A DNA stretch of 38,815 bases, taken from NCBI GenBank assembly GCA_020341735.1, contig CP070833.1:1504247-1543061 (forward strand), written 5' to 3'. The notes beneath the pieces were generated by a model, which worked only from the letters and a program-made list of their open reading frames with translations, was not told the origin of the DNA and searched no databases. Shown here in pieces: positions 1-38,815 of the stretch (the first letter of the stretch is position 1; every line of letters starts with the position of its first letter). The stretch is from Gammaproteobacteria bacterium (lineage in GTDB: Bacteria; Pseudomonadota; Gammaproteobacteria; Steroidobacterales; XN24). A program made the translations under genes and the position numbers.

Positions 1-1
1 T

Positions 2-2344
2 GATCTGACGCCCTTGTTGCAGGAGCTCGCATTGCGGGCCCGAAGAGCAAATATCGGATTCACAGTGGATTCCGAGGAGGCAGATCGGCTGGAACTGTCG
101 CTGGAACTTTTCGAGGCGGTCTACCGCGATCCTGGCCTGGATGGATGGGAAGGATTGGGTTTAGCGGTGCAGGCATATCAGAAACGTGGTCTTGCAGTCT
201 GTCGCTGGGTGATCGATCTTGCACGGGACGTGGGCAGACGAATTGGCGTGCGGCTGGTCAAAGGTGCCTACTGGGACGCTGAGATCAAGCACGCTCAGGT
301 CGAGGGACTCGACGGCTATCCGGTCTACACGCGAAAGCCGAACAGCGACGTTTGTTATCTGGCCTGCGCGCGGACATTGCTAGCTGCGGAAGCACAGACC
401 TATTGTCAGTTCGCCACTCATAACGCCCAGACACTGGCAAGCATCGTACATCTGTCAGGCGACAACCACACCTACGAATTTCAGCGGCTCCATGGCATGG
501 GCGACGAGCTCTACGACGAAGTGATGGGCGAAGACAAACTGAATCTGCCCTGCCGCGTCTATGCTCCGGTCGGTAATCATGAAGATCTTTTGCCGTATCT
601 CGTGCGCAGGCTGCTTGAGAATGGCTCCAACACCTCCTTCGTGAATCGCATCGTAGACGAGGAAGCGCCACTCGACGCCATTGTGGAAGACCCGGTGGAC
701 ACGGTTGAAGGATTCGAATCGCTTTCTCATCCAAAGATTCCGACGCCGCGAGACCTCTTCGGAAGTGAGCGCACAAACTCACGTGGATTGAATCTGTGCG
801 ATTCCAACCGCCTCGTGCCGCTCGCTGAGGAGATGGCTCACAGCCTGGAGACGGCGAGAACGGCTGGACCATTGGTGGGCGGAAAGCTCCTTGGTGGGAG
901 CCCGGTCGACGTGGTCGACCCCGCGGATCTACGCCGAGTACTTGGCAGGGTCGATTTCGCGTCCGAGGACGCATGTCGGCGCGCAGTGGATCTTGCAGCG
1001 TCCGCACACGCAGATTGGAACGAAACGTCGGCGGCTCGGCGTGCCGATATTCTGAACAAGGCGGCCGACCTGTTCGAGAGCCATGAGGCGGAACTACTGG
1101 CTCTGTGTGTCCGCGAGGCAGGTAAGTCAGTTCCGGACAGCGTCGCCGAACTGAGAGAAGCCGTGGATTTCCTGCGCTACTACGGCGCCCGGGCAAGCTT
1201 TGATTTCGGTGAGCCCAAAGACTTGCCGGGCCCGACGGGTGAGAGCAATCGACTAGGCAGAGAGGGGCGTGGGGTGTTCTTTTGCGTCAGCCCATGGAAC
1301 TTCCCGTTGGCGATCTTTGCCGGTCAGGTTTCTGCGGCTCTGGCCGCCGGTAATTCTGTTATCGCCAAGCCGGCCGAACAGACTTCTCTGGTCGCATTCC
1401 GGGCCGTGCAACTGTTGCACGAAGCCGGGGTCCCTGGCGACGTGCTCAATTTCCTTCCCGGCCTCGGACCGGACGTTGCGCGCCCGATTTTGCCGGATCC
1501 GCGAATCGCCGGAGTTGCTTTCACCGGCTCAACCGAGACGGCGCAGACGATTAACCGCCAGCTCGCGGCCCGCGAGGGCCCAATCGCTACGCTCATTGCG
1601 GAAACCGGCGGACAGAACGCGATGTTGGTAGACAGTTCCGCTCTCCCGGAGCAGGTTGTCCTGGACGCGGTCCATTCTGCATTCAATAGCGCAGGGCAGC
1701 GATGTTCGGCACTGAGAACACTGTTCGTTCAGGATGATGTGGCGGACCGTACGATTCGATTGCTCAAGGGTTACATGAAGCAGTTGGTCGTCGGCGATCC
1801 GGCGTTCCTGAGAACGGACGTGGGGCCGGTCATCGACAGCGACGCCTTGCAGATCCTGCGCGAGCATGAGGAGCGGATCACCTCTGAGGGGCGACTGATA
1901 GAGCGATGTGAGCTTGGTCCGGAGACTGAACACGGGACGTTCTTCGCTCCGATGGCGGTCGAGATCGACAGCCTCCAGCAGCTGCCAAGAGAGGTGTTCG
2001 GACCGGTTCTGCATGTGCTGCGCTACAAGGCAAGAGAACTCGACAACGTCATCGATCAGATCAACGCCACCGGCTATGGTCTGACGCTGGGCATACACTC
2101 GCGTATCGATTCCCAGGCGATGGAGATCGCGCGAAAGGTGAACGCAGGGAACGTGTACATCAATCGGAATCAAATCGGTGCCGTTGTGGGCGTTCAGCCG
2201 TTTGGCGGGCGTGGGCTGTCGGGGACAGGGCCGAAAGCAGGAGGGCCCGATTATCTGCATCGTTACTCGACCGAGCGCACCGTGACGATCAACACGTCGG
2301 CCGTTGGCGGAAACGCCAGTCTGCTATCGCTGGAAACTGACTGA
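2..2344 (+). CDS. putA: Bifunctional proline dehydrogenase / L-glutamate-gamma-semialdehyde dehydrogenase PutA, 3' part
   Basis: This enzyme oxidises proline to pyrroline-5-carboxylate with FAD and then to glutamate with NAD+. The reading frame is already open at the left edge, so the N-terminus lies outside the window; the TTG at 14 is not the start. The first ~230 residues are the end of the proline dehydrogenase barrel, with [35 protein letters not shown] and [10 protein letters not shown]. From about residue 290 comes the aldehyde dehydrogenase domain, with catalytic Glu in [10 protein letters not shown] (about residue 534) and catalytic Cys in AGQRCSA (about 568). Their 34-residue spacing is the ALDH standard. 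The protein ends soon after the ALDH domain, which suggests the short PutA type. sdaA follows after 10 bp, so the two probably share a transcript for amino-acid catabolism. Confidence 0.97.
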
Positions 2345-2354
2345 GCATGTTCGG

Positions 2355-3713
2355 GTGACCATATCCGTCTTCGATATATTCAAGATCGGAGTCGGTCCGT
2401 CCAGTTCCCACACCATGGGCCCTATGAGGGCGGCAGCCCGGTTCGTGCGGGATCTGGAGTCGGAAGACGTGCTCTCACGGGTCGCCAGGATCGGCATCCA
2501 GCTCTACGGATCTCTTGCCCTGACTGGTCGGGGTCACTGTACCGACATGGCGGTGCTTGTGGGACTGGAAGGTGAAGACCCCGAGACACTCGATACTGAA
2601 GTTGCAGCCGAACGCCTTGCACGAATCCGGGAGACAGGCCGCCTGCATCTTCCAGGAGGGGCGGGCATTCAATTCGATGAGCAGATGGACCTGCTGTTTC
2701 ACGAAGATCAGGTTTTGCCCCGCCATCCGAACGGCATGCGATTCACGGCGCTTGACAGGGACGGCGGCTTGCTGCTCGCAGAGGAATTCTATTCTCTCGG
2801 CGGCGGCTTCGTCGTCCGCGGGGAGGAGGAACAGGCAGCCGGCGTCACTCTCAGGCAACCTCCCTACGTTTTCGAATCGGCGGCTGAGTTGCTGGATCTT
2901 TGCCAGCAGAGCGGCCTGAGAATCGATCAACTCGTCCTTGAGAACGAGAAGACCTGGCAGGGCGAAGATGAGATTCGTGATCGACTTCTGCAGCTCTGGT
3001 CGGTCATGCAGGACTGCGTCAAGAAGGGATTTAATGCCGAGGGAGTACTTCCCGGCAGGCTGAAAGTGACGCGACGCGCACCCAGGCTTTACCGGGAGCT
3101 TTGTGGTGAGGGCGCAGCTGGGGACTTTATGGATTGGGTGAACGCCTATGCGCTCGCGGTGAATGAGGAAAATGCCTCCGGAGGACGCGTTGTTACAGCA
3201 CCGACCAATGGCGCAGCCGGCATCATCCCTGCCGTGCTGCACTACTACCGTCGCTTCATTAGCAGTGCAGACGAGGGTGGCATCTTGAGATTCCTCCTTG
3301 CTGCAGGCGCCATCGGTACTCTGTACAAGAAGAACGCCTCCATTTCGGGCGCAGAAATGGGGTGCCAGGGAGAGGTCGGTGTTGCATGCTCGATGGCCGC
3401 CGGCGGGCTCGCTTCTGCTATGGGCGGTACCGACGCCCAGGTGGAGAACGCCGCAGAGATAGGCATGGAGCACAATCTGGGACTGACTTGCGATCCGGTA
3501 GCCGGACTCGTTCAAATCCCCTGCATAGAACGTAATGCGATGGGCGCGATCAAAGCTGTGAATGCGGCTCGCATGGCGCTCCGTGGCGATGGAGAGCATG
3601 TTGTCCATCTAGACCAGGTAATTGCCACTATGCGACAGACCGGACTGGATATGTCTCATCACTATAAAGAGACGTCCCAGGGTGGGCTGGCAGTGAATGT
3701 GACGGAATGCTAG
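2355..3713 (+). CDS. sdaA: L-serine ammonia-lyase, single-chain iron-sulfur type
   Basis: The enzyme deaminates L-serine to pyruvate and ammonia using a [4Fe-4S] cluster. The start chosen is GTG 2355 (protein begins [20 protein letters not shown]), because family members begin right at this motif; the open frame extends upstream into putA without homology. That gives 452 residues, the usual length. Cluster cysteines are visible at about C337 (GAEMGCQGE), C379 ([10 protein letters not shown]) and C390 ([11 protein letters not shown]). Their spacings of 42 and 11 match characterised SdaA proteins. The [11 protein letters not shown] substrate-binding motif is present. The gene sits 10 bp after putA, so proline and serine breakdown are probably co-expressed. 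No strong Shine-Dalgarno is seen, which fits translational coupling to putA. Confidence 0.95.
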
Positions 3714-3733
3714 ACGAGATTGGAGAAAATTAG

Positions 3734-4327
3734 ATGAAACTGGTAACGACTTTGGCAACATTGATCCTGATTGTTGGCACAGCAGCCAGCCTGGCGCAGT
3801 CGGGAGGCCAGCCCGAGATATATGTCAGGCAGGACGCCAATGCTGACTTCAGCGGATTCAAGACATACGGCGTTGTAGAACCGGGCGCGCCGCTGAGCGA
3901 CGCGGCGCCTGCAAGGGGCAGGGGCCGTTCCCAGCCCGACGACGCGCGGCGCCTCGCAGCGGGTGAGGAGGCGATCCGGCAGACCATCAAGGATGCGCTG
4001 ACGGAGAGGGGATTCAAACCCGACCAGGAGGGCTCTCCCGATTTCTTCATCGGTTACGACGCTCTTGCGATCCGTTTCGATGACCCGATGAACATGCCGG
4101 GGGACCTCATCCGGCCCACCTGGGGAAACACCGTCAGCGTGGTTCGCACTTACTCCGTATTTGACTCGGCGGCAGCGTTTGAAGGGCGTCTGACTATTTT
4201 CGTGGTAGATGGCCGGTCGAAGCAGATCATCTGGAGTGCCACGGCCGAAGGCAACATTCGTAATCTGCGCAATATCGAGAACAATGCCCATCGTCTGGTT
4301 TCGGACATGATGAGCAAAATGCCATGA
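3734..4327 (+). CDS. Exported DUF4136-family protein
   Basis: A 197-residue protein with an N-terminal signal peptide (MKLVTTLATLILIVGTAASLA, then QSGG). There is no lipobox cysteine, so it should be periplasmic, although many DUF4136 relatives are lipoproteins. DUF4136-like features are FSGFKTYGVVEP near the N-terminus, EEAIRQTIKDALTERGF, PDFFIGYDA in the middle, and a C-terminal GRLTIFVVDGRSKQIIW followed by a helix. The linker around residues 50-75 is rich in Arg, Gly and Pro. The ribosome site TTGGAGA lies 8-9 bases before ATG 3734. It follows sdaA by 20 bp and may be the last gene of the putA-sdaA unit. The molecular role of DUF4136 is not established, so I assign none. Confidence 0.8.
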   Translation: MKLVTTLATLILIVGTAASLAQSGGQPEIYVRQDANADFSGFKTYGVVEPGAPLSDAAPARGRGRSQPDDARRLAAGEEAIRQTIKDALTERGFKPDQEGSPDFFIGYDALAIRFDDPMNMPGDLIRPTWGNTVSVVRTYSVFDSAAAFEGRLTIFVVDGRSKQIIWSATAEGNIRNLRNIENNAHRLVSDMMSKMP

Positions 4328-4504
4328 GCCGGGCTGGCGGCAAGTTTTTTGCCCGCTCACGTGAGTTGCGTCCGGGCAATGCGCTTTGCAGAAGGCGTTT
4401 TTTCCGGCGGAGGGCCTCCTGCGATCACTCATCACGCCGCTCACATGGCATTCGTTAACTCTCATCTGACCGGGCCGTTCACAAGTTTGAGCGGTCCATA
4501 CAGC

Positions 4505-4535
4505 AGAACGGCGGCGTATTTAACGCCGCCGTTCT
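4505..4535 (+). terminator. 13-bp perfect hairpin, probable terminator after the putA-sdaA-DUF4136 unit
   Basis: AGAACGGCGGCGT pairs with ACGCCGCCGTTCT around an ATTTA loop. The 3' arm is followed by TGCTTTC, a modest T-rich tail on the plus strand. It lies 178 bp after the DUF4136 stop and 113 bp beyond the katG stop on the other strand, so it may serve both. I see nothing else in the 320-bp gap 4328-4647; a short open frame there (4349-4588) has no protein-like features. Confidence 0.65.
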
Positions 4536-4647
4536 TGCTTTCATGGGTCACGAAAAGCTTTCGAAACTCACATCTGGTTCCAGCCTAGGTTTCCGCAAGC
4601 CATGTTTCATTGGCCATCGAATGACTGCTCGCCGGGTTTAATTCCCT

Positions 4648-7003
<2,356 letters not shown>

Positions 7004-7183
7004 CAAAAGTCGCCACTAAGCGGAAAAGATACTGTCTTTTCGTATCCTGGAGTGCTCATATCCGGATCTGTCGGTACTGAGACCGGCGCAGCGGCGGGCT
7101 CTGATTTGGTTCGTCCAAACGGAGTTCGCGGCTCATCTCGAGTACCGCCGCGACACGGCGGCAGACGCAGGCAACCCCCGACG

Positions 7184-8140
7184 CTATACGATCTCTCTTC
7201 CCAGCAGGCGCGATTTTGCTTTGCGGGATACCCTGAACTTCACGTCCAGATATCGATAAAGGAACTCCGGAACATTGACTTCGCAGGTCGATTCCAGGCC
7301 TTCGAACCCGGGCGAGGAATTGACCTCGCAAATCCGGAACCCGACCTCTTCGTCATAGAGGAAGTCCAGTCCAGCCATGTCCATATCGAGGACATGCATG
7401 ACCTCAGCCACTGAGAGTGCATTGCGTGGACCTGTCTCGAATGGTTTGGCGGTACCGCCCTGAGAGTAGTTGGACTTGAAGCCGGATTTTGCTATCCGCT
7501 CCATCGCCGCGACGATGTGGCCGCCGATCGACAGGACCCTGACGTCTCGCCCGCGGCTTTCCGCCAAGAATTGTTGCAACACCAGTTGCGCCGCAGGGTT
7601 ATTGGCCTCGACGAACTGCAGTAGATCCAGCAGTTTTTCCCTGTCGTCGCACAAATAGACGCCGCTGCCCTGAGTACCGACAAGGGTTTTCACGACAACC
7701 GGAAATCCCATCTCGCGCTCAACGAAATCCGCGTCGATCGGGAATTTTACGAGGATTGTTTTCGGCACGGGAAGGCCCGCGCTGGCAAGGATCTGCAGGT
7801 GCAAGAGCTTGTCTTTGGCGAGTTCAACGGCGTCCGGTCCATTGACGCAGTAGACGCCCAGGTGTTCCAACTGACGCAGTACCGCCATGGCGAAGTAACC
7901 GGTTGTCGAACCCATGCGTGGAATGACGAAATCCGGTAGCTCAACTTTCTCTCCCTGGACGAATACGCCGTCTTCACCTTCCGAGTTGACCAGCAACTGT
8001 ACGTCGGCCGGATCCACGACGCGTACGTCGTAGCCATGTTCTGGCGCCGCCTCAACCAGCCTGTCGATTTCGTAATTTTCCTGCTTTACCAGAGACGGGT
8101 CCGGTCGATACAGGATCCAGCCGCTCGCCACATGCGCCAT
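7184..8140 (-). CDS. RimK-family ATP-grasp ligase (alpha-L-glutamate-ligase-like)
   Basis: An ATP-grasp enzyme of 318 residues that should join an amino acid, often glutamate, to a carboxylate through an acyl-phosphate. The N-terminal ~95 residues form the pre-ATP-grasp domain (WILYRPDPS, PDFVIPRMGSTTGYFAMAVL). Then come CVNGPDAVELAKDKLLHLQIL, the ATP-binding segment PVVVKTLVGTQGSGVYLCDD, VLQQFLAESRGRDVRVLSIG, and the metal-binding end GFRICEVNSSPGFEGLE. AAGGAG lies 9 bases before ATG 8140. It is downstream of the symporter fusion on the same strand with an 83-bp gap. The real acceptor could be ribosomal protein S6, another protein or a small molecule; the sequence does not say which. Compared with E. 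coli RimK it has a longer C-terminal tail rich in basic residues. Confidence 0.87.
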   Translation of the reverse strand: MAHVASGWILYRPDPSLVKQENYEIDRLVEAAPEHGYDVRVVDPADVQLLVNSEGEDGVFVQGEKVELPDFVIPRMGSTTGYFAMAVLRQLEHLGVYCVNGPDAVELAKDKLLHLQILASAGLPVPKTILVKFPIDADFVEREMGFPVVVKTLVGTQGSGVYLCDDREKLLDLLQFVEANNPAAQLVLQQFLAESRGRDVRVLSIGGHIVAAMERIAKSGFKSNYSQGGTAKPFETGPRNALSVAEVMHVLDMDMAGLDFLYDEEVGFRICEVNSSPGFEGLESTCEVNVPEFLYRYLDVKFRVSRKAKSRLLGREIV

Positions 8141-8223
8141 GTCATTCGCTCCTTATTATCGTTATTGCTCTTGTCATTCGCAGATGCCGCTGGTCGCAGA
8201 ATCGGTGCGTCACACCGCGATCG

Positions 8224-10422
8224 CTAATTATCAGACTGTGCCGCCTCGTCATCACGGCCGAAGCCAATCACATTTCTCAGGATAGACCACCTGGGCTCGC
8301 GATCATCGGCTTGCTTGCCCATGACCCAGTGGTCGAACAGCTTACTGACGTAGCCCGACTCCAGTTTGGTGGTGATCCAGCTGTCGACCAGGTTTAGCAG
8401 ATCGCCCTGCTGCCTTGGCATGGCGATAGCGGCAGGCATGCGGGAACTGAGCTCCGCGGGACGGGCAACCGCATACTGGGGAAATACAAGCGTCCAGGCG
8501 CCGCCGGCCTCCGCCGAAAAGAACACCGCGTCCATCTCGCTGATCTCGCCGCGAAGAAACTGCCGCGGGCTCTCTATCTGCTTTATTTGCGCGTCCGGCA
8601 GTATTCTGGTCAGCGGTTGCTCGAAGTATGGAGAGCTGGGCACACCTATAGTCAGGTCCTCTATTTTCCGCATCTTTGCCAGGCTGCTATAGCGGTTCCG
8701 CTCGTGATCTTTCACCAGGAATCCCGCTGAGTGATAGGTGTAGGGTCGTGAGAAAGCGACCTCGATGACTTTCTCGGGCACAATCGTAAGCCCGCCTAAA
8801 ATCAGGTCGACCTCGCCGGAATTCAAGGCGCTGACGAACCCATCTCTATTCAGCCTGACGATGTCCAGCTTCAGGCCGAAATCCCTTGCAAAGGCGTGTG
8901 CCAGGTCCATGTCCATGCCGACAGTTTCGCCAAGATTATTTCGGTACGCATACGGTAACCGGTCGGGAAAGTAGCCGATTCGGATTACGCCGCGTTCCCT
9001 GATGACATCCAGTCGAGAACGACTGAGATCCGGACCCGATAGTGCGGGCGGGCGTTCTGTATCTCTGGTTTCGACTTGGACCGGATCACCGGTGAGTCGT
9101 TTGGAAACGAAGATATCCAGGCCTTCGTAGGTGTAGGGTATGGCAGCGGTTAATAGCAGTCCCAGGCCCGCCATAGTCACATAGAAGAACAGCAGGCCGA
9201 GCGCGGCGATCTGGATCAGCTTTCGCCATCTAAGGATGCCCAACATGGCGGTTGCTCCAAGGATCGCGATCACGACGCCATGCATCGCCGCCAGCCCGGT
9301 TGCGAGTCTGCCTGTGATGACGGCCCCCAGGAGATAGAGCTGAAACATATCGGCTGGAAGCTGGAAGACATCCAGCAAGAATGGTAGCGCCACAGCCATC
9401 TGCCCGAAGGCAGAGAACAGCCCCATCACCGAAAACTTTGGATATTGGTCCGGTGCCAGCGGAACACCGGTGAACCAGGCGGCGAAAAGGATGAAGCCGA
9501 GCCCCAGCAGCGTCCCGACGCTGGGAAAGCTGTACGCCGTGGGGACCAGGAGGTCAATCGCCGACCTCGCGTCGTCTGAGGGCAGCCGATGTTCGTCCAG
9601 TAAAGCCTTGCATCGTTCCGCCATCATCGGCAGCACGATGAGGACGGTCCCGGTCGCGATCGCCGTGATGAAGGGGGTCCTGACCGTCCGCATCACGTCC
9701 CTGGCGGAAAATGGGGTTGCCCAGGACACCAGCAACGGCAGTATCACGAATGTCAGTATCAGCCAGGCCCCTACATATGCCCACAGGTAGACCTGTAGTT
9801 TCTCCAGAGCCTCGGTTTGGATCGTCCCTGCCGCATTGGCGGCGATCGCAAATATCCCCAAGGGCGCCAGCCTTGCCACCCAGCTTGTTATTTTCATCAG
9901 TGTGGCGGTCAAGGTATCCAGACCGCGCAGCAGGCCAGACTTGTTTGGGACGGATATCAGAGCGGTACCCATCAGGATGCTGAACACAACAACCGCCGGA
10001 AGAATCGTGTTGGCCAGCGAGAAAAACGGGTTGGCTGGCAGGTACAAGAGCAGCGGGTCGAACTCGACCTGGGCACTCTGCGTCGTCGTGCTAAAGAAGG
10101 CAGCTGCCTCCCAATCAGGGTAGGCGAAGGGGAGAGCCAGTAGCCCGATCATCGCGATGACCCAGAGGAACAGGATCAGCATCCCGCCCTGAGAGCCGAT
10201 TTGCCGTGCATGAGACATGTCCAGCTTGCCTAATCCTCCGATGAGGGAAACCAGGACATAAGGGACGACCGTCATCTGCAGAAGGCGCACGTATGCATCG
10301 CCGAAAAGACCGAACACACCGGCATCCTCGCCAAAGAAGATACCGATGAAGAGGCCGAGGCTGAGTCCCCAGATGACCTGAGAAAAGGCGCTCTTCGGGA
10401 ATAGGCGAAACCTGCGAGTCAT
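8224..10422 (-). CDS. DAACS-type symporter fused to a C-terminal family-3 solute-binding domain
   Basis: A 732-residue two-part transporter. Residues ~1-430 are a dicarboxylate/amino-acid:cation symporter fold (VIWGLSLGLFIGIFFGE, LLQMTVVPYVLVSLIGGLG, LPANPFFSLANTILPAVVV, RLAPLGIFAIAANAAGT). A further hydrophobic segment (LIQIAALGLLFFYVTMAGLG) follows the usual eight-helix core and would carry the tail to the periplasm. Residues ~470-700 are an SBP_bac_3 domain (RLDVIRERGVIRIGYFPDRLPYAYRN, GMDMDLAHAFARDFGL, GEVDLILGGLTIVPEK). The symporter half is atypical: the NMDGT motif region reads YSFPSVGTLLGLG, and the serine-rich hairpin reads FITAIATGTVLIVLP. The substrate cannot be inferred. The 130-bp gap upstream (10423-10552) should hold its promoter; I found no convincing boxes there. 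Confidence 0.88.
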   Translation of the reverse strand: MTRRFRLFPKSAFSQVIWGLSLGLFIGIFFGEDAGVFGLFGDAYVRLLQMTVVPYVLVSLIGGLGKLDMSHARQIGSQGGMLILFLWVIAMIGLLALPFAYPDWEAAAFFSTTTQSAQVEFDPLLLYLPANPFFSLANTILPAVVVFSILMGTALISVPNKSGLLRGLDTLTATLMKITSWVARLAPLGIFAIAANAAGTIQTEALEKLQVYLWAYVGAWLILTFVILPLLVSWATPFSARDVMRTVRTPFITAIATGTVLIVLPMMAERCKALLDEHRLPSDDARSAIDLLVPTAYSFPSVGTLLGLGFILFAAWFTGVPLAPDQYPKFSVMGLFSAFGQMAVALPFLLDVFQLPADMFQLYLLGAVITGRLATGLAAMHGVVIAILGATAMLGILRWRKLIQIAALGLLFFYVTMAGLGLLLTAAIPYTYEGLDIFVSKRLTGDPVQVETRDTERPPALSGPDLSRSRLDVIRERGVIRIGYFPDRLPYAYRNNLGETVGMDMDLAHAFARDFGLKLDIVRLNRDGFVSALNSGEVDLILGGLTIVPEKVIEVAFSRPYTYHSAGFLVKDHERNRYSSLAKMRKIEDLTIGVPSSPYFEQPLTRILPDAQIKQIESPRQFLRGEISEMDAVFFSAEAGGAWTLVFPQYAVARPAELSSRMPAAIAMPRQQGDLLNLVDSWITTKLESGYVSKLFDHWVMGKQADDREPRWSILRNVIGFGRDDEAAQSDN

Positions 10423-10552
10423 GACCGGATGCTACGGTGCCCCCTTGTTTACCGCGCATTCTAAGGGATACGGCTGCCCGAGGAGTAACTCACCTGGGGA
10501 GCGGGCCAGATCGATCCAGGGATTCCCATGAGGGCAGTGGCTGGCGGCAGTG

Positions 10553-11074
10553 CTACTGAAAATCCTGAGGCCGCAAGATGTCAGATTTGTTTTTTGGGAA
10601 ATCGAAGTACACGAATTCGCCATCAGCTGCCTGGATATCGCTCCAGTCGGTCACATCAAAATCTACGCAGAATAGGGCTGCGGTCGGCATGTTATCGATC
10701 CGCGTTGTCGTCAGGCGATTCGCAAAATCGGTGAATCCAGGATTGTGGCCGACGAGCATGAGGTGATTCGCGAGAGTCTCAAGGGAAGTCACAATCCTGA
10801 AAATAATTCCGGCGCTTGCGTGATACAGCGATGGCTCTTGGATGATCCGTTCCTCCGGATAGCCCATCTGTCGGGCTGCCATTCGTGCTGTCGAAATGGC
10901 CCTTTTTGCCGGGCTCACGATCAGCAGGTCAGGAGTTTGCCCGCGAGCCATCAGGCGCCGCCCCATTTCCGGCGCGTCTCTGCGGCCGCGTGGATTCAGC
11001 GGCCTGTCGAAGTCACTCAGACCGGGTTCATCCCAACTGGACTTGGCGTGACGCAAGAGAGTGATACGTTTCAA
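10553..11074 (-). CDS. sixA: SixA-type histidine phosphatase
   Basis: A small member of the histidine phosphatase superfamily. SixA removes phosphate from histidine in phosphotransfer proteins. Seen: the RHG-type active site LLRHAKSSW at the N-terminus, RPLNPRGRRDAPEMGRRL, SPAKRAISTARMA, and the second catalytic His in LVGHNPGFTDFANRL. I prefer the TTG start at 11074, because the protein then begins LKRITLLRHAK as in the family and GGGGTGG lies 7 bases upstream. In-frame ATG 11110 and GTG 11125 would overlap the upstream gene and have poor ribosome sites. It is 22 bp after the EEP lipoprotein gene and is the last of the long suf-led transcription unit. The product is about 173 residues. The natural substrate is uncertain. 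Confidence 0.85.
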   Translation of the reverse strand: MKRITLLRHAKSSWDEPGLSDFDRPLNPRGRRDAPEMGRRLMARGQTPDLLIVSPAKRAISTARMAARQMGYPEERIIQEPSLYHASAGIIFRIVTSLETLANHLMLVGHNPGFTDFANRLTTTRIDNMPTAALFCVDFDVTDWSDIQAADGEFVYFDFPKNKSDILRPQDFQ

Positions 11075-11096
11075 GAGGAGACCACCCCTATAAGTC

Positions 11097-12029
11097 TCAG
11101 CCGCCGTCATCGTCCTTGTAGCCACTGCCGGCCAGACGTCGGTCCTCGCTTTCCGGGTTGATTGCTAATTCTGCGACGATTGCTCGGTGATCGGAAACCG
11201 GGTCGTCGAGAACATCAAACCCAACAAACCGAAATTCGCTGGACACAAGGATCCAGTCGAGCCGGCGATCCAGCTTTGGAAACGTCACTATGCCCGCATC
11301 CAGAGGCGCGTAGGCAGTGAGATTCAGGTTCTCGACCAGTTCTCTCAATACTCCATCCTTGTGATTCCACTCGGTGTTGAAGTCACCCATCAACACGAGA
11401 GGTCGATTGCGGTCGGCGAGGGCGGCAACCAATTCGGCCGCCTGGCGCTGCCGAATGGCCTCTCGCAGGGGTTCCATATGCACGGAGACAACGTCGATTT
11501 CCATATCCCTGTCCGGCCAACGGACAATGGCGAGACTGAATCCTTTCGGTAATGACGCCGGTGCCGGGAGAAAAGTGTGGGCGCTATGCTCTTCAATCGG
11601 TAGCCTGGAAATAACCGCCGTTCCATACGATAGACCGAGACCACGTGCATGCGCTGTGTGCATTCCCCATTCGAATTCTGCCGCCGCGGCTATATATTCC
11701 ACATGATGGAAATTGCCACTCCATCTCGACGGTGCGTCAGCTTCCTGGAGGCCAATCACGTCCGGTGACTCCCGGCGGATAAGAGTCTCTACGGCGTCCA
11801 GGTTACGGCGAGCGTCCTCTTCGTCCTGGAAGACCTGGTGGACGCCGTCTCCTCGTCCATGCGCCAGGTTGATGCTGAGCATCCTCAACGTCGGATCGTC
11901 TGCCATGCCGCTGGAGGGCCGTGCATGATCGACGGGAGCGAAAGTGCTCGGCTGTGGAGCAAGATTGGGGCTGACGCAGCCGCAAGCGATGACGGCCAGG
12001 GTAGCCAAGCACAGAGCACGCAGATTCAC
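11097..12029 (-). CDS. Endonuclease/exonuclease/phosphatase-family lipoprotein
   Basis: A 310-residue protein of the EEP superfamily, Mg2+-dependent enzymes that cleave phosphodiesters in DNA, RNA or lipids. The signal peptide ends in a lipobox (LAVIACGCVS), so it is probably anchored to a membrane as a lipoprotein. Catalytic motifs in order: SINLAHGRGDG, GLQEAD (metal-binding Glu), VSVHMEP, LMGDFNTEWNHKDG (Asp/Asn), RLDWILVS, and PVSDHRAIVAEL (catalytic Asp-His). Location outside the cytoplasm makes a lipid or extracellular nucleic-acid substrate more likely than DNA repair; this is inference. Its start overlaps the DUF5329 gene by 4 bp (12026-12029), so translation is coupled. Confidence 0.85.
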   Translation of the reverse strand: MNLRALCLATLAVIACGCVSPNLAPQPSTFAPVDHARPSSGMADDPTLRMLSINLAHGRGDGVHQVFQDEEDARRNLDAVETLIRRESPDVIGLQEADAPSRWSGNFHHVEYIAAAAEFEWGMHTAHARGLGLSYGTAVISRLPIEEHSAHTFLPAPASLPKGFSLAIVRWPDRDMEIDVVSVHMEPLREAIRQRQAAELVAALADRNRPLVLMGDFNTEWNHKDGVLRELVENLNLTAYAPLDAGIVTFPKLDRRLDWILVSSEFRFVGFDVLDDPVSDHRAIVAELAINPESEDRRLAGSGYKDDDGG

Positions 12030-12424
12030 GGCTGGGTTACCCCCGTACGTTCCCGATAGGCGTCGATCTCGTCGTGCAGCCAGTTGGCTGTAGGGATCTC
12101 CGATCCGTCGCTCATCCGGACCATATACATCTTGCCCGTGAGCATGCTCTTAGTCGCCGAGAGTTCGATGAACTCATCAATGTCACCGATTTTGCCCTTG
12201 TCCCTGAAGTGCTCATATTTCCTGCGCATGTGCTTTGCTGCATCGACGCTGTCGTGATCGTCACCGTTGCGGATAAATATATAGCCTGAATCCGCTACCC
12301 GCGCGAGGAGGTACTCAACCTCTGCCTCCAGGTTGGCGGCATCATCTGCCGCCGCCACCGTGGCAGAGAGATATATCGCGACCCAGAGGGCCATACGACG
12401 AAGGGCGACTGCCGCCGTGCTCAT
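12026..12424 (-). CDS. Exported DUF5329-family protein
   Basis: A 132-residue protein with a signal peptide (ALWVAIYLSATVAAA, then DDAAN). The body matches the DUF5329 pattern: a helix EAEVEYLLARVADSGYIFIRNG, then AAKHMRRKYEHF, IDEFIELSATKSMLTGKMYMV, and the C-terminal WLHDEIDAYRERT. The FIRNG and SATKS...SGK-type stretches are what I recognise. The function of the family is unknown. It overlaps both neighbours by 4 bp (12421-12424 and 12026-12029), so it is a real part of the operon although nothing in it points to iron-sulfur work. Confidence 0.78.
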   Translation of the reverse strand: MSTAAVALRRMALWVAIYLSATVAAADDAANLEAEVEYLLARVADSGYIFIRNGDDHDSVDAAKHMRRKYEHFRDKGKIGDIDEFIELSATKSMLTGKMYMVRMSDGSEIPTANWLHDEIDAYRERTGVTQP

Positions 12425-12738
12425 TCGACTGCAACCTGTACCCGGCCGTCAAGGATCCTGACCGGAAACGTCGGCAGGTCCTCGTAGGCAGGCGGGGTCA
12501 GCGCCTTGCCCGTACGCAGGCAAAATCGGGCGCCGTGCCTCGGGCAGACGATCTGGTCACCATCCACCGGTCCGCCGGTCAACTCCTCCCCATCATGGGT
12601 GCAGATATCTTCAATGGCGTGGAATTCACCATCCACATTGAACACGGCCACGACGAAGTCGTCGGTTTCGACGATCTCGAATTCGCCCGGCGGGATCTCG
12701 TCGACGGCGGCTACATCAAGCCAGTTTTCGGTGCTCAT
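12421..12738 (-). CDS. Rieske [2Fe-2S] ferredoxin of the suf operon
   Basis: A 105-residue Rieske protein of the soluble ferredoxin type (NirD/HcaC-like, often named non-heme-iron oxygenase ferredoxin subunit). Cluster ligands are C46 and H48 (ICTHDGEEL) and C65 and H68 (VCPRHGARFCLRTG). There is no membrane segment, so it is cytoplasmic. A Rieske ferredoxin at the end of suf operons is common in proteobacteria; an electron-donor role for assembly or repair is plausible but inferred. The start is 12 bp after the sufT stop, and its end overlaps the DUF5329 gene by 4 bp. Confidence 0.9.
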   Translation of the reverse strand: MSTENWLDVAAVDEIPPGEFEIVETDDFVVAVFNVDGEFHAIEDICTHDGEELTGGPVDGDQIVCPRHGARFCLRTGKALTPPAYEDLPTFPVRILDGRVQVAVE

Positions 12739-12750
12739 CTCCGGATTGCC

Positions 12751-13302
12751 TCAATACATACCGGTTTGCAGGCGCGCAGCTTCAGACATCATGTCCTGAC
12801 GCCACGGCGGGTCGAAGACCAGTTCGACCGCCGCCCGCTTAACTTTCGGGATAATCTCGAGTTTGCTGCGAACGTCCAGCACCAGGATGTCTCCCATGCC
12901 GCACCCAGGCGCTGTCAGGGTCATGTCGACTTCGATGCGGTACTGTCCATCCTCCAGTTTGACGGTCTCGCATCGATAAATCAGACCCAGGTCAACGATA
13001 TTGATTGGAATCTCCGGGTCGAAGCAGGTTTTCATCTGCTCCCAGACGAGGTTTTCCAGATCTTCCCTCGACGCCTCAGGAGGAAGTTGAGGTGGCGGAA
13101 CCGGATCCTTGCCAAGCGCGTCGGCATTACCTCCGTCTATCCGAAACAGGCTGCCGTCGACGTAGACGGTAAAACTGCCGCCAAGGGCCTGGGTAATGAA
13201 CCCGTTAGTCCCCTTGCGAAGGATAACCTCATCTCCCGAAGGTATAAGTACTGCGGCGCAATTTCTGTATAGCTGAACAGGTTCGCTGTCACGACCAAAC
13301 AT
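12751..13302 (-). CDS. sufT: SufT, MIP18/DUF59-family Fe-S maturation protein
   Basis: SufT helps mature Fe-S proteins under high demand for clusters. This 183-residue version has an N-terminal extension of ~75 residues typical of SufT (VLIPSGDEVILRKGTNGFITQ, GGSFTVYVDG), then the DUF59 domain (VWEQMKTCFDPEIPINIVDLGLIY). The signature region LTAPGCGMGDIL contains the conserved Cys, and the protein ends VFDPPWRQDMMSEAAR. It lies 16 bp after sufU and 12 bp before the Rieske gene on the same strand. Confidence 0.92.
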   Translation of the reverse strand: MFGRDSEPVQLYRNCAAVLIPSGDEVILRKGTNGFITQALGGSFTVYVDGSLFRIDGGNADALGKDPVPPPQLPPEASREDLENLVWEQMKTCFDPEIPINIVDLGLIYRCETVKLEDGQYRIEVDMTLTAPGCGMGDILVLDVRSKLEIIPKVKRAAVELVFDPPWRQDMMSEAARLQTGMY

Positions 13303-13318
13303 ACCAACGATCCCTCAA

Positions 13319-13765
13319 CTACTCAGTTGACACGGTGTCGCCGCCCGAGAGGGCGGATTTCATGGTGTGCCAGCAGAGGCTGGCACACTTAACCCGGGTC
13401 GGATATTGACGAACGCCTGACAATGCAGCGAGCTTGCCCAGTGATGCCAGGTCGCCCATGTCCGATTCGTTGCCCGTGAGCATTTCATGTATGCGCTCGA
13501 AGAGATCCAGCGCTTCCGTCTCGGTCTTGCCGTTCAGGAACTCGGTCATCATGGACGCCGATGCAACAGAGATCGCACAGCCCGAGCCCTCGAACGCCGC
13601 GTCTTCGATTCGGTCGTCGCTGACCCGCAGGTAGACGTGAAGCTTGTCGCCGCACAGCGGGTTGAGCCCTTCCGCCTCGCGCCTCGGCGGCTCGATCTGG
13701 CGAAAATTTCGCGGGCTGCGATTGTGATCCACGATTACGTCGCGGTATAGATCCTTCAGATCCAT
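13319..13765 (-). CDS. sufU: SufU/IscU-like Fe-S scaffold or sulfur-transfer protein
   Basis: This NifU_N-fold protein receives sulfur from SufS. Metal or cluster ligands are C38 (NPLCGD), C63 (GSGCAIS) and C127 (VKCASLCW), with an extra Cys at 131. The insertion between C63 and C127 is longer than in IscU, and the HSCA-binding LPPVK motif of IscU is absent. Both are SufU features. Length is 148. Its ATG shares a base with the sufS stop (TGATG at 13763-13767), so the partner proteins are translationally coupled. Confidence 0.94.
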   Translation of the reverse strand: MDLKDLYRDVIVDHNRSPRNFRQIEPPRREAEGLNPLCGDKLHVYLRVSDDRIEDAAFEGSGCAISVASASMMTEFLNGKTETEALDLFERIHEMLTGNESDMGDLASLGKLAALSGVRQYPTRVKCASLCWHTMKSALSGGDTVSTE

Positions 13766-15015
13766 CAGGCAAACATCTCCCTTGTCTTGACCAGGGCCTC
13801 CGCCAGACGGTCTGCTTCTTCCTCCGTGTTGTAGAAGGCAAACGAAGCTCGCGCCGTCGCGGGCACCCCGAAATACTCCATGACCGGCATGGCGCAGTGA
13901 TGCCCTGTCCGAATCGCAATCCCTTCGTGATCGACGATCGTTCCGATGTCGTGTGGATGGATGCCTTCGAGGATAAACGAGATGACGGCCGCCTTGCCGG
14001 GCGCAGTGCCTATGATTCTAAGCCCCGGAACTTCTTCCAGAACACGGGTTGCGTGCTCTAACAGGGTCGCCTCGCGGCGGGCGATGTTGGACATGCCCAC
14101 GCTATCCAGGTAATCCACGGCCGCACCCAAGCCTACGGCACCGGCAATATTCGGTGTGCCAGCCTCAAATTTCCACGGCAGCTCGTTATACACAGTTTCG
14201 TCGAAACCCACGGCCAGAATCATGTCGCCGCCGCCTTGCCACGGTGGCATGTCCGCCAGTATCGATTCCCGCCCATACAACACACCGATGCCGGTAGGGC
14301 CGAACATCTTGTGCCCGGAGAACGCGTAAAAATCACAGTCCAGGTCCTGGACATCGACTGTCATGTGAGGGACTGCCTGGGCACCGTCGAGGAGAACGGG
14401 TACGCCACGCTCCTTCGCCATCGCTATCACGTGGTGAACGGGATTGACCGTCCCGAGCGCGTTTGAGACATGCCCGAGCGCGACAAGCCGTGTCTTAGGG
14501 CCAAGCAGGCGTTCAAACTCGTCTAGCCGGATCTGTCCGGTATCGTCCATCGGCGTCACAACCAGCCTGGCGCCGGTCTGTTCGCACACGATCTGCCACG
14601 GGACGATGTTGGCATGATGCTCCAACCAGGTGATAAGGATTTCATCTCCTTCGCCAAGGCGAGGCCGCCCCCAGCTCTGGGCGACGAGATTGATGGCTTC
14701 AGTCGTGCCGCGTGTCCATATGATTTCCTTGTCAGATCTGGCGTTGATAAACCTCCTGACTTTGGTTCGGGCACCTTCGAATGCGTCCGTCGCTCTCTGA
14801 CTCAGCGTGTGAACCCCGCGATGTACATTCGCGTGATCACTACCGTAGTAGTGGCTGACTGCGTCTATCACCTGACGCGGTCGCTGCGCGGAAGCCGCGT
14901 TATCCAGATAGGCCAGCGGTCGGCCGTTGACCTCCTGGTGCAGAATAGGGAAATCTGCGCGTAAGGCATCGATGTCCAGATCGGTCGTCAGAACGGTATC
15001 CGGGTTTGCGCTCAC
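13765..15015 (-). CDS. sufS: Cysteine desulfurase SufS
   Basis: A PLP enzyme that takes sulfur from cysteine as an enzyme persulfide for cluster assembly. In the 416-residue product, the PLP lysine is K236 (YAFSGHKMFGPTG) and the catalytic cysteine is C374 (IRTGHHCAMPVM) in the short loop typical of group II desulfurases. Other family motifs are YLDNAASAQRP, RGTTEAINLVA and WLEHHANIVPW. It starts at GTG 15015, which overlaps the sufD stop by 4 bp (15012-15015). Confidence 0.96.
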   Translation of the reverse strand: MSANPDTVLTTDLDIDALRADFPILHQEVNGRPLAYLDNAASAQRPRQVIDAVSHYYGSDHANVHRGVHTLSQRATDAFEGARTKVRRFINARSDKEIIWTRGTTEAINLVAQSWGRPRLGEGDEILITWLEHHANIVPWQIVCEQTGARLVVTPMDDTGQIRLDEFERLLGPKTRLVALGHVSNALGTVNPVHHVIAMAKERGVPVLLDGAQAVPHMTVDVQDLDCDFYAFSGHKMFGPTGIGVLYGRESILADMPPWQGGGDMILAVGFDETVYNELPWKFEAGTPNIAGAVGLGAAVDYLDSVGMSNIARREATLLEHATRVLEEVPGLRIIGTAPGKAAVISFILEGIHPHDIGTIVDHEGIAIRTGHHCAMPVMEYFGVPATARASFAFYNTEEEADRLAEALVKTREMFA

Positions 15016-16376
15016 CTTTCAGCTCCCAGGTTTTCTTGAATGAGTCGGTCGTCCGCCAATACTCCGGCCAGATGACGCTCGAGCCTGCGCCGGAAAGCAG
15101 CCAATGGCATGCGCTTGGCGACGATCTCCGCAAACGCGAACGTGAGCAGGTCGTGAGCGATGTCCGGAGCGATGCCGCGGGAGAGGAGGTAGAACAGCGC
15201 GTCTGCGTCGAGTTGGCCGACAGTGGCGCCATGGCTGCACTTGACGTCGTCCGCGTAGATTTCCAGTTCGGGTTTGGTATCGATCTCGGCCTCCGGCGAA
15301 AGCAAGAGGTTGTCATTCGACTGATGAGCCTCGATTTTCTGTGCATCGGGATGCACGATGGCCTTGCCATTGAATACCGCACGGCCGTGATCCCCGACGA
15401 TCCCCCGATACACTTCGTTACTGAGAGTGTGCGGTGCGAAATGATCCACACGGGTTTGATTGTCCACGTGGCGCCGCCCATCCACGCAGTAAAGACCGTT
15501 CATCACGGTTTCCGCACCGCTGTCCAATAGATGAATTCCGATGTCCAGCCGGGCGAGGGTTCCACCAAGATGGACATTGTGAGTCGCAAGTTGGGCGTCT
15601 CGCAGCAGCTTGGCGTGCAGGCCCCCAATATGGAAAGTATTCGCCGTCTCCTCCTGCAAGCGGTAATGATCGACCCTGGCCGCCGGCCCGAGTGAGATCT
15701 CCGTCACCGCGTTGGTCAAGTTGGCGGTATTGCCGAACCCCACGTAGTGCTCGACCACGGTCAACTGACTGCCATCGGTGGCGTCTACGAATACTCTCGG
15801 ATGAGCCGCTACCGGTTCGCCGCCCGGTACCGAGAGGAAAAGCAGGTACACGGATCGATCGTGGGCCCTGCCAGGTACCGTTCGTATCACGATACCGTCA
15901 CGCAGGAAGGCCTGATTCAGTGCGACGAACGGATGCTGCCCGATGGCCGCCACCGTGCCGATCGGGTGCGCATCCGAGCTTTCATGATCGTCGAGGTATG
16001 ACGCCATCGGGCGGGCGATGATGCCGTCCATGTTGGTCAGGTCAGAAAGCCCTGGTTCAAGCCGGCCATTCAGGAATACGATGCAGGCGGCATCCAGCCC
16101 ATCCACAGATACCGCCGCGACTTGCTTCGGACTGGGTGCCTCTGCGGGCCCTGCCGGTCGGAAGGCGTGGCGAGCAAGCTTTCGCAGTGACGTGTATTTC
16201 CAGGCCTCGTCCCGGGTCGTCGGCAGCCCGGTGCCCGTGAACGCTTCGAAACCGGCCCGCCGAAGCGCCGTCGCGGCGTCGTTACCGGCGCCCAGGTCCG
16301 ACCAGGCAGCGCTGAAGGCGTCCAGGGCGGCCTCCCGGCGTCCGGGACGTTTGCTCTTTTGAATCGCCGAGCTCAT
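15012..16376 (-). CDS. sufD: SufD subunit of the SufBCD scaffold
   Basis: SufD pairs with SufB and the SufC ATPase to build Fe-S clusters. The 454-residue protein has the helical N-terminal domain with the [14 protein letters not shown] motif and a C-terminal beta-helix. That ends in [25 protein letters not shown], which holds the Cys and His equivalent to those at the SufB-SufD cluster interface in E. coli. [19 protein letters not shown] is the other conserved stretch. It overlaps sufC (16373-16376) and sufS by 4 bp each. Confidence 0.95.
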
Positions 16377-17125
16377 GCGTTAGCGGCCTCCTGGACCCAG
16401 TCATAGCCACGTTCCTCCAGTTCGAGAGCCAGTGTCTTGTCGCCGGTCCGAACTATCTTTCCGCCCGATAGGACGTGGACGAAATCCGGCTCGATGTAGT
16501 CCAGCAGGCGTTGGTAATGAGTGACCAGGATGATGGCGCGATCCGGGCTACGGAGGCTGTTCACGCCAGCGGCGACGACTTTGAGTGCATCTATGTCCAA
16601 GCCTGAGTCGGTTTCGTCCAGCACCGCGAGCCGCGGTTCCAGTACCGCCATCTGCAGAATCTCGTTTCTCTTTTTCTCGCCGCCGGAGAAGCCTTCGTTG
16701 ACACCGCGATTGAGGAAGCTCTCATCCATGTGCATGAGCCCCATCTTCTCCTTCACAACTGCCAGAAACTCGAACGCATCCAGTTCGGCTTCTCCACGAT
16801 GAGTCCGCACCGCATTGAGCGCTGCCTTGAGCAAGTAGGCGTTGTTCACCCCCGGAATCTCTACCGGGTACTGGAACGCCAGAAAGACGCCTTCCCGGGC
16901 TCGCTCTTCGGGAGCCATGTCTAACAAATCCTTTCCGACATAGGTGACCGAGCCAGAAGTAACCTCGTACCCGTCACGCCCCGCCAGAACGTTGGCGAGC
17001 GTGCTTTTTCCGGATCCGTTCGGGCCCATGATTGCGTGGACCTCGCCGGGATTAACGTCCAGGCTGAGGCCGTTCAGAATCGGCCTTTCATCTACCCGCG
17101 CGTGCAGATCTTGGATGCTTAGCAT
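16373..17125 (-). CDS. sufC: SufC ATPase of the SufBCD complex
   Basis: A cytoplasmic ABC-type ATPase of 250 residues that drives SufBCD without a membrane partner. Walker A is [16 protein letters not shown], the signature is [13 protein letters not shown] (the Suf-type variant), and Walker B is [16 protein letters not shown]. It lies 38 bp after sufB, the widest gap inside the suf block, and overlaps sufD by 4 bp. Confidence 0.96.
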
Positions 17126-17163
17126 TTATCGTGTTCCTGATTTGAATGACGGATGAGCGGGAC

Positions 17164-18612
17164 TCAGCCAACGGCGCCCTCCAGGCTGACGCTGAGCAAA
17201 TTCTGGGCCTCGACCGCAAACTCCATCGGCAATTCCCGGAATACGTCCTTACAGAAGCCATTGACAATCATGTTCACAGCATCCTCTTCGGAAATGCCAC
17301 GCTGGAGGCAGTAGAACAGCTGGTCTTCTCCGATTTTTGACGTCGTCGCTTCGTGCTCGACCTTCGCGCTCGGGTTTTTCACCTCAACGTATGGGAAAGT
17401 GTGGGCACCACACCGGTCGCCCATCAGCAGGGAGTCGCATTGTGTGTGATTGCGTGCTCCGTGCGCTCCCGGCAATACCTTGACCAGTCCCCGATATGCA
17501 CTTTGAGCCCGACCGGCGGAAATGCCTTTCGACACGATTGTGCTGCGCGTATTGCGGCCGATGTGAATCATCTTGGTCCCGGTATCGGCCTGCTGCAGAT
17601 TGTTGGTCACCGCGACCGAGTAAAATTCGCCGATCGACTCGGCTCCGCGGAGGATGCAGCTCGGATATTTCCAGGTGATGGCGGAACCGGTTTCTACCTG
17701 CGTCCAGGAGATCTTCGATCGATCACCGCGACAGTCGCCACGCTTCGTGACGAAGTTGTAGATGCCGCCCACGCCGTTCTCGTCGCCTGGATACCAGTTC
17801 TGAACTGTCGAGTACTTGATCTCCGCGTCTTCCATCGCTACGAGTTCGACAACCGCGGCGTGCAGCTGGTTTTCATCTCGCATCGGGGCCGTACACCCCT
17901 CCAAGTAGCTTACATGGCTACCTTCGTCCGCCACGATCAGTGTTCGTTCAAACTGACCGGTATTGGCCGCATTGATCCTGAAATAGGTGGATAGCTCCAT
18001 CGGACAACGCACACCCTTCGGTACGTAGACAAACGAACCATCGGTGAATACGGCCGAGTTCAGCGTGGCAAAAAAATTGTCTGTATACGGTACGACGCTG
18101 CCCAGGTAGGCCTCGATGAGCTCGGGGTGATTCTGCACGGCCTCCGAGAAAGAGCAGAAAACGACGCCAGCCTCCGCAAGCTTTTCCTTGAAGGTCGTGG
18201 CTACCGAGACACTGTCAAACACGGCATCGACCGCGACTCCAGCCAGAATGGCGCGCTCGTGCAGAGGAATTCCAAGCTTCTCGTAAGTCTCCAGCAATTT
18301 TGGATCGACTTCGTCAAGACTCTTGGGGGCATCTTCTTTCGACTTGGGGGCGGAGAAATAGGAGATGGCCTGGTAGTCGATTGGATCGTGATGAACATGC
18401 GCCCAACGCGGCTCCTGCATAGTCTGCCAATGTTCGAAAGCGCGTAATCGCCACTCGAGCAAGAAGCCCGGTTCCTTTTTCTTTCTGGAGATGAGCCGAA
18501 TGACGCTTTCGTCGAGTCCCGGGGGAACGGTATCTGCGTCGATATCGGTGACAAATCCGTGCTGATACTTCTTGCCGATGAAGTCTTCAACGTCGGGTGA
18601 TCTGGTAGACAT
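17164..18612 (-). CDS. sufB: SufB subunit of the SufBCD scaffold
   Basis: The core scaffold subunit for Fe-S assembly, 482 residues. Typical motifs: [19 protein letters not shown] at the N-terminus, [18 protein letters not shown], the persulfide-accepting Cys in [38 protein letters not shown], and the C-terminal [20 protein letters not shown] with the conserved His-Glu pair. The start ATG 18612 follows the regulator gene by 16 bp, so the regulator and suf genes form one unit. Confidence 0.97.
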
Positions 18613-18628
18613 TGCGGCTTACTCCAGC

Positions 18629-19111
18629 TCAGTGGCTTCCGTCTTTGCCCAGGTGTTGCTCTTCCGGCCTGACCGCACTGGTGAGGTCGATAAGGGGATA
18701 GTCCGTCCCTGTAGTGACGGTCAATTGGGCCAGGCTCACGTCCTTCAGGGCGCGCCTTATCGCCACATTGATGCGCTGCCACGCCGAGCCAACGAGACAC
18801 AGGGATTCGATTTCACAATTGCCGACGCCGTTACTGCAGACAGTGATGGCGACAGGACCCTCGAGAGCATCGATGACCTCCGCGGCAGAGATCTGATCAG
18901 CGGAGCGCGCCAGCTGGTAACCACCATGTGATCCCCGCACAGAGGTCACTAGCCCCGCCTTGCCGAGTATCTTCAGGAGCTTGCTCGCCGTCGGGACGCC
19001 AAGGCCTGTTCTGCCGGCGATGTCGGCAGCGGTCTGTAGTTCGTCACCCGTGCCGGAAAGGTGGGCGAGGATAAGCGTCCCGTAGTCTGTCAGCTTGCTC
19101 ATACGGAGCAT
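18629..19111 (-). CDS. Rrf2-family Suf operon regulator (IscR-like, Fe-S binding)
   Basis: A winged-helix repressor or sensor of the Rrf2 family that should couple suf expression to Fe-S status. The start is ATG 19111, because GGGAGGG lies 7 bases upstream; the ATG at 19141 would add ten residues and lacks a site. In the 160-residue product the helix-turn-helix is near residues 25-60 (TAADIAGRTGLGVPTASKLL), followed by the wing GLVTSVRGSHGGYQLARS. Three cysteines, C92, C99 and C105 (VCSNGVGNCEIESLC), match the cluster ligands of IscR (92, 98, 104). It is the first gene of the suf unit and probably represses itself. Confidence 0.93.
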   Translation of the reverse strand: MLRMSKLTDYGTLILAHLSGTGDELQTAADIAGRTGLGVPTASKLLKILGKAGLVTSVRGSHGGYQLARSADQISAAEVIDALEGPVAITVCSNGVGNCEIESLCLVGSAWQRINVAIRRALKDVSLAQLTVTTGTDYPLIDLTSAVRPEEQHLGKDGSH

Positions 19112-19134
19112 TTTGATTCCCTCCCGATTAATTC

Positions 19135-19150
19135 GGACCATTTTAGTACC
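19135..19150. promoter_or_regulatory. Candidate IscR-type operator/promoter of the suf unit
   Basis: GGACCATTTTAGTACC resembles the core of the type-1 IscR site (YGACTRWWWYAGTCR); I count 11 of 15 positions. It lies 24 bp upstream of the regulator ATG. Its middle contains TAAAAT on the minus strand (19140-19145), a possible -10 box, so a bound regulator would block transcription. The remainder of the 168-bp divergent gap to mlaF (19112-19279) also contains GTGC/GCAC arms near 19178-19193, of unknown meaning. Confidence 0.45.
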
Positions 19151-19279
19151 TTTTGCGCCGCGAGAAAAGAGCTTGGAGTGCTCATAAGTGCACGGGCGGC
19201 TTCTCTACTGGCGGTATCCCTGCCTAATTGTGCTAGCATCCCTCAGCACGCCAAGGCCATTAGATTCGGGGGGAGGTCG

Positions 19280-20131
19280 ATGGCAGCCAGGGAAGAAAAG
19301 GGCGTTCTAAAATCCGATTCTCGCGGATCGGAAGACAATATCGTGGTCATCCGCGATCTTCATTATTCCAGAGGGCACCGGAAGATTTACGAGGGTCTCA
19401 ATCTCGAGATTCCGCGCGGCCGCGTTACCGCCATCATGGGGCCTAGCGGGACCGGTAAGACGACGATGCTTCGACTGATTACAGGGCAGATCCTGCCGGA
19501 TAGCGGCAGCATCCTGATCGAGGGACAGGATGTTGCCAAGATGCGCCGAAAGCAGCTATACGAGTATCGCAAGCGCATCGGCATGCTGTTCCAGAATGGC
19601 GCGTTGCTCACTGACATCAACGTCTACGAGAATGTGGCGTTCCCCTTGCGGGAGCACACCGATCTGCCGGAGCGGCTGATAAGGCATATCGTTCTTACGA
19701 AATTACACGCCGTGGGTCTGCGGGGGGCATGGCACATGATGCCCTCGGAGCTTTCCGGCGGCATGGCGAGACGGGTGGCTCTCGCCCGTGCAATCGCAAT
19801 GGATCCGGATCTGATCCTCTACGACGAACCATTCGTCGGGTTGGACCCCATCTCCATGGGAGTGATCGTTCGACTCATACGGAGGATGAACGACGCCCTG
19901 GGGCTGACCAGCATTGTCGTCTCCCACGATGTGGATGAGATTTCGTCGATTTCGGATCGCACCTACCTCATCTCTGACGGACGCGTCGTCGCATCCGGTT
20001 CGCCAGAGGATCTGCAGGACAACTGCTCTGCAGTGGTGATGCAATTCATGAACGGCATGGCCGACGGACCGGTGCCTTTCCATTACCCTGCGCCCGATTA
20101 CGGGGAGCAACTCCTCGGTCGCGACAACTGA
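19280..20131 (+). CDS. mlaF: MlaF, ATPase of the Mla lipid transporter
   Basis: This cytoplasmic ABC ATPase powers phospholipid movement between the inner and outer membranes through MlaFEDB. The 283-residue product starts at ATG 19280, although the purine-rich GGGGGGAGG just before it is unusually close to the start. Walker A is GPSGTGKTTMLRL (K60), the signature is LSGGMARRVALARAIA, Walker B is LILYDEPFVGLDP, and the switch is VVSHDVDEI. An N-terminal extension of about 20 residues precedes the domain. mlaE follows after 13 bp. Confidence 0.94.
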   Translation: MAAREEKGVLKSDSRGSEDNIVVIRDLHYSRGHRKIYEGLNLEIPRGRVTAIMGPSGTGKTTMLRLITGQILPDSGSILIEGQDVAKMRRKQLYEYRKRIGMLFQNGALLTDINVYENVAFPLREHTDLPERLIRHIVLTKLHAVGLRGAWHMMPSELSGGMARRVALARAIAMDPDLILYDEPFVGLDPISMGVIVRLIRRMNDALGLTSIVVSHDVDEISSISDRTYLISDGRVVASGSPEDLQDNCSAVVMQFMNGMADGPVPFHYPAPDYGEQLLGRDN

Positions 20132-20144
20132 GGGAATCAGTGTC

Positions 20145-20927
20145 ATGAAGCGGGTCTTCCAGGACATCTGGTATTCCGTGCAGGATTTCCTGCAGACATT
20201 CGGTTCCAGCCAGTTGTTCCTGGTCCGGATTCTGGCCGGCGTCCCGGCGGCGTTTCTGCGACCTGGCTTGATCATTAAACAGATTCACGGCAGCGGCGTT
20301 TTGTCCCTGGCCATAATCGGCATCTCCGGGTTCTTCGTGGGCATGGTCCTGTCCCTGCAGGCTTACAACTCTCTCGCCCGATTCGGCGCGACTGAATCAC
20401 TTGGCGTTCTCGCTGCACTGGCCCTGACTCGCGAACTCGGCCCGGTTGTCACCGCGCTGCTTTTCGCTGGCCGCGCGGGCACAGCGCTGGCATCCGAAAT
20501 TGGCCTGATGCGAGCGACTGATCAGCTTTCCGGCATGGAGATGATGGCGGTAGATCCGGTCAGGCGGGTCGTCGTGCCGCGTTTTATCGGTGGCGTGATC
20601 GCCATGCCGCTACTTGCCGCCATCTTCAGCGCCATGGGACTGTTCGGCGCATGGCTGGAGGGCGTGATGCTGCTCGGCGTGGATGAGGGCGCCTTCTGGC
20701 AGCAGATGCGGAGCCAGGTCGACGTTTACGACGATGTGCTGGCTGGCATATTGAAAAGCTTCGTGTTCGGTATTGCCGCCAGTCTGCTGGCAGTATTCGA
20801 GGGATACAATTCCATACCGACTGCCGAGGGAGTCAGTCGCGCTACGACTCGGACAGTCGTCCTTACGGCGCTCGCCGTACTTGTCCTGAACTTTATGCTT
20901 ACAGCGGCGCTAATCGGAGAGGTGTAA
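20145..20927 (+). CDS. mlaE: MlaE, permease of the Mla lipid transporter
   Basis: Integral inner-membrane subunit of 260 residues with about five or six membrane helices. Recognisable MlaE stretches are FFVGMVLSLQAYNSLARFGA, LALTRELGPVVTALLFAGRAGTALASEIGLM and TDQLSGMEMMAVDPVRRVVVPR (contact with MlaF). The ATG at 20145 has GAGGG about 9 bases upstream. It lies between mlaF and mlaD with gaps of 13 and 2 bp. Confidence 0.95.
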   Translation: MKRVFQDIWYSVQDFLQTFGSSQLFLVRILAGVPAAFLRPGLIIKQIHGSGVLSLAIIGISGFFVGMVLSLQAYNSLARFGATESLGVLAALALTRELGPVVTALLFAGRAGTALASEIGLMRATDQLSGMEMMAVDPVRRVVVPRFIGGVIAMPLLAAIFSAMGLFGAWLEGVMLLGVDEGAFWQQMRSQVDVYDDVLAGILKSFVFGIAASLLAVFEGYNSIPTAEGVSRATTRTVVLTALAVLVLNFMLTAALIGEV

Positions 20928-20929
20928 CG

Positions 20930-21397
20930 ATGCAGCAGACACGCGCAGTGGAAATCGGCACCGGGCTATTCGTGTTCCTGGGTATCGTGGCCCTGTTCTT
21001 CCTGACGACTCGAGTGACCAATTTCGACAGTTACGAGGGCGATGAGGGATACACCCTGACCGCGAGGTTCGACAACATCGGTTCCCTGAAACTCAGATCG
21101 CCGGTCTCGATGTCGGGGGTAAAGGTCGGCAGGGTGAGCAGCATCATCTTCGACGACGAGATGCTTGAAGCGGTGGTCGAACTCAGGATCGACGCTCGTT
21201 ACAGCAAGATCCCCAATGATTCCGACGCCAGCATTCTTACTCAGGGTATCCTGGGTGGACAGTACGTCGGTCTCGAGCCCGGGGGCTCGGAAGAGTTTTT
21301 TGCCGATCAGGACGAGATCCAGTTCACGCAGTCGGCGCTGGTGCTGGAGAAGTTGGTAAGCAAGTATCTCTTCAGCCAAGGGGATAAGGAGGACTAG
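20930..21397 (+). CDS. mlaD: MlaD, MCE-domain lipid-binding subunit
   Basis: A single N-terminal membrane helix (EIGTGLFVFLGIVALFFLTT) holds one periplasmic MCE domain (YTLTARFDNIGSLKLRSPVSMSGVKVGRV). Six copies form a ring with a hydrophobic pore for lipids. The tail holds QGILGGQYVGLEPGG and a hydrophobic C-terminal helix region (ALVLEKLVSKYLF) typical of MlaD. Length is 155. It begins 2 bp after mlaE, so the pair are translationally coupled. Confidence 0.95.
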   Translation: MQQTRAVEIGTGLFVFLGIVALFFLTTRVTNFDSYEGDEGYTLTARFDNIGSLKLRSPVSMSGVKVGRVSSIIFDDEMLEAVVELRIDARYSKIPNDSDASILTQGILGGQYVGLEPGGSEEFFADQDEIQFTQSALVLEKLVSKYLFSQGDKED

Positions 21398-21402
21398 CAG
21401 CC

Positions 21403-22023
21403 ATGAACATGAGAGCGACTTTCCTGGCGTACCTGACCGCTGCGATACTGAGTTATGCCGCGGTAGCCTCTGCCACCGGCCCGGCAGAAGTTATCCAGGA
21501 AGCATCCACCTTGATGTTGGAGGCGTTGGCCGAAAAACGGGACCTGTTCTCGGAGGATCGGGATGCCCTCTATTCAGCCGTAGACGACATCCTGTTACCG
21601 CGATTTGACCAGCAGTACAGTGGCGGTCTGGTCATGGGCAAGTACTGGCGTAGGGCGACACCGGAACAACGACAGCGATTTATCACTGCACTGTATCGGT
21701 CACTACTTCAGACCTATGCCGAGGGGATTCTCGAATATCGCGGTGATCAACTCGAGGTCCTGCCCGTCGACGGGGATTTGTCCAAAGGCAAGGCTGTCGT
21801 GGAGACTCTGGTCACGCTGGAAACCGGTGTCGTCACTCCGGTGAACTACCGCATGCGGCTCACCGACGGGCAATGGAAGGCCTACGATGTGGTTATCGAA
21901 GGTATCTCTTACGTCAGTAATTATCGCAGCCAGTATGCCGGCGAGTTCCGCGCGAAAGGCATTGATACGGTCATCGAGGAACTTGAGGCGAAATCCGGCG
22001 ATGCTACCGGCGAAGAGCAATGA
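21403..22023 (+). CDS. mlaC: MlaC, periplasmic phospholipid-binding protein
   Basis: A soluble carrier of 206 residues that shuttles phospholipid between MlaA at the outer membrane and MlaD. It has a signal peptide (FLAYLTAAILSYAAVASA) and the MlaC fold: SAVDDILLPRFDQQYSGGLVMGKYWRRATPEQRQRFI, then YRMRLTDGQWKAYDVVIEGISYVSNYRSQY. AAGGAGG lies about 10 bases before ATG 21403; a second ATG is two codons later. The stop overlaps the mlaB ATG by 4 bp. Confidence 0.95.
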   Translation: MNMRATFLAYLTAAILSYAAVASATGPAEVIQEASTLMLEALAEKRDLFSEDRDALYSAVDDILLPRFDQQYSGGLVMGKYWRRATPEQRQRFITALYRSLLQTYAEGILEYRGDQLEVLPVDGDLSKGKAVVETLVTLETGVVTPVNYRMRLTDGQWKAYDVVIEGISYVSNYRSQYAGEFRAKGIDTVIEELEAKSGDATGEEQ

Positions 22024-22340
22024 GCGACCTGCGATTTGAGGATCTTGGCGATGGCAAGTTTGCCGTGTACGGAGAGCTCACATATGCAACGGCGACGCGC
22101 GCGCTGGAGATGAGCAAGGATCTGTTCGCGGATCACGCCAGAATAGAGCTAGACATGACCAACGTCGAAGACGGCGACAGTGCCGGGCTTGCGCTGTTGC
22201 TGGAATGGGTCAACTGGGCGAAAAACTTCGTCAGGGAAATCCGCTACATCAATATCCCTTCGCAAATTGTTGCCATCGCCCAGATAAGCGAGGTAGACGA
22301 TATGCTCACCAAGGGTGAGCGCTGGACGGGGATCATCTAG
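22020..22340 (+). CDS. mlaB: MlaB, STAS-domain subunit
   Basis: A cytoplasmic STAS protein of 106 residues that binds and stabilises MlaF. The STAS core includes KFAVYGELTYATATRALEM, ARIELDMTNVEDGDSAGLALLLEWVNWA (the position of the conserved Ser/Thr) and IRYINIPSQIVAIAQIS. It starts inside the mlaC stop (ATGA at 22020-22023), which fixes the start. Confidence 0.92.
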   Translation: MSDLRFEDLGDGKFAVYGELTYATATRALEMSKDLFADHARIELDMTNVEDGDSAGLALLLEWVNWAKNFVREIRYINIPSQIVAIAQISEVDDMLTKGERWTGII

Positions 22341-22369
22341 CGGCTCGTGCCCTGGCGCCGCTGAAGGTC

Positions 22370-23137
22370 GTGGTGACAGAAGTGCTTCGACGATCTGGAA
22401 GCTTGTTTTTCCTGACGCTACTCCTAGCATTGACTTCGGCATGCAGCGCCTATCGTGCCGGTCCGGACGGCGAAACACTGGACCCGCTGGAGTCGATCAA
22501 CCGACCGATCTACGCTTTCAACGATACGCTTGACCGCTGGATCCTTCGTCCAATCGCCAAGGGCTATGATGTCGCGGCTCCCAAGCCCGTGAAGTTCGCC
22601 GTCATGAACTTTTTTACCAATTGGAGGACGCCGGTCTACGTCGTCAATCATGTGCTGCAGGCCAATTTCGGTGCAGCCGCCCGACAGACGGGTCGATTCG
22701 CTATCAATACGACGCTGGGACTGGGTGGCATTATCGACGCGGCCGTGGATGCAAAGTTACCCAAGGAGGCGACCGGCTTCGGTACGACGCTGGGCAAGTG
22801 GGGGGTAGGGGATGGCCCCTACTGGATGCTGCCAGTGCTCGGGCCATCCAATCCGAGAGACACGCTGGGTTTCTTTGCAGACCGCTATATCGATCCGCTG
22901 CGGCGTTACAGGAACACCAGCGTCCGGGACAAGCTCCTGATATTGAGGATCATCGAGACCCGACGTCAGTTGCTTTCAACGGACAAGGCTCGGCGCGAAG
23001 CGGCCGACCCCTATGTGTTTGTCCGGGAGGCGTATCTGCAGAATCGGCGCTTCCAGATCACTGGCGAGCAGGATGACGATGAACTCGATGATTTCGAGGC
23101 CGAGTTCGAGATGTTGCTCGAGGAGGAAGGGCTGTGA
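22370..23137 (+). CDS. mlaA: MlaA (VacJ) family outer-membrane lipoprotein
   Basis: MlaA removes mislocalised phospholipid from the outer leaflet of the outer membrane and passes it to MlaC. The 255-residue product has a lipoprotein-type signal ending LTSACSAY, then DPLESINRPIYAFNDTLDRWILRPIAKGY, FFTNWRTPVYVVNHVLQ, and the family signature GDGPYWMLPVLGPSNPRDTLG. The start is one of GTG 22370 or 22373; GAAGGT lies just upstream. The C-terminus is acidic (DDDELDDFEAEFEMLLEEE). In E. coli this gene is separate from mlaFEDCB; here it follows mlaB by 29 bp, so the whole pathway is one operon. No terminator is visible in the 37-bp convergent gap to bepA. Confidence 0.94.
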   Translation: MVTEVLRRSGSLFFLTLLLALTSACSAYRAGPDGETLDPLESINRPIYAFNDTLDRWILRPIAKGYDVAAPKPVKFAVMNFFTNWRTPVYVVNHVLQANFGAAARQTGRFAINTTLGLGGIIDAAVDAKLPKEATGFGTTLGKWGVGDGPYWMLPVLGPSNPRDTLGFFADRYIDPLRRYRNTSVRDKLLILRIIETRRQLLSTDKARREAADPYVFVREAYLQNRRFQITGEQDDDELDDFEAEFEMLLEEEGL

Positions 23138-23174
23138 ACGGGCGCGCGCCGATGACGTCCGGACTCAGGAGTGT

Positions 23175-24668
23175 CTAGCGAGAACTGGCATATCCCGCTG
23201 CGTGATCGGGGTGCTTCTCCGGCAGAAACGGCTGTAATTGCTGCTTCCTTGCCTCGAAACGGGCTCGTTGCACATCCTGCAGGCCCGGCTGAGAAAGAGC
23301 CAGATTGAGCTGTTCGACAGCCATCATCACGTTGCCGTTGAGCAGGTAGTATTCGCACATGTAGTAGTGGGCTTCGGCCTGCTCCCCGGCGCCGCCCGCT
23401 GCGTTGGCGATCAGCCTGACCTGCGCGGCCGTGGGCGGAACGTTGTTGAACAAATCCAGCAGTATCTCGTGCGCGCGATCATATTGCTTGGCCCACATCA
23501 GGGCTTCCGCGTAATGGACTGTGAGCGGTACATTGCGGGGAAACAGGGCCAGCGCATCCTCGAATACAATGACGCTCTCGTTTGGTTGCCCGGCAGCCAT
23601 CATCGCCTGGCCCAGGGCAGAGTGGTAGGCGATCACCGACTCGTCGTTGTCCCGCAGCTCATAGAACAGGCGTATGGCCTCCTCTGATCTTTCGGCCCGA
23701 ACAAGTGCAAGTCCATATCCATATTGAATGTGCGGATATGATTCCGGCGACTGTTCGAGGAGATTCTCGTAGTAGGCTACGACGTCGCGCGCGGACTCGG
23801 CCGTGAGTACTCGGAGTCTCTCGCGCATCAACGCATATTCGGGACTCTCATAGACCTCGGACGGAGGCAGCTGATCAGCGCGTGCTCTGGTCTCGGCGAT
23901 TCGGGTTGAGGAAACCGGGTGGGTCAGGAGGAACTCGGGGACACGGTTGCCCCAGGATCCGCTCAACCGCCCCATGGTCTCAAAGAAGTCGGGCATCCCG
24001 TAGGGGTCAAAACCTGAGCTAGACAATATCTGCAGCCCGACCCTGTCGGCCTCGTACTCATTGACCCGGGTGTAATTTATCGATTGCTGGACCGCGAATG
24101 CCTGGGCGCTCATGGCCGTGGCCTGGATGACGTCGCCGCTTGCCTGGCCGGAGACTCCCATGAGTATGGCTGCCAGGACAGCCGCTCCTGCGAGCATGCT
24201 GCTCTTGCTCTGGGCAGCCGCCCGCCGAGCGATATGTTTCTGCGTGACGTGTGCAATTTCGTGAGCCACGACACCGGCCAGCTCGCTTTCGCGCTGGGTC
24301 TGGAGAATGAGGCCGGTATTGACGCCGATGTAACCACCGGGCAAGGCGAATGCGTTGATGTTGGAATCGTTGACAAGGAAGAAACGGAAGTCTTCCTCGC
24401 CATCCTGAGCATTGGCGACGAGTCGATGACCGACTGAATCTATGTACTCGTCCAGGTCCGGATCTTCGAGAATCTGGCCGTCCATCCGCAGTCGGAGCAG
24501 CACGGTGCGCCCGATTCTCTCCGCCTGACTCTTGCTGATGATGGAATCTGCCGGATTGCCGAAATCCGGCAGGTCGTCGGCCGTTGTCGCGCCCGCAGCT
24601 GGCTCCGGCGGCGAGAACATCACCAAAAACGCGACGGCAAGAGGGATTAAGAACTTTCGGATCATCAT
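23175..24668 (-). CDS. bepA: BepA-like M48 metalloprotease with TPR repeats
   Basis: A periplasmic protease/chaperone of 497 residues that helps or degrades outer-membrane proteins such as LptD at the Bam complex. It has a signal peptide (FLIPLAVAFLVMFSPPEPAAG). Zinc motif HEIAH is at residues 136-140 (AGVVAHEIAHVTQKH), with the third ligand in NEYEADRVGLQIL. The regulatory-loop His lies in LTHPVSSTRIAE. From ~300 onward are TPR-like helices (YPHIQYGYGLALVRAERSEE, AYHSALGQAMMAAGQPNE). Two adjacent ATGs (24668, 24665) are possible starts; the Shine-Dalgarno is weak. It is convergent with mlaA. Confidence 0.93.
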   Translation of the reverse strand: MMIRKFLIPLAVAFLVMFSPPEPAAGATTADDLPDFGNPADSIISKSQAERIGRTVLLRLRMDGQILEDPDLDEYIDSVGHRLVANAQDGEEDFRFFLVNDSNINAFALPGGYIGVNTGLILQTQRESELAGVVAHEIAHVTQKHIARRAAAQSKSSMLAGAAVLAAILMGVSGQASGDVIQATAMSAQAFAVQQSINYTRVNEYEADRVGLQILSSSGFDPYGMPDFFETMGRLSGSWGNRVPEFLLTHPVSSTRIAETRARADQLPPSEVYESPEYALMRERLRVLTAESARDVVAYYENLLEQSPESYPHIQYGYGLALVRAERSEEAIRLFYELRDNDESVIAYHSALGQAMMAAGQPNESVIVFEDALALFPRNVPLTVHYAEALMWAKQYDRAHEILLDLFNNVPPTAAQVRLIANAAGGAGEQAEAHYYMCEYYLLNGNVMMAVEQLNLALSQPGLQDVQRARFEARKQQLQPFLPEKHPDHAAGYASSR

Positions 24669-24799
24669 GACTCGGGGTGTTTCAAGCCACAGACAGCAAC
24701 CGCCCCGGTTTGTTCAACATTCTCTATGATGCCCGAATTCGATGTGGCGGCACAGTATTCAGGGGTCCGGCTTGGTGCGCAGAGGCCATTTTTACTGCG

Positions 24800-26209
24800 C
24801 TACAGGACGTCGGAGGCATGATCGGCGAGCCGAGATCTTTCGCCACGGAGCAGCGTCACATGGCCAGAGTGACTCCAACTGCGGAATCGATTGACTGCGT
24901 AAGTAAGACCTGAAGTGGTCTCCGTAAGATAGGGGGTATCGATCTGGGCGACATTACCCAGGCAGACAACTTTGGTCCCTGGCCCGGCTCGCGTTATCAG
25001 GGCCTTCATCTGCTTTGAGGTCAGATTCTGGGCCTCATCGAGAATAATGTAGCGATTGAGAAACGTGCGGCCACGCATGAAATTCAGGGATCGTATCTTT
25101 ATCCGGTTCCTGAGCAGATCATTCGTCGCCGCTCGGCCCCAGTCTCCGCCTTCGTCACTCTGTGTCAGGACCTCGAGATTATCCATCAGCGCGCCCATCC
25201 AGGGCTCCATTTTCTCTTCCTCGGTGCCAGGCAGGAAGCCGATGTCCTCTCCTAGCGGAACCGTCACCCGGGTCATAATGATTTCCCGATAGCGATTCGC
25301 TTCCAGCGTCTGAGCCAGCCCTGCGGCCAGTGTAAGCAAGGTTTTGCCCGTTCCCGCGGGACCTAGGATGCTGATGAAATCGACCGATTCGTCCGTAAGC
25401 AGATTAAGAGCAAAATTTTGCTCCCGATTCCTCGCCGTTATGCCCCAGACTGAGTTCCGTTCGCCACGGAACTGCTGAATGAGTTCGATAACGGCGGTCT
25501 CGTCTTCCACCGATCGGACGATCGCTTCGAAATTGCTGTCGTCCTCCGTGAACAGGAACTCGTTCGGAGTCCAATCAACAACCTGCGGGCCCTTAATGCG
25601 ATAGAAGGTCCGTCCTTCTTCCTGCCAGGAATCCATGTCCCGGCTGTGAGTGTCCCAGAAGTCCGATCCCAGCGCCGCGCTACCGCTGAATAGCAGGTCG
25701 AGATCATCGAGGGTTTTGTCATTGAAGTAGTCTTCCGCATGGACACCAATAATCGTGGCCTTGATCCGGAGGTTTATGTCTTTTGAGACCAGTGTGACCC
25801 CTGCTTCAGGATGCTGTTCCTGCAGTGACAGGCAATATTCGAGAATCGTATTGTCGGCGCGGTGGCCGGGGAGGGTGTCCGGTAACAGGGGCTGGGAAAG
25901 CCGCGTCTGGAAAAACAGTCTGCCGGGCCGGGAATTCGAATTTCCGTTGAGGCGATGTTCTCCCGGCAACTCGATCCCGGTGTCGATCCTATGCTTGTCC
26001 GCACCCTGAACCAACTCGTCAATGAATCGACTGACCTGTCTCACATTGCGGGCCGATTCAGTCATCCCCTTTTTGCCCGCATCCAGTTCCTCCAGGACAA
26101 CCATGGGCAGGAATATGTCATGTTCGTCGAACCGGAAGATCGACGTTGGATCGTGCATCAAAACGTTGGTATCGAGCACAAAAATCCGTCTACGTGGCTC
26201 TGTAGTCAC
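24800..26209 (-). CDS. PIN-PhoH ATPase (PhoH2-like)
   Basis: A 469-residue fusion of an N-terminal PIN nuclease domain (FVLDTNVLMHDPTSIF, VVLEELD, ADNTILEYCL, VSKDINLRIKA: the acidic residues of the metal site are kept) and a C-terminal PhoH ATPase. Walker A is GPAGTGKTLLTLAAG (K289), and Walker B is IILDEAQNLTSKQMKALITR. Related PhoH2 proteins unwind and cleave RNA; whether this one does is inferred. It starts at GTG (26209), with AGGAG about 12 bases upstream. It lies 53 bp after bcp on the same strand. Confidence 0.9.
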   Translation of the reverse strand: MTTEPRRRIFVLDTNVLMHDPTSIFRFDEHDIFLPMVVLEELDAGKKGMTESARNVRQVSRFIDELVQGADKHRIDTGIELPGEHRLNGNSNSRPGRLFFQTRLSQPLLPDTLPGHRADNTILEYCLSLQEQHPEAGVTLVSKDINLRIKATIIGVHAEDYFNDKTLDDLDLLFSGSAALGSDFWDTHSRDMDSWQEEGRTFYRIKGPQVVDWTPNEFLFTEDDSNFEAIVRSVEDETAVIELIQQFRGERNSVWGITARNREQNFALNLLTDESVDFISILGPAGTGKTLLTLAAGLAQTLEANRYREIIMTRVTVPLGEDIGFLPGTEEEKMEPWMGALMDNLEVLTQSDEGGDWGRAATNDLLRNRIKIRSLNFMRGRTFLNRYIILDEAQNLTSKQMKALITRAGPGTKVVCLGNVAQIDTPYLTETTSGLTYAVNRFRSWSHSGHVTLLRGERSRLADHASDVL

Positions 26210-26262
26210 GATATCAACGGCTCCTGCGATTTATGGATGAGAACTGGGCGCGCCACTCTTGG

Positions 26263-26730
26263 CTAAAGCTCACGCACTGCCTCCAGCACTTCTTCAGCAT
26301 GTCCCTTGACGCGTACCTTTCGCCACTCCTTGACCAGCACGCCGTCTTCGTCAATGAGGAAAGTGCTACGTTCTATGCCGAAAACCTTGCGGCCATACAT
26401 GATCTTTTCCTTCAGGACGTCGAACAGCTTGCAGACGGTCTCATCGGCGTCCGATAGCAACTCGAACGGGAGATCATACTTGGCCTTGAAGTTCTCATGA
26501 GACTGCAGGCTATCGCGGGAGATGCCGAAAACATCGGCTCCCGCCCCGGCAAACTCCGGATAGAGATCCCTGAAATCCTGGCTTTCCATGGTGCAACCCG
26601 GCGTGTTGTCTTTCGGGTAAAAATACAGAACGACTTTACGGTTCTTGGCATCGGCAAGGCTGAACCGGGTTTCTGCGGTGCCCGGAAGGTCGAAGTCCGG
26701 GATTTTCTTTCCTATTGCTACGTTACTCAT
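26263..26730 (-). CDS. bcp: Thioredoxin-dependent thiol peroxidase Bcp (PrxQ type)
   Basis: A cytoplasmic peroxiredoxin of 155 residues that reduces H2O2 and organic hydroperoxides. The start is ATG 26730 (MSNVAIGKKIPDFDLPG), with GGAG 6 bases upstream; a longer frame upstream lacks homology. The peroxidatic cysteine is C46 (KDNTPGCTMESQDFRD). The resolving cysteine of E. coli Bcp, five residues later, is missing here (S or Q occupy that area). The only other Cys is C100 (ETVCKLFDV). It lies 23 bp after the gcvR-like gene, as bcp follows gcvR in E. coli. Confidence 0.94.
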   Translation of the reverse strand: MSNVAIGKKIPDFDLPGTAETRFSLADAKNRKVVLYFYPKDNTPGCTMESQDFRDLYPEFAGAGADVFGISRDSLQSHENFKAKYDLPFELLSDADETVCKLFDVLKEKIMYGRKVFGIERSTFLIDEDGVLVKEWRKVRVKGHAEEVLEAVREL

Positions 26731-26753
26731 GTTCGCTCCGTCGTCTCTGATTA

Positions 26754-27347
26754 TCAGCCCTTCACGGGTTCCATGATCGCGTCCAGATTCAGCTGATCGC
26801 AAAATTCCATGAACTCGTCCCGCAGTGCGGCGATCTGGATTGCTGCCGGTACATTGATCGTCATTTGTACCGCAAACATCGGTGCGCCGGTGTGGGCTGC
26901 GGCATAGCTGCGAGTGTTGAGTTCTGCGATATCTATTTCGCGGGTAGAGAAAAAGCTGGCCAGGTTGAAGACGATGCCTGGTTGATCGAGACAGATCACG
27001 TCCACCGCATAAGGCAACATATCCTCGCGACCGGGGCGCTGTTCGGTTCGCTTGATAGTGACGGTCAAGTCAGTGTCTTTCCCTACCTTCTTCAGTTCGG
27101 ACTCGAGTCTGGCTAAGGTATGCCAATTACCGGACACCAGAAGCAGCATGGCAAAGTCCGCCCCGAGAGCCGTCATGCGGCTCTCAACGATATTGCCACC
27201 GCATTCCAGAACTGCCCTGGTCAAGTCATGCACGACGCCCGGCCGATCGCTACCGACGGCCGTGATTACAGTCAACTGCTGCATTTGTGAAGTCTCGATG
27301 GGCGGTCGCCCGTCCGAGTCGAAGTCATATTCGGAGTGTAACGCCAT
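26754..27347 (-). CDS. gcvR: GcvR-like double ACT-domain protein
   Basis: Two ACT domains in tandem: LTVITAVGSDRPGVVHDLTRAVLECGGNIVESRM (first) and VDVICLDQPGIVFNLASFFSTREIDIAELNTRSY (second). E. coli GcvR has the same layout and binds GcvA to shut off the glycine cleavage operon. I give ATG 27347 (197 residues), but ATG 27284 (176 residues, MQQLTVITAVG) aligns better with the start of E. coli GcvR; neither has a strong ribosome site. Divergent from dapA and upstream of bcp, the same neighbours as in E. coli. Whether a GcvA partner exists cannot be seen here. Confidence 0.88.
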   Translation of the reverse strand: MALHSEYDFDSDGRPPIETSQMQQLTVITAVGSDRPGVVHDLTRAVLECGGNIVESRMTALGADFAMLLLVSGNWHTLARLESELKKVGKDTDLTVTIKRTEQRPGREDMLPYAVDVICLDQPGIVFNLASFFSTREIDIAELNTRSYAAAHTGAPMFAVQMTINVPAAIQIAALRDEFMEFCDQLNLDAIMEPVKG

Positions 27348-27434
27348 TGTTTCCGGAGTGAAACGCCCCTGAGCTCCTTGCCACGCTGGGTTGCCGAAAG
27401 TACCATCCCCGCCCATCCTTGGGGGGTGGCGGAG

Positions 27435-28331
27435 ATGTTCAGAGGAAGCATTGTGGCCCTGGTCACGCCGATGACGGCGGACGGGGTGCTGGACTATTCA
27501 GCGCTGGAACGTCTTCTGTCCTTCCACATTTCCGAAGGAACTCAAGGCGTTGTCATAGCCGGAACCACCGGAGAGTCTCCGACTCTCAGCGGCAAGGAAC
27601 TGGAGGGGCTGGTCGGCCGGGCCGTGGAGATCTGCGCGGGCCGTATACCGGTTATTGGCGGCAGCGGTACAAACAGCACTGCCAGGACGGTAAAACTCAC
27701 CCGCAGGGTGGCGCGAGCGGGGGCCGATGCAGCTCTTGTCGTGACTCCGTATTACAACAAGCCGACACAGAGAGGTCTGCTGGCACACTACACTGCAGTT
27801 GCAGACGGGGCCGGGTTGCCGGTGATCATGTACAACGTGCCGGGACGCACGGGGTGTGACCTGCAGCCTGAGACGGCTGCCGCGCTAGCCGCGCATCCGG
27901 CTATCGTGGGGCTCAAGGAGGCGACCCCCGGGACGCAGCGATTGGCGCGCCTCAGGGAACTGTGTCCCGAGGAGTTCTGTCTCCTCAGTGGGGACGATGC
28001 AACGGGTTGTGAATTCATGTTGGCAGGCGGATGGGGAGTGATCTCCGTGACCGCAAACGTAGCGCCAAGACTGATGCGGGCAGTTTGCGATGCCGCGCTG
28101 CAGGGGCAGATCGAAGGTGCACGAGAAATCGATGGGCGTCTGAGTGGGCTGCATGCGGCAATGTTTCTTGAACCCAATCCGATCCCTGTCAAGTGGGCTG
28201 TGGCCAGGCTCGGGCTCATAGGCGAGGGCATCAGGCTGCCCCTGACCAAGCTGGAGGATCGATTCCAATCGGCTGTTGCGTCCGCCATGCAGGCGGCAGG
28301 ACTGGAGACCGGAGTGCGGGATAAGACGTGA
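27435..28331 (+). CDS. dapA: 4-hydroxy-tetrahydrodipicolinate synthase
   Basis: Condenses pyruvate with aspartate semialdehyde, the first step of the lysine/diaminopimelate branch. The start ATG 27435 (MFRGSIVALVTPMTADG) gives 298 residues with the family numbering: T44 and T45 (GTTGESPT), Y107 (TPYYNKPTQRG), Y133 (MYNVPGRTGCDL) and the Schiff-base lysine K161 (VGLKEAT). All match E. coli DapA. GGGGTGG lies about 5 bases upstream. The stop overlaps the GTG of the next gene (28328-28331). Confidence 0.97.
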   Translation: MFRGSIVALVTPMTADGVLDYSALERLLSFHISEGTQGVVIAGTTGESPTLSGKELEGLVGRAVEICAGRIPVIGGSGTNSTARTVKLTRRVARAGADAALVVTPYYNKPTQRGLLAHYTAVADGAGLPVIMYNVPGRTGCDLQPETAAALAAHPAIVGLKEATPGTQRLARLRELCPEEFCLLSGDDATGCEFMLAGGWGVISVTANVAPRLMRAVCDAALQGQIEGAREIDGRLSGLHAAMFLEPNPIPVKWAVARLGLIGEGIRLPLTKLEDRFQSAVASAMQAAGLETGVRDKT

Positions 28332-29077
28332 TTGCCGATGACAGAAAATTACTCGTGGTCGGCCTTGCCGTAAGCGTAGGCCTGTCGGCCTGCAGCTTCG
28401 GTCGCGGTTCAGGGTCGTCGGGCTGCAAGGATAACCCCCGTTATCAGGCCACCACCGTGGAAGCTCCGCTGAAAGTCCCCAGCGGTCTGGAAGTTCCCGA
28501 GCAAGCCGGGGAAATGCCTCTTCCCACGGGCCCCAGGGCCGCAGTGGCCGCGGGACCAGGAGGCGAGTGCCTGGAGAGACCTCCACGCTTCTTCGCGGCG
28601 AGTGCCAGTTCGGCGGAGGAAGGTCTGCCTGTCGCCCGGGAGTCGGCTTCGATCGGCGATGACTTGGCGCCCGTGCCGTCTGGAGCGTCTGGATCCGCGC
28701 CGGTACTGATCTCGGGCGCGTCGGTGCTGACTAATGAAGTAGCCGTCTTCCTTAACAACTGGGCCAACATCTGGAGCGATAGGAACCTGGAAGAGTATTT
28801 CACGTACTACTCACCTGACTTTGCCCCGGCCGGATACAGCTCTCACAGTGAGTGGCAGGAGACACAGCGCGAAAGGTTCGCCATCCAGGCGACGACCGAG
28901 ATCGTGCTCGATTCACTGGAAGTAGAAACCCTGCCCAATGGAGATGCCAAAGCGAAGTTCGTGCAACGGTTCGGCGTGGCCCCGAATTACCGCTCGGTTC
29001 TGAAGGAGATGGGCCTCACCAGCGGTGGTCCCCGCGGGTGGCGTATCACCAGCGAGCGGATTCTGGACGTCCTCTAG
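28328..29077 (+). CDS. Lipoprotein in the bamC position, with a C-terminal NTF2-like (Cds6-type) domain
   Basis: A 249-residue lipoprotein starting at GTG 28328, which overlaps the dapA stop by 4 bp. The signal ends in GLSACS. The next part (NPRYQATTVEAPLKVPSGL) resembles the unstructured N-terminal segment of BamC, which sits after dapA in E. coli. The helix-grip domains of BamC are absent. A low-complexity linker (about residues 60-130) follows, then a domain VFLNNWANIWSDRNLEEYFTYYSPDFAP ... KAKFVQRFGV ... GWRITSERILDVL, which looks like the NTF2/SnoaL-like tail of Cds6-family L,D-transpeptidase proteins. Role unknown; an outer-membrane or cell-wall accessory function is inferred from context only. 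Confidence 0.75.
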   Translation: MIADDRKLLVVGLAVSVGLSACSFGRGSGSSGCKDNPRYQATTVEAPLKVPSGLEVPEQAGEMPLPTGPRAAVAAGPGGECLERPPRFFAASASSAEEGLPVARESASIGDDLAPVPSGASGSAPVLISGASVLTNEVAVFLNNWANIWSDRNLEEYFTYYSPDFAPAGYSSHSEWQETQRERFAIQATTEIVLDSLEVETLPNGDAKAKFVQRFGVAPNYRSVLKEMGLTSGGPRGWRITSERILDVL

Positions 29078-29129
29078 CGAATTGCAACGATTTCGGGGCT
29101 CCGGTAAAGTGCGTCGCCCCAAGAGCGAC

Positions 29130-29220
<91 letters not shown>

Positions 29221-29520
29221 TTTCACTTATTCTTTCCAATAGTAATCAATAAGTTAAAAAATCACCGCTACGTTAGCCCACAAATAAACCCACAAGTCAT
29301 CGCGGGCTTGCAGATTACATCGAGCAAATCCCCAGCCCTGGTCCTCTCTGCCCAGATGGTCCTCAACGCTGGACACCCGCATCGCCTACGACAACGCGAG
29401 CCTTCCCATCCTAGGAAAATCCCAAGGGAACCCATCCCGCACTATTCAGGCTACGTGTATATCCCAGCGCCCGGAGAAAAAAAGAAAACTTACAAGTTGA
29501 GTTGCCGAACGTCTGCTTTC

Positions 29521-29549
29521 GGCCAGGAGCAAACGTTGAGCTCCTGGCC
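29521..29549. repeat. 10-bp perfect GC-rich inverted repeat
   Basis: GGCCAGGAGC (29521-29530) and GCTCCTGGCC (29540-29549) flank a 9-base loop. There is no T tract on either strand, so a simple terminator is unlikely. It lies just before the tRNA-Asn fragment in a stretch that otherwise has no gene (29221-29686). Confidence 0.6.
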
Positions 29550-29568
29550 TTGATACGAGACAAGACAC

Positions 29569-29618
29569 GGCGACTGTTAATCACCTGGTCGATGGTTCTA
29601 GTCCGCCCCGGAGAGCCA
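29569..29618 (+). pseudogene. 3' fragment of a tRNA-Asn(GTT)
   Basis: Anticodon arm GGCGA-CTGTTAA-TCACC (anticodon GTT, one C/A mismatch in the stem), variable loop TGGTC, T arm GATGG-TTCTAGT-CCGCC (one mismatch, one G/U), acceptor 3' strand CCGGAGA, discriminator G and CCA (29616-29618). The acceptor 5' strand (TCTCCGG) and the D arm, expected in the ~28 bases before 29569, are not there. This is therefore a truncated, slightly decayed copy, such as an integrating element or rearrangement leaves behind. It is not a functional tRNA. Confidence 0.72.
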
Positions 29619-29686
29619 GATTCTCTAGAGAGGTCGCCTGTTGCGGCGTTTTCCATTTGGCAGTTACGTGCAGCGTTGATCCCAGG

Positions 29687-30551
29687 CTATTGAAGGCCGC
29701 ACTCGGTGAGGAGCCCCTCCGGGTCAGCGGCATCGAGAATTCGCACCAATATTCGAGGCTTGTCCAGTGTGCTCTCATAGCACTTCTGTGCCATGCGATA
29801 GCCAATCCAGTAACCCAGGTCACGTGGCCAGTCGGGGTGTTCCTTCGGCTTGTAGAAGAACCAGTCGCCGAGTTCGGTCCAGAGCCTGCTCGCGAAGTAG
29901 CTCCCACAGCTCTGCCTCATGCCGCATCCCATATGCTTCCGCTTCCTGGATGATATGCGCCGCCTCATGGGCAACGATATGAACGATATCCTCCGGCGAG
30001 AATATGCGTGATGTCGCACTGACAGCCGAAACATCTACCCCAAGCATATCGGCACAAAGCTCCGCCGCCACTATCACGTAATTGCCGTCGCCGGCCTGTC
30101 CGCCTGCCCGCAGTCCGCCTACCAGGAAATACACTTCCGGCAGGGCGTGACTGGGAAACAGCGCTTGCAGGTTCTCAAACATGACATCGAGAGTGTCTTC
30201 CTGTGACCGGATTTTGGATTTGAGATTCCGAATCGAAGAGAAGAACGCAGGGTATTTCTGAACGGTTGTAGCTAGCTTTTCTGGCGTGAGCGCAAAACGT
30301 TCCTCGAAATCCTTCAGGCCTATGGTCCCGGCCTCCAGATACGAGGTGAATGCCGAAGGCTCGCCGACATCCAGGAAGCATTCGTAGGAGACGAAGAAGC
30401 GGTCGATGTCGTCGTAGTAGTAACGGGATGGGATTTCGTTTGATAACGTTTCAGCATTTGCACCAGCTGCAATGGTTAACGCCAGTACCAGAATGAAGCG
30501 GTAGGCTGGTCGCTGGATTCCCAGCCAAGTGATCAGTGTCCTGTACATCAT
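29687..30551 (-). pseudogene. Exported HExxH metalloprotease-like protein, frameshifted
   Basis: Two overlapping frames together make one protein of about 287 residues. The first (from 30551) has a signal peptide (RFILVLALTIAAGANA), a helical domain, and a zinc motif in EDIVHIVAHEAAHIIQEAEAYG (HEAAH). It then runs into unrelated sequence and stops at 29820. The family-like continuation GSYFASRLWTELGDWFFYKP ... PRDLGYWIGYRMAQKCYESTLDKPR lies in the next frame and ends at 29687. The shift, equal to one extra base, falls near 29901-29915. The layout (HExxH, later an Ala/Ser-rich helix, then DLGYWIGY) is like DUF2268-type predicted Zn proteases. It may be a pseudogene or a sequencing error. Confidence 0.7.
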
Positions 30552-30884
30552 CGATGTTTATCCAGGATCTGTGATCGACTCCGGATAATACACACCCGGG
30601 CGGAACGAAACAGAAACACGAATTAACCGGGTGGTGCGGATAAGTTGAATAAAGAGGATGCCCAAGTACGTCGGGCGACGCGAAATGCGCCTGCCGACAA
30701 GAGGAGAGCCTTTGCCTCGAGAAATACGAGAAAGTCCGCCGCGATAAGGCCTTTTTCGTGTGTAAGGTTGAGTGGACTATGAGTGAATCCCGCGAATACG
30801 TTTCTGAGGCCGTTAACTTGTCAGTGGCGACACGAAGTCTGACTATATGGGTAGGAGTATTTTCGAAGGACGCGAACTCGGATC
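30552..30884. other. Intergenic region, no gene supported
   Basis: This 333-bp gap lies between the broken protease gene and the SRPBCC gene, which point away from each other, so promoters for both may lie here. A reading frame from about 30660 to 30958 has many cysteines and charged residues but no clear start. It also overlaps the SRPBCC gene. I do not call it. Confidence 0.5.
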
Positions 30885-31316
30885 GTGATCATCAACTTCA
30901 ACGAGCATTTCAATCTTCCTGCAGCCGAGGTTTACTCCTATTTCCACACGCCTGCTGACTGGACTCGCTTGTATGGCTTGGCCGGGAGTTCCAGGGACCT
31001 CGGTGGTGGCTGGTATGCGATCGCCTTGAAGCGTTTTCCCTTTCCGCTCGTGGCAAGGAACACGGAGCAGGAACCCAACGAGTTGGTTCGGTGGGTGTTT
31101 CGCGGGTTCTGGAGTGGCCGGGGAGAGGCCCGATTTGTTGAAACTACGGATGGAGTCAGAGTCGAGGGCTTCGAGGAGATCGCGGTCCGGCCCCTCTTTT
31201 TTCTGTCGCCGCTCTTCGAACGGGTATTCCTAGAGAAAAGATTCCGCGCCATCTGGGAAATGGGGTGGCATCGGTTACGTAAGCGCAAATCCCCGACGAG
31301 CAGCCCGAACACATAG
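30885..31316 (+). CDS. SRPBCC (START-like) family protein
   Basis: A 143-residue protein beginning at GTG 30885 (VIINFNEHFNLPAAEVYSYF), the classic first strand and helix of SRPBCC/polyketide-cyclase-like folds that bind hydrophobic ligands. The middle has repeated strand signals (WYAIALKRFPFPLVARN, LVRWVFRGFWSGRGEARFVE). The C-terminal helix is FLEKRFRAIWEMGWHRLRKR. No signal peptide. The Shine-Dalgarno is weak. Ligand and role cannot be told; it is flanked by the decayed region on both sides and appears to be alone. Confidence 0.65.
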   Translation: MIINFNEHFNLPAAEVYSYFHTPADWTRLYGLAGSSRDLGGGWYAIALKRFPFPLVARNTEQEPNELVRWVFRGFWSGRGEARFVETTDGVRVEGFEEIAVRPLFFLSPLFERVFLEKRFRAIWEMGWHRLRKRKSPTSSPNT

Positions 31317-31417
31317 CGAGAACGGTATTGACAAGATATGCGTCAACAAAACCGCGTGTGCTCTAGGATAGACCCCGATTACGCTCCTGTTGCACATTCC
31401 CAAGTCGCAATAGCTCG

Positions 31418-31451
31418 TTGTCAATTACTTGGTCGGTGGTCCGAGTATGCC
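31418..31451 (+). other. Weak second copy of the tRNA-Asn-like stretch
   Basis: An ungapped comparison with 29574-29607 (anticodon loop through T arm) gives 25 of 34 identical bases, and most differences are transitions. The shared core is TGGTCG and a T-loop-like GGTCCGAGT. Neither the acceptor end nor the CCA is preserved. It may be a much decayed tRNA fragment or chance. The rest of 31317-31603 shows no gene; an imperfect palindrome CGCGATATTGCG (31569-31580) lies 23 bp before the next start. Confidence 0.3.
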
Positions 31452-31603
31452 GGGTCGCGCGGTCGGTGTGCATTCCACGCGCATCAGCTGGGGCCCAATT
31501 CGACCACCCCTGAATAGACATTGACGCCGGTCTCCGGTCTTGCGGCCGCTGCTTGCAGTGAGTATGGTCGCGATATTGCGTTACGGTACTTTTCCAACCA
31601 TCG

Positions 31604-31915
31604 ATGACACATCACAGAGAGACCACACCGCAGATTTACTACGGAAGACGCTGGGCGGTCGCGTTGCTGCTCGGAGCGCTAGTTTTCGCGCAGATCGCCG
31701 GCGCCATGCACCAGGCGCAGCATGTTGCGGACGAAACACCTGCCGTCTGTACTTTCTGTGTCATTTCCGACCCATCGATGCTTTCGGGCCCATCATTAGG
31801 GCCGGCCACGCCAGTCTTGGCATCGAGTGTTTCCGTATCGGATCCGGCCGGCATCGTCCTGCCGCGGCCCGCTCCGTCATCTCATCACGCCCGCGCACCG
31901 CCGGCACGCGCCTGA
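31604..31915 (+). CDS. Small exported protein with His and CxxC motifs (DUF2946-like), start of the zinc operon
   Basis: A 103-residue protein with an N-terminal hydrophobic segment (WAVALLLGALVFAQIAGA), then HQAQHVADETPAVCTFCVISD, i.e. HxxxH followed by CxxC, and a Pro/Ser/His-rich tail (PSSHHARAPPARA). Similar short exported proteins with His and Cys pairs, annotated DUF2946, occur beside metal-uptake genes. The motif suggests it binds zinc or another metal, but that is inference. It lies 78 bp before the outer-membrane protein gene on the same strand. No strong ribosome site is seen before ATG 31604. Confidence 0.6.
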   Translation: MTHHRETTPQIYYGRRWAVALLLGALVFAQIAGAMHQAQHVADETPAVCTFCVISDPSMLSGPSLGPATPVLASSVSVSDPAGIVLPRPAPSSHHARAPPARA

Positions 31916-31993
31916 AGACAAGTCAGCGCCGCCGCCGTTCGGGAACTCATCCCCTCGGCAGCATCGCCAGCATATTGATTTCAGGAGACAAGG

Positions 31994-33193
31994 ATGCGCC
32001 AGCACGCACACGTACTTTTATTGACCACCCTGACTTTACTGGGCGGCACACTCACCGTCCATGCTCAGGGCGTCATCTCGGGCAACGAATTCAACCCGGC
32101 CATCAGTCTGATACTCGATGGCCAGTATTCGAGCTACTCTAACGATGCCGAAGACTATGAGATATCCGGCTTCCCGCTAGATGAGGAAGCCGGGCTGACG
32201 GCCGAAGGATTCTCTCTGGACGAGTCCGAACTCAACATCAGCGCCAACGTCGACGACCAATTCTACGGCTACGCAGACATCGTTTTCACCGATACCGAAG
32301 GCGAGACCGAGGTCGAACTCGAAGAGGCATGGTTCGAAACCCTCGCCCTGCCGGCAGGGTTCGTCGTCAAGGGCGGCAAGTTCCTGTCGGGCATCGGCTA
32401 TCACAATGCATTTCATCCACACAGCTGGGACTTCTCCGACGAGCCGCTAGCCTACCGCGCCATGCTCGGCAAGGCATTCACGGACGTTGGCGTCCAGGGA
32501 CGCTGGGTAGCTCCCACCGATCTGTTCCTGACGTTTGGCGGCGAGGCATTCCGCGGAGACAGCTACCCGGCACAAGGCTCGGCCAACGACGGTACCGGAG
32601 CTTTCTCTCTGTTCGCCAAGGCCGGCGGTGACCTCGGCGCCAGCCACAGCTGGAAGGCCGGTCTGTCATGGCTGTCCTATGATGTGGAGGACGCCGGGCT
32701 TGAAGCGCAGGACGGCGATCTTCTGCTCAATGGTGATGGTGATCTCTATGTCGCCGAATTCGTCTGGAAGTGGGCACCCAACGGCAACGCGCGCGAACGG
32801 AACTTCAAGCTACAGGCGGAGTATCTGCACCGTGAAGAAGACGGCGATGCTGACTTCGAGGGACTGAGCGGCAACCAGTCCGGCGGCTATGACACGGACC
32901 AGGATGGCGTCTATGTCCAGGGCGTTTACCAGTTCATGCCCAGATGGCGGGTCGGGCTGCGATATGACTGGCTGTCAGCCGATAACAGGACGCCCGGGAT
33001 AACCGCCGCGACGCCTTTCGACGGTGACGATCGCGAACCTGATCGCTATACCTTCATGGTGGACTTTTCCAATAGTGAGTTCAGCCGATTGCGGCTGCAG
33101 GTGTCGGAGGACAATTCCTCTGCCGACAGCGATACACAGGTCGTCCTGCAGTACGTCCTGAGTATCGGCGCGCACGGCGCCCATGCCTTCTGA
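31994..33193 (+). CDS. Outer-membrane beta-barrel protein of the zinc operon
   Basis: A 399-residue protein with a signal peptide (LLLTTLTLLGGTLTVHAQG) and alternating amphipathic strands throughout (QFYGYADIVFTDTEGETEVELEEAWFETL, SHSWKAGLSWLSYDVED, RWRVGLRYDWLSADN, YTFMVDFSNSEFSRLRLQVSED). It ends in Phe (HGAHGAHAF), the usual C-terminal signal for barrel insertion. There is no TonB box or plug domain that I can see, so it looks like a porin rather than a TonB receptor. The interior is rich in Asp and Glu. AGGAGA lies 5 bases before the ATG. Context suggests zinc entry across the outer membrane (inference). Confidence 0.8.
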   Translation: MRQHAHVLLLTTLTLLGGTLTVHAQGVISGNEFNPAISLILDGQYSSYSNDAEDYEISGFPLDEEAGLTAEGFSLDESELNISANVDDQFYGYADIVFTDTEGETEVELEEAWFETLALPAGFVVKGGKFLSGIGYHNAFHPHSWDFSDEPLAYRAMLGKAFTDVGVQGRWVAPTDLFLTFGGEAFRGDSYPAQGSANDGTGAFSLFAKAGGDLGASHSWKAGLSWLSYDVEDAGLEAQDGDLLLNGDGDLYVAEFVWKWAPNGNARERNFKLQAEYLHREEDGDADFEGLSGNQSGGYDTDQDGVYVQGVYQFMPRWRVGLRYDWLSADNRTPGITAATPFDGDDREPDRYTFMVDFSNSEFSRLRLQVSEDNSSADSDTQVVLQYVLSIGAHGAHAF

Positions 33194-33203
33194 CGGGCCC
33201 CAC

Positions 33204-34106
33204 ATGAGCAACCTGTTTCGACTGCTCGCGGTGATCGGTCTGCTTGTCAGCACACCGGCCTGGGCGGCGTTTCGGATCGTCGCCTGCGAGCCCGAATGGG
33301 CATCCCTGGCCGAGGCGTTGGGCGGCAATGACGTCAAGGCCGAATCAGCAACCACGGGTCTCCAGGACGTCCATCACATCCAGGCGCGGCCCAGCCTGAT
33401 CGCACGCGTCCGCCGCGCCGACCTAGTGATATGTACCGGGGCGGGTCTGGAGTCAGGCTGGTTACCGCTGCTGCTGCGTCAGGCCGGTAACCCGAAGATC
33501 CAGCCCGGGCAGCCGGGATTTCTGGCGGCCTCTGAATATGTAGAAATGCTGGAGGTCCCGGTCTCGCTCGACCGATCTCAGGGCGACGTGCATCCCTACG
33601 GCAATCCGCATATCCAGACGGACCCACGCAACATACTCCCCATCGCCGACGCCTTGGTGGAGCGCCTGGTCACGCTTGATCCGGAAAACGCTGATGACTA
33701 TCGGGGACGACACGCCGCATTCACCACACGCTGGAAAGAGAGCGTGAAAGGCTGGACACGCCGCGGCGCAGCGCTCAATGGGATGACGATCGTCACTCAT
33801 CACAACAGTTGGGTCTATCTGGTCACTTGGCTGGGTCTGAATGAGGTCGCTGCGCTGGAGCCGAAACCCGGCATCGAACCCAGCGCCGGCCACCTGGCGC
33901 GCCTGTTAGACAGCATCGGGGGTCACGGCGTCCGTCTGATCATCCGCACTTCCTATCAGAGCGCCCGGGCCTCCGAATGGCTCTCCGGTCGTATCGATGC
34001 ACCTGTTGTCATCCTGCCCCACACGGTCGGCAGCGTCGACAACACTGACAATCTTTTCGACCTCTACGAGGTGATGCTGACGATACTGGAACGACACGCA
34101 CCGTGA
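33204..34106 (+). CDS. znuA: Zinc ABC transporter substrate-binding protein ZnuA-like
   Basis: A periplasmic cluster A-I metal-binding protein of 300 residues. I chose ATG 33204, because it is followed directly by the signal peptide (MSNLFRLLAVIGLLVSTPAWA); ATG 33183 would overlap the barrel gene and add seven residues. Candidate metal ligands are H57/H58 (QDVHHIQARPS), H130 and H136 (GDVHPYGNPHIQTDP), H199/H200 (VTHHNSWVYL) and an acidic residue in the C-terminal half. The His-rich acidic loop of enterobacterial ZnuA is absent. The stop overlaps znuB by 4 bp. Confidence 0.88.
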   Translation: MSNLFRLLAVIGLLVSTPAWAAFRIVACEPEWASLAEALGGNDVKAESATTGLQDVHHIQARPSLIARVRRADLVICTGAGLESGWLPLLLRQAGNPKIQPGQPGFLAASEYVEMLEVPVSLDRSQGDVHPYGNPHIQTDPRNILPIADALVERLVTLDPENADDYRGRHAAFTTRWKESVKGWTRRGAALNGMTIVTHHNSWVYLVTWLGLNEVAALEPKPGIEPSAGHLARLLDSIGGHGVRLIIRTSYQSARASEWLSGRIDAPVVILPHTVGSVDNTDNLFDLYEVMLTILERHAP

Positions 34107-34852
34107 GCGTGATCGAACTCAGCATCCTCGGGCCCGGTCTCCTGGCGGGACTGCTGGTGTTGGCCACCCATGTACCGATGGGGCGTGAGGTGCTGCGCCG
34201 GGGCATCATCTTCATCGACCTTGCGGTCGCACAGACCGCCGGGCTGGGCGTCATCGCCGCCGGCGTGCTGGGGTGGGACGCTCACGGTATCGCGGCGCAG
34301 GTCGCTGCCTTTCTCGCCGCGGTGACAGCCGGCATCTTTCTGACCTGGACGGAGAAGCACTGGGGCGAGGTGCAGGAAGCCATCATCGGTGCTCTGTTCG
34401 TTATGGCCGCCACCGGCGGCATCCTGCTGCTGGCGAACCACCCCAAGGGCGGTGAGGAATTGAGAGACCTTCTGGTCGGCCAGATCCTGTGGGTAGACAT
34501 GCATGTGCTATGGCCGGCGATGATCGTCACTGCCGTCGTGCTGCTGTGTTGGTACCGGATACGTGAACGGTTGGGGCGAATAGGGTTCTACATGCTGTTC
34601 TCCATCAGCGTGACCGTGGCGGTACAACTCGTAGGCGTCTACCTCGTGTTTGCCAGCCTGATTATTCCGGCGCTGGCCACCCGGTCGATGGCAGGTGTCT
34701 CGGGACTCGCTGCGGCCTATGTCATCGGAGCTTCCGGCTACGCTCTCGGCCTGCTGTTATCGGCCCTGTTCGACCTGCCGAGCGGTGCCGTCATCGTGTG
34801 GTCCCTGGCAGGCATCGCAGCCCTGTGGAAGATCCTGCCCAGGCGGCGGTGA
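34103..34852 (+). CDS. znuB: Zinc ABC transporter permease ZnuB-like
   Basis: A cluster A-I ABC permease of 249 residues with about seven or eight membrane helices (PGLLAGLLVLATHVPMGREVLRRGIIFIDLAVAQTAGLG, AAFLAAVTAGIFLTW, IIGALFVMAATGGILLLA, GRIGFYMLFSISVTVAVQLVGVYLVFASLIIPALATR). The start is GTG 34103, coupled to znuA (GTGA). The ATPase gene znuC, which normally accompanies znuA and znuB, is not in the window on either side. Confidence 0.88.
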   Translation: MSVIELSILGPGLLAGLLVLATHVPMGREVLRRGIIFIDLAVAQTAGLGVIAAGVLGWDAHGIAAQVAAFLAAVTAGIFLTWTEKHWGEVQEAIIGALFVMAATGGILLLANHPKGGEELRDLLVGQILWVDMHVLWPAMIVTAVVLLCWYRIRERLGRIGFYMLFSISVTVAVQLVGVYLVFASLIIPALATRSMAGVSGLAAAYVIGASGYALGLLLSALFDLPSGAVIVWSLAGIAALWKILPRRR

Positions 34853-35307
34853 TCCGCCAGGCTTGAAGCACGCAGACTAGAGTCGGCAGGCGCACCTTCA
34901 TTGACACCCGACCCGTTCGTTCTCGCGCTCGAATATCCGGCGGGTCACGTCTCCGTCTGACTTTCTTCCGGTTGTCCCATTCAATGCGAGTCCATGAGCA
35001 ATCCAATTACGCGTACACGCAGCGAAGAGTGATCGAAAGGCCGCTACGAAGCTCGTGTTGAGGGGCGGGACGGCGTTGGTGAACTGACATTCTCCCGCAT
35101 GTCGCCGACCAAGAATATTGCTAACCACATCGCGGTTGACGATAGCCCTAGGGGCACCGGTATCGGCAGGTCGATTATGCCCCTGGCCACCATCCCAAGC
35201 GAATCTTCGTTGAGCCTTCCCCGAGCTTTGGTGAGCCTGGAGGTAGCAGGCCGGATAGCGGGGTGGGGAGCGCCAGTGGCGAGCACCGGTGCTACGATTG
35301 ATCACGC
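34853..35307. other. Intergenic region, nothing recognised
   Basis: This 455-bp gap between znuB and the Rossmann-fold gene has no tRNA, no strong hairpin and no supported gene. A minus-strand frame at 35044-35286 reads fairly hydrophobic in its second half but has no ribosome site or recognisable family. Confidence 0.5.
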
Positions 35308-36174
35308 ATGAAGTTACCCCGCCTCCGGACAGTTCTGGTCACGCCGTTTGGCTTGTTGGCGTTATTGTATGTCGTCGTTGCGGTGAAATTTGCAATGGAT
35401 GACGACCTGGTCGCCGCATACGAAGCGTCACCAGTTCACCACGCGACCGTCGCCATATTCGGCGCGAGCGGAACCGCAGGTGACGGCATATTAAAGGCTG
35501 CGCTGGCAAATCCGGATATCAAGAAGATCCATGTCATCACACGTCGCGCGACTCCGCGAATCGCTGCAGGAGTCGATTCGGGCAAAGTGCAGATGACTTT
35601 GCATATGGATTATCTCGATTTCTCGGCCATACGGGAGCAGGTTGCAGAGGTTGATGCGGTTTACTGGGCAATTGGAACGAGTTCAGTCGGCGTCGACGAA
35701 AAAACTTATGGCACGATCCATGTTGATTTCCCGATGCGTTTCGTCGCGGAGTGGACGAGCGTCCGTGATGCACCCGACCTTTCGTTCCACTACATCAGTT
35801 CCAGCGATATTTCGCCGGACTCGCGCATGATGTGGGCCAGGGAAAAAGTTCGCGCCGAGACGGCGCTGTTCGAGTTCGCCGAAGGGTCCAATCTACGTGT
35901 GATCGCTTACCGGCCGGATTACATCGGACCTACTGAGGAACAGGCGCACATAGGACAAAATCTTCTCTACTGGTTCTTCGCTCCGGTCAGATCGGCGGTG
36001 AGGGCGACGGAGATCGGCCAGGCCATGTTCGAAGTTTCAGCGCGAGGGCCCCAGTTCGACAACGGAGACCGCCTCGGAACCTTGAGCATTATTCGTTACA
36101 GCGATGCGTATGAGCGCCGACAGGCGCACGAAATTCGCCCGGAGGGCGACCAGAAAACAGGCCAGTTGCCCTAA
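35308..36174 (+). CDS. Membrane-anchored NAD(P)-binding Rossmann-fold protein
   Basis: A 288-residue protein. Residues ~8-30 form a membrane helix (TVLVTPFGLLALLYVVVAVKF), followed by an atypical SDR/NAD(P)H-binding domain: strand and glycine motif VAIFGASGTAGDGI (about 48-61), IHVITRR, VDAVYWAIGTSSVGVDEKTY, FHYISSSDISPDS, and AYRPDYIGPTEE. The canonical YxxxK of classical SDRs is not evident. It is most like the YbjT/HTATIP2 group of extended SDR proteins. Substrate unknown. There is no strong ribosome site. It appears to be a lone gene, convergent with the SGNH gene. Confidence 0.72.
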   Translation: MKLPRLRTVLVTPFGLLALLYVVVAVKFAMDDDLVAAYEASPVHHATVAIFGASGTAGDGILKAALANPDIKKIHVITRRATPRIAAGVDSGKVQMTLHMDYLDFSAIREQVAEVDAVYWAIGTSSVGVDEKTYGTIHVDFPMRFVAEWTSVRDAPDLSFHYISSSDISPDSRMMWAREKVRAETALFEFAEGSNLRVIAYRPDYIGPTEEQAHIGQNLLYWFFAPVRSAVRATEIGQAMFEVSARGPQFDNGDRLGTLSIIRYSDAYERRQAHEIRPEGDQKTGQLP

Positions 36175-36321
36175 GTCCGATGGCATTGAGGGAGCCGACG
36201 AGGTCATGAGAAGTGGCAGCCAGAGACGAAAATCGGAGTCGGCTCGACCAATGATACGAGTGCCAGCTTTTTCAGGGAGCTTCCAAATTGGCCAAGGAAC
36301 CACTCAGTATCTTTTGTTTTG

Positions 36322-37572
36322 TCATGAAATTTTATCGATCAAAAGACTGGCTATCTGGCTGTTTGCAGATGGGCCGTAATGGGTGCCGTCATAGCCCGAG
36401 TCGAATTTGTATGTGGGGATCCGGGCAAAGTCGTCCATGAGGTCGTGGCAGGCAGAGAGGCGCGCGCACAGGAAGGAGGACATCTTTCTCCATCGGTCGC
36501 GATACTCAGACTCCCGAACGTAGCGCGAGGCATCTGGGGGACTGGGTAATATAACGAGCGTGAACCGGACGCCGTCGCTTTCCGCGACGCGCGCCATATT
36601 CAGGGCAATCAATTCTGTGACTCGCATGGCCTCGGAGGAAGGGTCCATCAATCCGTTCATCAGCTCGGAATACTCACTTTTGGCCCGCCAGCGCCGGATC
36701 AGACGAAATGTTATGGAACGATCCAGAAATGGATAATCTGCAAATCTAGACTCGAAGTAGAATCGATCGTGCTGCTGCAGATGTCGCCTTAACTCAACCG
36801 TAACGCCTGCTCGATTCTCATCAAGCATTTCACCAAGATCCCGGTATGGGCTTTTTACTAACTCAAGTGCCTTATCCTCGATTACAAAACGGGGGTTGAC
36901 CTTGTAGGACTCCCAGCCCCGGGCTATGTAGCGGATTACATTGATCTCCCGCCAGAGGTCTGCTTCTGGTACCAACACGAGCAACACCTGATCATGTTCA
37001 AGTCGTGTCCGCAGCTTTTCATAGCGAAGAAATGATTGTCCCATGCTGTATCCATCGACGCCGAAGTTGATCACGTCAATTCTGCTCAGTTCCTCGTCCA
37101 GGTAGTGCGCGAAAGTTTCCTCCTGGGGTACACGACTGCCTTGAGTATAAGAGTCGCCAAAAAGCAGCAGCCGCTCCTTCATGGGGCTCCGCCCAAGGGC
37201 CGTCGGCATGCGAGACCTGGCCCCCAATTGATTCGATTGCCACCAGCCGTTCTCCGACGTGGCGTTCTCCAGTGGGGCGTGGCCGAGAAGTTCGTCTTCT
37301 CTCGGAATGCCGTAAAGATCGCCGTAAGTAATCTTCCGGCCACTCACGACCAATGGCTTATGCCATTCGCCCGCGCGTCGCAGTCGCTCTTCTGGCCCTG
37401 GAATTGCCACTGATGGAATGATCTTGCGGGGCGGCAGTTCCTGACCGATCACTATGCCAGCCGACGAGGTTGAGGGTTTCTCCAGAGCATTCAGCACGAT
37501 CTCGAGGAGTACCCAGCTCAGCATCAGTGACGCCAGCGAAAGCAGCGCATTGGCGGTCCATCTACGAGTCAT
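36322..37572 (-). CDS. SGNH/GDSL-hydrolase-like membrane-anchored protein
   Basis: A protein of 416 residues from ATG 37572 (a TTG at 37584 is possible). It has an N-terminal membrane helix (ALLSLASLMLSWVLLEIVL). SGNH features: block I LLLFGDSYTQGS (nucleophile Ser ~141), block II-like NFGVDGYSMGQ, and block V DGTHYGP with the Asp/His pair at ~D395/H398. The block III GxND motif is not clear (VPEADLWREI). Similar proteins in polysaccharide and lipid loci move or remove acyl groups; I cannot tell which applies. The sequence shows less GC than the rest of the window by eye. It faces away from the membrane protein gene to its right. Confidence 0.72.
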   Translation of the reverse strand: MTRRWTANALLSLASLMLSWVLLEIVLNALEKPSTSSAGIVIGQELPPRKIIPSVAIPGPEERLRRAGEWHKPLVVSGRKITYGDLYGIPREDELLGHAPLENATSENGWWQSNQLGARSRMPTALGRSPMKERLLLFGDSYTQGSRVPQEETFAHYLDEELSRIDVINFGVDGYSMGQSFLRYEKLRTRLEHDQVLLVLVPEADLWREINVIRYIARGWESYKVNPRFVIEDKALELVKSPYRDLGEMLDENRAGVTVELRRHLQQHDRFYFESRFADYPFLDRSITFRLIRRWRAKSEYSELMNGLMDPSSEAMRVTELIALNMARVAESDGVRFTLVILPSPPDASRYVRESEYRDRWRKMSSFLCARLSACHDLMDDFARIPTYKFDSGYDGTHYGPSANSQIASLLIDKIS

Positions 37573-37708
37573 TGTGCTGATCAAAACCGGTCATCGCGGG
37601 CTCAGTCAATCGATCCAGATTAGCGGGAATTGTGAACTAAGTCCGTCACTTACAGATCATGGGAAGATAGTCTTGGCAGGTGAATTCCCTGGAGGCCTGA
37701 ATCTCTTC

Positions 37709-38485
37709 GTGAAACCCAGACTCGCAGTTGCGGTGGCGCCTTTGGCATTCATTGGCTGTTTGCTGATGCTCGCATACTTTAGCCCGCGTCACTACACACT
37801 GTTTGTTATTGAAGACGGTCTCGTCGAATATGCCACGGCTCTTGCCTATCTTGGTGCTGCCTTCCTGGCTGTTCTTTCGGCCCGTCGACATTTTTGCGCG
37901 GGGGCTAATCGTTATGGGATTGTTCTCCTGACTTTTGCCGGTGCTCTATTTTTCGTCGCAATGGAGGAAATCAGCTGGGGCCAGAGACTGATCGGGTTTG
38001 ACACGCCAGCAGTGATTGCAATGCACAATGAGCAGGGAGAACTGACGCTGCACAATCTTAGGGGCTTCCAACAGTCACTTCTGCACCCGGCCTACATTCT
38101 CGTAGGGTTCGCCGGTTCGCTCGGGCCCCTGCTGATTCCAGCTGTCATCAAGGACAAGTTGCCAGGTTTCTGGCAAAGCATATTACCGCGCCCGCAATTT
38201 TTCTTTTATTTCTTCCCGACGTTCGCTTTCTATCTGGCGAATGAGGTGATTTATCCGTACACGCAGAACCAACTACTGGATTGGCTCCGGAATCTATTTG
38301 GAAGGAGCGGTTATGGATATGACGGCGGGGTCGCCTGGATGCATCAGGAGCCAGTGGAATTCATTCTCTCAGTAGGCTTTTTGCTCGTTACGTATGAGTG
38401 TTTTTTGTTTGTCAGAAGAATGCACAGCCACAGCGGAGCTGAAAACGGCACCACGCCAGCGCCCCGGTGTGGGCAGATTGGCTGA
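37709..38485 (+). CDS. Polytopic membrane protein with EEISWGQR motif, function unknown
   Basis: About 258 residues with roughly six membrane helices (RLAVAVAPLAFIGCLLMLAYF, YATALAYLGAAFLAVL, NRYGIVLLTFAGALFFVAM, AYILVGFAGSLGPLLIPAVI, FFFYFFPTFAFYLANEVIY, FILSVGFLLVTYECFLF). After the third helix comes MEEISWGQRLIGFDTPA, followed by NEQGELTLHNL. This charged, aromatic pair looks like a conserved catalytic or binding site, but I cannot name the family with certainty. The start is uncertain: GTG 37709 follows GGAGG by 13 bases, and TTG 37673 has GGAAGA nearby. It is divergent from the SGNH-like gene, so the two may belong to the same surface-polymer function. Confidence 0.65.
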   Translation: MKPRLAVAVAPLAFIGCLLMLAYFSPRHYTLFVIEDGLVEYATALAYLGAAFLAVLSARRHFCAGANRYGIVLLTFAGALFFVAMEEISWGQRLIGFDTPAVIAMHNEQGELTLHNLRGFQQSLLHPAYILVGFAGSLGPLLIPAVIKDKLPGFWQSILPRPQFFFYFFPTFAFYLANEVIYPYTQNQLLDWLRNLFGRSGYGYDGGVAWMHQEPVEFILSVGFLLVTYECFLFVRRMHSHSGAENGTTPAPRCGQIG

Positions 38486-38815
38486 AGCGGTGAATGTCTA
38501 CAATGGTGGTGGTTAAGCTTGTGTGACTGTGAAGGCCGGCATCGATCGGTAAGCGGGCCAGTTTGTAACATGGTTTCGTCGGCTGGCCAGCTTGCCCTTT
38601 CAGCAGCGCATGTGCCCATCCCATCGAGTTTTATGGCATTGCCGGTTTTGTCAGCTTCATTTGCATGGTTGAGCAGCAATCTGATTGATTAGGTTTGGGG
38701 CGAGACTCGCGAAATCGCAGAAAAGTTGGTAGTGATTCGCTTGCGATTCCTGACGAAATTGCGACTATGAATCAGTATTCCGTGAGGAGGGATGAGCATT
38801 TTGTTGGCAGAGATT
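38486..38815. other. Right-edge intergenic region, possible start of the next gene
   Basis: No gene is supported in 38486-38760. Near the edge GAGGAGG (38784-38790) lies right before ATG 38792 (MSILLAEI, open to the end), an unusually short spacing. ATG 38767 also opens a frame to the edge (MNQYSVRRDEHFVGRD). Too little is left to choose between them. Confidence 0.35.

Follow-up and report, generated by a model that had tools for sequence, protein, structure and literature searches.

A Single Reading Frame Joins an SLC1-Type Carrier to a Family-3 Binding Domain

The window, by which we mean the whole 38,815-nt stretch of DNA that was analyzed, contains on its reverse strand a single unbroken ORF with an ATG start that encodes a 732-residue protein (Table 1). 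The original prediction, that this one gene encodes a DAACS-type transporter together with a family-3 solute-binding domain, is borne out by the Pfam scan, in which both domains lie far above their cut-offs: SDF (E 8e-50, cut-off 27.9 bits), which spans positions 4–383 of the 387-position profile, and SBP_bac_3 (E 6e-23, cut-off 26.4 bits). These two were the only domains found in the protein by that scan, with no TAXI, GltS, DctQM-type, or DctP domain.

An AlphaFold monomer model was computed from a 52-row family alignment that held locus rows only, with two plasmid-derived rows left out. In this model, residues at about 8–396 are predicted to adopt the full SLC1 elevator fold with both hairpins, and structural alignment to ASCT2, EAAT3, GltPh, and GltTk supports this assignment (over ∼365 residues, Z is 36.8 to ASCT2 and 34 to GltPh). 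AncInt structures also rank among the nearest solved folds. The binding domain is predicted to fold over approximately residues 476–700. Its best Foldseek matches include the ancestral protein AncCDT-1 (5t0w, TMt 0.86) and a Trp-binding protein (9e2b, TMt 0.79); a family missing from the list of structural matches was not counted as evidence. The extra membrane segment suspected between the two domains is also recovered, as a Kyte–Doolittle peak at residues 405–423 and as a helix in the model, which we refer to as TM9. Past the binding domain lies a conserved C-terminal tail, in which residues 714–719 are modeled as helical.

Table 1. Features of the fusion gene and its downstream neighbor, in window coordinates
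Feature	Position	Strand	Evidence
SDF–TM9–SBP_bac_3 fusion gene, 732 aa	8224..10422	-	Open ORF; two Pfam domains; AlphaFold mean pLDDT 88.8, pTM 0.85
SDF (SLC1/DAACS) domain, residues 15–388	9259..10380	-	PF00375, 170 bits; structural alignment Z 28–37
HP1 tip TGTVLIVLP, residues 257–265, in place of the serine-rich hairpin	9628..9654	-	HMMER and profile–profile alignments
TM7 break PSVGT, residues 300–304, in place of NMDGT	9511..9525	-	HMMER and profile–profile alignments
TM8 residues 371–382, substrate/Na+ site region	9277..9312	-	Profile–profile alignment; structural end points agree
Ninth transmembrane helix (TM9), residues 399–427	9142..9228	-	AlphaFold helix; hydropathy peak; loop charge bias
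Solute-binding domain, residues 480–700	8323..8985	-	PF00497, 81 bits; Foldseek matches
K551, alpha-carboxylate Arg position of amino-acid-binding proteins	8770..8772	-	Alignment to amino-acid-binding relatives
Residues 636–643 SAEAGGAW, alpha-amino Asp position now Ser	8494..8517	-	Alignment to amino-acid-binding relatives
Conserved C-terminal tail PRWSILRNVIG, residues 710–720	8263..8295	-	R711 49/54, W712 49/54, S713 47/54
RimK-family ATP-grasp glutamate ligase, downstream, co-directional	7184..8140	-	TIGR00768, 217 bits, above cut-off

The Fusion Is a Dispersed Family Rather than a Chimera

A scan of genome contigs with the single sequence recovered no relatives of the fusion gene. When a five-row profile was run against 84,980 species genomes, 407 were found, and the analysis went on with the best 80, a choice that biases against highly divergent forms. 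Homologues with the same two-domain order, the first thing that the original prediction called for, are thus abundant: all of these best 80 match the query nearly end to end and in the same order. The fusion is also present, in that order, on two plasmids, and both Pfam domains were found in 52 of 52 family members scanned. Because the 80 full-length loci come from independent assemblies as well as isolate genomes, and because of the two plasmid genes and the invariable presence of both domains, a chimeric assembly or a chance fusion can be ruled out.

The hosts span at least seven phyla or classes and include Gammaproteobacteria (many of them Colwellia isolates), deltaproteobacterial lineages, Alphaproteobacteria, Verrucomicrobia/Opitutaceae, Acidobacteria, Bacteroidales, and Gemmatimonadota. 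Within evenly drawn samples the fusion was present in 10 of 369 genomes of the class and 6 of 398 genomes of the phylum. In the phylum sample, members of the family scored at least 498 bits, a value that even an SDF-only fragment reached, compared with 128 bits for the best stand-alone binding protein and ∼107 bits for the best stand-alone SDF protein. The divergent SDF type was never found without a binding domain in the sampled genomes, barring genes truncated at the end of a contig or by an N run.

The source genome itself carries one canonical SDF gene and two further paralogues of the fusion, each cut by an N run. These paralogues (L009, at C1 about 841,600, and L010, at C1 about 1,755,500) are close in sequence to each other; one is without its 3′ half and the other without its 5′ half, and the L010 match crosses an in-frame TAA. 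Gaps in the assembly of a duplicated gene may account for the N runs.

The Carrier Half Has Lost the Canonical SLC1 Ligands

The carrier half was aligned by profile–profile comparison (probability 100) to 21 stand-alone SDF proteins, namely 20 of the nearest by score and the canonical SDF protein of the source genome, and residue positions were taken from this alignment together with the points at which the structural alignments end. HMMER alignments to solved SLC1 structures put YSFPSVGT at the position of NMDGT and ATGTVLIVLP at the HP1 tip, and the profile alignment concurs. The absence of the NMDGT motif and of the serine-rich hairpin, both noted from the window alone, therefore holds, and the replacements are family-wide, with P-[SN]-x-G-[TK] at the NMDGT site and TG[TNS][VL] at the HP1 tip. 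GltPh residues D394, R397, N401, and D405 correspond to G371, A374, A378, and G382 in the window protein, while T398 is retained as T375. Each of D394, R397, T398, and N401 is present in 21 of 21 stand-alone proteins; the fusion family has G/A, A/G, T, and A at these columns, so that only T398 is kept, and it has no acid at column 405, where the stand-alone proteins have D/N. At columns 310–312 the stand-alone proteins show N/S, M/L, and D/N, compared with an invariant proline (P300, 54 of 54 representatives), mostly S/N, and then a variable residue in the fusion family. The TM3 columns near the Na3 ligands (GltPh T92/S93) are occupied by hydrophobic residues and a near-invariant Trp87. We considered whether R372, a conserved arginine of TM8, is the equivalent of GltPh R397 and rejected this, as the profile alignment and structural end points place R397 at A374, two residues beyond R372.

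The family divides into two clades. In that of the window (44 loci) the motifs are TGTV and PSxGT, with Thr at residue 304; in the other (39 loci) TGN or TGS and PNxGK predominate, and 32 of the 39 have Lys304. This lysine of the PNxGK subfamily (for example L063, L067, L075, and L089) falls at the Thr314 position of NMDGT; in the pocket it might take the place of a sodium ion or interact with the carboxylate of a substrate.

In PMC12668577, Na+ coupling in SLC1 proteins is assigned the signature [S/T]92–93, N310, [M/S]311, [D/E]312, and [D/E]405, and H+ coupling a hydrophobic residue at 92, L311, and N405. The residues of both signatures are incomplete in the fusion family. We class the carrier half as an SLC1/SDF member by its predicted structure that, by its sequence, fails the SLC1/SDF functional signature. 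As D394, R397, N401, and the Na1/Na3 ligands are gone, a known SLC1 coupling mode is not to be assumed. The original proposal of a binding-protein-assisted secondary transporter is still the best reading of the data, but with these residues gone the word symporter calls for qualification. The cargo may even be quite different, or there may be none, given that the known substrate residues are absent.

Two alternatives concern the carrier half. The protein could be an ion-coupled symporter that has acquired new coupling residues, the binding domain merely raising affinity. H+ or Na+ coupling would then proceed through family-specific charges, D351, R372, and H381, and Lys304 in the other clade. 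D351 (49/54) and R372 (50/54) are indeed new conserved charges at columns that in stand-alone SDF proteins are mostly uncharged, occupied by small, polar, or hydrophobic residues; Lys304 is common in the second clade, and the best NCBIfam SDF match of the protein is DctA. However, neither known SLC1 signature, Na+ or H+ (PMC12668577), is present, and we regard this alternative as unlikely. The second alternative is a channel or uniporter for ions or small anions, built on the SLC1 scaffold and gated by the binding domain. In favor of this, the family has shortened HP2, which is the outer gate in SLC1 proteins, by about six residues, and SLC1 proteins are known to show anion conductance. But the amino-acid enzymes encoded nearby (see below) indicate a metabolite and nothing else hints at a channel, which makes it quite improbable.

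The Transport Core Is under Constraint and the Binding Domain Is Predicted To Be Periplasmic

A further possibility was that the SDF half has degenerated and no longer functions. This was rejected: HP1, TM7, HP2, and TM8, with mean column conservation of 0.47–0.54 compared with 0.39 for the binding domain and 0.25 for TM9, are among the best conserved regions, and dN/dS is lowest in HP1–TM8 for most of the 13 close pairs that were compared. In pairs with informative synonymous change, these values are ∼0.01–0.13, below those of the binding domain (∼0.07–0.30) in most pairs; for one very close pair, nearly without synonymous change, dN/dS is uninformative. Because the transport core is usually under the strongest purifying selection, the carrier half reads as a functioning variant and not a relic. 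Pairwise distances of the carrier and binding halves are correlated (r = 0.70), as shared descent alone would also make them.

In SLC1 proteins the eight-helix unit has both termini in the cytoplasm. Among 54 representatives of the family, the N terminus carries a mean of 2.5 Lys/Arg compared with 0.2 Asp/Glu and the TM8–TM9 loop 2.6 compared with 0.09, charges typical of the cytoplasmic side, whereas the segment past TM9 carries 1.4 Lys/Arg and 2.2 Asp/Glu. Together, the SLC1 topology, the additional helix, and the charge bias lead to the prediction that TM9 carries the chain across the membrane and that the binding domain is periplasmic. The periplasmic location first proposed is thereby favored, the loop charges agreeing with TM9, and the cytoplasmic topology that would have spoken against it is not what is predicted.

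Most Family Members Keep the Carboxylate Arginine but Not the Alpha-Amino Aspartate

Positions that contact the ligand carboxylate and alpha-amino group were assigned from the known contact residues of GlnBP and HisJ. The Arg/Asp pair of amino-acid-binding proteins, a check that the original prediction had proposed, is absent from the window protein, which has K551 and S636 instead. Across the family the outcome is divided: the arginine that binds the backbone carboxylate is kept in 40 of 54 members, whereas the aspartate position is Ser/Thr in 42 of 54. Two other residues of the domain are near-invariant, E638 (53/54) and W643 (52/54). Judged from these residues, an N-blocked or amide-type ligand would fit a pocket that still contacts the carboxylate and lacks the customary contact to the alpha-amino group, although loss of the aspartate is compatible with several ligand classes.

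Since AncCDT-1 and AncCDT-3, ancestral forms of cyclohexadienyl dehydratase, are the closest solved folds, the domain could instead be a tethered periplasmic enzyme such as that dehydratase. AncCDT-1 is, however, titled an amino-acid-binding protein, the precursor of the dehydratase; Trp-, Arg-, and Gln-binding proteins match about equally well, and in the alignment E638 and the Glu in the TVEALYY motif of the dehydratase are offset by one residue. An enzymatic role is, in our judgment, very improbable.

Genes for Glutamate-Bond Enzymes Often Follow the Fusion in the Clade of the Window

The gene that follows the fusion in the window encodes a RimK-family ligase (Table 1), and the 83-bp gap between the two contains an AAGGAG ribosome-binding site. 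In a relative of the same family, a RimK-like gene in the same order overlaps the stop codon of the fusion. The ligase is not a universal partner, as it adjoins only these two family members. More generally, glutamate-bond enzymes that are unrelated to one another are encoded downstream of the fusion in 29 of the 44 members of the window's clade, 12 of them co-directional, and none was found upstream within up to 6 kb in these 44; such counts are lower bounds, as many contigs end close to the fusion gene. N-formylglutamate amidohydrolase (FGase) family genes account for 6 co-directional cases, which overlap or abut the fusion, and 17 convergent ones, three of them ∼1.9 kb away, while EgtC-like class-II amidotransferase genes follow co-directionally in 4, with gaps of 13–118 bp. 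The EgtC-like neighbors (L018 8158–8988 and L006 3759–4589) score 172–175 bits, and because this falls below the EgtC cut-off of 218.7 they are probably a related gamma-glutamyl enzyme, not EgtC itself. The tree unites the co-directional FGase members in a single clade, puts the convergent FGase members inside another, and requires at least three changes for the amidotransferase neighbor; given these separate positions, distinct arrangements appear to converge on glutamate-bond chemistry. Among the kept loci outside the window's clade, no common recognized neighbor was found.

Sensor and response-regulator genes are encoded near some Colwellia loci; they were examined as partners of the fusion there and rejected, their position not being fixed. 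They are nonetheless one reason to consider a receptor or transceptor, in which the elevator scaffold would now serve as a ligand-gated sensor and relay its signal across the membrane to a partner. Family-3 binding domains act as sensors in other systems, and nearly all canonical transport contacts are lost here. Yet the Pfam scan found no cytoplasmic output domain in the fusion protein, the neighbors that do hold a position are metabolic enzymes and not regulators, and the moving transport core (HP1, TM7, HP2, and TM8) is usually the most constrained part. A signaling role therefore strikes us as improbable. An amino-acid ABC permease or ATPase partner is likewise absent among the nearest genes, the ABC ATPases of the window belonging with SufBD and Mla.

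A Candidate Single-Chain, Binding-Protein-Assisted Elevator Importer

The explanation that we favor, and to which we would give an even chance, is a single-chain elevator importer that is assisted by its own binding protein and works without canonical Na+ coupling. The SDF half would supply the SLC1 scaffold and transport domain, presumably as a trimer like its relatives, with TM9 returning the chain to the periplasm and tethering one family-3 binding domain per protomer. The binding domain would catch a scarce solute and pass it to the transport domain, which would move it inward by an elevator movement. As the canonical Na+ and amino-acid contacts are replaced family-wide, the known SLC1 Na+ sites are not the driver; direction may come instead from delivery by the tethered domain together with metabolic consumption by the neighboring enzyme. 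Coupling would then not be of the known Na+/H+ type and may be absent, with metabolic pull, or may depend on new residues. The substrate is probably a glutamate-derived carboxylate, possibly one without a free alpha-amino group. The analysis itself establishes the domains and their order, the fold prediction, the conservation, the residue replacements, the selection, and the neighbors; we infer the trimer, the periplasmic hand-over, transport itself, the coupling mode, and the substrate. More tentatively, the family could be a natural, conserved, and possibly ion-independent SLC1 lineage that links uptake of a glutamate derivative to an adjacent enzyme. Counting against the importer are the confinement of the enzyme neighbors to one clade, the origin of most FGase cases in two shared arrangements, and the fact that the window's RimK-like neighbor is common to only one other locus.

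Family-3 binding proteins normally feed pumps unrelated to SLC1. Compared with those that serve ABC importers (HisJ, GlnH, ArgBP), the fused domain shares the family, the fold, and in most members the carboxylate arginine, but it is membrane-tethered to an SDF carrier, has no ABC partner nearby, has its alpha-amino Asp replaced, and has gained the near-invariant E638/W643. Its carrier resembles DAACS/SLC1 proteins (GltPh, GltTk, DctA, ASCT2, EAATs) in the predicted HP1, HP2, broken TM7, and TM8, and differs from them in the replaced Na+/substrate residues, the shorter HP2, and the extra TM9 and binding domain. TRAP systems (DctPQM, SiaPQM) likewise combine a binding protein with an elevator membrane part, but both components belong to unrelated families. 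A close parallel is TAXI–GltS (PMC12344293), an elevator-type secondary carrier that belongs to neither TRAP nor TTT and works with a periplasmic binding protein, to which it is fused in Lachnospiraceae. There, however, the binding protein is TAXI rather than family 3, the carrier is GltS, a Na+ symporter, rather than SDF, and the order of fusion is reversed; only 14 such fusions are in InterPro (PMC12344293). The binding-protein-assisted principle is thus known to exist from TRAP, TTT, and the TAXI–GltS fusions, and we class the present family among candidate binding-protein-dependent secondary transporters.

PMC12668577 also describes uncoupled SLC1 transporters (AncInt and the Ext-Int clade), whose genes lie beside amino-acid enzymes, the same kind of pairing as seen for the fusion, and whose extant members, like it, lack a complete Na+ or H+ signature. 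AncInt, as described there, keeps the Na+-binding residues and binds aspartate, whereas the fusion family is without those contacts and R397, and a fused binding domain was not found in the passages of that paper that were consulted.

No description of an SDF/SBP_bac_3 fusion was found among 5.39 million open-access papers. Although any Pfam scan would reveal the two domains together, this looks like a little-studied importer class, concealed by current annotation: one family member is labeled "cation:dicarboxylase symporter family transporter." Before 2025, TRAP and TTT were the only secondary transporters known with a soluble binding protein, and the TAXI–GltS report called for more classes that could show whether the elevator mechanism permits the use of binding proteins (PMC12344293). 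The fusion family would be such a class on the well-understood SLC1 elevator fold, for which candidate homologues are numerous and some hosts (Colwellia) are in culture. It would further offer a natural experiment on SLC1 function without sodium sites, complementing the ancestral-protein work (PMC12668577).

Other Genes of the Window

On the same strand, at 4648–6903, the window encodes a KatG-family catalase-peroxidase (1283 bits) whose N terminus has an apparent signal sequence, which suggests that the protein is possibly exported to the periplasm. The interval 12751–22023 is ordinary: it contains a SUF iron–sulfur assembly cluster and its Rrf2 regulator, after which come Mla phospholipid-transport genes on the other strand.
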